Assembly: GCF_039533965.1 (NCBI RefSeq)
Contig: NZ_BAAAUN010000002.1
Span: 220,320-284,319, forward strand
Length of the DNA stretch: 64,000 nt
Direction of reading: 5' to 3'
DNA from: Microbacterium luteolum
Lineage (GTDB): Bacteria; Actinomycetota; Actinomycetes; Actinomycetales; Microbacteriaceae
Positions 1-64,000 of the stretch are shown piece after piece; within the stretch, counting starts at the first letter, position 1, and each line of letters begins with the position of its first letter. The translations under genes were made by a program, and so were the position numbers. Below the pieces are notes generated by a model. The model had not been told where the DNA came from. It saw only the letters and a list, made by a program, of their open reading frames with translations, and did not search any database.

Positions 1-1148
1 CGTCCGTCCGCATGCTCGGCGGGCGTGTCCAGCTCTTCGAACCCGTCCGAGACCACGACGGTCTCGGCGGCGGCGACGCCGTCGGCGAGTGTGCGGAACG
101 CCGCCTTGCGTCCACCGTAGGAGGCCTTGTCGGCGGAGGCCTTCGCGACGCCGATCCAGGCGCCGGTGGCATCCTGCCGGGCCACGAGCTTGTAGACCAT
201 GCTCGCCGTCGGGTAGCCGGAACCCGTCACGACAGACGTCCCCACGCCGTAGGCGTCGACAGGGGATGCCGCGAGAGCCGCGATCGCGTACTCGTCGAGG
301 TCGCTGGTCACCGTGATGCGCGTACTGGTGGCGCCGAGCTCATCGAGCTGTGCGCGCACCTCGCCGGCGACGATCGGCAGGTCGCCGGAGTCGATGCGCA
401 CGCCGCCCAGTTCGGTTCCCGCGATGCGGATCGCGGTCTCGACCCCGGCGCGGATGTCGTAGGTGTCGACGAGGAGCGTCGTTCCCACACCCATGCTCTC
501 GACCTGCGCGCGGAAGGCGTCTTCCTCGGAGTCGTGCAGCAGAGTCCAGGAGTGCGCGGCCGTGCCCATGGTGGGGATGCCCCAGCTGCGGCCGGCCTCC
601 AGGTTGCTGGTCGCGCGGAAGCCCGCGATGTAGGCCGCACGCGCCGCGGCGACAGCGGACCGCTCTGCGGCGCGGCGGGAGCCCATCTCGGCGAGCGGGC
701 GCTCTCCGGCGGCGATGCTCATGCGTGCGGCGGCGGTCGCGACGGCGGAGTCGTGGTTGAGGACGCTCAGGGCGAGCGTCTCGAGGATCACGGCATCGGC
801 GAACGTCCCCTCGACGGTGAGGATCGGCGATCCGGGGAAGTAGAGCTCGCCCTCGCGGTAGCCGCTGATCGACCCCGTGAAGCGGTAGTCCTCGAGGTAC
901 TTCAGCGAAGCGGCATCCACGACCTTCTCGTCGCGCAGGAATCGCAGCTCGTCCTCGCCGAAGCGGAACTCGCGGAGCAGCTCGAGGAGGCGGCCGGTGC
1001 CCGCCACGACGCCGAAGCGGCGGCCGCCGGAGAGGCGGCGGGAGAACAGCTCGAAGACGCTCGGCCGGAAGGCGGTGCCGTCCCGGAGCGAGGCCGCGAG
1101 CATCGTGAGCTCATAGCGATCGGTGAGCAGCGCCGTCGACGTGGTCAT
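1..1148 (-). CDS. pncB: Nicotinate phosphoribosyltransferase (C-terminus beyond window)
   Basis: Converts nicotinate and PRPP to nicotinate mononucleotide in NAD salvage (cytoplasm). The reading frame is open from the ATG at 1148 to the window edge, giving about 382 residues; the rest of the protein lies outside. It starts MTTSTALLTDRYELTMLAAS, the typical N-terminus of this family, and carries GVRIDSGDLP near residue 270, a hallmark of the phosphoribosyl-binding core. The start is supported by a TAAGCT box six bases upstream. It is divergent from murI across a 37-base gap. The family call is firm; only the missing C-terminus cannot be assessed. Confidence 0.93.
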   Translation of the reverse strand, partial: MTTSTALLTDRYELTMLAASLRDGTAFRPSVFELFSRRLSGGRRFGVVAGTGRLLELLREFRFGEDELRFLRDEKVVDAASLKYLEDYRFTGSISGYREGELYFPGSPILTVEGTFADAVILETLALSVLNHDSAVATAAARMSIAAGERPLAEMGSRRAAERSAVAAARAAYIAGFRATSNLEAGRSWGIPTMGTAAHSWTLLHDSEEDAFRAQVESMGVGTTLLVDTYDIRAGVETAIRIAGTELGGVRIDSGDLPIVAGEVRAQLDELGATSTRITVTSDLDEYAIAALAASPVDAYGVGTSVVTGSGYPTASMVYKLVARQDATGAWIGVAKASADKASYGGRKAAFRTLADGVAAAETVVVSDGFEELDTPAEHADG

Positions 1149-1154
1149 GCGCTC

Positions 1155-1160
1155 AGCTTA
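1155..1160 (-). promoter_or_regulatory. -10 box of pncB, leaderless type
   Basis: TAAGCT on the minus strand ends six bases before the pncB ATG, so the expected transcription start falls on the start codon. Confidence 0.5.
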
Positions 1161-1171
1161 GTGAGGCCCGG

Positions 1172-1177
1172 TAGGCT
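1172..1177 (+). promoter_or_regulatory. -10 box of murI
   Basis: TAGGCT lies eight bases before the murI ATG. Together with the pncB box it makes a very short divergent promoter region. Confidence 0.45.
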
Positions 1178-1185
1178 GGTGAGTC

Positions 1186-2022
1186 ATGAACGACGCGCCG
1201 ATCGGAATCTTCGACTCCGGTGTCGGCGGGCTCACGGTGGCCAGGGCCATCCGCGCCCAGCTGCCCCGTGAATCGTTCGTGTACATCGGCGACACGGCGC
1301 ACTCGCCCTACGGTCCGAAGCCCATCGCCGACGTGCGCCGCTACGCCCTCGAGGTGCTCGACACGCTCGTCGATCAGGGTGTGAAGATGCTCGTGATCGC
1401 CTGCAACACGGCATCCGCCGCGATGCTCCGCGATGCGCGCGAGCGCTACGACATCCCCGTCGTGGAGGTGATCGGTCCGGCCGTGCGCCGCGCCGTCTCG
1501 ACGACGCGCAACGGCCGGGTCGGCGTGATCGGCACGGTCGGCACGATCGGATCCCGGGCCTACCAGGACATGCTCGAGGTGAACGAGCGCCTGCAGGTGT
1601 TCACGGCGGCGTGCCCGCGGTTCGTCGAGTTCGTCGAGGCCGGGATCACCGGGACTCCCGAGGTGCTGGCGGTCGCCGAAGAGTACCTCGCACCGCTGCG
1701 CGACGCCGATGTCGACACGCTCGTGCTCGGCTGCACGCACTACCCGTTCCTGCGCGGCGCGATCAGCTATGTCATGGGGGAGGGTGTCACGCTCGTCTCC
1801 AGCGACGACGAGACGGCGGGCGACGTCTACCGCCAGCTCGTCCGCGGCGACCTGCTGGCCTCACCCGATGCGACGGCTTCCTATGTCTACGAGGCGACCG
1901 GCGCCTCGGCCGACGACTTCACCGCGCTGGCCAACCGGCTGATGGGCCGCGAGGTCCGCGACGTGCAGCTGGTGCAGACCGGCGTCATCGATCTTCCCGA
2001 GCACGTCTCCGAGTCGCGCTGA
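1186..2022 (+). CDS. murI: Glutamate racemase
   Basis: Interconverts L- and D-glutamate to supply D-Glu for peptidoglycan (cytoplasm). The 278-residue protein has the usual family length. Both catalytic cysteines are visible: Cys73 in [10 protein letters not shown] and Cys183 in LGCTHYPFL. The N-terminal [12 protein letters not shown] motif with Asp10-Ser11 is intact. It is followed 33 bases later by rph and then rdgB, a gene order common in actinobacteria and probably one transcript. Confidence 0.97.
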
Positions 2023-2055
2023 TCCGGCTCGACAACCCCTACCCGAAAGAAGCAC

Positions 2056-2802
2056 ATGACCGACATCGTCCGCGCCGACGGCCGCTCCACCGACCAGCTC
2101 CGCCAGATCACCATCGAGCGCGGCTGGAGCGCGCATGCGGAGGGATCCGCGCTGATCAGCTTCGGCGGCACCAAAGTGCTGTGCACGGCATCCTTCACCA
2201 ACGGCGTCCCGCGCTGGCTGACCGGCAAGGGCAAGGGATGGGTCACGGCTGAGTACTCGATGCTGCCGCGGGCCACGAACAGCCGCAACGACCGCGAGAG
2301 CGTGAAGGGCCGCATCGGCGGACGCACGCACGAGATCTCGCGCCTGATCGGCCGCGCGCTGCGCGCTGTCGTCGACACCAAGGCCCTCGGCGAGAACACG
2401 ATCGTCATCGACTGCGACGTGCTGCAGGCCGACGGCGGCACCCGCACGGCCGCCATCACGGGCGCCTACGTCGCTCTCGCGGATGCGATCGAGTGGGGTC
2501 GCACGAAGAAGTTCATCGGCAAGAACTCCACGCCGCTGCTCGACTCCGTCGCCGCCGTCTCGGTCGGCATCATCGACGGAGAGCCGATGCTCGATCTGGC
2601 ATATGTCGAGGACGTCCGAGCCGAGACCGACATGAACGTCGTCGTCACGGGGCGCGGGCTGTTCGTCGAGGTGCAGGGCACCGCCGAGGGGGCTCCCTTC
2701 GACAAGCGCGAGCTGGACGCGCTGCTCGAGCTGGGTCTCGCCGGCTGCGCCGATCTGAAGGATCACCAGCTGACAGCCCTGGCCGCTGCGGCGGGCGAGT
2801 GA
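2056..2802 (+). CDS. rph: Ribonuclease PH
   Basis: Phosphorolytic 3'-exoribonuclease that trims tRNA 3' ends. At 248 residues it matches the family length and starts [20 protein letters not shown]. Conserved segments include [14 protein letters not shown] near residue 35, the [18 protein letters not shown] basic stretch near residue 92, and [20 protein letters not shown] near residue 125. An AAAGAAG Shine-Dalgarno-like sequence precedes the ATG. The stop is one base before the rdgB start, so the pair is likely translationally coupled. Confidence 0.97.
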
Positions 2803-2803
2803 G

Positions 2804-3397
2804 ATGAAGGTCGTCCTCGCGACCCACAACCCGCACAAGGTTGCCGAGTTCCAGCAGATCGTCGCGCAGGCGCGTCCGGATCTCGAGATCGTCGGCTACG
2901 ACGGCCCCGAGCCCGTCGAGGACGGTGTGACGTTCGCCGAGAACGCGCTCATCAAGGCGCGCGCCGCGGCCGCTCACACCGGGCTCGCCGCGCTGGCCGA
3001 TGACTCGGGGATCTGCGTCGATGTGCTCGGCGGCTCTCCGGGTGTGTTCTCGGCCTACTGGGCGGGGCAGAAGAAAGATGCCGCGGCGAATCTGGAGCTC
3101 CTCCTGGATCAGCTGCGCGACGTCGCCGACCCGCATCGCACGGCGCACTTCACCTCGACGATCGCTCTGGTCACGCCGGAGGGACGCGAGGAGGTCGTCG
3201 AAGGCCTCTGGCCGGGGCGGCTCGCGCACGCGGCATCCGGCGGGGGCGGCTTCGGCTACGACCCGATCTTCATCCCGGACGGCCAGCCCGAGGGGGAGGA
3301 GCGCACGGTGGGCGACTTCACCGCGGAGGAGAAGCAGGCGCAGTCGCATCGTGCGCGTGCCTTCGCCGAGCTGGTGCCGTTGCTCGCGCAGCTCTGA
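2804..3397 (+). CDS. rdgB: XTP/dITP diphosphatase (Ham1 family)
   Basis: Hydrolyses non-canonical purine triphosphates (dITP, XTP, ITP) to monophosphates and so keeps deaminated purines out of nucleic acids. The 197-residue protein carries the family signature THNPHKVAEF at the N-terminus, the ADDSGICVDVLGGSPGVFSA segment near residue 65, and GFGYDPIF near residue 147. It follows rph with a one-base gap and ends the murI-rph-rdgB group. Confidence 0.97.
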   Translation: MKVVLATHNPHKVAEFQQIVAQARPDLEIVGYDGPEPVEDGVTFAENALIKARAAAAHTGLAALADDSGICVDVLGGSPGVFSAYWAGQKKDAAANLELLLDQLRDVADPHRTAHFTSTIALVTPEGREEVVEGLWPGRLAHAASGGGGFGYDPIFIPDGQPEGEERTVGDFTAEEKQAQSHRARAFAELVPLLAQL

Positions 3398-3416
3398 GCC
3401 GAGTCGGCCGCACAGC

Positions 3417-3434
3417 TGAGACTGGTTCTCGTTA
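3417..3434 (+). promoter_or_regulatory. Zur-box-like site upstream of the cation exporter
   Basis: TGAGACTGGTTCTCGTTA resembles the actinobacterial Zur operator (TGAnAATGnTTTCATTnTCA-like, here with GAGAC and GGTTCTC half sites). It lies 60 bases before a CDF exporter start. In Streptomyces coelicolor, Zur is known to bind upstream of and activate the zinc exporter gene zitB, so the position is meaningful. The match is imperfect and the assignment is inference. Confidence 0.4.
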
Positions 3435-3481
3435 CCCTTCCCGACTAGGCGGAATCGCCCTCTGAGCCCTGTCTGCCGGTC

Positions 3482-3487
3482 TAGCCT
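3482..3487 (+). promoter_or_regulatory. -10 box of the CDF exporter gene, leaderless type
   Basis: TAGCCT sits exactly six bases before the ATG at 3494. No Shine-Dalgarno sequence would fit between them, so a leaderless transcript is expected. Confidence 0.5.
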
Positions 3488-3493
3488 GGGGGC

Positions 3494-4414
3494 ATGCACG
3501 ATCACGCACCCGCCGCCGGCGGCATCCGCTCCGCGAGCAGCAGACGCCTCCTGGCGATCTCGCTGTCGCTCACGGCCACCGTCATGATCGTGCAGGTCGT
3601 CGGGGCGATCCTCACCGGTTCCCTCGCCCTGCTGGCTGACGCGGCCCACATGTTCACCGACGCCTCGGCGCTCGTGATCGCGCTCATCGCGGCATCCGTC
3701 GCGGCCCGTCCGGCCGACGACCGTCGCACGTTCGGCTATCAGCGCGCCGAGGTCTTCGGCGCGCTGATCAACGCCGTGATCCTCATCGCGCTGGCCGCCT
3801 GGGTCGCCGTCGAGGGCATCGGGCGCCTCATCGATCCGAGCGAGGTCGAGGTCGCCGGCGGGCTCATGCTCGTCGTCGCCGTCGTGGGTCTCATCGCCAA
3901 CGCGATCTCGATGTGGCTTCTGAGCCGCGCGCAGCGCACGAGCATCAACGTGCGCGGCGCCTACCTCGAGGTGATGGGCGACCTGATCGGATCGGCGGCG
4001 GTCATCGTCGCGGCGGTCATCATCCTGACAACGGGATGGATGCCGGCGGATGCCATCGCCTCGCTGTTCATCGCAGCGATGATCATCCCTCGGGCGATCG
4101 CGCTGCTGCGCGAGGTCTTCTCGGTGCTGGCCGAATCCGCGCCGAAGGGCACCGCGGTGAGCGAGATCCGCACGCACCTGCTCGGCTATGAGGGCGTGAC
4201 GGGTGTGCACGACGTGCACGTCTGGCAGCTCACTCGCGGCGCGCCCGTCTTCTCGGCGCATGTCAGCGTCGATCCGGCACTGCTCGCCGACGGGCGCTCG
4301 GCGAAGCTGCTGTCGGAGATGCAGGCCTGCCTCGCCGATCATTTCGACGTGGAGCACTCGACGTTCCAGATCGAGCCGGCCGAGCAGTCCGACTGCGAGC
4401 CGCACCACGCCTGA
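3494..4414 (+). CDS. CDF family cation (probably zinc) efflux transporter
   Basis: Membrane proton/cation antiporter of the CzcD/ZitB group. The 306-residue protein has a His-containing N-terminus (MHDHAP), about six membrane segments between residues 20 and 215, and a soluble C-terminal metal-binding domain with VTGVHDVHVWQLTRG near residue 236. The TM2 site reads HMFTD and the TM5 site reads LEVMGD, so the usual TM5 His is Glu here, as in many actinobacterial relatives. The C-terminal HH motif fits zinc. It stands alone, downstream of a Zur-box-like element. The metal is inferred, not shown. Confidence 0.88.
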   Translation: MHDHAPAAGGIRSASSRRLLAISLSLTATVMIVQVVGAILTGSLALLADAAHMFTDASALVIALIAASVAARPADDRRTFGYQRAEVFGALINAVILIALAAWVAVEGIGRLIDPSEVEVAGGLMLVVAVVGLIANAISMWLLSRAQRTSINVRGAYLEVMGDLIGSAAVIVAAVIILTTGWMPADAIASLFIAAMIIPRAIALLREVFSVLAESAPKGTAVSEIRTHLLGYEGVTGVHDVHVWQLTRGAPVFSAHVSVDPALLADGRSAKLLSEMQACLADHFDVEHSTFQIEPAEQSDCEPHHA

Positions 4415-4417
4415 CGG

Positions 4418-6391
4418 TCAGGGCTCGACGACGATCTCGTCCGGTGTCTTGTCGGGCCGCAGGCCTCGCCAGCGCGCGTGCCGGAGCACGCCGTCCGGCG
4501 TCCAGTTCGCGAACTCGACCTCCCCGACGAGCTCCGGACGCACCCACAGCGCGTCCGAGGCGTCGAGTGCAGGCACGCCGTCGAGCGGGGCGGAGGGCAC
4601 CCGGAGCGGTTCGAGGCGGGCGAGCAGATCGCGGAGGATGCGCTCGGTGAAGCCCGTGCCGACGCGTCCGACGTAGCGCAGCTCACGGGCAGGCGAAGGG
4701 CCGGGCACCGCGAGCAGCAGCGAGCCGAGCGTGCTCTCCCTGTCGCCCTTGCCGGGGCGGATGCCGACGATCACGGCCTCCTGCATGCGAGTGTGCTTGA
4801 GCTTCAACCAGGCGGGCGAGCGCAGGCCCGGCCGATAGCGGGACGCGGGGTCCTTCGCGACGACGCCCTCGAGCCCGAACTGCTCACTCGCCGCGAGGGC
4901 GGCATCGACGTCGTCGAAGACCGGAGGCACCTGGACGGGCGCATCCAGGTCGGCGACGAGGTCCTCCAGCAGGGTGCGGCGCTGGTGCAGCGGCATCGAC
5001 GTGAGGTCATGCCCGTCCAGACGCAGCAGGTCGAAGAGCATGTAGACGATCGGGGTGCGCACCACCTCCCGTTCGATCTCCCGCGGCCGGGTCAGGTGCA
5101 TGCGGTTCTGCAGCAGCGAGAAGCTCGGGCGCCCGTGCGCGTCGAAAGCGACGATCTCGCCGTCGACCACGGCGTCCGAGGCGGGGAGGAACGGGGCTCC
5201 GTCCGCGGTGAGCTCGGGGTAGCGCGCGGTGATGTCGGTGCCGCGGCGCGCGTGCAGCAGCATCCGTCCGTCCGTCCAGGTGCCCATGGCGCGGATGCCA
5301 TCCCACTTGACTTCGACCCAGGACGGGTCGCTCAGTGCGCGGGCGAGCGCCGGGGTGCCGTTCTCGGCGAGCATTGGCGCGACGGTGGCGGCGGTCGTGC
5401 CCGAAGCCGGTGCCGCGGTGATCCGCGGATGGCGGCCGACGCGGTGCGAGGGAGGTGCGGGAGCCTCGGCGACGGCAGCCGCGGGGACGGAGGATGCCAC
5501 GTCTTCCGGTCGCAACGTCGCCAGCGGGTCCATGCCGTCTGCGGCCCTGGCGAGCACCTCGTCGAGGTCGAGCTGTGCCAGGTCGGGGTCGTCGAGCTCC
5601 TCCCAGGTGCGGGGGGCGGCGACCCACGGCTGTGCGCGACCGCGGAGTGAGTAGGGCGAGATGGTCGTCTTCTTGCCGTTGTTCTGGCTCCAGTCGAGGA
5701 AGACCTTGCCGCCGCGCACCGCCTTCGACATGACGCTCGTGGCGAGGTCGGGGTGGTCGTTCTCGATGAGCCGCGCGAGCTCCTTCACCACAGCGGAGAT
5801 CTCGTGACTGGTCTGCTCACCGGGAAGGGCGGCATACAGGTGGATGCCCTTGCTGCCGCTCGTGACGGGCAGCGGGTCGAGCCCCATGTGGGAGAGGATG
5901 CCGCGGGCGATGCGAGCGACCTCGGCGCACTGCGCGAGACCCACGCCCGGACCCGGGTCGAGGTCGAGCACGAGCCGGTCGGGGCGTCCGGGGAGGCCAT
6001 CGGGGGCGAAGCGCCACTGCGGAACGTGCAGCTCGATCGCGGCGACCTGCGCGAGCCACACCAGGGTCGGCACGTCTTCGACGAGCGGATACTCCTTCGG
6101 GCCGTCGGAGTGCTGGATCGCCTGCCGCGGGATCCACTCCGGAGCTCCCGGCTCGAGCTGCTTCGTGAAGAACGCGTCGGCCGGAGCATCCGCCGTTCCG
6201 ACGCCCTCCACCCAGCGCTTGCGGGTGACCGGGCGGCCGTCGAGAAGAGGCAGCAGCAGGGGCGCGATGGCGGAGTAGTAGGCGATGACCTCGCCCTTGG
6301 TGGTGCCGGTCTCGGGGTAGACGACTTTGTCGAGATTCGTGATCCGCAGACGGCGGCCGTCGACCTGCACGACCTGCGCTTCTCCGACCAT
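4418..6391 (-). CDS. ligD: LigD-type ATP-dependent DNA ligase (polymerase plus ligase domains)
   Basis: End-joining enzyme that works with Ku on double-strand breaks. The 657-residue protein begins with a primase-like polymerase domain (residues about 5-295; catalytic VLDLDPG acidic pair near 143/145, TSGSKGIHLY near 179) and ends with an ATP-dependent ligase domain (EVKWDG with nucleotidyl Lys362, then an OB fold). A 3'-phosphoesterase domain, present in the mycobacterial Pol-PE-Lig enzyme, is absent; a Pro/Ala linker joins the two domains. The ATG at 6391 is chosen over an upstream GTG at 6454 because TACGCT lies six bases before it and the family N-terminus starts there. Divergent from ku. 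Confidence 0.93.
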   Translation of the reverse strand: MVGEAQVVQVDGRRLRITNLDKVVYPETGTTKGEVIAYYSAIAPLLLPLLDGRPVTRKRWVEGVGTADAPADAFFTKQLEPGAPEWIPRQAIQHSDGPKEYPLVEDVPTLVWLAQVAAIELHVPQWRFAPDGLPGRPDRLVLDLDPGPGVGLAQCAEVARIARGILSHMGLDPLPVTSGSKGIHLYAALPGEQTSHEISAVVKELARLIENDHPDLATSVMSKAVRGGKVFLDWSQNNGKKTTISPYSLRGRAQPWVAAPRTWEELDDPDLAQLDLDEVLARAADGMDPLATLRPEDVASSVPAAAVAEAPAPPSHRVGRHPRITAAPASGTTAATVAPMLAENGTPALARALSDPSWVEVKWDGIRAMGTWTDGRMLLHARRGTDITARYPELTADGAPFLPASDAVVDGEIVAFDAHGRPSFSLLQNRMHLTRPREIEREVVRTPIVYMLFDLLRLDGHDLTSMPLHQRRTLLEDLVADLDAPVQVPPVFDDVDAALAASEQFGLEGVVAKDPASRYRPGLRSPAWLKLKHTRMQEAVIVGIRPGKGDRESTLGSLLLAVPGPSPARELRYVGRVGTGFTERILRDLLARLEPLRVPSAPLDGVPALDASDALWVRPELVGEVEFANWTPDGVLRHARWRGLRPDKTPDEIVVEP

Positions 6392-6397
6392 GGAGCA

Positions 6398-6403
6398 AGC
6401 GTA
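6398..6403 (-). promoter_or_regulatory. -10 box of ligD, leaderless type
   Basis: TACGCT on the minus strand, six bases before the chosen ligD ATG. It supports the shorter start. Confidence 0.45.
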
Positions 6404-6461
6404 GTCAGCCGCCGTCGTCAAGGGCTGGCCGTGACGGGTGTGGCTGGTGTTCACTGGGGGA

Positions 6462-7304
6462 ATGAGGACGATCTGGAAGGGCGCGTTGACGTTCGGGCTC
6501 GTGAACGTGCCGGTGAAGGTGTATTCGGCGACCGAGGACCACGACGTGCCGCTGCATCAGGTGCACGAGAAGGACGGCGGGCGCATCCGCTACCAGCGCA
6601 CGTGCGAGGTGTGCGGTGAGACGGTCGCCTACGCCGACATCGACAAGGCCTACGTCGAGGAGGGGCAGACGATCGTGCTCACCAAGGACGATCTCGCCGC
6701 GCTGCCGGCGGAGAAGAGCCGCGAGATCGACGTCGTCGAGTTCGTGCCCTCCGATCAGGTCGATCTGCTGACGCTCGACAAGCCGTACTATCTGGAGCCC
6801 GACTCCAAGTCCTCCAAGGCCTACGTCCTGCTGCGCAAGACGCTCGAGCAGACCGACCGCACCGCGATCGTGCGCTTCACGCTGCGCCAGAAGACCCGGC
6901 TCGCAGCCCTCCGTGTGCGCGGCAAGGTGCTCGTGCTGCAGACGCTGCTCTGGGCCGACGAGGTGCGCGAGGCCGAGTTCCCCTCGCTCGACGAAGACGT
7001 GCGGATCTCGAAGAAAGAGCTCGAGATGTCGGCCGCCCTGGTCGACAGCTACTCGGCCGACTTCGAACCCGAAGCCTTCGTCGACGAGTACCAGAAGGAG
7101 CTGCGCACCCTCATCGACGCGAAGATCGAGGCCGGCGAGAGCTTCGAGATCGCCGACACCTTCGGCGAAGCGGAGGCCGAGGGCAAGTGCGGCGAGGTCA
7201 TCGACCTCATGGAGGCGCTGCGCGAGAGCGTCGCGCGATCCAAGGAGAAGCGCGCGAGCGAGACGCCGGCGAAGGCGAAGAAGCCGGCGAAGAAGACCGG
7301 CTGA
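6462..7304 (+). CDS. ku: Non-homologous end joining protein Ku
   Basis: Forms a homodimeric ring on DNA ends and recruits LigD. The protein is 280 residues and starts MRTIWKGALTFGLVNVPVKV, the signature N-terminus of bacterial Ku. The core runs to about residue 255 and ends in a Lys/Ala-rich tail (KEKRASETPAKAKKPAKK) of the kind that contacts DNA. The ATG at 6462 is preferred over an upstream GTG at 6438 because the family begins with MRxIWKG. It is divergent from ligD with 70 bases between starts, so the two-component repair system is encoded as one unit. Confidence 0.96.
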   Translation: MRTIWKGALTFGLVNVPVKVYSATEDHDVPLHQVHEKDGGRIRYQRTCEVCGETVAYADIDKAYVEEGQTIVLTKDDLAALPAEKSREIDVVEFVPSDQVDLLTLDKPYYLEPDSKSSKAYVLLRKTLEQTDRTAIVRFTLRQKTRLAALRVRGKVLVLQTLLWADEVREAEFPSLDEDVRISKKELEMSAALVDSYSADFEPEAFVDEYQKELRTLIDAKIEAGESFEIADTFGEAEAEGKCGEVIDLMEALRESVARSKEKRASETPAKAKKPAKKTG

Positions 7305-7319
7305 CCGCACCGGCAGGCC

Positions 7320-8099
7320 TCAGTGCTTGCCGTCGCCGTCCAGGTCGGGAGCCCGATCGAACACCTCGGGGTCGAGGCTCAGTGCTTCGGCCTCTCCGGC
7401 ATCCGTCGTGACGTCTCCGCCCGCCGCCGCGGCCTTCTTGGCCTTGTGACGCTCGGAGAAGTAGTGGTAGATCGTCACCAGGGCCGTACCACCGACCGCA
7501 GCGAGCAGGATCAGGTCGATGTAGTTCTCGACGAAGACCGCGACCGGCGGGATGAATCCGATCAGGTAGCCGAACATCGTCAGCCCGAAGCCCCAGAGGA
7601 TCGCACCGATGAGGTTGTAGAGGGTGTACTTGCGCCAGGGCATGTGACCGACACCGGCAGCGACCGGCGCGAACGTGCGCACGATCGGCACGAAGCGGGC
7701 GAGGATCACGGTGATGCCGCCGAAGCGCTCGAAGAACGCGTTGGTGCGCTCGACGTTCTTCTTGCTGAAGAGACCGGATTCCTTGCGCTCGAAGATGGCG
7801 GGCCCGCCCTTGTGGCCGATCACGTAGCCGACCTCTCCGCCGACGAAGGCCGCGAGACCGATCAGCAGGGCCACGACCCAGACGTTGATGCCGAAGACAC
7901 CGTGCTCCGACCCGGCGACCGGGTGCGAGAGCAGACCTGCGATGACCAGGAGGGTGTCGCCGGGCAGCAGGAAGCCCACCAGCAGACCGGTCTCGGCGAA
8001 GACGATGAAGCAGACCACCAGAAGCGCCCAGACGCCGGCCTTGTCGATGATCATCGCGGGGTCGAGCCAGGGGATGAGGGCGTTGGGTGCGTGCAGCAT
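7320..8099 (-). CDS. DedA family membrane protein
   Basis: Integral membrane protein of the DedA/SNARE-associated family, members of which act in undecaprenyl phosphate or lipid flipping and envelope homeostasis. The 259-residue product has family landmarks: FAETGLLVGFLLPGDTLLVI near residue 35, and a conserved RFVPIVRTFAPVAAGVGHM segment near residue 140. About five hydrophobic segments are visible, and the C-terminus is acidic and soluble. The ATG at 8099 gives the best hydrophobic N-terminus; a GTG at 8111 with GGGA upstream is an alternative. It is convergent with ku, with 15 bases between stops. Confidence 0.9.
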   Translation of the reverse strand: MLHAPNALIPWLDPAMIIDKAGVWALLVVCFIVFAETGLLVGFLLPGDTLLVIAGLLSHPVAGSEHGVFGINVWVVALLIGLAAFVGGEVGYVIGHKGGPAIFERKESGLFSKKNVERTNAFFERFGGITVILARFVPIVRTFAPVAAGVGHMPWRKYTLYNLIGAILWGFGLTMFGYLIGFIPPVAVFVENYIDLILLAAVGGTALVTIYHYFSERHKAKKAAAAGGDVTTDAGEAEALSLDPEVFDRAPDLDGDGKH

Positions 8100-8174
8100 G
8101 GTTTCGAGCACTGGGAGTCCCGTCGGTCGTGATTGGTCGGCGGTGTAACGGTGAGGATGCAGAAGCAGCCGTCG

Positions 8175-8256
8175 TGCGGAAGGTGGGACTTGAACCCACA
8201 CGCCCTAGGGCACAGGAACCTAAATCCTGCGTGTCTGCCAATTTCACCACTCCCGC
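8175..8256 (-). tRNA. tRNA-Leu (anticodon UAG)
   Basis: An 82-nt class II tRNA on the minus strand. The acceptor stem GCGGGAG pairs with CTTCCGC (one G-T pair) followed by discriminator A. The anticodon arm is CAGGA-TTTAGGT-TCCTG, giving anticodon UAG, which reads CUA. A GC-rich variable arm (TGCCCTAGGGCG) and the T arm GTGGGTTCAAGTCCCAC are clear. CCA is not encoded. It lies upstream of the DedA gene in the same orientation. Confidence 0.95.
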
Positions 8257-8301
8257 GCGGTGCATTCAGTCTACTGATCGGAGAAACACAGATTCTGGGG
8301 A

Positions 8302-8778
8302 TCAGCCCGCAGTTCCGGGCCGGTTCGGCCGTGCGTCGGGGCGCGTCTCGTCGACGTCGACGAGCCAGCCGACCCGGGATCGCCGCGGTCGGTCGGCCGA
8401 GCCCTCTTCGAACTCACCGCGCCGCGCGAGCTCCGGGTCCACCGGCAGCCGCACGCCGGGGACCGTCTGAAGTCGCGTCGTGTCGGGAACGGGCTCGAAC
8501 GTCACCGACTCGTGCACGCGTCCCGGCCTCGACGAGACCTGGATCTTCCGCTCCACGACCTCGTGCGTCACCTCCTGCACCGCGGCGACCGTGCCGCGCA
8601 CGCGGTCCGCGTACTCGTGTTCGTGGTGCGATTCCAGAGCGCCCACGGACGATGCCCGTTCGGTGCCGAGCGTGTCGACCAGGAGTGCGGACTCCCGCGA
8701 ACGGATGCCGAAGTCGACCTCGTCTCCGACCGTGAACGGTTCACCGCAACAGGCCCACTCCCATGGCGTCAACCACAC
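8302..8778 (-). CDS. Hypothetical protein with CCGEPF-VGDEV motif (resembles DUF6578)
   Basis: A 158-residue soluble protein of unknown function. The N-terminus WLTPWEWACCGEPFTVGDEV contains a Cys-Cys pair and a VGDxV turn seen in a small actinobacterial family that I believe is DUF6578. The middle contains ESHHEHEYADRVRGTV, and the end is charged and probably disordered. The only usable start is GTG at 8778, because an in-frame stop lies seven codons upstream. It is flanked by tRNA-Leu downstream and a proline-rich small gene upstream, both on the same strand. The domain name is from memory and not certain. Confidence 0.65.
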   Translation of the reverse strand: MWLTPWEWACCGEPFTVGDEVDFGIRSRESALLVDTLGTERASSVGALESHHEHEYADRVRGTVAAVQEVTHEVVERKIQVSSRPGRVHESVTFEPVPDTTRLQTVPGVRLPVDPELARRGEFEEGSADRPRRSRVGWLVDVDETRPDARPNRPGTAG

Positions 8779-8836
8779 ACGCGTCTTGCAGCGAGACTAA
8801 TGCCGATCGGTCCGGTCGTCCCGCGACCTCGTCGAG

Positions 8837-9115
8837 TCAGGCCAACGGGCCGGAGCCGGGGATGAGCGGCTCGTCGGGGTTCGGGGCCAGCGGCTCCTCC
8901 GGGTGCGGGGCGAGCGGCTCCTGCGGGGTCGGGGCCAGCGGTTCGTTCGGGTGCGTCGGCGACGGCTCGTCGGGGAACGCAGGTGACGGCTGCGACGGGG
9001 AGGGCACGGCGGGCCCGGGAGGGGTCTGTCCCGGATCGGTCGGGCCAGGGCCCGTGGGCTGCTCGCCGGGCACGGAGGGGACGGGCGGGCCGGGGACGGG
9101 GGAGGAGTCGGTCAT
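8837..9115 (-). CDS. Small proline-rich low-complexity protein
   Basis: A 92-residue protein of unknown function, starting MTDSSPVPGPPVPSVPGEQP and consisting almost entirely of Pro, Glu, Thr, Ser and Gly. The C-terminal half holds an eight-residue repeat, EPLAPxPx, in at least three copies, encoded by 24-bp tandem repeats at 8868-8955. There is no signal peptide and no membrane segment. The ATG at 9115 has AAAGGA eight bases upstream, a good ribosome binding site, which argues that it is translated. It is divergent from tadA. No function can be assigned. Confidence 0.6.
   Translation of the reverse strand: MTDSSPVPGPPVPSVPGEQPTGPGPTDPGQTPPGPAVPSPSQPSPAFPDEPSPTHPNEPLAPTPQEPLAPHPEEPLAPNPDEPLIPGSGPLA
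8868..8955. repeat. 24-bp coding tandem repeat, about 3.7 copies
   Basis: Units start at 8868, 8892, 8916 and 8940, each reading GGCTC or GGTTC followed by a G-rich stretch. On the minus strand they encode EPLAPxPx. The copies are diverged, so recent slippage is not obvious. Confidence 0.7.
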
Positions 9116-9263
9116 GGTGGTTCCTTTCACTGATGTGATGCTCACGTTCCGGTCAGTCCACCACCGGGCGTCGATGCGGTCTGCACCCTTGCGCTTCGCG
9201 GAGCGATATGCGGGTCGCCGGTCGCTCTGTGGATAACTTCCGAAGCGCCCGCGCGATTCTTGG

Positions 9264-9269
9264 CATGAT
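9264..9269 (+). promoter_or_regulatory. -10 box of the tad cluster
   Basis: CATGAT lies six bases before the GTG start of tadA, in the 160-base gap shared with the divergent proline-rich gene. It deviates from TAnnnT in the first base. Confidence 0.35.
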
Positions 9270-9275
9270 GCCGGG

Positions 9276-10472
9276 GTGAGTCATCCGTCTGCCCTCGTCA
9301 CCGAACGCGTGCGATCGCGGTTGCGGGCCGAAGGGGTCGATCCGTCGGTGGATCCGGATGCGGCTCGGCGCATCGCCCAGTCCGAGGTGCGACGTCACGA
9401 TGACCACGCGCTGGCGCGCGGCGAGGCCTTGATCGACGACGAGGTCGCATGCGTGCGCGACGTGCTCGCCGCGGTGAGTGGGATCGGACCGCTGCAGCCG
9501 TTCCTGGACGATCCCGACATCGAGGAGATCTGGGTGAACGGCGACGGCAACGTGCACGTCGCGCGCGGCGGAGTGGCGGAGCGCACGGGACTGCGGCTCG
9601 CCGATGCGACGGTGCGGGACCTGGTGGAGCGGATGCTGCAGCCCACCGGACGCCGGGTCGACATCAGCCAGCCCTTCGTCGACGCCTCTCTGCCCGACGG
9701 ATCGCGTCTGCACGTGGCCATCGCCGACGTCGTGCGGGGGTCCTGGGCGGTGAACATCCGCAAGTTCCTCCCCGGCTACCGCACCCTCGACGCGCTGACG
9801 GCGCAGGGGGCGATGCCGGTCGCGATCGCTGCCCTGCTGCGCGACGCGATGCGGAACGGGCGGAGCGTGATCGTGTCCGGCGCGACTCACGCCGGCAAGA
9901 CGACCCTCCTCGGTGCCCTGCTGGCATCCTGCGCGGATTCTCAGCGCATCGTCACGGTAGAGGAGACCTTCGAGCTCGCCGTCGAAGGCGCCGATCTCGT
10001 CGCGCTGCAGGGAAGACAGGCGAGCCTCGAGGGGACCGGCGAGATCACGCTGCGACGGCTCGTGAAAGAGGCACTGCGCATGCGCCCCGACCGGCTGGTC
10101 GTCGGCGAGGTGCGCGACGCCGAGGCGCTCGATCTCGTCCTCGCGCTCAACACGGGCGTTCCCGGAGCGGGGACCGTGCACGCGAACTCCGCGACCGAGG
10201 CCCTCGAGAAGCTCACGATCCTCCCACTGCTCGCCGGACGCAACATCGATCGCGCGTTCATCGCCCCCGCGCTCGCCGCGGCGGTCGACCTCGTCGTGCA
10301 TTGCGCACGCGACGCGTCCGGCGAGCGGCGCGTGCAGGAGATCGTCGCTCCGACCGGTGAGGTCGTCGAGGGAAGGATCGTTACCCGCACGATCTACGAC
10401 GCGGTGTCGCAGACGCACACCGCGCGTGCTTCGATTCGCGACGCCGTGCAGCGGAGCGGGGTCGCGTCATGA
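9276..10472 (+). CDS. tadA: Tad/CpaF-family secretion ATPase
   Basis: Cytoplasmic ATPase that powers Flp/Tad pilus or type II-like secretion. The 398-residue protein has an N-terminal domain with IEEIWVNGDG near residue 82, a P-loop at 202-209 (GATHAGKTT, less Gly-rich than the usual GGTGSGKTT but with GKT intact), the ELAVEGADLVALQGR region, and VGEVRDAEALD near residue 280. It begins with GTG, six bases after CATGAT, and overlaps tadB by ATGA. It is the first gene of a seven-gene pilus cluster. Confidence 0.93.
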   Translation: MSHPSALVTERVRSRLRAEGVDPSVDPDAARRIAQSEVRRHDDHALARGEALIDDEVACVRDVLAAVSGIGPLQPFLDDPDIEEIWVNGDGNVHVARGGVAERTGLRLADATVRDLVERMLQPTGRRVDISQPFVDASLPDGSRLHVAIADVVRGSWAVNIRKFLPGYRTLDALTAQGAMPVAIAALLRDAMRNGRSVIVSGATHAGKTTLLGALLASCADSQRIVTVEETFELAVEGADLVALQGRQASLEGTGEITLRRLVKEALRMRPDRLVVGEVRDAEALDLVLALNTGVPGAGTVHANSATEALEKLTILPLLAGRNIDRAFIAPALAAAVDLVVHCARDASGERRVQEIVAPTGEVVEGRIVTRTIYDAVSQTHTARASIRDAVQRSGVAS

Positions 10473-11326
10473 CCGTCCTGATGGGCGCGCTGCTCGCCGC
10501 CGGCATCCTGCTGTGCCTGTCGCCATGGATGTGGCCGTCGCGTGACCCGGAGACGCCGGCCGTGCAAAAGGGACGCCTCGCACGCCTCCTGGAGGAGGCC
10601 GGCGCAGATGCCGTTGCTCCGCGGATCCTGATCGCCGTGATGTTCGCGGCAGCCCTGCTCGTCGCATCCGCCGTGTGGCTCCTCACCGGCATCCCCGCCC
10701 TGGCGATCCTCGCCGGTCTGGCCGCCGCAGCCGCGCCGGTGATGTGGTTGCGCGGGCGCCGATTGAGGCTGCGCCGCCTGCGTCGACAGCTGTGGCCGGA
10801 TGTCTGCGACCTGCTGATCGCCGCGATCCGCGTCGGACTCTCCCTGCCCGATGCGGTGGCGAGCCTGGCCGAATCCTCGCCGGCGATGCTGCGTCCTGCG
10901 TTCATCGTGTTCGCGCGCGACCTCCGCGCCACGGGACGGTTCGAGACCAGCCTCGACCGACTGAAGTCGTCGCTGGCCGACCCGATCGGCGACAGGATCG
11001 CGGAGACGCTGCGCATGGCGCGCCAGGTCGGTGGCACCGAGTTGATCTCCGTGCTGCGGGCGCTCTCGGCCTCGGTGCGGGCCGACGCCGCGCTGCGGGG
11101 AGAGGTGGAAGCGCGTCAGTCCTGGATCCGTGGTGCTGCGGTGCTGGGGGCGATCGCACCGTGGGTCGTGCTCGGCCTCCTGGTCATGAGGCCGGAGGGT
11201 GCCTCGGCCTACGGCACGCCGGAGGGCATCATCGTGATCTGTGTCGGTGCCGCCGTCTCGGTCCTCGCCTTCCGGATCATGATCCGGATCGGCAGGCTGC
11301 CGGAGCCTCGGAGATGGTTCGGATGA
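10469..11326 (+). CDS. tadB: Tad pilus inner-membrane protein TadB (T2SS F family)
   Basis: Polytopic platform protein of the Tad apparatus, 285 residues. An N-terminal membrane segment (residues 3-20) is followed by two more near 55-90, a cytoplasmic T2SSF domain (about 110-220, with LWPDVCDLLIAAIRVGLSL), and two C-terminal membrane segments. It overlaps tadA and tadC by ATGA at both ends, indicating coupled translation. TadB and TadC together form the membrane platform under the TadA ATPase. Confidence 0.88.
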   Translation: MTVLMGALLAAGILLCLSPWMWPSRDPETPAVQKGRLARLLEEAGADAVAPRILIAVMFAAALLVASAVWLLTGIPALAILAGLAAAAAPVMWLRGRRLRLRRLRRQLWPDVCDLLIAAIRVGLSLPDAVASLAESSPAMLRPAFIVFARDLRATGRFETSLDRLKSSLADPIGDRIAETLRMARQVGGTELISVLRALSASVRADAALRGEVEARQSWIRGAAVLGAIAPWVVLGLLVMRPEGASAYGTPEGIIVICVGAAVSVLAFRIMIRIGRLPEPRRWFG

Positions 11327-12261
11327 GCGCGCCCTCGGTTCTCGCGACCGCGGTCCTGATCGGCGGCACCTTCGCCGTGGGACTGCTGTGCATCCTCGCG
11401 TCGCTTCCCCGCTGGCGGGCCGCTTCGCTCACCGTGCGCATCGCGCCGTATGTGCGCGACGTCGTCGCCGACGAGGACATGCCGCGTGCGCTGCTTCCCG
11501 GCACGGGGATGCTTCCGGCGGGAGGCCGGAGTCTGTGGCAGCGCGCTGAGCAGGGCTTCGAGCGGATGCTGGGCGGCGGCGACATCCTCCGGCAGCGCTT
11601 GGCACAGGCAGGCGTACGTACCGACCCCGTCGCGTTCCGCGGCCGTCAGCTGGGCTGGCTGCTCGCGGGGATCGGTGCAGGAGCCCTCGCCGTGATCGCC
11701 CTGGCCCTTGCCGGCAGGATGTCCGTGCCCGTCATCGCCATCCCGATCCTCACCGGTGCGACAGCCGCCGTCGGCTACGACATGCAGCTCTCCGCGCGAG
11801 CGAAGGCCCGCCGCGCTCGGCTCACGGACGAGCTGCCCACGACCCTCGAGTTCCTCGCCCTGTGCCTGTCGGCCGGAGAGGGCTTCCTCGATGCGCTGCG
11901 GCGAGTCGCTGCCGTCGGCTCGGGGGCGCTAACCGCAGAGCTGCGTCAGGTGGTTCTCGCGGCGGGAACGGGTTCTCCCCTCGCCGACGCGTTGAGCGAG
12001 ATGGCGAGCCGCCTGCAGCTCCCTGGGCTCACGCGCGCCGTGGACCAGGTCATCGCCGCGCTCGAGCACGGTGCGCCGCTCGCCGGCGTCCTGCACGCAC
12101 AGGCGGGCGACGCCCGCGAGGACGCGAAGCGCACACTCATCGAGCAGGCGGGGCGCAAGGAGATCCTGATGCTCCTGCCGCTGGTGTTCCTCATCCTCCC
12201 GTTGTCGGTGCTCTTCGCGATCTACCCGGGACTCTTCATCCTCCGGCTCGGCATCGGCTGA
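11323..12261 (+). CDS. tadC: Tad pilus inner-membrane protein TadC (T2SS F family)
   Basis: Second platform protein, 312 residues. It has an N-terminal membrane segment, a linker containing GGGDILRQRLAQAGVRTDP, two membrane segments near residues 108-150, the T2SSF domain with DELPTTLEFLALCLSAGEGF near 165, and a C-terminal hydrophobic hairpin (LPLVFLILPLSVLFAIYPGL). The ATG at 11323 overlaps the tadB stop (ATGA); an ATG nine bases earlier is possible. A 20-base gap with AAAGGA separates it from the pilin-like gene. Confidence 0.88.
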   Translation: MSAPSVLATAVLIGGTFAVGLLCILASLPRWRAASLTVRIAPYVRDVVADEDMPRALLPGTGMLPAGGRSLWQRAEQGFERMLGGGDILRQRLAQAGVRTDPVAFRGRQLGWLLAGIGAGALAVIALALAGRMSVPVIAIPILTGATAAVGYDMQLSARAKARRARLTDELPTTLEFLALCLSAGEGFLDALRRVAAVGSGALTAELRQVVLAAGTGSPLADALSEMASRLQLPGLTRAVDQVIAALEHGAPLAGVLHAQAGDAREDAKRTLIEQAGRKEILMLLPLVFLILPLSVLFAIYPGLFILRLGIG

Positions 12262-12281
12262 CCGACCACGAAAGGACGACC

Positions 12282-12509
12282 ATGACGACACGCTTGCACG
12301 AACTCCGACGACACGACCACCTGACCCGCTGGTGGCGCGAGGCGAGAGGCTGGACCCGTGACCTCGCGGAGGACGAGCGCGGAGACGTGCCCGGCTGGGT
12401 GCTGGTCACGCTGATGACAGCCGGATTAGTCGTGCTGATCTGGGCAGTCGCGGGTCCTGCGCTCACCGCGCTGTTCGAGCAGGCGATCCAGCGGGTGTCC
12501 GGTCTCTGA
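12282..12509 (+). CDS. Small pilin-like membrane protein in the Flp position
   Basis: A 75-residue protein in the slot normally held by the Flp major pilin, between tadC and tadE. After a 33-residue basic leader comes DERGDVPGWVLVTLMTAG and a single hydrophobic helix, as in pilins. The Gly that would precede prepilin cleavage is present, but position +5 is Trp rather than the usual Glu. AAAGGA eight bases before the ATG is one of the strongest ribosome binding sites of the cluster, consistent with a highly made subunit. Whether it is a true pilin is open; it may be a divergent one. Confidence 0.7.
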   Translation: MTTRLHELRRHDHLTRWWREARGWTRDLAEDERGDVPGWVLVTLMTAGLVVLIWAVAGPALTALFEQAIQRVSGL

Positions 12510-12510
12510 G

Positions 12511-12912
12511 ATGCATGCCCCTCGCGTGCTGCACGACGAGCGCGGTTCGAGCCCGGTCGAGTTCGTGCTGGTGGGCACCCTCCTCACTGTGCTCACGCTG
12601 GCGGTGCTGCAGCTCGCGTTGGCCGTGTACGTCCGCAACGTCGTGCACGATGCGGCGGTCGAGGGGGCCTATCACGCCGCGCTTGCCGACACGAGCCTGG
12701 AAGAGGGCGCGGAGCGCTCGCGGTTTGTGATCACCAGAGCGATCGGCGCATCGTATGCCGAGGACGTCGTCGTCGGAACCTCCGACGCGCTCGGACACGA
12801 GACCATCGATGTGCGCATCCGCACGTCGCTCCCGGTGGTGGGTCTCATCGGGGTCCCCTACGCGATGGAGGTGGAAGCGCATGCACCGGTGGAGAGCCTG
12901 GGCGACGAATGA
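12511..12912 (+). CDS. tadE: TadE-like minor pilin
   Basis: Pseudopilin of the Tad system, 133 residues. The N-terminus reads DERGSSPVEFVLVGTLLTVL: Gly at the predicted prepilin cleavage site, Glu at +5, then one hydrophobic helix, followed by an extracytoplasmic domain. It begins one base after the upstream stop and overlaps the next gene by 32 bases, a strong sign of co-translation. Confidence 0.85.
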   Translation: MHAPRVLHDERGSSPVEFVLVGTLLTVLTLAVLQLALAVYVRNVVHDAAVEGAYHAALADTSLEEGAERSRFVITRAIGASYAEDVVVGTSDALGHETIDVRIRTSLPVVGLIGVPYAMEVEAHAPVESLGDE

Positions 12913-13336
12913 CGAAGGGTCTGCCGCGCTCGAGTTCATCACCGTCGGCGTCATCCTGCTCGTCCCGCTCGTCTACCTCGTGATCGCTCTGGGCACGATC
13001 CAGGAGCAGACGCTCGGTGCGGAAGCGGCCGCGCGCCACACAGCCCGCGCGATCGCGATAGCACCGGACGCTACCTCGGCGGCAGAGAACGGAGAGGCCG
13101 TACTCGCGGGGATCATCGAGGAGTACGGCCTCGACCCGGAAGCGATCGACGTGTCGCTCTCGTGTTCACCCGCCGGCGTCGATTGTCCGTCAGCCGGGGC
13201 CACGCTCATCGTGACCGTCGCCGCTCGGGTGCGACTGCCCCTCGTGCCCCCGGTCTTCGGCCTGGATCGCGCGGCTTCCGTCACGGTACAGGCAGAGGCT
13301 GTGCAGAAGGTTTCCCGGCTGTGGGGTGCGGAATGA
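12881..13336 (+). CDS. TadF/TadE-like pseudopilin
   Basis: A 151-residue pseudopilin. NDEGSAALEFITVGVILLVP shows Gly-1, Glu+5 and a hydrophobic helix, as in TadE. The extracellular part contains a likely disulfide pair (SLSCSPAGVDCPS). The ATG at 12881 lies inside the end of tadE (32-base overlap in a different frame). No other start codon in frame lies between there and the conserved DEGSAALEF. It overlaps the next gene by ATGA. Confidence 0.8.
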   Translation: MHRWRAWATNDEGSAALEFITVGVILLVPLVYLVIALGTIQEQTLGAEAAARHTARAIAIAPDATSAAENGEAVLAGIIEEYGLDPEAIDVSLSCSPAGVDCPSAGATLIVTVAARVRLPLVPPVFGLDRAASVTVQAEAVQKVSRLWGAE

Positions 13337-13758
13337 CCACCGGTCGCGCTCGCCACGGGGAAGAGGAGGGGAGCGTCCTGCTCCTCACGCTCGGCTACGT
13401 GCTCCTGGCGGTGACGGTCGTCTTCGTGTGCGTGTGCGCCACCGACCTGTACATCGCCCAGAAGCGGCTGGACGCGCTCGCCGATTCAGCCGCGCTCGCG
13501 GGAGCCGACGGGTTCACTCTCCAGGTGAGCGGTGACGACGTTCGAGCGGAGCTGACGGATGCCGGGGTGCAGGAACAGGCGTCCGCTCTCGTGGCCGCGC
13601 TCCCCGGAGATGCCGCGCTCGCCGCGGCAGGCACACCCGATGGTGTCTCGGCTCGCGTCACGGTGACGACGACGTGGCATCCGCCGCTCCTGTCGCCCTT
13701 CGTGCCGGACGGAGTGGCGCTGGAATCGACTGCGACGAGCCGTACGGCGCTCGAGTGA
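13333..13758 (+). CDS. TadG-like / Rv3654c-like protein, last gene of the tad cluster
   Basis: A 141-residue protein with one N-terminal hydrophobic segment (SVLLLTLGYVLLAVTVVFVC) after a short polar leader ending in EEEG, followed by LYIAQKRLDALADSAALAGAD, the pattern found in TadG-like N-terminal domains and in the actinobacterial Rv3654c family. The Gly is present but there is no Glu at +5. It is coupled to the upstream pseudopilin by ATGA. The role is inferred from position and this pattern. Confidence 0.78.
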   Translation: MTTGRARHGEEEGSVLLLTLGYVLLAVTVVFVCVCATDLYIAQKRLDALADSAALAGADGFTLQVSGDDVRAELTDAGVQEQASALVAALPGDAALAAAGTPDGVSARVTVTTTWHPPLLSPFVPDGVALESTATSRTALE

Positions 13759-13795
13759 GTCTTCCGGTCACGGCTCCATCGGCACAAGATGAGAT

Positions 13796-14206
13796 ATGGC
13801 TCCCCGCGTCCTCGCCCTCGTATCCTCCACGTCGTGCCTTTTGCTGGCGCTCGCGCTGGTCGCCTGCACGTCGCCGGAACCCGAACCCGCTCCGACGCCC
13901 GAGATCACGCTGAGCCCGGACGACGTGATGGGTGAATGGGAGTCGGAGGTGACCGACGAAGCACGGCTGAGAATCCAGGCGGACGGCACCTTCGCCATGG
14001 GCGGTCTGTGCGTGGTCTCCGGAACATGGACTGTCGAGGGCAACGATGTCGAGGCGACATCCCTGAGCATCCCCGGCATTGGCGGTTGCCCCGACGTCTT
14101 CGCTCTGGATCGCGCCGGCATCACGTCGTTCGAACTGCTCGACCGCGATGAGTTGCGCGTCCTCGACGTCGGGGGCGCTCACGCCACGTTCCACCGCGCG
14201 GACTAG
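13796..14206 (+). CDS. Putative lipoprotein
   Basis: A 136-residue exported lipoprotein of unknown function. The signal peptide ends in the lipobox LVAC (Cys24), followed by a Pro/Glu spacer and a small domain (MGEWESEVTDEARLRIQADG) whose strands and GxWxxE pattern resemble lipocalin-like or copper-resistance-type folds; no named family is certain. It follows the tad cluster by 37 bases and could be read from it. Its stop shares the palindrome CTAG with the stop of the opposing Nudix gene (14203-14206). Confidence 0.75.
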   Translation: MAPRVLALVSSTSCLLLALALVACTSPEPEPAPTPEITLSPDDVMGEWESEVTDEARLRIQADGTFAMGGLCVVSGTWTVEGNDVEATSLSIPGIGGCPDVFALDRAGITSFELLDRDELRVLDVGGAHATFHRAD

Positions 14207-14763
14207 CGCTGCGATCGCAACCGTTCGAGCAGTCCCGCCAGCCGCGGCTCGAGCTGCGCCGGCACCTCGGCGGGTAGTGCGTCGACAGGCCACCAGCGCA
14301 CATCCTCGGACTCGTCGCTCACGGTCAGCGCGAGCTGGGGGTCGACGATCACCGCGATCCCGATGTCGAGATGGGAGGCGCAGCGTCCGAACGAGGATGA
14401 GAGCCCGTGGTGATCCAGGTCGTAGGCCAGGGGAGAGGTCGGCACGGCCGTCTCGATGCCCGTCTCCTCGCGCAACTCGCGCAGCGCGGCGTCCACGATC
14501 GACGCGTCACCGTCTTCCGCGTGCCCTCCCGGCTGCACCCAGAACCGACCCTTGCCGTGGAAGACGAGCAGGGTCTGCGTGAGCGTCTCGTCGAACACGA
14601 CGCACGAGGCGGTCGCATGGTCGGGGCCGGACTCCCGCCGCACGGGCCCGTCGTCGTCGGAGAAGAACGAGGCGAAGTCCTCCTGCGCCGCGCGATCCCG
14701 CTCCGACCTCGGCAGGAACTCGGCGACCAGCCGATGCACGTCTGCGGACAGCATCCGGCTCAT
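14203..14763 (-). CDS. Nudix hydrolase
   Basis: Hydrolase of a nucleoside-diphosphate-linked substrate, 186 residues. The Nudix box is GGHAEDGDASIVDAALRELR followed by EETG, with one residue more than the strict consensus, a variant common in actinobacteria. An N-terminal extension of about 50 residues (VHRLVAEFLPRSERDRAAQE) and the phrase DLDHHGLSSS with a conserved His suggest the DR0004/actinobacterial subgroup; the substrate is unknown. The start overlaps the MFS gene stop by ATGA, so the two are co-transcribed. Confidence 0.88.
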   Translation of the reverse strand: MSRMLSADVHRLVAEFLPRSERDRAAQEDFASFFSDDDGPVRRESGPDHATASCVVFDETLTQTLLVFHGKGRFWVQPGGHAEDGDASIVDAALRELREETGIETAVPTSPLAYDLDHHGLSSSFGRCASHLDIGIAVIVDPQLALTVSDESEDVRWWPVDALPAEVPAQLEPRLAGLLERLRSQR

Positions 14764-16028
14764 TCGTTCTCCGTCTCCGGTCGCGCGCGCGGCACGAACC
14801 TCGGGATCCAGCGCAGGAATCCGGCAGCACCGAGAAGACTGATGACGCCCATGGCTGCGGCGGCGAACGGCAGAGCCGACACCGCGGTGATCGCGGCGAC
14901 CAGCAGCGGAGCGATCGCTCCGCCGGCATCCGTCAGAGTCCTCCAGGAGCCGAGGAACGCCGCGGGCTCGCGCTTCGGCGCGACGTCGGCGCCGAGAGTC
15001 AACAGGATGCCGCTCGACAGTCCGTTCCCCACGCCGAGCACGCCCGCGAACAGGCCGAACCAGAGCACCGACGCGTCGAGGTCGTGCGTGAACGACATCG
15101 CGAGGAACCCCGCACCCATCAGCACCATCGCCGGCATCGCCGCCCACAGGCGGCCGAAGCGGTCCATCACCTGGCCGCTCGCGTAGAAGAGGGCGAAGTC
15201 GATCGCGCCGGAGACGCCGACCACGATCGCGATGGTCGTGGCGTCCAGCCCGAGCGACAGGCCCCACAGAGGAAGTACGACCTGCCGTGCCGACCGCACC
15301 GCCGACAGCGAGGCAGCCGCCAGTCCGAGGCGGCCGAGCACAGCCCGCTGCCGCCACATCGTCTGGAAGATGCCCGCGCGCTCGATCGTCGGGATCGATC
15401 CGCTGACCGGCTCGCCGGAGTCCTCGGCGTACCGCACCTGCGTGATCGCCGGGATCGTCTTCTCGGGATCGGGTCCGAACAGCACGAGCAGCACCATGGC
15501 GACCAGGCAGCCCAGGAAGAACCAGATCGCGGCCTGCTCGTTGCCGAAGAGCTGCAGGAGGCCTGCGGCGATGAACGGGCCGATGAAGATGCCCAGACGG
15601 AAGCTCCCGCCCAGCAGCGACAGCGAACGCGCTCGGAACGCCACGGGCACGCGCGTGGTCATGAACGCGTGCCGCGCGAGACCGAACGCGGCAGCGCACA
15701 TCCCGAGGAGGAAGACGGATGCCGTGAGCACGCCGAGCGACGGGGCGAGCACCATGCCGACCGCGGCGAGGATCGCGATCACCCCGGCGATCACCATCGT
15801 GAACCTCTCGCCGATGCGCCCTACGGCCCATCCGGCGGGGAGATTGCCGCACAGCTGTCCGATCACGAGGGCGGACGCGACGAGCGCCGCGAACGCGACA
15901 TCCGCTCCCATCGATGCGGCGATCACCGGGATGAGCGGGATGACCGCGCCCTCGCCCACCGCGAAGAGGATCGTCGGCAGGTACACCATCGGCCCGAACT
16001 GTCGAAGGACGGTCGATGCACTGCTCAC
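14760..16028 (-). CDS. MFS transporter
   Basis: Major facilitator protein of 422 residues with about twelve membrane segments and a central cytoplasmic loop near residues 185-235 (RYAEDSGEPVSGSIPTIERA). The first half carries AVGRIGERFTMVIAG after TM2, equivalent to the conserved loop 2-3 motif. The substrate cannot be read from sequence. It starts with GTG, six bases after TAGCGT, and is translationally coupled to the downstream Nudix gene, which may act on an imported or exported compound. Confidence 0.88.
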   Translation of the reverse strand: MSSASTVLRQFGPMVYLPTILFAVGEGAVIPLIPVIAASMGADVAFAALVASALVIGQLCGNLPAGWAVGRIGERFTMVIAGVIAILAAVGMVLAPSLGVLTASVFLLGMCAAAFGLARHAFMTTRVPVAFRARSLSLLGGSFRLGIFIGPFIAAGLLQLFGNEQAAIWFFLGCLVAMVLLVLFGPDPEKTIPAITQVRYAEDSGEPVSGSIPTIERAGIFQTMWRQRAVLGRLGLAAASLSAVRSARQVVLPLWGLSLGLDATTIAIVVGVSGAIDFALFYASGQVMDRFGRLWAAMPAMVLMGAGFLAMSFTHDLDASVLWFGLFAGVLGVGNGLSSGILLTLGADVAPKREPAAFLGSWRTLTDAGGAIAPLLVAAITAVSALPFAAAAMGVISLLGAAGFLRWIPRFVPRARPETENE

Positions 16029-16034
16029 GCACTC

Positions 16035-16040
16035 ACGCTA
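16035..16040 (-). promoter_or_regulatory. -10 box of the MFS-Nudix operon, leaderless type
   Basis: TAGCGT on the minus strand, exactly six bases before the GTG start of the MFS gene. Confidence 0.45.
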
Positions 16041-16095
16041 CCCCCGTCCGCGGATGCCGCGAGACGTGGCGTCCCCGCGCGAGCAGGTGGCACGT

Positions 16096-16101
16096 TAGGC
16101 T
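16096..16101 (+). promoter_or_regulatory. -10 box of prfB
   Basis: TAGGCT eight bases before the prfB ATG. Confidence 0.45.
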
Positions 16102-16109
16102 GAGGTGTC

Positions 16110-17219
16110 ATGCTCGAACTAGATCTCTCCGCCGAAATCCAGGCGCTCAGGCACACCTTCGGCGACATCAGCGAGGTCGTCGATGTCTCCCACCTCCGCG
16201 ACGAGATCGCGAGGCTCAGCGAGGAAGCCGGCGCCCCCGACCTCTGGGACGACACCGAGCGCGCGCAGAAGGTGACCAGCGCCCTCAGCCACCGCCAGTC
16301 CGAGCTCGCCCGGATCACCGGCATCGCCTCGCGGCTCGACGACCTCGAGGTGCTCATCGGGCTCGCCAACGAGATGGGTGACGAGGAATCCGCGCTGGAG
16401 GCCCGCACCGAGCTCGCCGCGCTCACCGACGTCATCAACCAGCTCGAGGTGCAGACGCTCCTCGACGGCGAATACGACGAGCGCTCCGCCATCATCACGA
16501 TCCGCTCGGGAGCCGGCGGCGACGACGCCACCGACTTCGCCGAGATGCTCATGCGCATGTACCTGCGCTGGGCCGAGCGCCACAAGTATCCCGTGAAGGT
16601 CATGGACACGTCCTACGCGGAGGGTGCGGGCATCAAGTCCGCGACCTTCGAGATCGATGCGCCCTACGCGTTCGGCACGGTGTCGGTCGAGGCCGGCACA
16701 CACCGTCTCGCCCGCATCAGCCCCTTCGGATCAGCCGACAAGCGCCAGACGTCGTTCGCCGCCGTCGAGGTCATTCCTCTGATGGAAGAGGCGACCGAGG
16801 TCGAGATCCCCGAGAACGACATCCGCGTGGACGTCTTCCGCTCGTCCGGCCCCGGTGGACAGTCGGTCAACACGACAGACTCCGCCGTGCGCCTCACGCA
16901 CCTCCCGACCGGCATCGTCGTGTCGATGCAGAACGAGAAGTCGCAGATCCAGAACCGCGCGGCTGCCATGCGCGTGCTGCAGACCCGCCTCCTGCTGCTG
17001 CAGAAGGAACAGGAAGCGGCGAAGAAGAAGGAGCTCGCGGGCAACATCACCGCGAGCTGGGGCGACCAGATGCGCTCGTACTTCCTCTACGGCCAGCAGC
17101 TCGTCAAGGACCTCCGCACCGGGCAGGAGTCCGGAAACCCGGCCGCCGTGTTCGACGGCGACCTCGACGACTTCATCTCCGCCGGCATCCGCTGGCGCAA
17201 GCGCAAGATCGAGGACTGA
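16110..17219 (+). CDS. prfB: Peptide chain release factor 2
   Basis: Recognises UGA/UAA stop codons and triggers peptide release. The 369-residue protein shows the RF2 tripeptide SPF (204-206) and the catalytic GGQ (249-251, in SSGPGGQSVNTTDS). It is one uninterrupted frame: the programmed +1 frameshift found in many bacteria is absent, as is usual in actinobacteria. The transcript ends at a perfect 18-bp stem shared with the convergent DUF2510 gene. Confidence 0.98.
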   Translation: MLELDLSAEIQALRHTFGDISEVVDVSHLRDEIARLSEEAGAPDLWDDTERAQKVTSALSHRQSELARITGIASRLDDLEVLIGLANEMGDEESALEARTELAALTDVINQLEVQTLLDGEYDERSAIITIRSGAGGDDATDFAEMLMRMYLRWAERHKYPVKVMDTSYAEGAGIKSATFEIDAPYAFGTVSVEAGTHRLARISPFGSADKRQTSFAAVEVIPLMEEATEVEIPENDIRVDVFRSSGPGGQSVNTTDSAVRLTHLPTGIVVSMQNEKSQIQNRAAAMRVLQTRLLLLQKEQEAAKKKELAGNITASWGDQMRSYFLYGQQLVKDLRTGQESGNPAAVFDGDLDDFISAGIRWRKRKIED

Positions 17220-17222
17220 GAG

Positions 17223-17262
17223 CACGAGAAAGGCCCCGGAGGAATCCGGGGCCTTTCTCGTG
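17223..17262. terminator. Bidirectional terminator between prfB and a DUF2510 gene
   Basis: Left arm 17223-17240 (starts CACGAGAAAGG), loop GGAA, right arm 17245-17262 (ends CCTTTCTCGTG): a perfect 18-bp stem with a GNRA-type tetraloop. A-rich and T-rich flanks inside the stem base make it usable from either strand. It separates two convergent genes. Confidence 0.9.
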
Positions 17263-17276
17263 GACCGACGATCAGC

Positions 17277-18326
17277 TCAGCGGGCCGCGCCCTTGAGCGA
17301 GGTCGTCACGTCGTCGTAGCTGAAGATGATGCAGTGGACGGTGCGGTCGCGCCACCGCATCCACGAGCTCTTGGTCGGGGTGTACGGATAGAAGTCCAGT
17401 TCGGACTGCTCGTACGAGAGACCGACGAAGCCCTCGAACTCCGCGAGGCACGCGTCCCACGCCAGGTCGTAGAGGGCATCGTCGCCGGGGAAGTCGCCGT
17501 CAGGAACCTGGTGGATGAAGAAGACCTCGTCGGTGTGCGGCTGATCGCAGGGGACGACCGGCAGCTCGAAGATCTCCTCGTCCGGGTCGTACTCGACGAG
17601 GGGCATGCAGTCGCCGACCGCGAGCTCCGCGAAGGGCACCATCTCGGCGCCCTCGATCTCGGAGGGATCGGTCGTCCCCTCCGTCGAGTCATCGGCCGGC
17701 GGACGCTCGCTGGGCGTGGCGACCGGGACGGGATCCGCCCCCACGGTCGAATCGATTCCGAGCGCGAGGAGGGACACTCCGAGCGCAAGGACCGTGCCGA
17801 AGACGGTCACGCCCATGCCCGTGATCCCCGGCCACTTCGCCCCTCGGAGGAAGAGCGAGACGAGAGAGGTCAGGAACCCGAGTCCGAGCACGATCCAGCC
17901 GACGGTCGCGATCGGCGGCACGCACGCGAGAACGACGCCGAGCACCGCGACGGCGAGGCCGATGATTCCGAGCACGGAGATCCTGCGTGCCGGTGCCGGT
18001 GCCGGTGCCGGTGCCGGTGCCGGCGACGGGGCGGCGCCGGGGTATCCCGTCACCGCCGCCGCGGGGTATGCCGGAGCGGATGCCGCACCCGGATACCCGA
18101 CCTGCGCCTGCACGGCGTACGGCGGCACGAACGGCTCAGGCTCGGCGGCGGCGCTCGACGCCACCGCCTCCGGTGCGACAGCTGTGGCGGGCGCCTCGGG
18201 TGCGACAGCTGCGGGCGGCGCCTCCGGTGCGACCTGCGCGGTGCGCACGTGAGCCGTCCACTGCTGCCCGTCCCACCACCGCAGGATTCCGGAACCGTCG
18301 TCGTACCAGCCCGCAGGTGTCGTCAT
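17277..18326 (-). CDS. DUF2510 / septum-formation-domain membrane protein
   Basis: A 349-residue envelope protein. Residues 1-28 (TPAGWYDDGSGILRWWDGQQ) are the DUF2510 repeat that faces the cytoplasm; a long Ala/Pro linker follows, then about three membrane helices (118-195) and an extracytoplasmic domain (240-345) with AVGDCMPL, VPCDQPHTDEVFF and FPGDDALYDLAWDACLAEF, matching the actinobacterial septum-formation family with paired cysteines. AGGAAAG precedes the ATG. The adjacent upstream gene is a partial paralogue, so a tandem duplication with domain exchange at the C-terminus is likely. The exact role is unknown. Confidence 0.82.
   Translation of the reverse strand: MTTPAGWYDDGSGILRWWDGQQWTAHVRTAQVAPEAPPAAVAPEAPATAVAPEAVASSAAAEPEPFVPPYAVQAQVGYPGAASAPAYPAAAVTGYPGAAPSPAPAPAPAPAPARRISVLGIIGLAVAVLGVVLACVPPIATVGWIVLGLGFLTSLVSLFLRGAKWPGITGMGVTVFGTVLALGVSLLALGIDSTVGADPVPVATPSERPPADDSTEGTTDPSEIEGAEMVPFAELAVGDCMPLVEYDPDEEIFELPVVPCDQPHTDEVFFIHQVPDGDFPGDDALYDLAWDACLAEFEGFVGLSYEQSELDFYPYTPTKSSWMRWRDRTVHCIIFSYDDVTTSLKGAAR
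17987..18023. repeat. Hexanucleotide tandem repeat inside the DUF2510 gene
   Basis: About six near-perfect copies of GTGCCG, coding on the minus strand for an alternating Ala-Pro linker. Copy number changes would keep the frame and alter linker length in steps of two residues. Confidence 0.85.
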
Positions 18327-18360
18327 CGATCTTTCCTGTTGTCTTTTCGGCGGTCGGCGA

Positions 18361-19680
18361 TCAGCCGGCCGAGGGCTCCACCGTCACCCGTGCGACCTCC
18401 TGCAGGAGTTCGTCGGTGATGATGATGACGTACGACCCGCTCTGGGCGACGTCGAACGAGACCGTTCCCTGCGTCGTCTGTCCGGCGGGAAGCTCGCTGG
18501 ACTCCAGAGTCGCATCGCCGAAGATGTCGTAGTCGCCCGGGGCACCCTCGGCCGTCTCGATGGAGAAGTAGAGCGGGTTGACGTAGGTCGTGCCGTCGAG
18601 CGTCTTCCATGTCAGATCGACGAGCAGGTAGCCGCCGTTGCTCGGGTCGAAGCCGGAGTCGTTCGTCGGGCTCCAGGTCGCGGAGTTCACCGTCACCTCG
18701 CCGGTGCCGGACATCTGCTGCACGGTCACGGGCTCGCCCATGCGGCCTTCGGCGACATCTGCGGGCGGCGCGCTCTCGTCGGTGCCCTCATCGGTGCCCG
18801 TGTCGGAGGTGGGGATCGGGTCCGGGATCGCGTCCTCGATCTCGTTCGCGAGTGCGAAGAGGAAGACGAAGCCCATGATGAAGGCGACGATCGCGCCGAC
18901 GATGGAGACTCCGAGACCGGTGATGCCCGGCCACTTCTTGCCCTTGAGGAAGAGGGAGATGAGCGACACGATGAAGCCCGCGGCGAGGAGGATCCATGCG
19001 AACGGCAGCGTGAACGGGATGAAGGCGAGGATCAGGCCGAGAGCCGCGAGCCCGAGCCCGACGAGTCCGAGGACCGACATCTTCTTCGGGCCGGTCGGAG
19101 CAGGCGCCGCATACGGCGCAGACGCCGGGTATCCGCCGGCGGCATACGCCCCGGCGGAAGGGTAGGCGCCCCCGCTGGCCGGGTAGGCGCCGGGAGCAGC
19201 AGGATAGGCCGGAGCCGCGGATCCGGGATAGGCCGGTGCTCCGCTCTGCGAGATCGGAGGGACCGGCGGGACCGCCGCGGTCGAACCGGGGTACGGGGCG
19301 CCTCCCAGCGGAGTCGTGGGGGCGGTGGCGCCGGGGGCGGCGAAGGCCGCGGTCTGCGACGCATCATCGGCAGGAGCAGGCGACCAGGCCTGCGGGGGCT
19401 CGGGCGCGACGACTGCCTCCTCGACGGCCTCCGGCGCAGACGTGACGGCTGCGTGGTCGGGCGTCGCCGCGGTCTCGGCGGCGGGGACGTCGGCGGCGGG
19501 GGTCTCATCGACGGTGGGCGCATCGTCGACGGCGGGCGCTTCGGGCTCGGCCGGAACCTCGGGAGCGGCAGCCTCGGGAGCAGCAGGAGCCTCGGGAGCG
19601 AAGTGCTCCGTCCACTGCTGGCCGTCCCACCAGCGCTGGCGTCCGGATCCGTCGTCGTACCAACCGGCAGGTGTCGTCAT
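18361..19680 (-). CDS. DUF2510 membrane protein with C-terminal DUF4352-like domain
   Basis: A 439-residue paralogue of the downstream gene. It opens with the same DUF2510 motif (TPAGWYDDGSGRQRWWDGQQ), has an Ala/Pro/Gly/Tyr-rich linker with AYPASGGAYPSAGAY-type repeats to about residue 215, three membrane helices (215-300) closely like those of its neighbour (LKGKKWPGITGLGVSIVG), and ends in an Ig-like DUF4352 domain (YLLVDLTWKTLDGTTYVNPL). The ATG at 19680 follows a GAGGGGG ribosome binding site. The two genes share N-terminal and membrane parts but differ outside the membrane, so they probably expose different domains on the cell surface. Confidence 0.82.
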   Translation of the reverse strand: MTTPAGWYDDGSGRQRWWDGQQWTEHFAPEAPAAPEAAAPEVPAEPEAPAVDDAPTVDETPAADVPAAETAATPDHAAVTSAPEAVEEAVVAPEPPQAWSPAPADDASQTAAFAAPGATAPTTPLGGAPYPGSTAAVPPVPPISQSGAPAYPGSAAPAYPAAPGAYPASGGAYPSAGAYAAGGYPASAPYAAPAPTGPKKMSVLGLVGLGLAALGLILAFIPFTLPFAWILLAAGFIVSLISLFLKGKKWPGITGLGVSIVGAIVAFIMGFVFLFALANEIEDAIPDPIPTSDTGTDEGTDESAPPADVAEGRMGEPVTVQQMSGTGEVTVNSATWSPTNDSGFDPSNGGYLLVDLTWKTLDGTTYVNPLYFSIETAEGAPGDYDIFGDATLESSELPAGQTTQGTVSFDVAQSGSYVIIITDELLQEVARVTVEPSAG

Positions 19681-19841
19681 GGTGTCCCCCTCGAAGTCCT
19701 CGGCGCGCGGAATCGCGTGTATCGCCACTCCATGTATAGCAGTGGAGGACGACGTCGATCAGGCCGACATCGTGCGGACGTTTCCGGATGGCAGCGTCCG
19801 CCGCGCGGGGTGTCGCTCGCGGCATGCCGAGAGGCGGCGCT

Positions 19842-19847
19842 TAGGCT
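19842..19847 (+). promoter_or_regulatory. -10 box of ftsEX
   Basis: TAGGCT nine bases before the ftsE ATG. Confidence 0.4.
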
Positions 19848-19856
19848 CGTAGCGCC

Positions 19857-20954
19857 ATGATTCGGTTCGAGAACGTCACGAAACACTACCGCGGGACGTC
19901 GAAGCCCGCGCTGTCCGGTGTCGACTTCGAAGTGCAGCGCGGGGAGTTCGTCTTCCTCGTCGGCGCCTCGGGTTCCGGCAAGTCCTCCTGTCTGAGGTTG
20001 ATCCTGCGCGAGGACGTGCCCACATCGGGCCGCGTCGCCGTGCTCGGGCGCGATCTGCGTTCCCTTGCCAACGGGAAGGTGCCCTACTTCCGGCGTCACA
20101 TCGGCTCGGTGTTCCAGGACTTCCGGCTCCTCCCGTCGAAGACGGTGTACCAGAACGTGGCGTTCACGCTGCAGGTGACCGGTTCTTCGCGCGGCTTCAT
20201 CCAGCAGGCGGTTCCCGAGGCGCTCGCCCTCGTCGGGCTCGACGGCAAGCAGAAGCGGATGCCGCATGAGCTGTCCGGCGGTGAGCAGCAGCGCGTCGCG
20301 ATCGCCCGTGCTCTCGTCAACCGGCCGCAGGTGCTGCTCGCCGATGAGCCCACCGGAAACCTCGACCCGGGGACCTCGGTCGACATCATGCAGCTGCTCG
20401 CCCGCATCAACGCCGGCGGCACCACCGTGCTGATGGCCACGCACGAGGCCGGCTTCGTCGACGCGATGCAGCGTCGCGTGATCGAGCTCAGCGACGGCGA
20501 GATGGTGCGCGACGAGGTGCACGGCGGTTACGGCGACACCTCGAACATCCCGCGGCTCGTGCCGGAGGAGGTGCGCGGCGCCGCGGCGGCCGCCGCTCTG
20601 ACGGCCGTGCAGGAGGTGCAGCGGCAGACCGCCGACCTCTCCGTGGTCCGCGCCGCTCTCGCCGAGGAGCTCGACGCGCAGCGCAAGGCCGCGGCATCCG
20701 CTCCGGCCCCCGTCGCGCAGACCGCACCCGCCTTCACCCGGCCGACGGAACCCGGAGCGCAGAAGGCGGATGCCGTGGCCCCCGTCCCCTCGGACGAGGC
20801 GCGACGCGCACCGGTCGAGGAGCAGACGCCGGCCCCCGTCGGTCCGCGCACGCACCCGATCGTCCTCCCGCAGGTCGACGTCGCAGAGCTCGGCGTCGCC
20901 GATCGCCTCGGCCTGTCCGACGACGATGCCGAGGAAGTGGGCCCGACCTCATGA
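19857..20954 (+). CDS. ftsE: Cell division ATP-binding protein FtsE with long C-terminal tail
   Basis: ABC ATPase of the FtsEX complex that activates peptidoglycan hydrolysis at the septum. The ATPase core spans residues 1-225: Walker [10 protein letters not shown] at 36-44, Q-loop VFQDFRLL near 85, signature LSGGEQQR near 139, Walker [13 protein letters not shown] near 159, and switch His in THEAGF. Typical FtsE proteins end near residue 230. Here an extra 135 residues, rich in Ala, Pro and Glu, follow and end in [20 protein letters not shown]. It overlaps ftsX by ATGA. Confidence 0.95.
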
Positions 20955-21865
20955 GAATCGGTCTGATCCTCACCGAGGCCCTGGGCGGCCTGCGGCGCAA
21001 CATCTCCATGGTGATCTCCGTCGTGCTCGTCACGTTCGTGTCGCTGACCTTCGTCGGCGCGGCGATCCTGATGCAGTCGCAGATCGGCGTCATGCGCGGC
21101 TACTGGGCGGAGCGCGCCCAGGTCGCGGTGTACATGTGCTCGGCGGTCTCCGAAGCGGACACGTGCATCGACGGCACGGCCAGCGAAGAGCAGGTCGAGG
21201 CCGTCCGCGCGCAGCTGGAAGGCGAGGCCCTCGCTCCGCTGATCAGCTCGATGACCTTCGACACCAGGGAAGAGACGTACCAGAAGCTCGTCGACCAGCT
21301 CGGCGCTGATCAGGCGAGCGTGCTGACGCCCGACCAGGCGTTCGAGGTGTTCTTCGTCACGATGAAGGACCCCGGCCAGTCGCAGGTGCTCGCCGAAGCC
21401 TTCAGCGGCCAGGCGGGAGTCGAGCAGGTGCAGGACCAGCTCCAGTACCTCGAACCGCTCTTCTCCGCGCTGACCGTCGCGACCTACATCGCGGTCGGCA
21501 TCGCTGTGCTGATGCTCATCGCGGCGACGCTGCTGATCGGCACGACGATCCGATTGTCGGCGTATGCGCGGCGGAAGGAGATCGGCATCATGCGCCTCGT
21601 CGGCGCCTCGAACCGCTTCATCCAGACGCCGTTCGTGCTTGAGGGCGTGTTCGCCGCCTTCCTCGGTTCCGCACTCGCCAGTGCGGCGGTGGTGGCCGGC
21701 GTGCACTTCGGCGTGAACGGGTATCTGCGCGGGCGCGTGCCCTTCATCACGACGTGGATCACGATGGGGGACGCCGCGCTGGTGGTGCCCGTCCTGATCG
21801 GCATCGGCGTGATCCTCGCCGCGCTCTCGGCCGGCTTCGCGATCCGTCGCTGGCTGCGCACCTGA
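20951..21865 (+). CDS. ftsX: Cell division protein FtsX (permease-like)
   Basis: Membrane partner of FtsE, 304 residues. The protein has TM1 at residues 22-45, a large extracytoplasmic loop (46-165) carrying a Cys pair (MCSAVSEADTC), and three further helices ending in a short basic tail (RRWLRT). RRKEIGIMRLVGASNRFI near residue 208 is the conserved FtsX coupling segment. It is translationally coupled to ftsE, and smpB follows after its own promoter. Confidence 0.95.
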   Translation: MRIGLILTEALGGLRRNISMVISVVLVTFVSLTFVGAAILMQSQIGVMRGYWAERAQVAVYMCSAVSEADTCIDGTASEEQVEAVRAQLEGEALAPLISSMTFDTREETYQKLVDQLGADQASVLTPDQAFEVFFVTMKDPGQSQVLAEAFSGQAGVEQVQDQLQYLEPLFSALTVATYIAVGIAVLMLIAATLLIGTTIRLSAYARRKEIGIMRLVGASNRFIQTPFVLEGVFAAFLGSALASAAVVAGVHFGVNGYLRGRVPFITTWITMGDAALVVPVLIGIGVILAALSAGFAIRRWLRT

Positions 21866-21883
21866 CGCCTCCTGCACCTGATG

Positions 21884-21889
21884 TAGGCT
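21884..21889 (+). promoter_or_regulatory. -10 box of smpB
   Basis: TAGGCT 33 bases before the smpB ATG, which in contrast to most genes here leaves a short leader with an AGGAG ribosome binding site. Confidence 0.4.
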
Positions 21890-21922
21890 GGTGGGCTGGC
21901 CACAACAGAGAGCAGGAGCATC

Positions 21923-22399
21923 ATGCCCAGGGAACGCGGGGAGAAGGTCGTCGCGACCAATCGTCGCGCACGTCACGACTACAACATCGAGAAGTCGTAC
22001 GAGGCGGGAATGGTGCTCACCGGCACCGAGGTCAAGTCGCTGCGCCAGGGGCGCGCCAACCTCAGTGACGGCTACGCGTTCGTGAAGGGCAACGAGGTGT
22101 TCCTCGACTCCGTGCACATCCCGGAGTACTCGCAGGGGCACTGGACCAACCACTCCGCGAAGCGCATCCGCAAGCTGCTGCTGCATCGCGCGGAGATCGA
22201 GAAGATCGCCCACGCCGTCTCGGCCGGCGGCTACACGCTGATCCCGCTGAAGCTCTACTTCTCCGACGGTCGCGCCAAGGTCGAGATCGCTCTCGCCAAG
22301 GGCAAGCGCGAGTTCGACAAGCGGCAGACCCTGCGCGAGCGTCAGGACACGCGCGAGGCCGACCGGGCCATGCGTCTGCGCAACCGCGTCGGCGAGTAG
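21923..22399 (+). CDS. smpB: SsrA-binding protein
   Basis: Binds tmRNA and brings it to stalled ribosomes for trans-translation. The protein is 158 residues with the standard core (NRRARHDYNIEKSYEAGMVL, GTEVKSLRQGRANLSDGYAF, HSAKRIRKLLLHR) and basic C-terminal tail (DTREADRAMRLRNR). AGGAG precedes the ATG. In many genomes the tmRNA gene ssrA lies next to smpB; no tmRNA is visible in the 26 bases before the convergent peptidase gene. Confidence 0.97.
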   Translation: MPRERGEKVVATNRRARHDYNIEKSYEAGMVLTGTEVKSLRQGRANLSDGYAFVKGNEVFLDSVHIPEYSQGHWTNHSAKRIRKLLLHRAEIEKIAHAVSAGGYTLIPLKLYFSDGRAKVEIALAKGKREFDKRQTLRERQDTREADRAMRLRNRVGE

Positions 22400-22425
22400 T
22401 CGAGCGCCTCAGACGGCCCCGCGCT

Positions 22426-24291
22426 TCAGAGGCTCGGGGTGAAGGCGAACACCCGCCCAAGGAACGCCAGTTCGCGTTCCAGCGCGTTCACGATGGTCGT
22501 CCCGCTGCGGAACCCGTGCCCTTCGCCGGGATAGACGACGTATTCGTGATCGATGCCGTTGGCGGCGAGTGCGTCGCGGATCGCCTCCGACTGCGCGGGC
22601 GGCACCACGCGGTCGTCTCCGCCCTGCATCAGCATCACGGGAACGTCGATGCGTTCCGCGTGCGTGAGGGGTGAACGCTCGATGTAGAGAGCTTCGGCCT
22701 CCGGAAGCGGGCCGACGAGTCCGGTGATGTAGTGCTCCTCGAAGCCGTGCGAGTGCTCCGCGAGCATCCGGAGGTCCGCGACGCCGTAGCGGCTGATCCC
22801 GGCGGCGAACGTGCCTCCGCGCACCAGCGCCGAGAGGACGGTCCAGCCCCCTGCCGAGCTTCCGCGGATCGCGATGCGCGAGGGATCGGCGAGACCCGCG
22901 TCCGCGAGGCCCCGCGCGGCGGCGATCACGTCGTCGACGTCGACGACGCCCCACTGCCCGTGCAGGCGGTCGCGGTAGGCGCGACCGTAGCCGGTGGAGC
23001 CTCCGTAGTTGACGTCGAGCACGCCGATGCCGCGGCTCGTGTAGAAGGCGATCGCGGCGGACGCGGCGCCGGTGACGTGCGCCGTCGGACCCCCGTGCAC
23101 GAAGACCACGTACGGAGGCAGCTCTCCCGCCGGCGCCGCGGCCTCGGGGTTGGCCGGCGCGTATGCGAACGCGTGCACCGGGCCATGGGCTCCCTCCACG
23201 AGGATCGGTGCGGCCGGCGGCATCCAGGCCGTGTCGACCGGTTCTCCGCCCGTCACGGCGACCGTCTCGCCGGAGTCCAGGTCGACGCACCAGACGCCGG
23301 GCGTCGTCGTCGAGCTGTTGCCGGAGAGCAGCACGCGCGAGCCGGACACGTCGTCGACGCTCACATGGCCGTCGCAGGGGACATCGAGTGTGCGGGTGGT
23401 GCCGTCAGCGGCGATCTCGACGACCTCATCGCGGCCGTTCGTACGCACGGCGACGATGCGGCCGTCGTCGAGGGGCTGGTACCAGCGGTTGCCGAGCACC
23501 CAGAGGCCGTAGCCGGTGTCGGCGTCGCTCGAAGTGATCGCCTCCGGAGTGTTCACACGCGCCAGCGGGTCCAGGGACAGACGCTGCAACTGCCAGCGGC
23601 CGGTCGGGTCGTCGGCGTAGAGCAGCTCGGTGTCGCTGAGCCATTCGGGCTGGAGGGCGGCGGTGGTCGAGACCGATGCGAACGACTGGTTCTCGATCGT
23701 CGTGACCGACAGGAGTGCACTCTCCCACGGCATCCGCACCCCGCTCCACTCGACCCACGCGATCCGTGCCCCATCGGGGGAGAGAGCGGGATGCACGAAG
23801 AACGCACTGCCCTGCACCAGGACGCCGATCGCCGTCGGATCGTCCGCCGCAGACCCGTCCGTCGGGATCTCCACGATCCCGCGGATCTGCGGATCTCCCC
23901 GAAGGTCCTCCCGCACGGCGAGAAGGCGCCCCTGCTGCAGGCTGAGCCCACCGTGCGATGGCCCCGCGGCGGTGAGCGGCATCGGCGCTGCACCGGGCAC
24001 GAGCCGGTACACGCGCTGGTCGCCCGCGTCGACGAAGTACAGCGTGCCATCGGCATCCGCCGTCCAGGCACCGCCCCCGTACTCGTGCACGCGCGACCGC
24101 GCACTCCACGGCGCGGGGAGGATCACCGCGCCGCTCGAGCTGCGGACGGTCACGCGCCCTCCCTCGGCAGGGACCGACTCGCCCCACCAGATCTCCGAGC
24201 CGACGAACCGTGCGCCGTCGATGCGAGGAGCGGATGCCGCGACGGATGCGGCGGAGAAGGGGGAAGGCCAGGAACCGTACGGTGACGACAT
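22426..24291 (-). CDS. S9 family prolyl oligopeptidase-like serine peptidase
   Basis: Cytoplasmic oligopeptidase of the dipeptidyl/acylaminoacyl-peptidase group, 621 residues with no signal peptide. Residues 1-370 form a beta-propeller-like N-terminal region; the C-terminal alpha/beta hydrolase has Ser479 in RGSSAGGW, Asp560 in MQGGDDRVVP and His592 in GEGHGF. It cleaves short peptides; the specificity is not readable. It starts with ATG six bases after TAGGCT, in the leaderless arrangement. Confidence 0.92.
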   Translation of the reverse strand: MSSPYGSWPSPFSAASVAASAPRIDGARFVGSEIWWGESVPAEGGRVTVRSSSGAVILPAPWSARSRVHEYGGGAWTADADGTLYFVDAGDQRVYRLVPGAAPMPLTAAGPSHGGLSLQQGRLLAVREDLRGDPQIRGIVEIPTDGSAADDPTAIGVLVQGSAFFVHPALSPDGARIAWVEWSGVRMPWESALLSVTTIENQSFASVSTTAALQPEWLSDTELLYADDPTGRWQLQRLSLDPLARVNTPEAITSSDADTGYGLWVLGNRWYQPLDDGRIVAVRTNGRDEVVEIAADGTTRTLDVPCDGHVSVDDVSGSRVLLSGNSSTTTPGVWCVDLDSGETVAVTGGEPVDTAWMPPAAPILVEGAHGPVHAFAYAPANPEAAAPAGELPPYVVFVHGGPTAHVTGAASAAIAFYTSRGIGVLDVNYGGSTGYGRAYRDRLHGQWGVVDVDDVIAAARGLADAGLADPSRIAIRGSSAGGWTVLSALVRGGTFAAGISRYGVADLRMLAEHSHGFEEHYITGLVGPLPEAEALYIERSPLTHAERIDVPVMLMQGGDDRVVPPAQSEAIRDALAANGIDHEYVVYPGEGHGFRSGTTIVNALERELAFLGRVFAFTPSL

Positions 24292-24297
24292 GTTTCG

Positions 24298-24303
24298 AGC
24301 CTA
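24298..24303 (-). promoter_or_regulatory. -10 box of the S9 peptidase gene, leaderless type
   Basis: TAGGCT on the minus strand, six bases before the peptidase ATG. Confidence 0.5.
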
Positions 24304-24356
24304 GGCGGCATGCGCTGCGGCGCGTGAGCTGTGCATGTCCGGGCACGCTGTGAAAG

Positions 24357-24396
24357 CGAAAGCCGCCCTTCTGAACGTCCAGGAGGGCGGCTTTCG
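24357..24396 (-). terminator. Terminator of lexA
   Basis: A 17-bp stem with one G-T pair (24357-24373 and 24380-24396) closed by a six-base loop. On the minus strand it is followed by CTTTC, a weak U-rich tail. It lies 36 bases after the lexA stop and before the peptidase promoter. Confidence 0.8.
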
Positions 24397-24432
24397 TGGT
24401 CGTGATCGACGGATGCCGGTCGGCCATGCCGG

Positions 24433-25119
24433 TCAGACCGCGCGGAGCACCGCCACGACCTTGCCGAGCACGGTGGCCTCGTCGCCGAGGATGGGCTCGA
24501 ACGCGGAGTTGCGGGGGAGCAGCCAGGTGTGCCCGTCGCGGCGGCGGAAGGTCTTCACCGTCGCCTCGTCGTCGAGCATGGCGGCGACGATCTCGCCGTT
24601 CTCCGCGCTGTTCTGCGCGCGGATGACGACCCAGTCGCCGTCGCAGATCGCCGCATCGATCATCGACTCGCCGGAGACCTTGAGCATGAAGAGGTCGCCC
24701 TTGCCCACGAGCTGGCGGGGGAGAGGGAAGATCTCCTCGACCTGCTGCTCCGCGGTGATGGGTACGCCCGCCGCGATCCGGCCGACGAGGGGGACGAGTG
24801 CGGCGTCACCGACGGGCGTGGCCACGTCTGCCGGGTTCTCGCCGCTCGTGCCGGGAAGGTCGATCAGCACCTCCATCGCGCGGGTCTTGCCGGGGTCGCG
24901 GCGCAGGTAGCCGCTCAGCTCGAGCTGACCGAGCTGGTGGGTCACGCTCGAGAGCGACTTGAGCCCGACCGCGTCGCCGATCTCGCGCATGCTCGGCGGG
25001 TAGCCGTGGTGGGCGATGGAGGTCTGGATGACCTCGAGGATCGCCATCTGCTTCGGGCTGAGGCTCTTCCGACGGCGCGTCCGAGGAGCCTCCTGCTCCG
25101 GGGCTGAGTTCTCGCTCAT
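24433..25119 (-). CDS. lexA: LexA repressor / SOS response protease
   Basis: Represses DNA-damage genes and self-cleaves when RecA filaments form. The 228-residue protein has a winged-helix domain (about 20-85, [20 protein letters not shown] and [16 protein letters not shown]), the Ala117-Gly118 cleavage site in GRIAAGVPI, and the catalytic dyad Ser152 (VSGESM) and Lys189 (DEATVKTF). GAAGGAG precedes the ATG. It is divergent from a LysM gene, an arrangement also seen for lexA-chiZ in mycobacteria, and two degenerate SOS-box-like sites lie between them. Confidence 0.97.
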
Positions 25120-25217
25120 GATGCTCCTTCAGTACGCGATCCGACGTTCCTCTTCGAATGTCGGAGGCCCGTGGTGGGGTGTTCTTATCGAAACCGTATC
25201 CGAGTATCGGGCTGATC

Positions 25218-25233
25218 TGGAAGATCTGTTCGA
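25218..25233 (-). promoter_or_regulatory. Candidate LexA box (lexA-proximal)
   Basis: Read on the minus strand, TCGAACAGATCTTCCA matches the mycobacterial SOS consensus TCGAAC-N4-GTTCGA in 10 of 12 fixed positions. It lies about 100 bases before the lexA start, consistent with autoregulation. Confidence 0.4.
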
Positions 25234-25272
25234 GCGTGTCGGAAGATTCGGGGATCCGATTTCGAAGAACAG

Positions 25273-25302
25273 TTGACAGATGTTCGAACTCGAAGATATC
25301 TT
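25273..25302 (+). promoter_or_regulatory. Promoter of the LysM gene
   Basis: TTGACA at 25273-25278 and TATCTT at 25297-25302, 18 bases apart, pointing to the LysM gene about 105 bases downstream. The -10 region is covered by the palindrome at 25290-25305. Confidence 0.5.
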
Positions 25303-25305
25303 CGG
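25290..25305 (+). promoter_or_regulatory. Palindromic operator, candidate LexA box of the LysM gene
   Basis: TCGAAGATATCTTCGG contains a perfect 14-bp palindrome (25291-25304) and matches the SOS consensus in 9 of 12 fixed positions. It overlaps the -10 box, where a repressor would block transcription. Confidence 0.4.
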
Positions 25306-25407
25306 AACGTAGCTTCGCATTCACGGCTCCCGGCCGAGACGCGAATGCGAACGCTACGCCAACTTCACCGCCGGCCCAGCCGACGGGGACAGGGTAAGGA
25401 GCCCGAC

Positions 25408-25788
25408 ATGAGCAGCATCAGCATCAGCACCGCAGCGGTCATCCCGGCACGTCCGGCGACGCGGTCGCGGTTGCGACTGACCGCTCGTGGCCGTGGCGTC
25501 CTGCTGGCCGTCGCCGCGGTTCCGCTCGCGATCGGCATCGCGGTCGCAGCGATCAGTGGTGGTAGCGCCATCGCCGCGAGCGACGACACCGCAGGCAGCT
25601 TCGGCACGGCCGACTTCCAGACGGTGACGGTCCTCCCGGGCGATACGCTCTGGTCGATCGCGAACACGGTCGCCCCGACCGCCGACCCGCGCGATGTGAT
25701 CGGCGAGATCAGCCGGCTCAACATGCTGCGCGGTGGAGCACTGCAGATCGGCCAGGAGCTCGCGATCCCGGCGCAGTACGCGGACTGA
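25408..25788 (+). CDS. LysM-domain membrane-anchored protein, ChiZ/YneA-like
   Basis: A 126-residue protein with a basic N-terminus, one membrane segment (residues 30-57, GVLLAVAAVPLAIGIAVAAI), and an extracytoplasmic LysM peptidoglycan-binding domain (about 72-120, TVLPGDTLWSIANTV). In mycobacteria (chiZ), Bacillus (yneA) and Corynebacterium (divS), short membrane or LysM proteins divergent from lexA inhibit division during SOS. Position and architecture suggest the same role here; that is inference. AAGGAG lies nine bases before the ATG. Confidence 0.85.
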   Translation: MSSISISTAAVIPARPATRSRLRLTARGRGVLLAVAAVPLAIGIAVAAISGGSAIAASDDTAGSFGTADFQTVTVLPGDTLWSIANTVAPTADPRDVIGEISRLNMLRGGALQIGQELAIPAQYAD

Positions 25789-25811
25789 CGTCACGCGGTG
25801 GGCACGCGGCC

Positions 25812-25817
25812 TAGCAT
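25812..25817 (+). promoter_or_regulatory. -10 box of hisC, leaderless type
   Basis: TAGCAT six bases before the GTG start of hisC. Confidence 0.5.
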
Positions 25818-25823
25818 GGAAGG

Positions 25824-26909
25824 GTGACTTCCTCACTCGACGCCCTCCCGCTCCGTGATGATCTGCGCGGGCTCACCCCGTACGGTGCGCCGCAGGCACC
25901 ACTCCCGATCGCGCTGAACGTCAACGAGAATACGCATCCGGTTCCCGACGCCGTCGCGAGCGACATCCTCGACGACATCGCCGTCGCGCTCCGCGATGTG
26001 AACCGGTATCCGGATCGCGAGTTCACGACACTGCGAGAGGGATTCGCGGATTACCTCGGCCACGGTCTCACCCCGGATCAGATCTGGGCGGGCAACGGCT
26101 CCAACGAGGTTCTCCAGCACATCCTCCAGGCCTTCGGCGGCCCCGGACGCACGGCGTTCAGCTTCGCCCCGACGTACTCCATGTACCCGCTCATCTCACA
26201 GGGCACGGGTGCGCGCTGGATCGCCGGCACGCGCCAGCCCGACTACACGATCACGCCCGACGAGGCGGCGGAGCAGGTCCGTGCGGTGGACCCCGACGTG
26301 ATTCTGCTGTGCTCGCCGAACAACCCGACGGGCACTCCGCTCGGACTCGACGTGATCGAAGCGGTGTACGAAGAGGCACGCGGCATCGTCGTCGTCGACG
26401 AGGCCTATCAGGAGTTCGCGCCGCGCGACGCGGCATCCGCTCTCACCCTGCTCGAGGGCCGTCCGCGCCTCGCCGTCTCGCGCACGATGAGCAAGGCGTT
26501 CGCGTTCGCCGGCGCCCGCGTGGGGTACCTCGCAGCGGATCCGGCCTTCATCGACGCGCTGCGCCTCGTGCGGCTGCCGTATCACCTCAGCGCCCTCACC
26601 CAGGCGGCCGCGGTCGCGGCACTGCGCAACTCCGACGTCATGCTCGGCATGGTCGAGGAGATCATCGAGCAGCGCGACCGCATCTCGGTGACGCTCGAGG
26701 CTCTGGGTTACACGCCTCACGAGTCCTGGTCGAACTTCGTGCTCTTCGGCGGCGTCGCCGACCCTCGTGCGACGTGGCAGCAGCTCTACGATCGAGGCGT
26801 GCTCATCCGCGACGTCGGGATCCCCGGCCACCTCCGCGTGACTGCCGGCACCGAGGCCGAGACGACCGCATTCCTCGACGCCCTCGCCTCGATAGGATCG
26901 GCTTCATGA
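25824..26909 (+). CDS. hisC: Histidinol-phosphate aminotransferase
   Basis: PLP enzyme transferring an amino group from glutamate to imidazole-acetol phosphate in histidine synthesis. The 361-residue protein has [10 protein letters not shown] near residue 33, [20 protein letters not shown] near 90, CSPNNPTG near 165, and the PLP lysine in [18 protein letters not shown] near 227. It starts with GTG after TAGCAT. It overlaps hisB by ATGA, beginning the run hisC-hisB-hisH. Confidence 0.96.
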
Positions 26910-27523
26910 GCACTCTCGCCCAGAACCCGCGCACCGCGAGCCGTGTGCGCAGCACGTCGGAGTCCACCGTCGAGCTCGAACTGAACCTCGACGGCACCGG
27001 TGCATCGCGCATCGACACCTCCGTGCCGTTCTTCGACCACATGCTCACCGCCTTCGCGAAGCACTCGCTGACCGACCTCACGGTCCGCGCATCGGGCGAC
27101 ACGAACATCGACGCGCACCACACCGTCGAAGACGTCTCCATCGTGCTCGGCCAGGCGATCCTGCAGGCACTTGGCGACAAGTCCGGCATCTCCCGCTACG
27201 GCGATGCGCTGGTCCCGCTCGATGAGGCTCTCGCGCAGGCCGTCGTCGACATCTCCGGACGCCCGTACCTCGTGCACGAGGGGGAGCCGGCAGGGTTCGA
27301 GCACCACCTCATCGGCGGGCACTTCACGGGATCGCTCGTGCGCCACGTGTTCGAGGCGATCGCCTTCAACGCCGCCCTGACGGTGCACGTCCGCGTGCTC
27401 GGAGGTCGCGACCCCCACCACATTGCCGAGGCGGAGTTCAAGGCCTTCGCCCGCGCGTTCCGGCAGGCCAAGGCCCTCGATCCGCTGGTCGACGGCGTGC
27501 CCTCGACCAAGGGCGCACTGTGA
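26906..27523 (+). CDS. hisB: Imidazoleglycerol-phosphate dehydratase
   Basis: Dehydrates imidazole glycerol phosphate to imidazole-acetol phosphate, a manganese enzyme. The protein is 205 residues, monofunctional, with the metal-ligand motifs PFFDHML near residue 38, DAHHTVEDV near 72, GFEHHLIGG near 132, and [16 protein letters not shown] near 168. It overlaps hisC (ATGA) and hisH (GTGA). Confidence 0.97.
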
Positions 27524-28155
27524 GCCGAGCGCCCAGGGTCGCCGTCTTCGACTACGAGTCGGGCAACGTCCACTCGGCCGTCAAAGCCCTCGTCGCCGCG
27601 GGCGCGGATGCCGTCCTCACACGCGATCGCAAGGAGTCGCTCGAGGCCGACGGGCTCCTGGTTCCAGGCGTCGGGGCGTTCCAGGCCGTGCGCGACGCGC
27701 TGCACGCGCATGGGGGAGACGAGATCATCGACCGTCGCCTCGCCGGTGGCCGACCGGTGCTCGGCATCTGCGTCGGCATGCAGGTGCTGTTCACGCACGG
27801 CGTCGAGCGCGGCCACGACACCGAAGGACTCGGCGAGTGGCCCGGTGCGGTCACCGAGCTCAACGCCCCGGTGCTGCCGCACATGGGCTGGAACACGGTC
27901 GAACCCGGTGCCGACAGCATCCTGTTCCGCGGAATCGAGCAGGAGCGCTTCTACTTCGTGCACTCGTACGCCGCGCAGTCCTGGGAACTCGACGTCATCC
28001 CGCCGTTCCCTCAGCCCGTGCTCACGTGGTCGACGTACGGCGACCCGTTCCTCGCCGCCGTGGAGAACGGTCCACTGTCGGCGACGCAGTTCCACCCCGA
28101 GAAGTCGGGCGAAGCCGGCATCCAGCTGCTGCGGAACTGGGTCGAAAGCCTCTGA
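27520..28155 (+). CDS. hisH: Imidazole glycerol phosphate synthase subunit HisH
   Basis: Glutamine amidotransferase subunit that supplies ammonia to HisF. The 211-residue protein has the nucleophile Cys84 in [10 protein letters not shown] and the His-Glu pair in QFHPEKSG near residue 194. It begins with GTG overlapping the hisB stop. The next gene, a ParA-like ATPase, is on the other strand, so this part of the his operon ends here; hisF is not in the window. Confidence 0.96.
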
Positions 28156-28165
28156 CGGCGACGGG

Positions 28166-29587
28166 TCAGAAGCCTCGGGCGACCGATGCTCCGGCGGCCA
28201 GCCAGGCGCGCTGGGTACGCTTCGCGAGTGCGCCGTAGCGCAGGTGCCCATCGACCATCTCGTGGTCGAACGGGATGCTGACGACGTCGCGGGCCAGCGC
28301 CCGATAGCCGCTCACGACGTGCTCGATGTCGGCCGCGGTCGCCTTGGGGTCGGCCTGGGAGACCACGACGACCGACTCCCGAGCGAGCCGCGCTGAACGC
28401 TCGTCGCGATCCTCGAGCGCCTCGAGGAGCAGTGCGCCGGCCTCGGCGTGATCGGCGCGCGTGGTCGTGGCGACCACCAGCTGATCCGCGTGGTCGATCA
28501 TGCGGAGCCACATGGGATCGGATTCGTCGTTGCCCGAGTCGATGATGATCAGCCGGTAGAACTTCGCCGCCACGGCATGGATGGCGTCGACGTCGTCCGG
28601 ACGCAGCCGGTTCTCGTGCGCGAGCCGGATGGGCTTCGAGCGCAGCACGTCGTACTTCTCCCGAGGCTGGTGGTGCATGAAATGCGCGAGGTCGGCAGAT
28701 TGGGCGCCGGTGCCGAGCAGTCTTCCGGCTTCGGGGAGGAGCTCGAGCAGCGTGCGGTCGTGCGGTCCGGTGTCGGTGCGCCAGCCCAGTGTGCCGCGCG
28801 TCTGATTGTTGTCCCAGGCCAGGACGCCGGCGCCGCCATACCGCGCGAACACCGCGGAGAGCAGGATCGTCGTCGGTGTCTTGCCTGCGCCGCCCTTGCC
28901 GTTCACGACGGCGATGGTGCGCGGGCCGGGCCAGTGCTGGCTCACCGCGAGTTCGTCGTCGCGCGCCGACTGCTCCTCGGCCGAAGGGCGCACGCGGAAC
29001 CCGAGCCGGCTCAGAACGCCGCGGGCTCCTTCGCGCGCCGGCTCTTCCGGGCGCTCCGTCTGGAGGAACGAGTTCCGCTCGCGCAGCTCACGGCGGGACA
29101 CCGGTTCGACGACGGGCGCCGCACCGGGTGCCGGCGCGAAGACGGGATGGGGCGCGGCAGGAGGCACCGCGAAGGACGGCGCGGCCGGTGCCGGCGAGGC
29201 GGCGGGAGGTGCGGCGGGTGCCGGTGCGGCGGGCGCCGACGTGACGACCGGAGGTGCGGCAGGCGTGGAGGGGACGACCGGGGGTGCGGCCGGCGCAGGA
29301 GGCGTGGGCGTCGACGTGACCAGAGGAGGTGATGCGGGCGCCGGCGCGGCAGGCCTCGGCACGGTGTCCTCGGGGAACTGATCGTCGCGGTCCTCCGCCA
29401 GGCGCACCTCGCGGGCGGCGGCCCGTGTCCGTCGATACGGCGGCTGCGGCGCCGCGGCGGTCGTCGGCAGCGGCGGCACCGGGGGGACATCGGCCGGGAA
29501 CAGCGGGACGGACTCGACGAGCGGCGGCTGATCCCCGCCCGCGGGCGGGGTCGCGGAGGGCGTGGCGTCTTCGTGCTGTCCGGACAT
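28166..29587 (-). CDS. ParA/MinD-family ATPase with long proline-rich N-terminus
   Basis: A 473-residue protein. Residues 1-160 are low-complexity Pro/Ala, 165-225 are charged, and from about 222 there is a deviant-Walker ATPase domain: NGKGGAGKTPTT at 229-240, WDNNQTRGTLGW near 263, and IIIDSGNDESDPMW near 355 as Walker B. The layout resembles mycobacterial EspI and other actinobacterial Pro-rich MinD-like proteins. It is not next to parB, type VII secretion or septum genes, but between hisH and priA on the opposite strand. Its partner is unknown. Confidence 0.82.
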   Translation of the reverse strand: MSGQHEDATPSATPPAGGDQPPLVESVPLFPADVPPVPPLPTTAAAPQPPYRRTRAAAREVRLAEDRDDQFPEDTVPRPAAPAPASPPLVTSTPTPPAPAAPPVVPSTPAAPPVVTSAPAAPAPAAPPAASPAPAAPSFAVPPAAPHPVFAPAPGAAPVVEPVSRRELRERNSFLQTERPEEPAREGARGVLSRLGFRVRPSAEEQSARDDELAVSQHWPGPRTIAVVNGKGGAGKTPTTILLSAVFARYGGAGVLAWDNNQTRGTLGWRTDTGPHDRTLLELLPEAGRLLGTGAQSADLAHFMHHQPREKYDVLRSKPIRLAHENRLRPDDVDAIHAVAAKFYRLIIIDSGNDESDPMWLRMIDHADQLVVATTTRADHAEAGALLLEALEDRDERSARLARESVVVVSQADPKATAADIEHVVSGYRALARDVVSIPFDHEMVDGHLRYGALAKRTQRAWLAAGASVARGF

Positions 29588-29595
29588 GATCCCTC

Positions 29596-29601
29596 AGCCT
29601 A
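29596..29601 (-). promoter_or_regulatory. -10 box of the ParA-like gene
   Basis: TAGGCT on the minus strand eight bases before the ATG; a GAGGGA sequence also lies in the gap and could act as a ribosome binding site. Confidence 0.4.
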
Positions 29602-29726
29602 GCTCCTGCATTTCGCGCGCATTTCTCCGCATTTGGAGGCCGACCTCGGTCGCGGTACCCTCAGTTCTCGTGCGTCCGAGACGGGTGTGCCGGACCACGG
29701 ATCTGAAATTCCGAGCTTAGGAACCC

Positions 29727-30473
29727 ATGAACGACTTCGCGCAGTCCCCCTCGCTCACCCTTCTCCCCGCGGTCGATGTCGCCGGCGGCAAGGCGGTCCG
29801 TCTGACGCAGGGTGAGGCCGGCACGGAGACGAGCTATGGCGACCCGCTGGATGCGGCGGGGGAGTGGGTCTCCCAGGGCGCGCAGTGGATCCACCTCGTC
29901 GACCTCGACGCCGCCTTCGGACGCGGCAGCAACGCGCCGATCCTCCGCAAGGTCATCAAGCAGTTCAAGCACGTCAACGTCGAGCTCTCCGGCGGCATCC
30001 GCGACGACGCGACACTGGAGGCGGCGCTGGAGAGCGGTGCGACCCGCATCAACCTCGGCACCGCAGCGCTCGAGAATCCGGAGTGGGCTGCCGACGTGAT
30101 CGGCCGCTACGGCGAGGCGATCGCGGTGGGCCTCGATGTGCGCGGCACGACGCTCGCCGCTCGTGGCTGGACGAAGGAGGGCGGTGACCTCTGGGAGGTG
30201 CTCGACCGCCTCGAGGATGCCGGGTGCAGCCGCTACGTCGTGACCGACGTCACCAAGGACGGCACCCTGCGCGGCCCGAACCTGGAGCTGCTGCGCGAGG
30301 TGGCCTCGCGCACGCCCAAGCCGGTCGTCGCCTCGGGCGGCATCTCGAATCTTGACGACATCGCCGCGCTCCGCGAGCTCGTGCCGCTCGGCATCGAGGG
30401 CGCGATCGTCGGCAAGGCGCTGTATGCCGGGGCGTTCACGCTGGCTGAGGCGCTGGATGTCGCAGGGGACTGA
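29727..30473 (+). CDS. priA: Phosphoribosyl isomerase (HisA / PriA)
   Basis: Isomerises ProFAR to PRFAR in histidine synthesis; in actinobacteria the same enzyme (PriA) also acts as phosphoribosylanthranilate isomerase in tryptophan synthesis. The 248-residue TIM barrel has [15 protein letters not shown] with the catalytic Asp near residue 16, ELSGGIRDD near 87, and [13 protein letters not shown] with the second catalytic Asp near 173. AGGA precedes the ATG. Dual function is inferred from taxon. It overlaps the SseB gene by 17 bases. Confidence 0.94.
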
Positions 30474-31275
30474 CGACGCCTGCGGGCACGGTGACCACGG
30501 TCACGATGCCGCAGCCCCCGGGAACACGGGCGACTCCGCCGGTGTGCCTTGGGAGGGGCGAAGCTTCGAGTCGAATCCGCACACAGACGACGACGGGTCC
30601 GCGGATCCGGCGCTGCTCGACGCGCTGCTGCGCTTCCGCGCCGGAGACGGGTCGCAGGTCGAGGTCGTCGACGCGTTCCGCTCCGCACGCGTGCTGATCC
30701 CTCTGGTCGCCGAGAAGGGCGACGAGGGCGTCGGCCCCACCGGTCTCACAGTCGACAAGACCCAGGAGCTCTCGATCGTCACGGTCGCCGCTCCTGACGG
30801 TCGCCGCGTGCAGCCGGTGTTCTCGTCGGTCGAGTCGATGCAGCGGTGGGATGCCGCGGCACGCCCGATCCCCGTGGAGGCGACGAGAGCGGCTCTCGCC
30901 GCATCCTCCGACGACACCGACCTCATCGTGCTCGACCCCACATCCGACACGGAGTTCGTCATCCGCCGCCCGGCTGTGTGGGCGATCGCGCAGGGACACG
31001 TGTGGGAGCCGAGCTTCCTCTCACCCGAGGTGTTCGGCGCTCTCCAGGAGAGTGTGGCGCACGAGCTCGCCGTGATCGACGTCGCGGTCGCCGCCGGTGA
31101 CCCGGATGCGCGCCTGCGCGGTCCGGAGCTGATCGTGATCCTCGAACTCGTCGACGGTCTGGAGCGCGAGGTACTCGACGCCGTCCTTGCGCGGCTGGCA
31201 CAGCGCTGGGCGTCCGACGATCGCATCGCGGTGCTCGCCGACTCCCTGACGGTGAAGCTGCGCCGCAGCGCCTGA
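30457..31275 (+). CDS. SseB family protein
   Basis: A 272-residue protein matching the SseB N-terminal family, of unknown biochemical role. The core (about 50-190) contains [20 protein letters not shown], a central [12 protein letters not shown] stretch and [19 protein letters not shown]. The N-terminal 30 residues are His/Gly/Asp-rich. The ATG lies inside the end of priA, so the two are co-translated, as in other actinobacteria. Confidence 0.85.
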
Positions 31276-31286
31276 TCCGCTGTCGC

Positions 31287-31292
31287 TAGGGT
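31287..31292 (+). promoter_or_regulatory. -10 box of a lipoprotein gene, leaderless type
   Basis: TAGGGT six bases before the ATG at 31299. Confidence 0.45.
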
Positions 31293-31298
31293 GGCGTC

Positions 31299-31691
31299 AT
31301 GCGCAGAGCGGCGACCGCGATCCTCACGGGGCTGCTCCTGGTGGCTCTTGCCGGCTGCGCGACCGCCTGCCCGGCGATCGGCTACATCAGCGTCCTGACG
31401 GTGGATGCCGGCGCCTACGGCGACGACGTCTTCGTGCAGCTGTGCGTCCCGGGCGGCTGCTCCGTCGGTCCCGAAGACACCGAGACTCCGTCCACGGACC
31501 CGACCGTCCCGTCCGTGGGCGAGGAGCTCGGCGATTTCCTCTTCCTGGCCGTTCCCGACGCCGTCACCGCGCGCGTCTTCGCCGCCGACGGCACACTCCT
31601 CGCCGAGAACGAGCACGAGATCGACTGGACTCACTCCACGGAGCAGTGCGGCGGCCCGTCCACCGCCGGCCTTCTCGTCCTCGAACCCTGA
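31299..31691 (+). CDS. Small lipoprotein
   Basis: A 130-residue exported lipoprotein of unknown function. A basic signal peptide ends in LAGC (Cys20). The mature part has several cysteines (ATACPAIGY, VQLCVPGGCSVG, TEQCGGPS), which could form disulfides outside the membrane, and a short Ig-like strand pattern (FLAVPDAVTARVFAADGTLL). It has its own leaderless-type promoter and faces a structured palindromic element at its 3' end. Confidence 0.75.
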   Translation: MRRAATAILTGLLLVALAGCATACPAIGYISVLTVDAGAYGDDVFVQLCVPGGCSVGPEDTETPSTDPTVPSVGEELGDFLFLAVPDAVTARVFAADGTLLAENEHEIDWTHSTEQCGGPSTAGLLVLEP

Positions 31692-31755
31692 TCCCGCAGC
31701 ACCTCGTACTTCCCCGCCGCAGTCAACGGAGCGCCGTTCACGACGCGCAACCTGA

Positions 31756-31848
31756 GGGCGCAGCGATCCCGCCGGGAGCGAGCATCGGGAGGGGCCCGCG
31801 AAGCGGGAGGGACCCCGCTCTGCGAGCGAAGGCGGGAGCGCTGCGCCC
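31756..31848. repeat. Folded palindromic element (cloverleaf-like), intergenic
   Basis: Outer inverted repeat: 31756-31773 (GGGCGCAGCGATCCCGCC) with 31831-31848, 17 of 18 pairs. Inside are two small hairpins, CCCGC-GAA-GCGGG at 31795-31807 and CGCTC-TGC-GAGCG at 31816-31828. The 189-base gap holds nothing else recognisable. It sits between two convergent genes, so it may also stop transcription; the layout is that of a REP/BIME-like dispersed element. Confidence 0.6.
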
Positions 31849-31880
31849 GCCCCCGCAGAGCTCACAAAACCAAGAAAGCC

Positions 31881-32279
31881 TTAGTTGACCGGCCCCGTCC
31901 ACTTCTCCCCGGGCCCCTTGCCGATCGGGTCGGGGATGGAGGAGGCTTCGCGGAAGGCGAGCTGCAGGGAACGGAGTCCGTCGCGCAGCGACCGCGCGTG
32001 CATGTCGCTGATCTCGGGGGCCCCCGCGGTGATGAGTCCGGCGAGGGCGTTGATGAGCTTGCGGGCCTCGTCGAGGTCGAGCTGGGCCGCCGCATCGGGG
32101 TCGTCGGCGAGGCCGAGCTTCACGGCTGCGGCGCTCATGAGGTGCACGGCCGCGGTGGTGATCACCTCGACGGCGGGGACGTCGGCGATGTCCCGGGTGG
32201 CCGATGACGCTGCCTCCTCCTGTCGTGCCCAGCGCTCTTCGCGCTCGCGTGCAGCCTCGTCCGGTACCTGGTTCGTCAC
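31881..32279 (-). CDS. DUF1844 domain protein
   Basis: A 132-residue cytoplasmic protein of unknown function found widely in actinobacteria upstream of infC, as here. A charged N-terminus (REREERWARQEEAAS) precedes the DUF1844 core (about 45-100: VEVITTAAVHLMSAAAVKLG, LDEARKLINALAGLITAG). It starts with GTG at 32279; the longer reading with an earlier start has no family similarity in the added part. It is divergent from infC, with the promoter regions interleaved. Confidence 0.85.
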   Translation of the reverse strand: MTNQVPDEAAREREERWARQEEAASSATRDIADVPAVEVITTAAVHLMSAAAVKLGLADDPDAAAQLDLDEARKLINALAGLITAGAPEISDMHARSLRDGLRSLQLAFREASSIPDPIGKGPGEKWTGPVN

Positions 32280-32296
32280 TTCGCCTTGCCTTCTGT

Positions 32297-32302
32297 TAGA
32301 CT
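32297..32302 (+). promoter_or_regulatory. -10 box of the infC-rpmI-rplT operon
   Basis: TAGACT about 240 bases before the infC start; it predicts a start of transcription near 32309 and a long leader. Confidence 0.4.
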
Positions 32303-32308
32303 TTGGCG

Positions 32309-32536
32309 GGCTCCGGAGCGTCATGCTCTGGAACGAAAGAGGATTCACTTCCCACCCGCGCTTGCCGTTCAAGGCTACCGGGTCTTGCACTCCACCGGTT
32401 CCGTCTGCACGACGGGGTCGGCAGGCAGGGTGCAGAGCCGGCGTCTGAATGCCGGTGGGTGGGGAGACGACTCCGATTTCGCCCGGGATGCACCTCGCGT
32501 CGCGGTGGCCGAATCACATCGTCTAAGGAGTTCCGC
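32309..32536 (+). ncRNA. Long structured leader of the infC operon
   Basis: About 228 untranslated bases with several pairing segments: a 7-bp hairpin at 32313-32331, CTGCAC (32405-32410) with GTGCAG (32430-32435), CCGGC hairpin at 32438-32455, and CCCACC (32351-32356) able to pair with GGTGGG (32454-32459). The alternatives exclude one another. Infc-rpmI-rplT leaders are regulated by IF-3 or L20 in other bacteria; a regulatory role here is inferred. I see no Rfam leader I can name. Confidence 0.35.
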
Positions 32537-33163
<627 letters not shown>

Positions 33164-33234
33164 TCCGCCCCCAGAACTCCCGCACCGCGGGTTGACACCG
33201 TCGCCTGATAAGGCGCCATACGAAGGAAGAGAAG

Positions 33235-33429
33235 ATGCCGAAGCAGAAGACCCACTCGGGTGCTAAGAAGCGCTTCAAGATCACCGGCAGCGGCAAGCTG
33301 AAGAAGCAGCAGGCCGGGATGCGCCACAACCTCGAGCACAAGTCGAGCCGTCGCACCCGTCGTCTGAACCAGGACCAGGTGCTCTCGAAGGCTGACACCA
33401 AGGTCGCGAAGAAGCTTCTCGGCCGCTGA
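33235..33429 (+). CDS. rpmI: 50S ribosomal protein L35
   Basis: Small basic ribosomal protein, 64 residues, starting [20 protein letters not shown] and ending [11 protein letters not shown], a full-length L35. It lies 71 bases after infC with GAAGGAAG upstream of the ATG, in the standard infC-rpmI-rplT order. Confidence 0.98.
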
Positions 33430-33463
33430 TCGCGCCCGAACGCACGAATAGGAACACAGGAAA

Positions 33464-33850
33464 ATGGCAAGAGTCAAGCGGGCAGTAAACGCCCACAAGA
33501 AGCGCCGGGTCATCCTCGAGCGCGCAAAGGGTTACCGCGGTCAGCGTTCGCGCCTCTACCGCAAGGCCAAAGAGCAGGTCATCCACTCCCTGGTCTACTC
33601 GTACCGTGACCGTCGCAAGCGCAAGGGCGACTTCCGTCGTCTCTGGATCCAGCGCATCAACGCTGCGGCGCGCCAGAACGGCATCACGTACAACCGCTTC
33701 ATCCAGGGCCTCGGCCTCGCGGGTGTCACGGTCGACCGTCGCATGCTCGCCGACCTCGCGGTCAACGACGCGGCGACGTTCACGACGCTGGTCGAGACGG
33801 CGAAGAAGGCTCTGCCCTCCGACGTCAACGCACCGAAGTCGGCTGCGTAA
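33464..33850 (+). CDS. rplT: 50S ribosomal protein L20
   Basis: Basic ribosomal protein needed early in 50S assembly, 128 residues, starting [20 protein letters not shown] with [19 protein letters not shown] near residue 63. CAGGAAA precedes the ATG. A classical intrinsic terminator begins 13 bases after its stop. Confidence 0.98.
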
Positions 33851-33858
33851 GCATCTGT

Positions 33859-34311
33859 TCAGACAGGGCGCTCTCCTTCGGGAGGGCGCCCTGTTGTTTT
33901 TCCGGATGCGGCGCCGATGATGACTCGCGTGCTGACGATGTCGATGACGGATGCCGCGGCGACGGCCGCGGCGTAGACGACGATGTCCCGTGCATCGAAG
34001 CCGGATCCGAGGACGAGTTCGATCGGCGGGAACACCACCGCCGCTTCTCGCGGCAGCGCGGTGAGCTGCAGCAGCTCGACACCGGTGCACACCGCGAAAG
34101 CGAACACCGCGACCACCGGACGACGCGCTCGCGGTGCGACCAGCGCGACGAGAAGATAGATGAGCACGGCGTAGAGGGCGTCGCCGGTGACGTCGCCGAT
34201 CGTTCCGCCGGCGCTGCGATGGATGAAGAGCCCGAGACCGACCGTCGCCGCGGCGAGGACCGCGAGAGCGACCCGCCGGCGGACGGGGGACGCCGGGGGA
34301 TCGTTCGCCAT
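33859..34311 (-). CDS. DUF2809 family membrane protein
   Basis: A 150-residue polytopic protein with four or five hydrophobic segments (for example VALAVLAAATVGLGLFIHRS and ALYAVLIYLLVALVAP) and TGVELLQLTALP near residue 78, matching DUF2809. Function unknown. Its last codons run through the rplT terminator, so the C-terminal GRPPEGERPV is encoded by terminator DNA. It is convergent with rplT. Confidence 0.8.
   Translation of the reverse strand: MANDPPASPVRRRVALAVLAAATVGLGLFIHRSAGGTIGDVTGDALYAVLIYLLVALVAPRARRPVVAVFAFAVCTGVELLQLTALPREAAVVFPPIELVLGSGFDARDIVVYAAAVAAASVIDIVSTRVIIGAASGKTTGRPPEGERPV
33863..33901 (+). terminator. Intrinsic terminator of infC-rpmI-rplT
   Basis: A 14-bp stem from ACAGGGCG at 33863 to CGCCCTGT at 33894, with a TTCG loop and one G-T pair, followed by TGTTTTT. 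This is a textbook U-tract terminator, rare in this window. It lies inside the coding end of the opposing DUF2809 gene. Confidence 0.93.
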
Positions 34312-34356
34312 GGACGCACCCTATCCCGATGGTGCGGGAAGCGGCCGTGCGCCTCC

Positions 34357-34362
34357 TAGACT
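34357..34362 (+). promoter_or_regulatory. -10 box of the SpoU methyltransferase gene, leaderless type
   Basis: TAGACT lies directly before GTGATC and six bases before the GTG at 34369, which is why that GTG is preferred as the start. Confidence 0.45.
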
Positions 34363-34368
34363 GTGATC

Positions 34369-35181
34369 GTGCTGGAGAACCCCCGCTCCCCCCGAGTCCG
34401 CGCCGTGGCGAAGCTGACGAAACGCAGCGCGAGAACCGAGACGGGCCTGTTCCTTCTCGAAGGTCCGCAGGCCGTCCGTGAGGCGCTCACCTACCGCCCC
34501 GAGTCGATCGTCGAGCTGTTCGCGACCCCGAACGGCTGGGAGAAGCATCCCGACATCCGGGCGAAGGCCGGAGAGGCCGAGATCGACGTCGAGTACGTGA
34601 CGGAGTACGTGCTCAACGCGATGGCCGACACGGTCACCCCGCAGGGTCTTGTCGCCGTGGTCCAGCAGACGCCCACCTCGGTGCGCGACATCTTCGCGGC
34701 GTTGCCGCGGCTCGTCGCGATCTGCGATGAGGTGCGCGACCCGGGCAATCTCGGGACCATCATCCGCGCCGCGGACGCCGCCGGTGCCGATGCCGTCGTG
34801 CTGACGGGCCGGACGGTCGATCCCTACAACCCGAAGGTGGTCCGCGCGACGACCGGTTCGCTCTTCCACCTCCCGGTGTCGGTCGCCGGCGACCTCGCCG
34901 ATGTCGTGGAGCGCGCGCACGCCGCGGGGCTCCGCATTCTCGCCGCGGATGTGAAGGGCGACGACCTGCTGGAGGCGCGCGCCGACGGTCTGCTGGCCGA
35001 ACCCACGGGATGGCTGTTCGGCAATGAGGCTCGGGGCCTGGAGGACGACGCCCTCGCCCTCGCCGACCGGGTGCTCAAGCTGCCCATCTTCGGACGGGCC
35101 GAATCGCTGAACCTCGCGACCGCTGCCAGCGTCTGCCTCTACGAGAGCGCTTTCGCCCAGCGGGCTTCCTCTCCGGGCTGA
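34369..35181 (+). CDS. SpoU/TrmH family RNA 2'-O-methyltransferase
   Basis: SAM-dependent ribose methyltransferase acting on rRNA or tRNA, about 270 residues. An N-terminal substrate-binding domain (residues 1-95) is followed by a SPOUT knot domain with the three SpoU motifs: EVRDPGNLGTIIRAADAAGA, NPKVVRATTGSLFHLPV and LPIFGRAESLNLATAASVCL. The GTG at 34369 is chosen from promoter spacing (a GTG two codons earlier is possible) and gives the start LENPRSPRVRAVAKL. The exact target nucleotide is unknown. Confidence 0.9.
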   Translation: MLENPRSPRVRAVAKLTKRSARTETGLFLLEGPQAVREALTYRPESIVELFATPNGWEKHPDIRAKAGEAEIDVEYVTEYVLNAMADTVTPQGLVAVVQQTPTSVRDIFAALPRLVAICDEVRDPGNLGTIIRAADAAGADAVVLTGRTVDPYNPKVVRATTGSLFHLPVSVAGDLADVVERAHAAGLRILAADVKGDDLLEARADGLLAEPTGWLFGNEARGLEDDALALADRVLKLPIFGRAESLNLATAASVCLYESAFAQRASSPG

Positions 35182-35219
35182 CACGGTGGGCTGATGCGGG
35201 ATCGTGGGGAGCAGAGTCG

Positions 35220-35891
35220 ATGCGGATTCTGATCGTGGAGGATGACGAGCGCGTCGCTGCTGCGCTCGAGGCGTTCCTCGCGCGCTCGGGCTACGCCACC
35301 GTCCGGGCCCCTGACGGCGCTGCGGCTCTGGATCTCCTCGGGGTCGACACGGAGGTGGTGCTGCTGGATCTGGGTCTGCCGGATGTCGATGGAATCGATC
35401 TGTGCCGTCGCATCCGGGGTCGGTCCGACGTGCCGATCGTGATCGTCACGGCCCGCAACCAGGTCACCGAGCGCATCAAGGGACTCCGCGCCGGCGCCGA
35501 CGACTTCGTCGTGAAGCCGTACGACGTGCACGAGCTCCTTGCCCGCATAGAAGCGGTGACGCGGCGCTCGCGCCCGATGCGCGCCGAGTCCGAGGCGCGC
35601 GTGCTGCTCGACGGCGGGGAGGTGCAGATCGATCTCGTGGCGCGGCAGGTGACGGTTGATGGCGGACCCATCGACCTCACCCGCAAGGAGTTCGACATCG
35701 TGGCCGTGCTCGCGCGGTATCCCGGTGTCGCCGTGCCGAAGGAGCGCCTCATCCGGGAGGTGTGGAACACCGACTGGCGAGGCTTCGGCCACTCGCTGGA
35801 GGTCCACGTCGGAGCGATCCGCCGGAAGACCGGAGACCGCCGCCTCATCGAGACAGTACGGGGCGTCGGCTATCGCCTCGCGGGGTCCTGA
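35220..35891 (+). CDS. OmpR-family response regulator
   Basis: DNA-binding response regulator, 223 residues. The receiver domain has acidic pocket Glu-Asp-Asp (7-9), phospho-acceptor Asp50 (VVLLDLGLPDVDG), Thr77 and Lys99 (FVVKPYD); the C-terminal winged helix (130-220) ends VRGVGYRLAGS. GGGGAG precedes the ATG. It is three bases from the histidine kinase gene. Downstream in the same group is a TAXI-type binding protein, so the system may sense or control uptake of an organic acid. Confidence 0.95.
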   Translation: MRILIVEDDERVAAALEAFLARSGYATVRAPDGAAALDLLGVDTEVVLLDLGLPDVDGIDLCRRIRGRSDVPIVIVTARNQVTERIKGLRAGADDFVVKPYDVHELLARIEAVTRRSRPMRAESEARVLLDGGEVQIDLVARQVTVDGGPIDLTRKEFDIVAVLARYPGVAVPKERLIREVWNTDWRGFGHSLEVHVGAIRRKTGDRRLIETVRGVGYRLAGS

Positions 35892-35894
35892 GCG

Positions 35895-37271
35895 ATGCGC
35901 CGTCGCCTGATCATCGTGTTCCTGGTGCCGCTGGTCGCGATCCTGCTCACGCTCGGCGGTGCCGCGGGATGGGGGGCCGCGCGCAGCATCCAGCAGGCGT
36001 TCTACGCCGAACAGCTCGGCGACCTCGGGTACTTCATCACGAGCGCCCGTCAGTCGCTCCGCTCCGGCAGCTCCGCGGTCGTCGATGCGGAGGTCATGAG
36101 GTTCCGGGAGGTCTACGGCATCGACGTGATGGTGTTCGACCTCGCCGGCAGTGTGTGGGCGGCAGGGGAGGACGACGGCACGGTGCTGTCCGAGGCGGAC
36201 GCGGAGCGCGTGCGGCTCGCGCTGTCGGGGCGACGAGCCGAGCCCCCGGGAACGGTCTTCCCGTGGATCGTCGCCGACGCGGCGCTCGTCGAACCCGTGT
36301 TCGACGACGGCGATGTCATCGGTGCGGTGCTGGTTTCGGCCGATGTGGCCGCGCCCCGTGCGGCGATCCTCCAGCAGATCACGGTGCTGTCGGCGATCGC
36401 CGTCGCCCTGATCGCGCTCGGCGTGCTCCTGGTGTTCCGGCTCGCCCGCTGGGTGCTCTCGCCGGTGCGGCGGCTCGACGAGGCGATGGTGGCCATCGAG
36501 CGCGGGGAGATGGACACCCGCGTCGCGGAGGACACGGGGCCGCCGGAGCTGCGCCGCATGACGCGGGTCTTCAACGGCATGGCCGATGAGATCGAGCGGG
36601 TGATGACGCGACAGCAGGAGTTCGCGCTGAACGCCTCGCATGAGCTGAGGAATCCGCTCAACGCGCTGCTCCTGCGTGTCGAGCACCTCGCCACCGGCCT
36701 CGGCGACGAGTGGCGCGAAGATGTCGAGGAGACCAGAGAAGAGGGGCGCCGGATGGCCCGCATCCTCGAGACCCTCCTGGGTCTCGCGCGCGGCGGGCGC
36801 AGCGATTCCACGATCTCCGCGGTCGACCTCGCGACGCTGGCCGCCCGACGCGCAGACGCCTGGCGCGACGTCGCCGGTCAGCAGGGGATCGCTCTCCGCC
36901 GGGTCGGCGAGGGCTCGGTCATGAGCGTCACCGACCGGACGATCGTGGAGAGCGCCCTGGATGCGGTCATCGACAACGCCGTGAAGTTCTCGCCGCCCGG
37001 CTCCACCGTCGAGGTCGGAGCGGCGCGCGATGGCGACGTGTGCCGGATCACGGTGCGCGACCAGGGGCCCGGTCTGACCGATGAGCAGGCGGCATCGGCG
37101 GCCGAGAGGTTCTGGCGCAGCGACGACAGCAGGAGCACGCCCGGCTCCGGACTGGGACTCGCGATCGCGACCGACCTGCTGGCGTCGGTGGGTGGGGAGC
37201 TGGCCGTGTCGTCAGCCGAGGGCGACGGACTCACCGTGTCGCTGCTGATCCGCGACGGAGCGACCTCGTGA
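35895..37271 (+). CDS. Sensor histidine kinase
   Basis: Membrane kinase of 458 residues: TM1 near 6-28, an extracellular sensor domain (30-155), TM2 near 161-180, HAMP (180-235, VLSPVRRLDEAMVAIERGEM), DHp with His249 in NASHELRNPLNALL, and catalytic ATPase motifs DNAVKFSP, DQGPGL and GSGLGLAIATDLL. It follows the response regulator by three bases and overlaps the next coding start (GTGA), so all three genes are one operon. Confidence 0.95.
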   Translation: MRRRLIIVFLVPLVAILLTLGGAAGWGAARSIQQAFYAEQLGDLGYFITSARQSLRSGSSAVVDAEVMRFREVYGIDVMVFDLAGSVWAAGEDDGTVLSEADAERVRLALSGRRAEPPGTVFPWIVADAALVEPVFDDGDVIGAVLVSADVAAPRAAILQQITVLSAIAVALIALGVLLVFRLARWVLSPVRRLDEAMVAIERGEMDTRVAEDTGPPELRRMTRVFNGMADEIERVMTRQQEFALNASHELRNPLNALLLRVEHLATGLGDEWREDVEETREEGRRMARILETLLGLARGGRSDSTISAVDLATLAARRADAWRDVAGQQGIALRRVGEGSVMSVTDRTIVESALDAVIDNAVKFSPPGSTVEVGAARDGDVCRITVRDQGPGLTDEQAASAAERFWRSDDSRSTPGSGLGLAIATDLLASVGGELAVSSAEGDGLTVSLLIRDGATS

Positions 37272-38241
37272 CCGCCCTGCGTCGCCGCATCGTCGCCGCA
37301 TCGTCGCCGCCTTCGCTGCGCTCGTGCTGCTCGGCGCGATGGCGGGATGCACGTCGCGTGCGAGCGAATGGACCGGCGAGGAGTACACGATCGCGGGCGG
37401 CGGGTCCACGGGCGTCTACTTCGACTACGGCGGCCACCTCGCCGACGAGCTGTCGCGGTCCCTGGACATCCGGATGTCGGTCGACGAGACCGCCGGATCC
37501 GTCGACAATCTGCTGCGCGTGAGCGCGGGGGACGCACTGATCGGCTTCGCGCAGGGCGATGCGGCGGCCGATGCCGTGGCCGGTGCCGGGGCATTCCCCG
37601 AGCCCCTGGCCATCGAGGCCGTCGCTCGGCTGTACGACGAGTACCTGCACGTCGTCGTGCGCGGAGACTCCGAGATCGAGGGCATCGCCGATCTCGCCGG
37701 CAAGGACGTCTCCCTCGGAGCGGAGAACTCCGGGGTGAACGTCATCGCGAGCAGGGTGCTGGATGCCGCGGGCGTCGACGCGGCATCCGTCCGCAATGCG
37801 CAGCTCGATCTCAGCGGCTCCATCGAGGCGATGGAGCGTGGCGAGATCGACGGCTTCTTCTGGGTGGGCGGGCTGCCGACCCCGGGGATCGCGGAGCTCG
37901 CCGAGCGGATGCCGGTGCGCCTGCTCCCGATCGAGCAGGAGTGGGTCGTCGAGGTGAACGAGCAGTACTCGCATGCGTATCGTCCGGCCGACGTCCCGGA
38001 GGGCATGTACGGTCTGCGGGAGTCGGCGCCCACCATGGCGGTGCCCAACTACCTCGTCACCTCGGCATCCACGCCCGACGGCGTCGTGCGCGACGTGCTG
38101 TCCGGCCTCTTCGACGCGCGTCCGCGGATCGCGGAAGAGGTTCCGGCGGCAGCTCTGCTCGATCGGCGTCAGGCGATCTTCACCGGTCCGGTCGCGCTGC
38201 ATCCGGGTGCCATCGAGTACTACCGCGACCTGCGCGATTGA
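37268..38241 (+). CDS. TAXI-family solute-binding lipoprotein, frameshifted in its signal peptide
   Basis: Extracytoplasmic solute-binding protein of the TAXI (TRAP-associated) type; mature domain YTIAGGGSTGVYFDYGGHLA to EYYRDLRD. The expected start is GTG at 37268, overlapping the kinase stop (GTGA), but this frame is broken by an 11-bp tandem duplication (37281-37311). Deleting one 11-base unit gives 320 residues with a perfect lipoprotein signal, RRRIVAAFAALVLLGAMAGC. As written, only a GTG at 37324 opens the main frame and gives 305 residues without a usable signal. No TRAP permease genes are nearby. It may be a pseudogene, a phase-variable gene, or a sequence error. Confidence 0.8.
37281..37311. 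repeat. 11-bp tandem repeat causing a frameshift
   Basis: GTCGCCGCATC at 37281-37291 and 37292-37302, then a partial third copy GTCGCCGCC at 37303-37311. The unit is not a multiple of three, so each gain or loss changes the reading frame of the TAXI gene. Confidence 0.9.
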
Positions 38242-38255
38242 GTCGTCGAGCGAGT

Positions 38256-38277
38256 CTCAAGAAATCCTCAAGAACTC
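38256..38277 (+). promoter_or_regulatory. 11-bp direct repeats, candidate response-regulator site
   Basis: CTCAAGAAATC immediately followed by CTCAAGAACTC. Two head-to-tail 11-bp copies (one helical turn) are the usual shape of an OmpR-family binding site, and an OmpR-type regulator gene lies 2.4 kb upstream. A CACTCT sequence at 38300-38305 could be the matching -10. Confidence 0.45.
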
Positions 38278-38309
38278 TGACAGCGCATCGGCGCTCTGCC
38301 ACTCTGAGG

Positions 38310-38327
38310 TCGATCGTGCACGATCGA
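38310..38327. repeat. 18-bp perfect palindrome
   Basis: TCGATCGTGCACGATCGA is identical to its reverse complement. It lies between the 11-bp repeats and the terminator, with no gene over it that I can support. Confidence 0.7.
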
Positions 38328-38375
38328 TGGTCCCGCTGCTCGCAGTCGTCGGGGGTGAAGCGCAGTGGCGAGACC

Positions 38376-38409
38376 TGATCCACGGCCCGCGGGGGCGGGC
38401 CGTGGATCA
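38376..38409. terminator. Strong hairpin between the TAXI and glu operons
   Basis: Left arm 38376-38390 (TGATCCACGGCCCGC), loop GGGG, right arm 38395-38409: a perfect 15-bp stem. There is no U-tract. It would insulate gluABCD from upstream transcription. Confidence 0.75.
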
Positions 38410-38498
38410 TCCACGCAGAGACGCGCGGATGAGTGCGGTCCCGTGTCACGAACATGTAAATCTCGGCCCCGTTCCTGGAGCCCCGCGCACGACCTGGC

Positions 38499-38504
38499 TA
38501 GTTT
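38499..38504 (+). promoter_or_regulatory. -10 box of gluABCD
   Basis: TAGTTT six bases before the gluA ATG; the spacer GGAGAA could also act as a weak ribosome binding site. Confidence 0.45.
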
Positions 38505-38510
38505 GGAGAA

Positions 38511-39260
<750 letters not shown>

Positions 39261-39301
39261 CCTCACAGACCCTGCACACACAGCACACGAAGGAGACGCA
39301 C

Positions 39302-40210
39302 ATGCGACGCACACGGACACTGGCAGGCATCGGAATCGCGGCGGTGGCCCTGCTGGCGCTCACGGCCTGCAACAGCGGCAGCCCGTCCGACCCCGGCGCC
39401 GGCACCGGCGGCGAAGAGGGCGGCGAGGAGTCGACCTGGTTCGAGGTCGCCACCGACGTCGAGCTCGAAGGCAGCCCCACGTTCGATGCCATCAAGGAGC
39501 GCGACAAGGTCGTCATCGGCGTCAAGGAGGACCAGCCCGGTCTCGGGTTCCTCGATGTGACGACGAACGAGCGCACCGGCTTCGATGTCGACATCGCCCG
39601 CTGGATCGCCGCATCCCTCGGGTATGACGAGGACAAGATCGAGTTCAAGCCGATCGCCTCCGCGAACCGCGAGCAGGCGATCGTGAACGGTGACGTGGAC
39701 TACTACGTCGGCACGTACTCGATCAACGACAAGCGCAAGGAGCAGATCGCCTTCGCCGGGCCGTACTTCATCACCGGACAGGGTCTGCTGGTCGCTGCCG
39801 ACAACGAGGACATCAAGAGCGAGGCGGATCTCTCCGCCGACACCACGGTGTGCTCGGCGACGGGCTCGACGCCGATCCAGAACATCCGCACGAACTTCCC
39901 GGAGGTTCCCACGAAGGAGTTCGACCTGTACTCCGCGTGCGTCGAGGACCTGCTCGCCGGCACGGTCCAGGCGGTCACGACCGACCAGGCCATCCTCATC
40001 GGCTACGCCGCTCAGGATCCTGACAACCTGAAGGTCGTCGGCGAGCCGTTCACCGAGGAGCGCTACGGCGTCGGCCTCGCGAAGGACGACGCGGCCCTGC
40101 AGGAGCACATCAACAAGCTGTTCACCGACGGCGGCGACATCTGGCAGGCGATCTTCGACAAGAACCTCGGCGACTCGGGTATCGAAGTCTCCCAGCCCAC
40201 CGTCGACTGA
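39302..40210 (+). CDS. gluB: Glutamate-type ABC transporter, substrate-binding lipoprotein
   Basis: Lipid-anchored periplasm-equivalent binding protein, 302 residues. The signal peptide ends in the lipobox LTAC (Cys23), followed by a Gly/Glu linker and the SBP_bac_3 fold: VVIGVKEDQPGLGFLD near residue 71, GFDVDIARWIAASLGY near 93, YVGTYSINDKRKEQIAFAGP near 133. GAAGGAG precedes the ATG. Confidence 0.92.
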   Translation: MRRTRTLAGIGIAAVALLALTACNSGSPSDPGAGTGGEEGGEESTWFEVATDVELEGSPTFDAIKERDKVVIGVKEDQPGLGFLDVTTNERTGFDVDIARWIAASLGYDEDKIEFKPIASANREQAIVNGDVDYYVGTYSINDKRKEQIAFAGPYFITGQGLLVAADNEDIKSEADLSADTTVCSATGSTPIQNIRTNFPEVPTKEFDLYSACVEDLLAGTVQAVTTDQAILIGYAAQDPDNLKVVGEPFTEERYGVGLAKDDAALQEHINKLFTDGGDIWQAIFDKNLGDSGIEVSQPTVD

Positions 40211-40269
40211 TCGACTCGAGGGGGCGGTCGTGACGGCCGCCCCCTCCTCATCCTGAAGGGGAGGACGGC

Positions 40270-40917
40270 GTGGACGTCATCTTCGGAAACCTCGACCTGT
40301 GGGGAGAGGCGGTGAGCAACACCCTGCTGATCTTCTTCGGCGGCGGCGTTCTCGCCCTCGTCCTGGGTCTGATCGTCGGAGCGGCGCGAGTGGCCCCGGT
40401 ACCGATCGCCCGCGGTGTGGGCACGCTCTACGTGAACCTCATCCGCAACACCCCGCTGACCCTCGTCTTCTTCTTCTTCATCTTCGGCTACCCCCAGCTG
40501 GGGCTGCCGAAGCTGAGCACCACGGTGCTCGGCATCCTCGCCATCGGCATCTACACGGCGACGTACGTCGCCGAGGTCATCCGCGCGGGAATCAACACGG
40601 TGCCGGTCGGTCAGGCCGAAGCGGCCCGAGCGATCGGTCTTCCCTTCGGACAGGTCATGTCGCTCGTCATCCTGCCGCAGGCCTTCCGCTCGGTCGTCCC
40701 ACCGATGATGAGCGTCTTCATCGCGCTGCTGAAGAACACGACGGTCGCGGCCGGATTCTCGGTCGTCGAGCTCGGCGCCATCCGCTCCTACCTCAGCGAG
40801 CGCGGCGAGAACGCCCTCGTCGTCCTGCTCTGGGTCGCCGTCATCTTCGTCGCCCTGGTGATGCTGCTCAGCTGGCTTCAGCGCTATCTCGAGAACAAGT
40901 GGAGGATCGCGCGATGA
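40270..40917 (+). CDS. gluC: Glutamate-type ABC transporter permease
   Basis: Membrane permease of 215 residues with about five helices. The EAA-like coupling loop reads GQAEAARAIGLPFGQVMSLV near residue 118, and VNLIRNTPLTLVFFFFIFGY near 56 is typical of HisM-type permeases. It starts with GTG after GGGGAGG. The stop overlaps gluD (ATGA). Confidence 0.9.
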   Translation: MDVIFGNLDLWGEAVSNTLLIFFGGGVLALVLGLIVGAARVAPVPIARGVGTLYVNLIRNTPLTLVFFFFIFGYPQLGLPKLSTTVLGILAIGIYTATYVAEVIRAGINTVPVGQAEAARAIGLPFGQVMSLVILPQAFRSVVPPMMSVFIALLKNTTVAAGFSVVELGAIRSYLSERGENALVVLLWVAVIFVALVMLLSWLQRYLENKWRIAR

Positions 40918-41846
40918 CTTCCGTCCTGTACGACGTCCCCGGGCCCAAGGCGATCCTGCGGAACCGCCTCATCGGCGTGGGCACCGTCTTGGTCGTGCTC
41001 GCCCTGCTCGCCTTCATCGGATACCGCTTCTACGAGAGCGGGCAGTTCGACGCCTCGCGTTGGTACGTCTTCACGTTCAGCGCCGTCTGGACTCAGATCT
41101 TCGGGGCGCTCGGTCGCACCCTCGCCGCGTTCGGCCTCGCTGCGATCCTCGCTCTGGCGCTCGGCTTCATCCTCGCGATCGGCCGGCTCTCCGACCGTGC
41201 GTGGATCCGCGTTCCCGTCACCGTCATCACCGAGTTCTTCCGCGCCGTGCCGGTGCTCGTGTTCATGATGCTGCTGTACTACGGCCTGCCCGTGATCGGC
41301 GTCAAGATGGAGCCGTACTGGGCTGTCGTGCTCGCGCTGATGGTCTACAACGGCTCCGTGCTCGCCGAGGTGCTCCGCGCCGGCGTGGAATCACTGCCCC
41401 GCGGCCAGGGGGAGGCCGGGTACGCGATCGGACTCCGCAAGAGCGGGGTCATGCGCCTGATCCTCATGCCGCAGGCCATCAGGGCGATGCTTCCGGTCAT
41501 CGTCGCTCAGCTCGTCGTCACGCTCAAGGACACCGCGCTCGGGTTCATCATCACGTATCCCGAGCTCCTGTACTTCGCGAAGCAGCTCACGTCGCAGCAG
41601 GGTCGCCCTGTGCTGCAGTCGGCCTTCGTCATCGGTGGCATCTACATCATCATGTGCCTCATCCTCTCGGGCATCGCGAAGTGGCTGGAGATCCGCACTC
41701 GTCGGTCGCCGCGGCTGCAGGGCGGCACTCCGGTGGGCGGCGGCGACGATCCGCGTCTCCACGGCGGCGGCACCGACACCGAGCTCATCGCGATGCAGGG
41801 CGGGGCGGGTAAGTTCAACCTCGGCAGCAGTACCGGCGGCGTCTGA
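40914..41846 (+). CDS. gluD: Glutamate-type ABC transporter permease
   Basis: Second permease, 310 residues, with about six helices, FFRAVPVLVFMMLLYYGLPV near residue 106 and the EAA loop GQGEAGYAIGLRKSGVMRLI near 163. The C-terminal 50 residues form a Gly-rich polar tail (GGTPVGGGDDPRLHGGG) that is longer than usual. It overlaps gluC and ends the operon. Confidence 0.9.
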   Translation: MTSVLYDVPGPKAILRNRLIGVGTVLVVLALLAFIGYRFYESGQFDASRWYVFTFSAVWTQIFGALGRTLAAFGLAAILALALGFILAIGRLSDRAWIRVPVTVITEFFRAVPVLVFMMLLYYGLPVIGVKMEPYWAVVLALMVYNGSVLAEVLRAGVESLPRGQGEAGYAIGLRKSGVMRLILMPQAIRAMLPVIVAQLVVTLKDTALGFIITYPELLYFAKQLTSQQGRPVLQSAFVIGGIYIIMCLILSGIAKWLEIRTRRSPRLQGGTPVGGGDDPRLHGGGTDTELIAMQGGAGKFNLGSSTGGV

Positions 41847-41887
41847 CCTCCACGCCGCTGCCGGAAACTTCTGGCAGGCTTGTCGTC

Positions 41888-42523
41888 GTGCACGTCGAAC
41901 CGGTCCCGACCCATCCTCCAGCGACGAGCCGGACGCTCGCGGAATGGCTGGATCCGGAACTGGCCGCGCGATACGGCGTCGAGTCCCGCACACGGTTGCG
42001 TGAGATCGCCGATGCGCGCGCGATGCGCCGCGGCATGTGGGGCGCCTTCCTGTCGCTCGGCGCATCGACCACGATCGTCGGACTCGGCATTCTCGCCCTG
42101 GGTGTGACGCCGTCCGCTTCTGTGCCGTGGGCGATCGCCGGCGTCATCGTCGCGGCTGTCGCCGCGCTGTTCCTCCGGCGCGAGCGTGGCTGGATCCCGA
42201 GACCGGGAAAGTCCTACACGACTCGTGGTGCGGGGGATCTGCGTGGCGGCGTCATCGCCGCACTGAGCCTTTTCGTCGTCTTCAACGTCTTCCTCATCCC
42301 CGCGATGATGTCGAGCGCCGACCCGGTGCCGCTCCTCGTGCTCGACGGCGGCTGTGCCCTGCTGCTCGTCTCCGGCTTCGTCGTTCCAGCGGCGATCCTC
42401 GGTCGGGGGCGGGAGGCGCTGCGGCGTCAGGTGCACCGAGATCCTCGGATCGCGGCGGCGCTCGAGGCCGAGCGTCTCACCTGGAACGCCGGTGTCGCTG
42501 TGACGATGTTCGGTCCGCTCTGA
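41888..42523 (+). CDS. Hypothetical membrane protein
   Basis: A 211-residue protein of unknown function with an N-terminal soluble part (residues 1-45, TLAEWLDPELAARYGVESRT) and four hydrophobic segments (about 50-72, 78-97, 120-140, 146-167), ending in a polar tail. It starts with GTG at 41888, seven bases after CAGGCT. It lies between gluD and pheS and has no visible link with either. Confidence 0.7.
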   Translation: MHVEPVPTHPPATSRTLAEWLDPELAARYGVESRTRLREIADARAMRRGMWGAFLSLGASTTIVGLGILALGVTPSASVPWAIAGVIVAAVAALFLRRERGWIPRPGKSYTTRGAGDLRGGVIAALSLFVVFNVFLIPAMMSSADPVPLLVLDGGCALLLVSGFVVPAAILGRGREALRRQVHRDPRIAAALEAERLTWNAGVAVTMFGPL

Positions 42524-42560
42524 CCCCGATACGGGTGAGAGACCGCGGCGCGGCCCCCGG

Positions 42561-42566
42561 TAGACT
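42561..42566 (+). promoter_or_regulatory. -10 box of pheST
   Basis: TAGACT eight bases before the GTG start of pheS. Confidence 0.45.
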
Positions 42567-42574
42567 CGACTCTC

Positions 42575-43615
42575 GTGTCTGAGTCTCCTGAAATCACCCC
42601 GGAAGCGGTCGAAGCAGCCGTCGCGGCGGCCCTGACGGCGATCGCCGCGGCCGCCGATACGGCCGAGCTGAAGGCCGCCCGCGCCGCTCACGTCGCGGAA
42701 GGGTCGCCGCTCGCGGTCCTCAACGCGTCGATGCGCCAGGTCGCCCCCGAGAACAAGGCCGCATTCGGCAAGCTCGTCGGCCAGGGCCGCGGTCAGGTGA
42801 CGCAGGCACTCGCCGCCAAGGAGTCCGAGCTCGCGGCCGCCGAGGTCGCCGCGCGTCTCGAGGCGGAGCGGATCGACATCACCGCCGTTCCGTCGCGCAC
42901 GCGCGTCGGTGCGCGGCATCCGCTCACGCTCCTCCAGGATCAGGTGTCCGACATCTTCGTCGGCATGGGGTGGGAGATCGCGGAGGGACCCGAGCTCGAG
43001 CACGAGTGGTTCAACTTCGACGCGCTGAACTTCGACGTGGACCACCCCGCCCGCCAGGAACAGGACACGTTCTACGTCGACCCGACCTCGCGTCACCTCG
43101 TCATGCGCACGCACACGAGCCCGGTGCAGGTGCGCTCGATGCTCGACCGCGAGCTGCCGATCTACGTGCTGTGCCCCGGCCGCGTCTACCGCACCGACGA
43201 GTTCGACGCGACGCACCTTCCCGTGTTCACGCAGTTCGAGGGCCTCGTGATCGACAAGGGCATCACGATGGCGCATCTGAAGGGCACACTCGATCACTTC
43301 GCGAAGCAGCTCTTCGGGCCCGAGGCCAAGATGCGCTTCCGCACGAACTACTTCCCCTTCACCGAGCCCTCCGCCGAGCTCGACCTGTGGCATCCGACCT
43401 TCAAGGGCGGCGCGCGCTGGATCGAGTGGGGCGGCTGCGGCATGGTCAACCCGAACGTGCTCCGCGCGGCCGGGATCGATCCCGAGGTGTACAGCGGCTT
43501 CGCGTTCGGCATGGGCATCGAGCGAGGACTGATGTTCCGCAGCGATGTGCAGGACATGCGCGACATGGCCGAGGGCGATGTCCGTTTCAGCGAGCAGTAC
43601 GGGATGGTGGTGTGA
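42575..43615 (+). CDS. pheS: Phenylalanyl-tRNA synthetase alpha subunit
   Basis: Catalytic subunit of the class II alpha2-beta2 synthetase, 346 residues. The N-terminal coiled coil (1-90) is followed by the core with HPLTLLQDQVSDIFVGMGWE near 113, motif 2 VLCPGRVYRTDEFDATHLP near 198, and motif 3 GFAFGMGIERGLMFRSDVQD near 309. It starts with GTG. The stop overlaps pheT by one base (TGATG). Confidence 0.97.
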   Translation: MSESPEITPEAVEAAVAAALTAIAAAADTAELKAARAAHVAEGSPLAVLNASMRQVAPENKAAFGKLVGQGRGQVTQALAAKESELAAAEVAARLEAERIDITAVPSRTRVGARHPLTLLQDQVSDIFVGMGWEIAEGPELEHEWFNFDALNFDVDHPARQEQDTFYVDPTSRHLVMRTHTSPVQVRSMLDRELPIYVLCPGRVYRTDEFDATHLPVFTQFEGLVIDKGITMAHLKGTLDHFAKQLFGPEAKMRFRTNYFPFTEPSAELDLWHPTFKGGARWIEWGGCGMVNPNVLRAAGIDPEVYSGFAFGMGIERGLMFRSDVQDMRDMAEGDVRFSEQYGMVV

Positions 43616-46134
43616 TGCGCGTCCCGCTTTCGTGGTTGCGTGAGTACGTCGATCTGGCAGCGGATGCCACGCCGGAGGATGTCCTCGAGGCCCTGGTGAC
43701 CGTCGGATTCGAAGAGGAGGACGTGCACCGCTTCGAGATCTCCGGTCCCGTCGTCGTCGGGCAGGTCGTCTCGCTCGAGGCCGAACCGCAGTCGAACGGC
43801 AAGACGATCAACTGGTGCCAGGTCGACGTGGGCGAGGCGAACGGCGGCGTCCGCGGCATCGTCTGCGGTGCGCACAACTTCGTCGCGGGTGACAAGGTCG
43901 TCGTGACGCTCCCCGGCGCCGTGCTGCCCGGTCCGTTCCCGATCGCGGCGCGCAAGACCTACGGGCACGTGTCCGACGGCATGATCGCCTCGGCGCGCGA
44001 GCTGGGCCTCGGTGACGAGCACAACGGCATCCTGGTGCTCTCGGACCTCGGCATCGACGCGCCCGTCGGCACCGACGCGATCGCGCTGCTCGGGCTCGAT
44101 GACGTCGCCGTCGAGATCAACGTGACGCCCGACCGCGGCTACGCGTTCTCGCTGCGCGGCGTGGCCCGCGAGTACTCGCACGCGACCGGCGCGGACTTCC
44201 GCGACCCGGCCGAGCGCGACTTCGCCGAGCTCCAGCCCGGCGCCGGACACACGGCTATCGTCGATGACCAGGCGCCGGTGCGCGGGCGCGTCGGTGCGAG
44301 CGAGTTCGTCACGCGCGTCGTGCGCGGTGTCGATCCCTCGCGCCCGACGCCGCCGTGGATGATCGCGCGACTCAGCCTCGCCGGCATGCGCTCGCTCGGA
44401 GTGCTGATCGACATCACCAACTACGTGATGCTCGAACTCGGCCAGCCGCTGCACGGCTACGACCTCGACAAGCTCGCCGGTGGCATCACGGTCCGCCGCG
44501 CGACGCCGGGGGAGAAGATGAAGACCCTCGACGGCGTTGAGCGCGCCCTCCACGTCGAAGACCTCCTCATCACAGACGACTCCGGTCCGATCGGCCTCGC
44601 CGGCGTCATGGGCGGCGGCACGACCGAGATGAGCGAGACCACGAGCAACGTGCTCATCGAGGCGGCGATCTTCGACCCGACGACCATCGCTCGATCGGCC
44701 CGCCGGCACAAGCTGCCCAGCGAGGCGTCCAAGCGCTTCGAGCGCGGCGTCGATCCGCTCGTGCCGTTCGTCGCGGCGCGACGGGCTGCCGACCTCATGG
44801 TCGAGCTCGCCGGCGGCACGCTCACGGAAGAGGGCGGCGCGCTGTTCGCCGAGGTCTTCGTCTCGGAGATCGAGCTTCCCGCCGGATTCGTGCAGGGGCT
44901 CATCGGCGTCGACTACACCGATGCCGAGATCACCGGCGCCCTGACGACGATCGGCGCGGAGGTGTCCCCTTCGACCGGCTCAGGCACCCAGGGAGGCTGG
45001 ACCGTCATCCCGCCGACCTGGCGCCCCGACCTCACCGACAAGTGGACGCTCGCCGAGGAGGTCGCCCGTATCCACGGCCTCGACCGCATCCCCTCGGTGC
45101 TGCCGACGCCGCCTTCGGGGCGAGGCCTCACCGCGCATCAGCAGGGTCGCCGTCGTGTCGCCGACGCGCTGGCGGCCGCCGGTCTCGTCGAGACGCCGGC
45201 GTTCCCCTTCACGACGGAGGCGCAGAACGACCTGCACGGCTCGGCATCCGGACAGCACCTGCCCAGCATCCGCCTGGCGAATCCGCTCGACGGTCAGTCG
45301 CCGTTCCTGCGCCGGTCGCTCATCCCCGGCCTGCTGCAGACCGCGCACCGCAACATCGCGCGCGGCCTGACCGACATCGCGATCTTCGAGACCGGTGTCG
45401 TGTTCCTCCCGGAGCCCGGCGTCGAGTACGGCACGGACGACGTGCCGCCGCTCGGTGCTCGTCCCTCCGACGAGAAGCTCGCGGAGTTGAACGCCTCGAT
45501 CCCGCCGCAGCACCGGCATGTTGCAGCCCTCCTGACCGGCAACGTCTCGCCGCGTCAGCCCGGGCGGGCCGCCGAGCCGGCCGGACTCGCCGAGGCGCTG
45601 GACGCCGTGCGCGTGATCGCCGCCGCCGCCGGCGTGGAGATCGATGTCGTCCAGGCCGAGCGCGCCGCTCTGCACCCCGGTCGCACCGGTTCTCTCCGCA
45701 TCGCCGACGAGACCGTCGGCTACGTGGGCGAGCTGCACCCCGCTGTGGCGGAGGACGCCGACCTGCCGGGGCGCGCGACGGTGCTCGAGCTCGACCTCGA
45801 TCGCATCCTCTCCCTTGCGGGCGGACGCATCGTCGCCGAGTCGCTCTCGACGTTCACGGCGGCGACGCAGGACGTCTCGCTCACCGTCCCCGCGAATGTC
45901 GCGGCAGGCGACCTGCGCGCGGCTCTGGTCGAGGGTGCCGGCGCCCTGCTCGAATCGGTGCGACTCGTCGACGACTATCGCGGCGAGGGCGTACCCGGCG
46001 GATCGAAGAGCCTGACGTTCGCGCTGCGCTTCCGCGCCGATGATCGCACGCTCACTGCGGCGGAGGCCACCGAGGCCAAGCTCGCGGGTGTGGCGGTCGC
46101 GGCCGAGCGCTTCGGCGCCGCGCTGCGCGACTGA
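43615..46134 (+). CDS. pheT: Phenylalanyl-tRNA synthetase beta subunit
   Basis: Beta subunit of 839 residues: EMAP-like tRNA-binding domain (VVGQVVSLEAEPQSNGKTIN near 45), B3/4 editing domain, B5 domain and a C-terminal ferredoxin-fold anticodon domain (VSLTVPANVAAGDLRAALVE). At residues 452-460 it contains PSTGSGTQG, encoded by a 28-base element also found in argC, in a loop near ITGALTTIGAEV. It is coupled to pheS. Confidence 0.97.
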   Translation: MRVPLSWLREYVDLAADATPEDVLEALVTVGFEEEDVHRFEISGPVVVGQVVSLEAEPQSNGKTINWCQVDVGEANGGVRGIVCGAHNFVAGDKVVVTLPGAVLPGPFPIAARKTYGHVSDGMIASARELGLGDEHNGILVLSDLGIDAPVGTDAIALLGLDDVAVEINVTPDRGYAFSLRGVAREYSHATGADFRDPAERDFAELQPGAGHTAIVDDQAPVRGRVGASEFVTRVVRGVDPSRPTPPWMIARLSLAGMRSLGVLIDITNYVMLELGQPLHGYDLDKLAGGITVRRATPGEKMKTLDGVERALHVEDLLITDDSGPIGLAGVMGGGTTEMSETTSNVLIEAAIFDPTTIARSARRHKLPSEASKRFERGVDPLVPFVAARRAADLMVELAGGTLTEEGGALFAEVFVSEIELPAGFVQGLIGVDYTDAEITGALTTIGAEVSPSTGSGTQGGWTVIPPTWRPDLTDKWTLAEEVARIHGLDRIPSVLPTPPSGRGLTAHQQGRRRVADALAAAGLVETPAFPFTTEAQNDLHGSASGQHLPSIRLANPLDGQSPFLRRSLIPGLLQTAHRNIARGLTDIAIFETGVVFLPEPGVEYGTDDVPPLGARPSDEKLAELNASIPPQHRHVAALLTGNVSPRQPGRAAEPAGLAEALDAVRVIAAAAGVEIDVVQAERAALHPGRTGSLRIADETVGYVGELHPAVAEDADLPGRATVLELDLDRILSLAGGRIVAESLSTFTAATQDVSLTVPANVAAGDLRAALVEGAGALLESVRLVDDYRGEGVPGGSKSLTFALRFRADDRTLTAAEATEAKLAGVAVAAERFGAALRD
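44967..44994 (+). repeat. 28-bp intragenic element, copy in pheT
   Basis: Starts CCCTTCGACCGGCTCAGG and ends CCAGGGA; 24 of 28 bases match the argC copy at 51931-51958. It is translated as PSTGSGTQG. Confidence 0.7.
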
Positions 46135-46168
46135 GCGCGGGTTCCGCCGGACAGCGGCGGCGCCGGAG

Positions 46169-46174
46169 TACCGT
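46169..46174 (+). promoter_or_regulatory. -10 box of the DUF402 gene, leaderless type
   Basis: TACCGT six bases before the ATG at 46181. Confidence 0.4.
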
Positions 46175-46180
46175 GGCGGG

Positions 46181-46903
46181 ATGAGCATCCTCCCCCAGGG
46201 CACTCCGGCTGCCGCCCCTGACGATGCGCGACCTCTCGGGGAAGGCCCGTTCCTTCCGCCGGGTGCGCAGATCGACTGGCATTACCGCAAGCCGGGCTGG
46301 CAGCCGGGGGAGCCGTCGACCATCTCTCCGATGCGCGTGGTGCGCGACGACGAGAACGGACTGGTCGCCTGGCTCGCACCCGGCACGCTGCAGGAGTCGC
46401 AGGGTGCTCCGGACGGGCAGCGCGTGCGCACGGTGCCCCTCGCGCGCCGCTGGCTGGAGGAGCGCACCCGCATCGTCGAGGAGTGGTGGGGCAACGGCGT
46501 GCTGCGCATCGCGCCCGCCGGCCTGCCGTGGTCGGTCTGGCTGTTCTGGAGCGAGACGACAGGACCGGAGTGGACGTTCGCGGGGTGGTACGTGAACCTC
46601 GAGAACGCGCATCTGCGCACCGACCACGACACGTACTCGTCGGATCACATCCTCGACGTGGAGATCGACCCCGACGGCGTGATCCACCTCAAGGACGAGG
46701 ACGAACTGGCGGCGGCGATCGAACAGGGGCGGCTCAGCCCCGAGCAGGCCGCGCAGATCGAACGCCACGCGGACGCGGCGATCGCCTCGTTCGAGGCGGC
46801 GGACTGGCCCTTCGACGCCGAGTGGCTCGGTTGGCGGCCGGATCCCTCGTGGACGATCCCGGAGCTCGCCGGACTCGGGGAGCTGCGCCGCCGAGTGACA
46901 TGA
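46181..46903 (+). CDS. DUF402 (FomD-like) domain protein
   Basis: A 240-residue soluble protein. DUF402 spans about 55-195: VWLFWSETTGPEWTFAGWYV, NLENAHLRTDHDTYSSDHIL, and the metal-binding-type acidic string LDVEIDPDGVIHLKDEDEL. FomD-like proteins of this fold are metal-dependent phosphoesterases; the native substrate here is unknown. It stands alone after pheT. Confidence 0.85.
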   Translation: MSILPQGTPAAAPDDARPLGEGPFLPPGAQIDWHYRKPGWQPGEPSTISPMRVVRDDENGLVAWLAPGTLQESQGAPDGQRVRTVPLARRWLEERTRIVEEWWGNGVLRIAPAGLPWSVWLFWSETTGPEWTFAGWYVNLENAHLRTDHDTYSSDHILDVEIDPDGVIHLKDEDELAAAIEQGRLSPEQAAQIERHADAAIASFEAADWPFDAEWLGWRPDPSWTIPELAGLGELRRRVT

Positions 46904-46963
46904 CCTCCCTGCTCTGAGCGGAGAGACCTTCCCTCCGGAGCGGGATGCTGGTGACATGGACCC

Positions 46964-47932
46964 ATGACGGACGTGCTGATCCTGGGTGGGACGGGCTGGC
47001 TCTCGGGGCGGATCGCCCGACGATGGCTGGATGCCGGGGCGGCGGTCACCTGCCTCGCGCGCGGTGAGCGGGCCGCGCCCGATGGTGCGGAGCTCGTACA
47101 GGGTGATCGCGATGACCCGGAGGTCTACACCCGGCTCACCGTGCGGGACTGGGATCACGTGGTCGACATCTCCTCGAAGGCCGCGCATGTCGCCGGCGCC
47201 GTCGACGCGCTCGGCGATCGCGCCGCACGCTGGACGTACGTCTCGTCGATGTCGGTCTACGCCGACGACGAGACGGTCGGGGCGGACGAGTCCGCGCCCC
47301 GGCATCCGCCCGCCCGGCCGGGCGACGAGTACGAGTACGGCGCGCAGAAGGCCGCGGCGGAAGATGCCGTCGGGACATTGGGCGAGCGTGCGCTCGTCGT
47401 GCGGCCGGGACTCATCGTCGGCGCCGGCGACCCGAGCGACCGGTTCGGATACTGGGCGGCCGCGTTCACGAGAGCAGGCGATGAACCGGTGCTGCTGCCT
47501 GCGGTCGATGGCCGCGCGGTGCAGGTGATCGACGTCGACGACCTCGCCGCGTACGTGGTCGCCGCGACCGGGAGCGGTTCCGTCAACACGATCGGCGACG
47601 CGAACCCGCTCGGTTACGTGCTGGAGTCCGTGCGCGCGGCATCCGGACACACGGGAGATACCGTGATCGCCACCGAGGAGTGGCTGCTCGCGCAGAGCGT
47701 CGAGTACTGGATGGGGGAGCGCTCTCTGCCGCTCTGGCTCCCGGCGGAGGCGACCGGGTTCATGACTCGTTCGAACGCGAGGTTCCACGCGACCGGTGGC
47801 ACGCTCCGCCCGCTCGCCGAGACCATCGCGGATGTGGTCGCCGACGAGCGGACTCGCGGGATCGACCGCATCCGCCGCGCCGGGCTCACCAGGACGGAGG
47901 AGCGCGCGCTGCTGGCCGAGCTCGGTCGCTAG
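46964..47932 (+). CDS. NAD-dependent epimerase/dehydratase-type reductase
   Basis: A 322-residue short-chain-type enzyme. The Rossmann motif reads [19 protein letters not shown] at the N-terminus, and the catalytic region has [12 protein letters not shown] near 90 and [13 protein letters not shown] near 123 (YxxxK-like). Its substrate is unknown. Its TAG stop is part of the -10 box TAGACT that drives the thi riboswitch transcript. Confidence 0.82.
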
Positions 47933-47935
47933 ACT
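47930..47935 (+). promoter_or_regulatory. -10 box of the thi operon
   Basis: TAGACT overlaps the upstream gene's stop codon. Transcription would start near 47942, directly at the riboswitch. Confidence 0.45.
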
Positions 47936-47944
47936 TCGAGCAGT

Positions 47945-48019
47945 GACACGGGGTGCCGCATCCGCGGCTGAGAACAGACCCGTCGAACCTGATCTAGTTC
48001 GTACTAGCGAAGGGATGTC
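47945..48019 (+). promoter_or_regulatory. TPP riboswitch (THI element)
   Basis: GACA (47945-47948) pairs with TGTC (48016-48019) as P1. The core motifs GGGGTGCC, GGCTGAGA, ACCCGT, GAACCTGATCTAGTT and GCGAAGGGA are all in order. The GAAGGG that would be the thiM ribosome binding site lies in the 3' strand of the aptamer, so TPP binding should hide it and block translation. Confidence 0.95.
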
Positions 48020-48023
48020 GCCC

Positions 48024-48872
48024 ATGAGCGATCGTCTGCGTCCGGAATCCACCATCGACCTCGCGGCTTCGGCCGGGACGCTGCTGGGGGTGCTGCGCGA
48101 GGCTCCGCCGTTGACGCACTGCATCACCAACGCCGTCGTCACCGGCTTCACGGCGAACGTGCTGCTCGCCGTGGGGGCGGCACCGGCCATGGTCGACATC
48201 GTCGGAGAGTCCGGGATGTTCGCCGGGGTCGCCTCCGGCCTGCTGATCAACCTCGGCACCCCGACGCCCGAGCAGCGTGCGGCGAGTGTCGAGGCGGTCG
48301 CCGGGGCCTCGGCAGCAGGCACACCCTGGGTGCTCGACCCGGTCGCCATCGGCGCGCTGCCCGTGCGCACCGCCCTCGCGCAGGAGCTCGTCGCACAGCG
48401 TCCCACCGCGATCCGCGGCAACGCCTCGGAGATCCTCGCGCTCGCGGGCCTCAGCGCGGGCGGCCGCGGCGTGGATGCGACGGACAGCACGGATGCCGCA
48501 GCCGATGCGGCTCTGTCGCTCGCGGCGCGTTTCGGGAGTGTGGTCGCCGTCTCCGGTCCTGTCGATCTGATCACCGACGGGCAGCGCGTGCTGCGCATCG
48601 CGAACGGCGATGAGCTGCTCACCCGCGTCACGGGCGGAGGCTGCGCGCTCGGCGCGGTGATGGCCGCGTTCCTCGGAGCGGCCAGGCGTGCGGGTGTCGA
48701 CGCGTTCACCGCCGTCGCCTCGGCCAGCCTCGTCTACACGATCGCGGCGGAGCAGGCCGCGCTCCGGTCGACGGGGCCGGGCAGCTTCGCCGTCGCCCTG
48801 CTCGATGCCCTCTCCGCGGTGAGCGCGGCCGATCTCGCCGCCGGCGCCCGTGTCGAGAGCGGCGCGCTGTGA
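48024..48872 (+). CDS. thiM: Hydroxyethylthiazole kinase
   Basis: Phosphorylates hydroxyethylthiazole, a salvage step of thiamine synthesis. The 282-residue protein has [20 protein letters not shown] near residue 31 and the C-terminal anion hole region [20 protein letters not shown] near 200 with its catalytic Cys. The ATG at 48024 is chosen; an in-frame ATG at 48015 is too close to GAAGGG and lies in the riboswitch. It overlaps the next gene by GTGA. Confidence 0.95.
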
Positions 48873-51019
48873 ACGCCGATCTCTCGCTCTATCTCGTCAC
48901 GGACCCCGCGCTCTGCGGCGCACGCGGTGTCGTCGAGACGGTGCGTCAGGCGGTCGACGGAGGCGTGCGCATCGTGCAGCTGCGTGACAAGGCCGCGACC
49001 GACGCCGAGATCGTCGACCAGCTGGTCGATCTCTCCCACGCGATAGACGGTCGTGCTCTGCTCGTCGTGAACGATCGTCTGGACGCCGCGATCGCGGCCC
49101 GGGAACGCGGGGCGCGGGTGGACGGCGTGCATCTCGGACAGGGGGATGCCTCGGTGCTCCGCGCCCGTGAGGCTCTCGGCCCCGATGCGGTCATCGGGCT
49201 GACGGCGAACAGCCCGGCGCACCTCGAGGCCGTGCTCGCGCTGCCGCCCGGCACCGTCGACCACCTCGGCGTCGGGGTCATCCGTCCCACGCTCACGAAA
49301 CCGGACCACCCGCCGGCTCTGGGCATCGAGGGCTTCCGGGCGTTCGCCGCCGCGAGTCCGCTGCCGTGCGTGGCGATCGGCGGCGTCGGCATCGACGACA
49401 CCGAGGCTCTGCGTGAGGCGGGCGCGGCCGGCCTGGCTGTGGTGTCGGCGTTGTGCGCGGCCGACGACCCGCGTCGGGAGGCGGCGCAGTTCCGGCGACG
49501 CTGGCACGCCGGCGCCGCCCCGCGCATCCTCAGCATCGCCGGCAGTGATCCGTCGGGAGGGGCGGGGATACAGGCCGACCTCAAGTCGATCGCCGCCAAC
49601 GGCGGCTACGGCATGGCCGTGATCACCGCCCTGACCGCGCAGAACACCGAGGGCGTCCGCGGCGTGCACGTGCCGCCGACCGACTTCCTGCAGGCGCAGC
49701 TGGAGGCGGTGTCGGATGACATCACGCTCGACGCGGTGAAGATCGGGATGCTGGCCGACGCCGAGGTCATCCGCACGGTGGTTGCCTGGCTCGACGTCGT
49801 GCGGCCGCCCGTCGTCGTGCTCGACCCGGTCATGGTCGCGACCTCGGGAGACCGCCTGCTCGATCCGGAGGCGGAGGGGGAGCTGCGACGACTTCTCCGT
49901 CACGCAGACCTCATCACGCCGAACCTCGCCGAGCTCGCCGTGCTGGCCGGCCGGGTCCCGACCGATTGGCCGGACGCGCTCGCCGCAGCCGAGGAACTGT
50001 CAGCCGACGTCGGAGCGATGGTACTCGTCAAGGGCGGGCACCTGCCGGGGGACGAGGCCCCGGACGCGCTGATCGACGCGCCGCGAGGGCGGCGACAGGA
50101 GTTCGCCGGCGCCCGCATCACCACGCGGAACACCCACGGCACGGGCTGCTCCCTGTCGTCCGCGCTCGCCACCCGGCTCGCGAAGGGAGAGGACGCGCCG
50201 ACGGCCGTGGCCGGTGCGCGCGCCTGGCTCCGCGAGTCGCTGCGCGAAGGCGAGGCGTTGCGCGTCGGGCGAGGGCAGGGCCCGATCAGCCACTTCGCCG
50301 GCCTCTGGGCGCGCGGAGGACTGGACACTCGCCCGACAGCCGCAGTGGTCGAGGCGGACTGGTGGCGGCAGATCTCCGCGACCCGTACGGCGATCGACGA
50401 GCTGCCGTTCATCCGCGCGCTCGCGGACGGGACGCTGGCTCGGGAGCCCTTCCTGTTCTATCTCGCGCAGGACGCGCTGTATCTGCGCGACTATGCCCGC
50501 GTCCTGGCTGAGGCCGCCCGCCTGGCGTCCACCTCCGAGGAGCAGGCGTTCTGGGCGAACTCCGCGCACGGCTCCATCGTCGGAGAGCTCGAACTGCACG
50601 CCGCGTGGCTGACGCCCTCGCAGGGCGTGGGCGCGGCGACGTTCTCGGCGAGGCCGGCCCCCGCGACCACGGCCTACCTCGACCATCTGCGCTCGGTCGC
50701 GTTCGGCGGCGACTATGAAGAGCTCATCGCCGCTGTCCTCCCGTGCTTCTGGTTGTACACGGACCTCGGTCGGCGCCTCCACGCGGGAGAGTTCGGCGCG
50801 TACGCGCGCGACCCGCGGCATCCGTACGCCTCCTGGCTCGCGACGTACGCCGACGCCGCGTTCGAAGAGGCGACACGTCGGGCGATCGAGTTCGTCGCGA
50901 CCGCGGCGGCGGCAGCGGAGCCCGAGAAGAGGGGACGGATGCTGCGAGCCTTCGAGGTGTCGAGCGCACACGAGCTGGCCTTCTTCGCCGCGCCGCTGGA
51001 GGGTCATCCGGTCGTGTGA
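48869..51019 (+). CDS. thiE: Trifunctional ThiE-ThiD-TenA fusion
   Basis: A 716-residue protein joining three thiamine enzymes. Residues 1-205: thiamine-phosphate synthase ([44 protein letters not shown]). Residues 218-480: HMP/HMP-P kinase ThiD ([46 protein letters not shown]). Residues 495-716: TenA-like aminopyrimidine hydrolase with Cys626 ([11 protein letters not shown]) and an ending Glu-containing helix. With thiM it covers thiazole and pyrimidine salvage and condensation. Fusions of this kind occur in corynebacteria. It starts with GTG, overlapping thiM. Confidence 0.94.
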
Positions 51020-51053
51020 CGGCGTGGATTTGCGGATGCCGCGCTGCCCGCGC

Positions 51054-51059
51054 TACTGT
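51054..51059 (+). promoter_or_regulatory. -10 box before the Arg-rich small frame
   Basis: TACTGT six bases before an ATG at 51066, with TTGCGG 18 bases upstream as a possible -35. Confidence 0.3.
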
Positions 51060-51065
51060 CGCGAC

Positions 51066-51149
51066 ATGTCTTCGGCCGTCCTCGCTTCGATCACGCTCGT
51101 TCCGAGCGTCATCGTCGTGCTCCGACGCCGCGGCGGCCGCCGACTCTAG
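51066..51149 (+). CDS. Possible 27-residue Arg-rich leader peptide before argC
   Basis: MSSAVLASITLVPSVIVV then LRRRGGRRL and a stop. Five of the last eight codons are Arg, and the frame begins with the leaderless-type spacing. The Arg codon region (51124-51143) can pair with CGCGGCGGTCG downstream, apart from one bulge. This could be an attenuator peptide for the arg operon. Against it, argC has its own leaderless-type promoter 110 bases further down. The peptide could equally be a small membrane peptide or chance. Confidence 0.3.
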   Translation: MSSAVLASITLVPSVIVVLRRRGGRRL

Positions 51150-51247
51150 GCGACCCCGGATCCTGCCTGCGCACGCGCGGCGGTCGAGTGCCGGTGTCGC
51201 CGCTCCGGCCCCGCCCATGGTCCCCGATTCCTCGAGGGCCCGACCGT

Positions 51248-51253
51248 TAAGGT
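51248..51253 (+). promoter_or_regulatory. -10 box of the arg operon, leaderless type
   Basis: TAAGGT six bases before the argC ATG. No clear ArgR operator could be read with confidence. Confidence 0.45.
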
Positions 51254-51259
51254 AGAAGC

Positions 51260-52327
51260 ATGACGTATACCGTCGCCGTCTCCGGCGCATCCGGCTACGC
51301 AGGCGGCGAGATTCTGCGCCTCCTGGCCGATCATCCCGACATCGAGATCCGCACCGTGACGGCTCATTCGAACGCCGGCCAGCCCCTCATCGACCACCAG
51401 CCGCACCTGCGTTCGCTCGCCCACCTCACCCTGCAGGACACGACGCCACAGATCCTGGCCGGACACGACATCGTGTTCCTCGCGCTCCCGCACGGGCAGT
51501 CGGGCCAGTACACCGATGCGCTCGGCGATGTGCCGCTCGTGATCGACGCGGGCGCCGACCATCGGCTCACCTCGCAGTCCGCCTGGGATGCCTTCTACGG
51601 CGGTACGTTCCACGACGCCTGGACCTACGGCGTGCCGGAGCTGCTGGTCGACGGCGTGAAGCAGCGCGAACACCTGCGCGGAGCGAGCCGTATCGCGGCT
51701 CCCGGGTGCAACGCCTCCACCGTGAGCCTCAGTCTCGCGCCGGGGATCGCTGCCGGGGTCATCGACCCGTCCGACATCGTCTCGGTCCTCGCGGTCGGGC
51801 CGTCGGGCGCAGGCAAGAGCCTCAAGAGCAACCTGCTCGCCAGCGAGATCCTCGGCACCGCCAACCCCTACGCGGTCGGCGGCACGCACCGGCACATCCC
51901 CGAGATCCGCCAGGCGCTCGCGGCGGCGATCCCTTCGACAGGCTCAGGGCACCAGGGAGACGACATCCGCATCTCGTTCACCCCCGTGCTGGTGCCGATG
52001 TCCCGCGGCATCCTCGCCACCTCGACCGCGCCGATCGTCGAAGGGGCCACCGACGCGCAGATCCGCGACGCCTGGGCGAGCGCCTACGGCGACGAGACGT
52101 TCGTGCAGCTGCTTCCCGAGGGGCGCTTCCCGCGCACCGCCGACGTGCTCGGAGCCAACACCGCCCTGATCGGCCTCGCGATCGACCGCGCCGCCAACCG
52201 GGTGACCGTCGTCACCGCGGTCGACAACCTCGTCAAGGGCACGGCTGGCGCCGCCATCCAGTCCATGAACCTCGCGCTCGGTCTCCCCGAAGGCCGCGCC
52301 CTCTCAGTCAACGGAGTCGCACCATGA
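51260..52327 (+). CDS. argC: N-acetyl-gamma-glutamyl-phosphate reductase
   Basis: NADPH enzyme of arginine synthesis. The 355-residue protein has the Rossmann start [18 protein letters not shown], catalytic Cys150 in APGCNAST and the second-domain segment [11 protein letters not shown]. Residues 225-233, PSTGSGHQG, come from a 28-base element also present in pheT; it sits in a surface loop before [17 protein letters not shown] and does not touch catalytic residues. First gene of argC-J-B-D-F-H, every junction of which overlaps. Confidence 0.97.
51931..51958 (+). repeat. 28-bp intragenic element, copy in argC
   Basis: Starts CCCTTCGACAGGCTCAGGG and ends CCAGGGA, with CCCT/AGGG inverted ends. 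It is translated as PSTGSGHQG, the same frame as in pheT. Confidence 0.7.
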
Positions 52328-53481
52328 GTGTCACCGCCCCCGCAGGATTCGAGGCGGCCGGTGTCGCCGCCGGACTCAAGTCCACCGGCAAGCCCGACGT
52401 CGCCGTCGTCGTCAACCGCGGACCGCGCAAGGTCGGGGCTGCCGTCTTCACGAGCAACCGCGCCAAGGCGAACCCGATCATCTGGTCGCAGCAGGCGGTC
52501 GCGGACCGCGTCGTCGAAGCCGTGGTGCTGAACTCGGGCGGGGCGAACTGCTTCACCGGAGCATTCGGGTTTCAGACCACGCACCAGACCGCCGAGAAGG
52601 CCGCCGAACTCCTCGGCGTCAGCGCCGGCGACGTCCTGATCTGCTCGACCGGCCTGATCGGCGTCGGCGACGAGGTGTTCCGCGGCAAGGTGCTCGACGG
52701 CACCGCGCAGGCGATCGCCGAGCTCAGCGCCGACGGGGGACAGGCCGCGGCCGAGGCGATCATGACCACCGACTCCGTGTCGAAGACGGCGGTCGTCTCC
52801 CGGGACGGCTGGACGATCGGCGGCATGGCGAAGGGAGCCGGGATGCTGGCTCCGGGGCTCGCGACGATGCTCGTGGTGATCACGACCGACGCGGTCATCG
52901 AGCCGCTCGACGCCGATGCGGCCCTGCGTCGCGCGACCGGGCGGACCTTCGACCGGCTCGACTCGGACGGCTGCATGTCGACCAACGACCAGGTCACGCT
53001 GCTCGCCAACGGCGCATCGGGGATCGCCCCCGACCTCGACGACTTCGCCGCGGCGCTGACCGAGCTCTCGCAGGAGCTCGCCGTGAAGCTGCAGGGCGAT
53101 GCCGAGGGCGCGAGCCACGACATCACGATCGAGGTGCAGCACGCGGCATCCGAGCAGGACGCCGTCGAGGTCGGCCGCTCCGTCGCCCGCAACAACCTGT
53201 TCAAGGCGGCGATCTTCGGCAACGACCCCAACTGGGGCCGCGTGCTCGCCGCGATCGGCACCACGGGAGCCCGGTTCGACCCCTACGACGTCGACGTCTG
53301 GATGAACGGCGTCCGGGTGTGCACCGAGGGCGGCCCGGACCGGCCACGCGAGGAGGTCGACCTGACTCCGCGCGCCACGCACCTCGTGATCGACCTGAAG
53401 TCGGGAGACGACACGGCGACGATCCTCACCAACGACCTCACCCACGATTACGTGCACGAGAACAGCGCCTACGCCTCATGA
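52324..53481 (+). CDS. argJ: Bifunctional ornithine acetyltransferase / N-acetylglutamate synthase
   Basis: Recycles the acetyl group in the arginine pathway. The 385-residue precursor self-cleaves between Ala180 and Thr181 in [11 protein letters not shown] into alpha and beta chains. Conserved [20 protein letters not shown] lies near 300. Bifunctionality (also acetyl-CoA plus Glu) is typical but cannot be read directly. It overlaps argC and argB by ATGA. Confidence 0.96.
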
Positions 53482-54395
53482 CCGACATCCAGGACACGCC
53501 CGCCGAAGTCGCCGCGCAGAAGGCGACCACCCTGATCGAGTCGCTGCCGTGGCTCAAGAAGTTCCGCGATCAGATCGTGGTGATCAAGTACGGCGGCAAC
53601 GCCATGGTCTCGGACGAGTTGCAGGACGCGTTCGCGCAGGACATCGCGTATCTCCGCAACGTCGGAGTGCAGCCGGTGGTCGTGCACGGCGGCGGACCCC
53701 AGATCTCCGACATGCTGCAGCGGCTCGAGATCCCGAGCGAGTTCAAGGGCGGCTACCGCGTCACCAACACCGAGGCGATCAGCGTCGTGCGCATGGTGCT
53801 CACCGGGCAGGTCAATCCGCAGCTGGTCTCGAAGATCAATTCCCACGGGCCGATCGCGACCGGACTCAGCGGTGAGGACGCCGGGCTCTTCGGCGGTCGC
53901 CGCCGCGGTGTCGTCATCGACGGGCTCGAGGTCGATCTCGGCCGCGTCGGCGATGTCGTCGAGGTCGACCCGACCCCGGTTCTCGATCACCTCGCGGCCG
54001 GACGGGTGCCGGTGGTCTCGAGCATCGCTCCGGACCTCGACCATCCCGGTCAGTCGCTGAACGTCAACGCGGATGCCGCTGCGGCAGCGCTCGCCGTCGC
54101 CCTGAAGGCGCGCAAGCTCGTCGTCCTGACCGATGTGCCGGGGCTCTACGCGGACTGGCCCAACCGCGACTCGCTCGTGTCCCACCTGACATCCGCGGAG
54201 CTCATTCGGATGCTGCCGACGCTGGAGTCCGGGATGATCCCCAAGATGCGCGCCTGTCTCGAAGCCGTCGAGGGCGGCGTGGACGCTGCGGCCATCATCG
54301 ACGGACGGGTGCCGCACTCGGTGCTCGTCGAGCTCTTCACCAGCAAGGGAATCGGAACCGAAGTGGTTCTGGGAAAGACGGAGGTGACGGCATGA
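53478..54395 (+). CDS. argB: Acetylglutamate kinase
   Basis: Phosphorylates N-acetylglutamate, usually the arginine-inhibited step. The 305-residue protein has the N-terminal helix typical of Arg-sensitive enzymes (ALES-like: [20 protein letters not shown]), KYGGNAM near residue 36, VHGGGPQI near 70, and [13 protein letters not shown] near 216. Overlaps of ATGA at both ends. Confidence 0.97.
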
Positions 54396-55593
54396 CCGTC
54401 TGGCAGGACGATGTGGAGCGCGATCTCGTGCAGAACGCCGGAGACCGGCTCGCACTGCTCACCCGCGGTGAGGGCTCGTACCTGTGGGATGCCGACGGGC
54501 GACGCTACCTGGACTTCCTCGCCGGAATCGCCGTGACCTCGCTCGGCCACGCGCACCCGGTGTTCGTCGAAGCGGTCTCGAAGCAGGCCGCGACGCTGGC
54601 CCACGTGTCGAACTACTTCGCCACGCCGCCGCAGCTCGCGCTGGCCGCTCGACTCAAGCGCCTCGCCGGTGCCGGCATCGGCGGACGGGTGTTCTTCTCG
54701 AACTCAGGTGCCGAGGCGAACGAGGCGGCCTTCAAGCTCGCACGTCTGCACGGCGGCACCGAGCGCCCGCGCATCCTGGCTCTCGAGAACGGGTTCCACG
54801 GCCGCACCATGGGGTCGCTCGCCATGACGGCGAAGGCGTCGATGCGTGCCCCGTTCGAGCCGATGCCCGGTGGTGTGGAGCACATCCCCGCGACCATCGA
54901 AGCACTCGAGGCGGCCATGGATGACCGCGTCGCCGCGGTCATCGTCGAGCCCATCCAGGGCGAAGCCGGCGTCGTCGAGCTGCCGGAGGGCTACCTGGCC
55001 GCGGCCCGCTCGCTGACCCTGGCGCACGGCGCCCTGCTGATCGTGGATGAGATCCAGACCGGGGCCGGACGCACCGGTGCCTGGTTCGGGTTCAGCCACG
55101 AGGGGATCACCCCGGACGCGATCACCCTCGCGAAGGGCATCGGCGGTGGTTTCCCGATCGGCGCGCTGGTCACCTACGGTGCCGCCAGCGATCTGTTCAC
55201 ACCCGGCTCCCACGGTTCCACGTTCGGCGGCAACCCGCTCGCGACCGCGGTGGCCGATGCGGTGCTGACCGAGATCGAGCATGCCGGGCTCGTCGAGAAC
55301 GCGGCACGCCGCGGGGAGGAGCTGCGCGAGCTGATCCTCGGCCTCGATTCGCCCCTCATCTCCGCGGTCCGCGGCCGCGGCCTCCTGATCGGCGTCGCGC
55401 TGAGCGCACCGGTCGCCGGGGTCGTCGTCGCTGCGGCTCAGGAGCGCGGCCTCATCGTGAACGCCGCGAACCCCGAGACGGTGCGCATCGCACCCGCCCT
55501 CACGATCGGCGACGACGAGCTCGCCGTGTTCCGCGAGCTGTTCGCCGCCGCACTCGCCGATGTCTCCGCATCCGTACCCGGAAAGGTTTCCGC

Positions 55594-55597
<4 letters not shown>
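54392..55597 (+). CDS. argD: Acetylornithine aminotransferase
   Basis: PLP enzyme converting N-acetylglutamate semialdehyde to N-acetylornithine. The 401-residue protein has [20 protein letters not shown] near 45, [19 protein letters not shown] near 99, [15 protein letters not shown] near 219 and the PLP Lys in [14 protein letters not shown] near 249. It overlaps argB and argF by ATGA. Confidence 0.97.
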
Positions 55598-57953
<2,356 letters not shown>

Positions 57954-57979
57954 GCGTCGCCGGGCCGGTGCAGGCCGGC

Positions 57980-58564
57980 TCAGTGCAGGTCGACGTCCGC
58001 CTCGGAACGGGTCCACCGGGTGAACCGCACGGTGAATCCGGCGCGGGTCGGGGCGGCGAGGAGAGGACCGGCGGATGCCGCGGCCGTGCCGTCGAACGGA
58101 GCGACGCGCACCAGGCGCCAGGGGCCGTCGTCGGCACGAGCGCGGACGATCACGGCATCCGTCCACCGGCTCACGCGCACCGTGATCTCGCTCTCCAGCC
58201 ACTCGTCCACATGTCCCACCGACCAGTCCGAGCCGCCGGCGGTGACGACGGCACCGAGTCCCAGGTGGTCGTCGGCGTACTCGACGCCGGCTTTCATCCA
58301 GTGCTCGGCGTCGATCCGTACGAAGACGCCGGCTTGATCGAACTGCCCGTCCCATGGTGCGCGGAAGGAGACCTCCATCGCCTCCCCGACGGCCAAGGGG
58401 GCGAGGAGGGCGTGCTCGGTGTCGTGGACGAAGCCGTAGGCGGTGTGTCGCCAGGCATCGCTGCCCTCGATGGCGGTGACCTCGAGCGCGTCGGTCTCGG
58501 TCACGGTCTGCGGGTCGTTGGTCCAGGTCCCGGCATCCCAGGCGATGATGTGCGATTCAGGCAT
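57980..58564 (-). CDS. DUF1349 (concanavalin-like) protein
   Basis: A 194-residue soluble protein of the DUF1349/YesU type, a jelly-roll fold related to carbohydrate-binding lectins. Landmarks are DAWRHTAYGFVHDTEHALLA, FDQAGVFVRIDAEHWMKAGVE and the C-terminal FDGTAAASAGPLLAAPTRAG. No signal peptide. It is divergent from satD and starts six bases after TATGTT, so both genes share the palindromic operator region. Confidence 0.85.
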   Translation of the reverse strand: MPESHIIAWDAGTWTNDPQTVTETDALEVTAIEGSDAWRHTAYGFVHDTEHALLAPLAVGEAMEVSFRAPWDGQFDQAGVFVRIDAEHWMKAGVEYADDHLGLGAVVTAGGSDWSVGHVDEWLESEITVRVSRWTDAVIVRARADDGPWRLVRVAPFDGTAAASAGPLLAAPTRAGFTVRFTRWTRSEADVDLH

Positions 58565-58570
58565 GTTCCC

Positions 58571-58576
58571 AACATA
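58571..58576 (-). promoter_or_regulatory. -10 box of the DUF1349 gene
   Basis: TATGTT on the minus strand, six bases before the ATG at 58564. Confidence 0.4.
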
Positions 58577-58587
58577 TAGCCATTCAA

Positions 58588-58623
58588 GGCATAAAGTGAG
58601 GTTATGCGTGTTATGGTTATGCC
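58588..58623. promoter_or_regulatory. Palindromic operator before satD
   Basis: GGCATAA (58588-58594) faces TTATGCC (58617-58623), with an imperfect copy TTATGCG (58602-58608) and TTATGG (58611-58616) between. The last half-site overlaps the -10 box TATGGT (58612-58617), six bases before the ATG. The A/T content is unusual for this genome. SatD itself has a C-terminal helix-turn-helix and could be the regulator. Confidence 0.55.
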
Positions 58624-59268
58624 ATGGTCATCGCCGTACTCGCCGACATCGTGGGCTCTCGTAAGCTCGACGATCGCACCGCCGCGCAACAGGTGCTGGA
58701 CGAGACCATCGCGCAGGTCGAAGCTGACCTCCCGCTGGCCGCTCAGTCGCTCACGCCTACGGTGGGGGATGAGCAGCAGGGCGTCTATCGAGACCTCGGC
58801 GACGCTCTGGTCTCCCTCCTCATGATCCAGCTGCGGCTGCCCGACGGGATCGGCTTCCGGTTCGGCGTCGGCGTGGGGGAGGTATCCGCGGTCGAATCCG
58901 TGCACGGCGAACTCGCCGACGGCCCGGGGTGGTACGCGGCGCGGGCGGCGATCGACATCGTGCACGCCCGCGAAGGGCGCGCCATACCGCGAGCGCGTAC
59001 CTGGATTGTCGGAGCCCCGGGGCAGGATGAGGTCATGGACAGCACGATCGCGGCGTCGAACGCCTACCTCCTCGTGCGTGACGAGCTGGTCGGCGCGATG
59101 AGCGAGCGCGAGCGCCGTCTGACCTACGGCCGCCTGATCGGGCGGTCGCAGCACGAGCTCGCCGACGAGGAGGGCATCTCCCAGCCGAGCGTCTCGAAGT
59201 CGCTGCGCAGCGCAGGGGCCGCGGCGGTCCTCGAAGGAGTAGCCGTCCTGCGAGGAGGATCCGCATGA
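58624..59268 (+). CDS. SatD family protein with C-terminal helix-turn-helix
   Basis: A 214-residue protein of the SatD family. The N-terminal part has ADIVGSRKLDDR near residue 8 and GDEQQGVYRDLGDAL near 48, a layout like a degenerate nucleotide-cyclase-type fold. The C-terminal part, about 165-205, is a sigma-like helix-turn-helix (RLIGRSQHELADEEGISQPS then SVSKSLRS). It is coupled by ATGA to a membrane protein of the DUF3307 type, a known pairing, and is a candidate repressor of its own palindromic operator. Confidence 0.82.
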   Translation: MVIAVLADIVGSRKLDDRTAAQQVLDETIAQVEADLPLAAQSLTPTVGDEQQGVYRDLGDALVSLLMIQLRLPDGIGFRFGVGVGEVSAVESVHGELADGPGWYAARAAIDIVHAREGRAIPRARTWIVGAPGQDEVMDSTIAASNAYLLVRDELVGAMSERERRLTYGRLIGRSQHELADEEGISQPSVSKSLRSAGAAAVLEGVAVLRGGSA

Positions 59269-60074
59269 TCATCGCCGGATTCGTGCTCCTCGCCGTCGGC
59301 GCCGTCGACCTCGTCCGCCAGTTCGCGCCCCGTCGTTGGATCGGGTACCTGACCGTGGCCGTGCTGCTGCTGCTCCTGGGCAGCGTCAGCGACGCGCTGC
59401 TGCCGATGATCGCCGCGCTCGTGGTCGGTGCGCTCTGGGTCTGGTCGATGCCCGACGAGCGGAGGGCTCCGCTGGGCTTCTGGCCGGCGGTCCTTCTCGG
59501 TGTGCTGAGCGTCGGCGCGGTCGTGTCGCTCGGCGCGCGGGCGGATGCCGGGCTCATCGGCGACGTCTGGAGCCTGCGATCGCCTTTCGGCGACGTCTCG
59601 TTCGATCTCGCGATGCTCGTCCTCGGCGCGGGCGTCTTCCTCTTGGAGTCCTCCAACCTCGTGGTGCGCGCGGCGCTCGACGGCGAGCACACGTGGCGAC
59701 CCGCCGATCCGGAGCCGGCCGTCCCCGTCGTCCCGGAGCCCACGACGCCGGCCCCGCTGGTGCCGCCGGTCGGCGACGGGGCGGATGCCCCTGTCGATGC
59801 GGCACCGACCAAGCCCGCCGATCCTCGTGGCGGCTTCAAGGGCGGACGCCTCATCGGCCCGCTGGAGCGCACGATCGTGATGATCCTCACCCTCGCCGCG
59901 GCTTACCCCGTCCTGGCCGCGATGCTGGCGGCGAAGGGCATCGTCCGCTTCCCGGAGATCTCTCGCGACGGCGAGACCGGTGCCCGCGCCGAGTACTTCC
60001 TCGTCGGCAGCCTCGTCAGCTGGGTCATCGCACTGAGCGCCGCTTTCCTCGTCTGGTGGGCGGCGCACAGCTGA
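59265..60074 (+). CDS. SatD-associated membrane protein (DUF3307-like)
   Basis: A 269-residue integral membrane protein with about four helices in residues 1-145, a Pro-rich cytoplasmic or external linker (150-195) and a C-terminal domain with LERTIVMILTLAAAYPVLAA and AKGIVRFPEISRDGETGARA before a last helix, characteristic of the SatD-partner family. Function unknown. Its start overlaps the satD stop by ATGA. Confidence 0.75.
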   Translation: MIIAGFVLLAVGAVDLVRQFAPRRWIGYLTVAVLLLLLGSVSDALLPMIAALVVGALWVWSMPDERRAPLGFWPAVLLGVLSVGAVVSLGARADAGLIGDVWSLRSPFGDVSFDLAMLVLGAGVFLLESSNLVVRAALDGEHTWRPADPEPAVPVVPEPTTPAPLVPPVGDGADAPVDAAPTKPADPRGGFKGGRLIGPLERTIVMILTLAAAYPVLAAMLAAKGIVRFPEISRDGETGARAEYFLVGSLVSWVIALSAAFLVWWAAHS

Positions 60075-60098
60075 GACGGAGGCGAGGTCGCGCGCTGA

Positions 60099-60104
60099 TA
60101 GCCT
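60099..60104 (+). promoter_or_regulatory. -10 box of tyrS
   Basis: TAGCCT seven bases before the GTG start of tyrS. Confidence 0.45.
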
Positions 60105-60111
60105 GGAGCGC

Positions 60112-61413
60112 GTGTCAACTCCCGCTCTGACGACCGCGACTCCGGCGATCGACCCCACGTTCGAGAACGTGTGGGACGAACTGCTGTGGCGCGGGCTCGT
60201 CCACGTGTCCACCGACCAGGAGGCGCTCCGCGCCCTTCTCGCCGGAGACCCGATCACGTATTACTGCGGGTTCGATCCGACAGCGCCGAGCCTGCACCTC
60301 GGGAATCTCGTGCAGCTGCTGACGATGCGTCGCCTCCAGCTGGCAGGTCACAAGCCGCTGGGGCTCGTCGGCGGGTCCACCGGTCTCATCGGCGACCCGC
60401 GGCCCACGGCAGAGCGCACCCTGAACACGCGAGAGACCGTCGCCGAATGGGTCGACCGGCTGCGCACGCAGGTGGAGCGGTACCTCAGCTTCGACGGCGA
60501 CAACGCCGCGCGCATGGTGAACAACCTCGACTGGACGGCGCCGATGTCGGCGATCGACTTCCTGCGCGAAATCGGCAAGCACTACCGTGTCGGCACGATG
60601 CTCAAGAAGGACGCCGTCGCGGCGCGACTGAGCTCCGACGAGGGCATCAGCTACACCGAGTTCAGCTACCAGATCCTGCAGGGCATGGACTACCTCGAGC
60701 TGTACCGCCAGTACGGCTGCGTGCTGCAGACCGGCGGCTCCGACCAGTGGGGCAACCTCACCAGCGGCACCGACCTCATCCGTCGCGCCGAAGGGGTGTC
60801 CGCGCACGCCATCGGCACGCCGCTCATCACGAACAGCGACGGCACGAAGTTCGGCAAGAGCGAGGGAAACGCGATCTGGCTCGACGCCGAGATGTGCAGC
60901 CCGTACCGGATGTACCAGTTCTGGCTGAGCACCGCCGATGCCGACGTCATCGAGCGGCTGAAGGTCTTCACCTTCCTCAGCCGCGCCGAGATCGAGGAGT
61001 ACGCCGCGCTGGTCGAGTCGGAGCCGTTCCGTCGCGCCGCGCAGAAGCGTCTCGCCCTCGAAGTCGTCGCCACGGTGCACGGCATCGATGCGACCGCCGC
61101 CGTGATCGCGGCATCCGAGGCATTGTTCGGGCAGGGCGACCTGACCGCTCTTGATGCGTCGACGCTGCGCACCGCGCTCGAAGAGCTTCCGAACGCGACG
61201 GTGGCCGCCGGCACGCCGGTGGTCGAAGCGCTGGTCGCGACCGAACTCGTGTCGAGCCTGGGCGAAGCCCGACGTGCGATCGCCCAGGGCGGCGTCTCGC
61301 TCGACGGCGAACGCGTCGAGGACGAGGCGGCCACGGTTCAGGGTTCTCTTCCCGGCGGAGTCTCCGTGCTCCGCCGCGGCAAGAAGACCCTCGCGGGCGT
61401 CTTCATCGGCTGA
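60112..61413 (+). CDS. tyrS: Tyrosyl-tRNA synthetase
   Basis: Class I synthetase of the TyrRS1 type, 433 residues. The HIGH-type motif is PSLHLGNLVQ (61-64 HLGN), tyrosine pocket YYCGFDPTAPS, and the KMSKS-type motif is KFGKS at 246-250. A C-terminal S4 RNA-binding domain begins near residue 365 (VSSLGEARRAIAQGGVSLDG). It starts with GTG. Confidence 0.98.
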   Translation: MSTPALTTATPAIDPTFENVWDELLWRGLVHVSTDQEALRALLAGDPITYYCGFDPTAPSLHLGNLVQLLTMRRLQLAGHKPLGLVGGSTGLIGDPRPTAERTLNTRETVAEWVDRLRTQVERYLSFDGDNAARMVNNLDWTAPMSAIDFLREIGKHYRVGTMLKKDAVAARLSSDEGISYTEFSYQILQGMDYLELYRQYGCVLQTGGSDQWGNLTSGTDLIRRAEGVSAHAIGTPLITNSDGTKFGKSEGNAIWLDAEMCSPYRMYQFWLSTADADVIERLKVFTFLSRAEIEEYAALVESEPFRRAAQKRLALEVVATVHGIDATAAVIAASEALFGQGDLTALDASTLRTALEELPNATVAAGTPVVEALVATELVSSLGEARRAIAQGGVSLDGERVEDEAATVQGSLPGGVSVLRRGKKTLAGVFIG

Positions 61414-61420
61414 GCAGCGG

Positions 61421-62215
61421 ATGCCGTTCACGCCGAGTCACGCGGTCGTCGCGCTGCCCTTCATCCGCACGCCGCTGGTGCCGGCGGCGATCGCGATCGG
61501 TGCGATGACTCCTGATCTCCCGCTGTTCCTGCGCGGCGTCGGGCTGGACTACTCGTTCACCCACACCTTCGCGAACGTCGTGTGGACCGCGGCCGTGGCA
61601 CTCGTGCTGTTCGTCCTCTGGCGCGCGGTGCTGCGTCCCGCCGTTCCGGAGCTCGCTCCGCGATGGCTCGCGCGACGTCTCCCCGAGGAGTGGTCTGTCG
61701 GCGCGGTCGAGGCCGCCGGACGAGCAGTGGGTGTGGGGGAGAAGCGCGTCTATCCGCTGCTGCTCGCCGTCTCGCTCATCCTCGGGGTGCTCTCGCACAT
61801 CGTCTGGGACCTGTTCACGCACGAGGGACGATGGGGCGTGCAAGCGCTCCCCGCGCTCGACGAGATGTGGGGTCCGCTCACCGGCTTCAAGTGGCTCCAG
61901 CACGGATCGAGCGTGCTGGGACTCGTGATCATCGGAGTGTGGGCGCTGCTCTGGCTGCGTCGGCACGGTGCGCGTCCGGCCCTCTCGCAGCGGTTGCCGC
62001 ACGGTGTCCGCGTGACGTGGTGGCTGTCGCTGCCCGTGATCCTGCTCACGGCGTGGGTCATCGGTCTGGTCGTCCTCGGACCGCTCGACGCGGAATTCAC
62101 CGTGCAGCACCTGGCGTATCGGGTTCTTCCCCCGGCGTGCGCGCTGTGGGGTGCCCTCACCCTGGTGCTGTGCGTCGTCCTGTCTCTGAACCGACGCTCT
62201 CACCAGCTCGGCTGA
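61421..62215 (+). CDS. DUF4184 family membrane protein
   Basis: A 264-residue membrane protein with the DUF4184 start MPFTPSHAVVALPFIRTPLV, then AIGAMTPDLPLFLR, and about five helices. A conserved His-Asp set (TPSHA, SHIVWDLFTHEGRWG) suggests a metal-dependent membrane hydrolase like related integral-membrane proteins. It follows tyrS by seven bases and may be co-transcribed. Its 3' end overlaps the opposing CoA-transferase gene by 16 bases. Confidence 0.82.
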   Translation: MPFTPSHAVVALPFIRTPLVPAAIAIGAMTPDLPLFLRGVGLDYSFTHTFANVVWTAAVALVLFVLWRAVLRPAVPELAPRWLARRLPEEWSVGAVEAAGRAVGVGEKRVYPLLLAVSLILGVLSHIVWDLFTHEGRWGVQALPALDEMWGPLTGFKWLQHGSSVLGLVIIGVWALLWLRRHGARPALSQRLPHGVRVTWWLSLPVILLTAWVIGLVVLGPLDAEFTVQHLAYRVLPPACALWGALTLVLCVVLSLNRRSHQLG

Positions 62216-63507
62216 TCCGCTCCCCAGGTGCGGGGCGCCGCGAACTCGAGGCCGGGAAGTGCCGGCTTCGCCGTCACCAGCTCGACATCACCGATGGAGA
62301 AGTGGGCGATGTGCGCTGCCGGATCGACCGCGACCTCGGCACCCGGCTCGGCTCGGCGCGGCATGCCGAGAAGCTCGGCGGCGACGCGTCGCAGCGACGT
62401 CTGCACCCACCACGAGCCGCCTTCGATCGCGCGGCGGCGCAACAGCATCGTGATCGCGGCAGCCAGCAGATACCCCGCGCTGTGGTCGAGCGCCTGAGCG
62501 GGCAGTGCTCCCGGACGCTCGCCGTCCGGGGACTCGATGAGCGCGATTCCCGACTCGGCCTGCACGAGGCTGTCGAAGCCCGCCCGTTGCGGATGGTCCG
62601 CGCCCCAGGCGCTGAGCTGGGCCACGACCAGTCCCGGATGCCGCGGTACCAGTGACTGCGGATCCAGCCCGAGTCGGGCGAGCGCGGCGGGCCGGTATCC
62701 GAGAACCACGGCATCCGCTTCGGCGAGCAGCTCGTCGAACCGTGCGGATCGCGCATCCAGCAGGGTCGAGCGCTTGCCGTGGCCGGTGTCGAGGTGCTGC
62801 CATTCGGGTTCGAGCAGCCCTGGAGGGTCGACCCGCAGCACGTCGGCGCCGAGAAGCGCGAGTGTACGGGTGCAGACCGGACCCGCGATCACACGTGTGA
62901 GATCGAGGATGCGGATGCCCTCGAGCGGGCGCGATGCCGACCCGAGAAGGACAGCGCGCGGCGCAGCGGGGGAGTCGTAGCCGCGGACGTCGAGCAACGG
63001 TGTTTGGCGGAGGGCGGCGTCCAGGGCAGGATGCTCCGCCATGACGGCGACGGCGAGTCCGCCTTCTGCGCTGATCGCCTCGATGGCCGCCGCTGATGTT
63101 CGCACGGCGAGGGCGTCGCGCACGTCCGCGGCCTCCGCTGTGTCGCCCAATCGCAGTCCGGCACGAAGGCCTGCGGCATGATGCGGGTAGTTGGCGTGCG
63201 TGCGGATCCAACCGTCGGCCGTCTGCCAGAACCCCGAGAGTGCGGCCCACACCGGGGGAGCGGTGCCGTCGATCGTGAGGACGCGGTCGCTCCGGTACGC
63301 GGTGGCGATCCGGCCGGCGTCGAGCATCGATGGGTTCCGGCCGGCTGCGAGGGTCGCGGCACCGATGCTCGCCCAGGCGAGTCGGCCGGTGGCGAGGCGT
63401 GAAGGGAGCGGCACCGCCGTGGTCGGCTCGGCGACACCGTCGAGTGTCCGGGACTCCCCGTCGAGCTCGCGCCACACGCGGGAGAGGAGCGCGAGTCCCG
63501 CACTCAC
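62200..63507 (-). CDS. Family III CoA-transferase (CaiB/BaiF-like)
   Basis: A 435-residue protein of the CaiB/BaiF type, which moves CoA between acids. The C-terminal half has the family body: LEGIRILDLTRVIAGPVCTR near residue 222 with the catalytic-loop Asp, ADVLRVDPPG near 247, ADAVVLGYRP near 285 and GFDSLVQAESGIA near 323. The N-terminal 200 residues are less conserved. GTG at 63507 is chosen, with GAGGA upstream; longer readings are low-complexity and cross the rRNA promoter side. Substrate unknown. Confidence 0.85.
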   Translation of the reverse strand: MSAGLALLSRVWRELDGESRTLDGVAEPTTAVPLPSRLATGRLAWASIGAATLAAGRNPSMLDAGRIATAYRSDRVLTIDGTAPPVWAALSGFWQTADGWIRTHANYPHHAAGLRAGLRLGDTAEAADVRDALAVRTSAAAIEAISAEGGLAVAVMAEHPALDAALRQTPLLDVRGYDSPAAPRAVLLGSASRPLEGIRILDLTRVIAGPVCTRTLALLGADVLRVDPPGLLEPEWQHLDTGHGKRSTLLDARSARFDELLAEADAVVLGYRPAALARLGLDPQSLVPRHPGLVVAQLSAWGADHPQRAGFDSLVQAESGIALIESPDGERPGALPAQALDHSAGYLLAAAITMLLRRRAIEGGSWWVQTSLRRVAAELLGMPRRAEPGAEVAVDPAAHIAHFSIGDVELVTAKPALPGLEFAAPRTWGADQPSW

Positions 63508-63662
63508 GCGGAGTCCTCGTCGACGCTGCGGAGGGACCGTCGGACGGTGAGCATGAGCATGGCGCGATCGTACTCCTGACGCCCCAGGAGACGGAAAACC
63601 CGCCTGATCCGGACAAACCGTCTGGCGAAGGCCGACGACACGCCCGGGGGTACCGCCTCGAT
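63508..63662. other. First part of the terminal intergenic region: nothing assignable
   Basis: 155 bases between the CoA-transferase start and the first rrn promoter candidate. I see only a 6-bp hairpin at 63573-63590 (CTCCTG and CAGGAG) and no gene. Confidence 0.5.
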
Positions 63663-63691
63663 TTGCCAGAACCCCGGAATCCACGTAACTT
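63663..63691 (+). promoter_or_regulatory. Candidate upstream rrn promoter
   Basis: TTGCCA (63663-63668), 17 bases, TAACTT (63686-63691), in a short A/T-rich stretch. It is the weakest of three tandem candidates. Confidence 0.4.
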
Positions 63692-63775
63692 ATTACTTGT
63701 TCGCCCCACAGGGAAGCGGAGAAGCCCAGAGCTTCACCCCCCTCAAGCGGAGAACCACTCCCGATCCTCTCTCAC

Positions 63776-63804
63776 TTGAGAGATCAGACGCTTGCGTCTA
63801 GGAT
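63776..63804 (+). promoter_or_regulatory. Candidate rrn promoter P1
   Basis: TTGAGA (63776-63781), 17 bases, TAGGAT (63799-63804). The spacer contains a small hairpin AGACGC-TT-GCGTCT. Confidence 0.55.
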
Positions 63805-63873
63805 GGGAGGTCCACCCCTTCTGCAGCTGGAATCGGCTGCGCAGCGGATCTACGATCCGCGCCGCGCGCTGAT

Positions 63874-63901
63874 TTGACAAGCGAGTCGGGATGGCTAAGA
63901 T
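63874..63901 (+). promoter_or_regulatory. rrn promoter P2
   Basis: TTGACA (63874-63879), 16 bases, TAAGAT (63896-63901), a consensus-like housekeeping promoter. Transcription would start near 63908. Confidence 0.75.
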
Positions 63902-63907
63902 AGAGAA

Positions 63908-64000
63908 GTTGCCCTTCGGGCCTGGCTGTGATGGCTGGGTCGTGGGAGCATCCGATCCTTGAGAACTCAACAGCGTGCACTTGTCAAATGCCAAATTATC
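63908..64000 (+). ncRNA. Leader of a ribosomal RNA operon (16S beyond window)
   Basis: A short GCCCTTCGGGC hairpin is followed by CCTTGAGAACTCAACAGCGT and CTTGTCAAATGCCAAAT, which is the conserved actinobacterial pre-16S leader with antitermination (box A) and processing sequences. The 16S rRNA gene itself starts after the right edge. Confidence 0.8.

Follow-up and report, generated by a model that had tools for sequence, protein, structure and literature searches.

A perfect 11-bp tandem array places the coupled start of a TAXI-family lipoprotein gene out of frame in a Microbacterium luteolum genome

We found a short tandem duplication that breaks the reading frame of a TAXI-family solute-binding lipoprotein gene in Microbacterium luteolum, although the start of this gene is in frame in all 88 genomes with which it could be compared. 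The duplication lies in a stretch of 64,000 nucleotides (C2:220320-284319, here called the window) from a 4.14 Mb genome assembled in three contigs. We consider it probable that expression of the gene was lost recently and at the level of the strain, in a manner that is reversible in principle and involves no dedicated switch. Since the relatives compared begin this gene in register, a recent and possibly reversible loss of one gene is the most likely reading of the data. The earlier suggestion of a lineage-specific change fits best when taken as a frameshift confined to this lineage; the body of the gene shows no decay.

The TAXI gene follows directly on a sensor histidine kinase gene, and all genes described here for the window lie on its forward strand. 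The TGA stop codon of the kinase (37269-37271) overlaps a GTG codon (37268-37270) in the sequence GTGA (37268-37271), and a GGAG at 37257-37260, 7 nt before this GTG, is a likely ribosome-binding site. As originally predicted, the coupled GTG does not lead into the TAXI protein; the reading that it opens (37268-37522) is out of frame and closes at 37522 after 84 codons. The TAXI body itself is open and encodes 305 amino acids when read from an internal GTG (37324-38241), with the lipobox Cys codon at 37348. It was identified with TIGR02122 and PF16868, and its TIGR02122 score of 248.8 bits against a cut-off of 84.35 places it in the TAXI family.

The two frames are separated by a perfect tandem array of period 11, which Tandem Repeats Finder (TRF) located in the window at 37280-37310 (2.82 copies, or 2.8 when rounded, 100% matches, unit CGTCGCCGCAT). 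The array begins 12 bases after GTG 37268 and occupies the signal-peptide codons, where the predicted non-triplet duplication thus proved to be real. Its extent was predicted almost correctly, in that there are two full copies and 8 bases of a third in the register originally given (GTCGCCGCATC), with the end at 37310 and not at 37311. The run of matches at lag 11 is 20. When 64 kb were simulated 60 times with an order-5 Markov model, the longest run at non-triplet lags of 5-20 was 15 and a run of 20 was never reached, and none of 20,000 codon shuffles of the 99 bases around the array gave a run of even 16; these results rule out a chance repeat.

We also surveyed 464 kb of the genome, made up of the window and 400 kb of further stretches, for arrays with a lag of 4-60, a run of at least 12 and at least 1.8 copies. 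The 11-bp array is the sole non-triplet array in the window and one of three in the surveyed sequence. The second, of 13 bp in 2.77 copies (L159 13165-13200, corresponding to C2:113165-113200), sits between a 303-codon open reading frame and a minus-strand start that resembles that of a lipoprotein, about 20-60 bases before the latter, and could affect expression. The third consists of 3.0 copies of a 7-bp unit, and no clear coding frame was seen in its flanks. A 22-bp repeat on contig C1, with 1.77 copies, fell narrowly below the survey criteria. Repeats of triplet length were found by TRF elsewhere in the window, namely 6.2 copies of a 6-bp unit at 17987-18023 and 2.6 copies of a 27-bp unit at 18165-18233, and several length differences are seen there in the alignment to the sister genome G198.

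A search with the TAXI body gave matches in 156 of 366 genomes of the genus. We inspected the start region in 89 genomes (30 loci and a further 59) whose matches were near full-length and at least 53% identical; the 88 genomes other than that of the window do not include G242, where the match ends at a contig end, G338, or matches below 53% identity such as those in G133 and G346. In all 88 the TAXI gene begins in frame at the coupled codon, an ATG or GTG that overlaps the kinase TGA, and continues into a lipoprotein-type signal. The four-base NTGA overlap between kinase and TAXI gene is thus universal among them, and only in the genome of the window is the start out of frame. The alignment with relatives that had been proposed as a check therefore rules out that they start elsewhere. 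In the five nearest relatives (G197, G198, G210, G246 and G156) the distance from the start to an aligned point downstream is 48 nt, against 59 in the window. The TAXI start in Leucobacter (L071) also reads in frame on inspection, and that of G338 (L144) is in frame by eye. The TAXI body of G338 is broken in several places, with its parts in different frames; the assembly is a single contig, 96% complete with 4% contamination, and the breaks represent either sequencing errors or a decayed gene.

An intact counterpart of the window protein was found in a protein search in which 8000 candidates were scored and 428 passed the threshold, the results being drawn from the best 120 of the 428. The lipobox pattern was recognized in 118 of these best 120 proteins, and the remaining two have a lipobox by eye. 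One of them, P0001, has 320 amino acids, and 302 of 305 aligned residues (99%) are identical to those of the window TAXI protein; of the three differences, one arises from reading the internal GTG as a start and two are at internal residues. Its signal peptide is complete and begins MTALRRR. Removal of one 11-base unit had been predicted to restore an intact lipoprotein signal and 320 residues, and both the lipobox GAMAGC and the length of 320 agree with this real database protein. P0001 is encoded on a 5315-bp contig other than that of the window and represents a cluster of three member sequences; its source is shown as '-', a mark shared with the window's own proteins. A near-identical lineage therefore appears, from the protein sequence, to carry an intact TAXI allele. 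As to alleles in both frames within one lineage, the window is out of frame and P0001 is intact as a protein, the repeat number in its DNA being not directly seen. The frameshift would accordingly be recent or unstable.

Selection on the gene was gauged against G198, with a dN/dS of 0.11 for the TAXI body and 0.116 for the kinase. Synonymous and non-synonymous changes number 18 and 6 on the window branch of the TAXI gene and 24.5 and 9.5 on the sister branch, with 38.5/12.5 and 34.5/9.5 on the two branches of the kinase; these ratios and counts mostly reflect the time before the duplication and cannot date the event. By these measures the TAXI body is under the same constraint as its kinase neighbor. 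A decayed pseudogene was rejected, the body being without sign of decay. An undecayed body is also compatible with continued use of the gene, whether by switching or by leaky expression.

The neighborhood of the gene suggests what the intact protein may do. An OmpR-type response regulator (35220-35891) lies upstream of the kinase (35895-37271), both identified by domain search; the kinase is intact, with HAMP, HisKA and HATPase_c domains, and 93% identical to the copy in Microbacterium sp. TPD7012 (L031). The order regulator, kinase, TAXI gene was the same at all 45 loci compared (of 48 found, the remote L076-L078 being left out), so that the binding-protein gene is conserved with a kinase and a regulator throughout, as would be expected of a BctC-like system. 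Downstream of the TAXI gene are a polar amino-acid ABC transporter ATPase (38511-39260; closest model GlnQ, NF007027, 332.8 bits, below the cut-off of 379), a family 3 ABC substrate-binding lipoprotein (SBP_bac_3, 39302-40210; PF00497, 77.2 bits against 26.4) and a polar amino-acid ABC permease (40270-40917; TIGR01726, 66 bits against 42.2, and PF00528). The substrate-specific NCBIfam models for these three proteins all scored below their cut-offs. An ABC ATPase and binding protein follow the TAXI gene at 43 of the 45 loci, and the two exceptions include L063, which ends 330 bases after the TAXI gene. The window also contains a TPP riboswitch at 47939-48032 (Rfam RF00059, 72.3 bits).

The TAXI query aligns over residues 21-302 with the glutamate-binding protein VcGluP (8s4j, E value 4.5e-29) and over residues 18-302 with 1us4. 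In VcGluP, Y45 and Q93 are reported to matter most for L-glutamate, followed by S75, together with E125 (PMC11574862). All four are present here, Y45, Q93, S75 and E125 corresponding to query residues 32, 77, 59 and 106, and they are kept in 75 of 75 locus rows, which include the window and some genomes in duplicate. Other contacts differ in the alignment, with D157, Y200 and M201 of VcGluP replaced by V, W and V. VcGluP belongs to the same family, and its described glutamate-binding residues are conserved in the window protein (PMC11574862). Both VcGluP and BP0403 of TAXI-GltS (PMC12344293) are described as linked to a TRAP or GltS membrane component, whereas the neighbors of the window TAXI gene are two-component genes on one side and, on the other, those of an ABC transporter that has a binding protein of its own. 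The genome has a single TAXI match over the cut-off and no match to TIGR02123 (TRAP_fused), the fused membrane subunit of TAXI-TRAP systems; across the genus this model matched in 73 of 361 genomes and passed the cut-off in one. A DctM match of 31.4 bits (cut-off 23.8) occurs elsewhere in the genome, on C1, so that a membrane partner for the TAXI protein is conceivable.

The conserved set has the look of a two-component system assisted by a TAXI protein. Bordetella pertussis offers a precedent for dependence of such signalling on a binding protein: its BctDE system is reported to respond to its ligand only with the binding protein BctC (PMC5812351). BctC is described there as a TctC-type protein that binds citrate and has its own transporter; the window protein, unlike BctC, belongs to the TAXI type and is encoded by a gene overlapping that of the kinase, and the genome gave no match for a TRAP_fused subunit. 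From sequence, context and this precedent, the intact TAXI protein is likely a co-sensor for the overlapping kinase, perhaps for glutamate. In the literature we searched by title or the start of the abstract, TAXI proteins paired with two-component systems were not found. The locus points to a little-described gene set, in which an orphan-looking TAXI protein is tied to a regulator and kinase, with a polar amino-acid transporter alongside.

A recent loss of expression could have come about as follows. Slippage during replication, at short direct repeats within the Arg-rich codons, would have produced the 11-bp array; the 20 matches at lag 11 imply that about 9 bases of direct repeat would have been in place before the event. 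The array puts the coupled start out of frame and leaves the TAXI body open. As translation from GTG 37268 ends at 37522, the lipoprotein is expected to be neither exported nor anchored in this strain. The intact protein would be anchored to the membrane, may bind glutamate and would act as co-sensor for the overlapping kinase, helping to regulate the adjacent polar amino-acid ABC transporter, and the strain would be without that input. The same slippage could, at a low rate, remove the extra unit, which would make the change reversible in principle.

The original prediction went further and took the gene to be controlled by slippage as an on/off switch. On that reading the locus is a contingency locus whose array length flips often, leaving a fraction of cells without the co-sensor as a form of bet-hedging on nutrient sensing. 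As in contingency genes, a non-triplet tandem repeat lies within the frame close to the 5' end, the rest of the gene being intact, and the near-identical P0001 is intact. There is also precedent in pneumococcal capsule genes, in which spontaneous short duplications inside the open reading frame are reported to silence the gene and to revert by loss of a copy (PMC4022640 and PMC4243769, citing Waite et al. 2001, 2003). The window resembles these cases in that a reading frame is interrupted by a short duplication; reversible silencing was reported for the capsule genes, whereas here we have one assembly of an actinobacterium and a binding-lipoprotein gene. Against frequent flipping, the array has only 2.8 copies, and PMC4022640 expects reversion of at most about 1e-5 for an insertion of up to 9 bp. 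A contingency gene would also be expected to keep its repeat tract among relatives, and the 11-bp array is absent from the 88 other genomes and so occurs in one of 89. Non-triplet direct repeats in the start stretch do not exceed a run of 8 in 87 of the 88 orthologs; the stretch reaches 75 bases upstream of the aligned point, so that 10 of the 88 rows, those with longer leaders, are covered in part. To our knowledge, moreover, contingency genes do not typically encode signalling co-sensors. The literature on phase variation in Microbacterium, searched by title, yielded no such switch. A switch as originally stated is thus not supported, the array being unshared and low in copy number, and we regard a frequently flipping contingency locus as unlikely; dedicated phase switching is possible but unproven.

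The one ortholog with a longer run, G216 (L028), bears on this reading as well. It has 4.2 copies of a 5-bp unit, with a run of 16, in the same n-region codons, and its gene is in frame; none of 20,000 codon shuffles reached a run that long. This array in a second species counts in favor of a contingency locus, and the sequences of the window and G216, with independent arrays in the same codons, hint that the start is prone to slippage. Carried to its limit, the idea would make the Arg-rich start a slippage hot spot in the genus, with different arrays in different species (units of 11 bp in the window and 5 bp in G216), so that a minority of cells in a population would reversibly lose sight of an external nutrient signal, a bet-hedging on sensing in a free-living actinobacterium; we think this distinctly unlikely. 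Tandem repeats of another high-GC actinobacterium, Mycobacterium tuberculosis Erdman, are described in PMC12817950, where promoter repeats are reported to vary at 1e-2 to 1e-3 per chromosome and copy number to differ between near-identical strains and within populations. Those repeats lie in promoters and alter their strength (PMC12817950), whereas the window array lies in codons and breaks the frame. If the window array is unstable, it would extend tandem-repeat silencing to signal sensing in an actinobacterium.

It is quite improbable that expression persists in spite of the array, whether by translation from within the gene (GTG 37324 or ATG 37339), by ribosomal frameshifting or from a rare non-standard start. 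In its favor, the TAXI body is open and conserved, and the duplication leaves an Arg-rich n-region readable in the frame of the body. However, there is no ATG, GTG or TTG in the TAXI frame between the upstream stop at 37246 and GTG 37324, and a protein begun at 37324 would have 8 residues ahead of the Cys and lack a charged n-region. The sister G198, moreover, has no start codon at the position aligned with 37324, though an in-frame GTG lies two codons upstream.

The genome assembly gives little room for an artefact. The 5546-bp contig C3 corresponds to an rRNA operon. It shares overlaps of exactly 105 bp, 100% identical, with each end of C1 and of C2, so that we are probably dealing with a short-read graph assembly in which the rRNA operon repeat was collapsed. 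Exact overlaps of this length suggest an assembler word of about 105 bases, which spans the 31-bp array. Tandem repeats are prone to miscounting and this is a single assembly, but an assembly or sequencing error, an alternative raised in the original prediction, is very unlikely in view of graph words much longer than the array and of the 52 matched G198 genes that are unsplit in the window. The latter figure comes from a codon-bias survey, which replaced one based on longest open reading frames that had picked up antisense frames in this GC-rich DNA. Of 55 G198 genes, 52 had a match in the window, as 54 of the 56 window genes had in G198, and no split was seen in any of those matched; the survey is blind to breaks within about 20 residues of the start, did not flag the TAXI break and gauges general quality only. 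Against G246 the survey gave three splits, all of them N-terminal, which look like misplaced starts.
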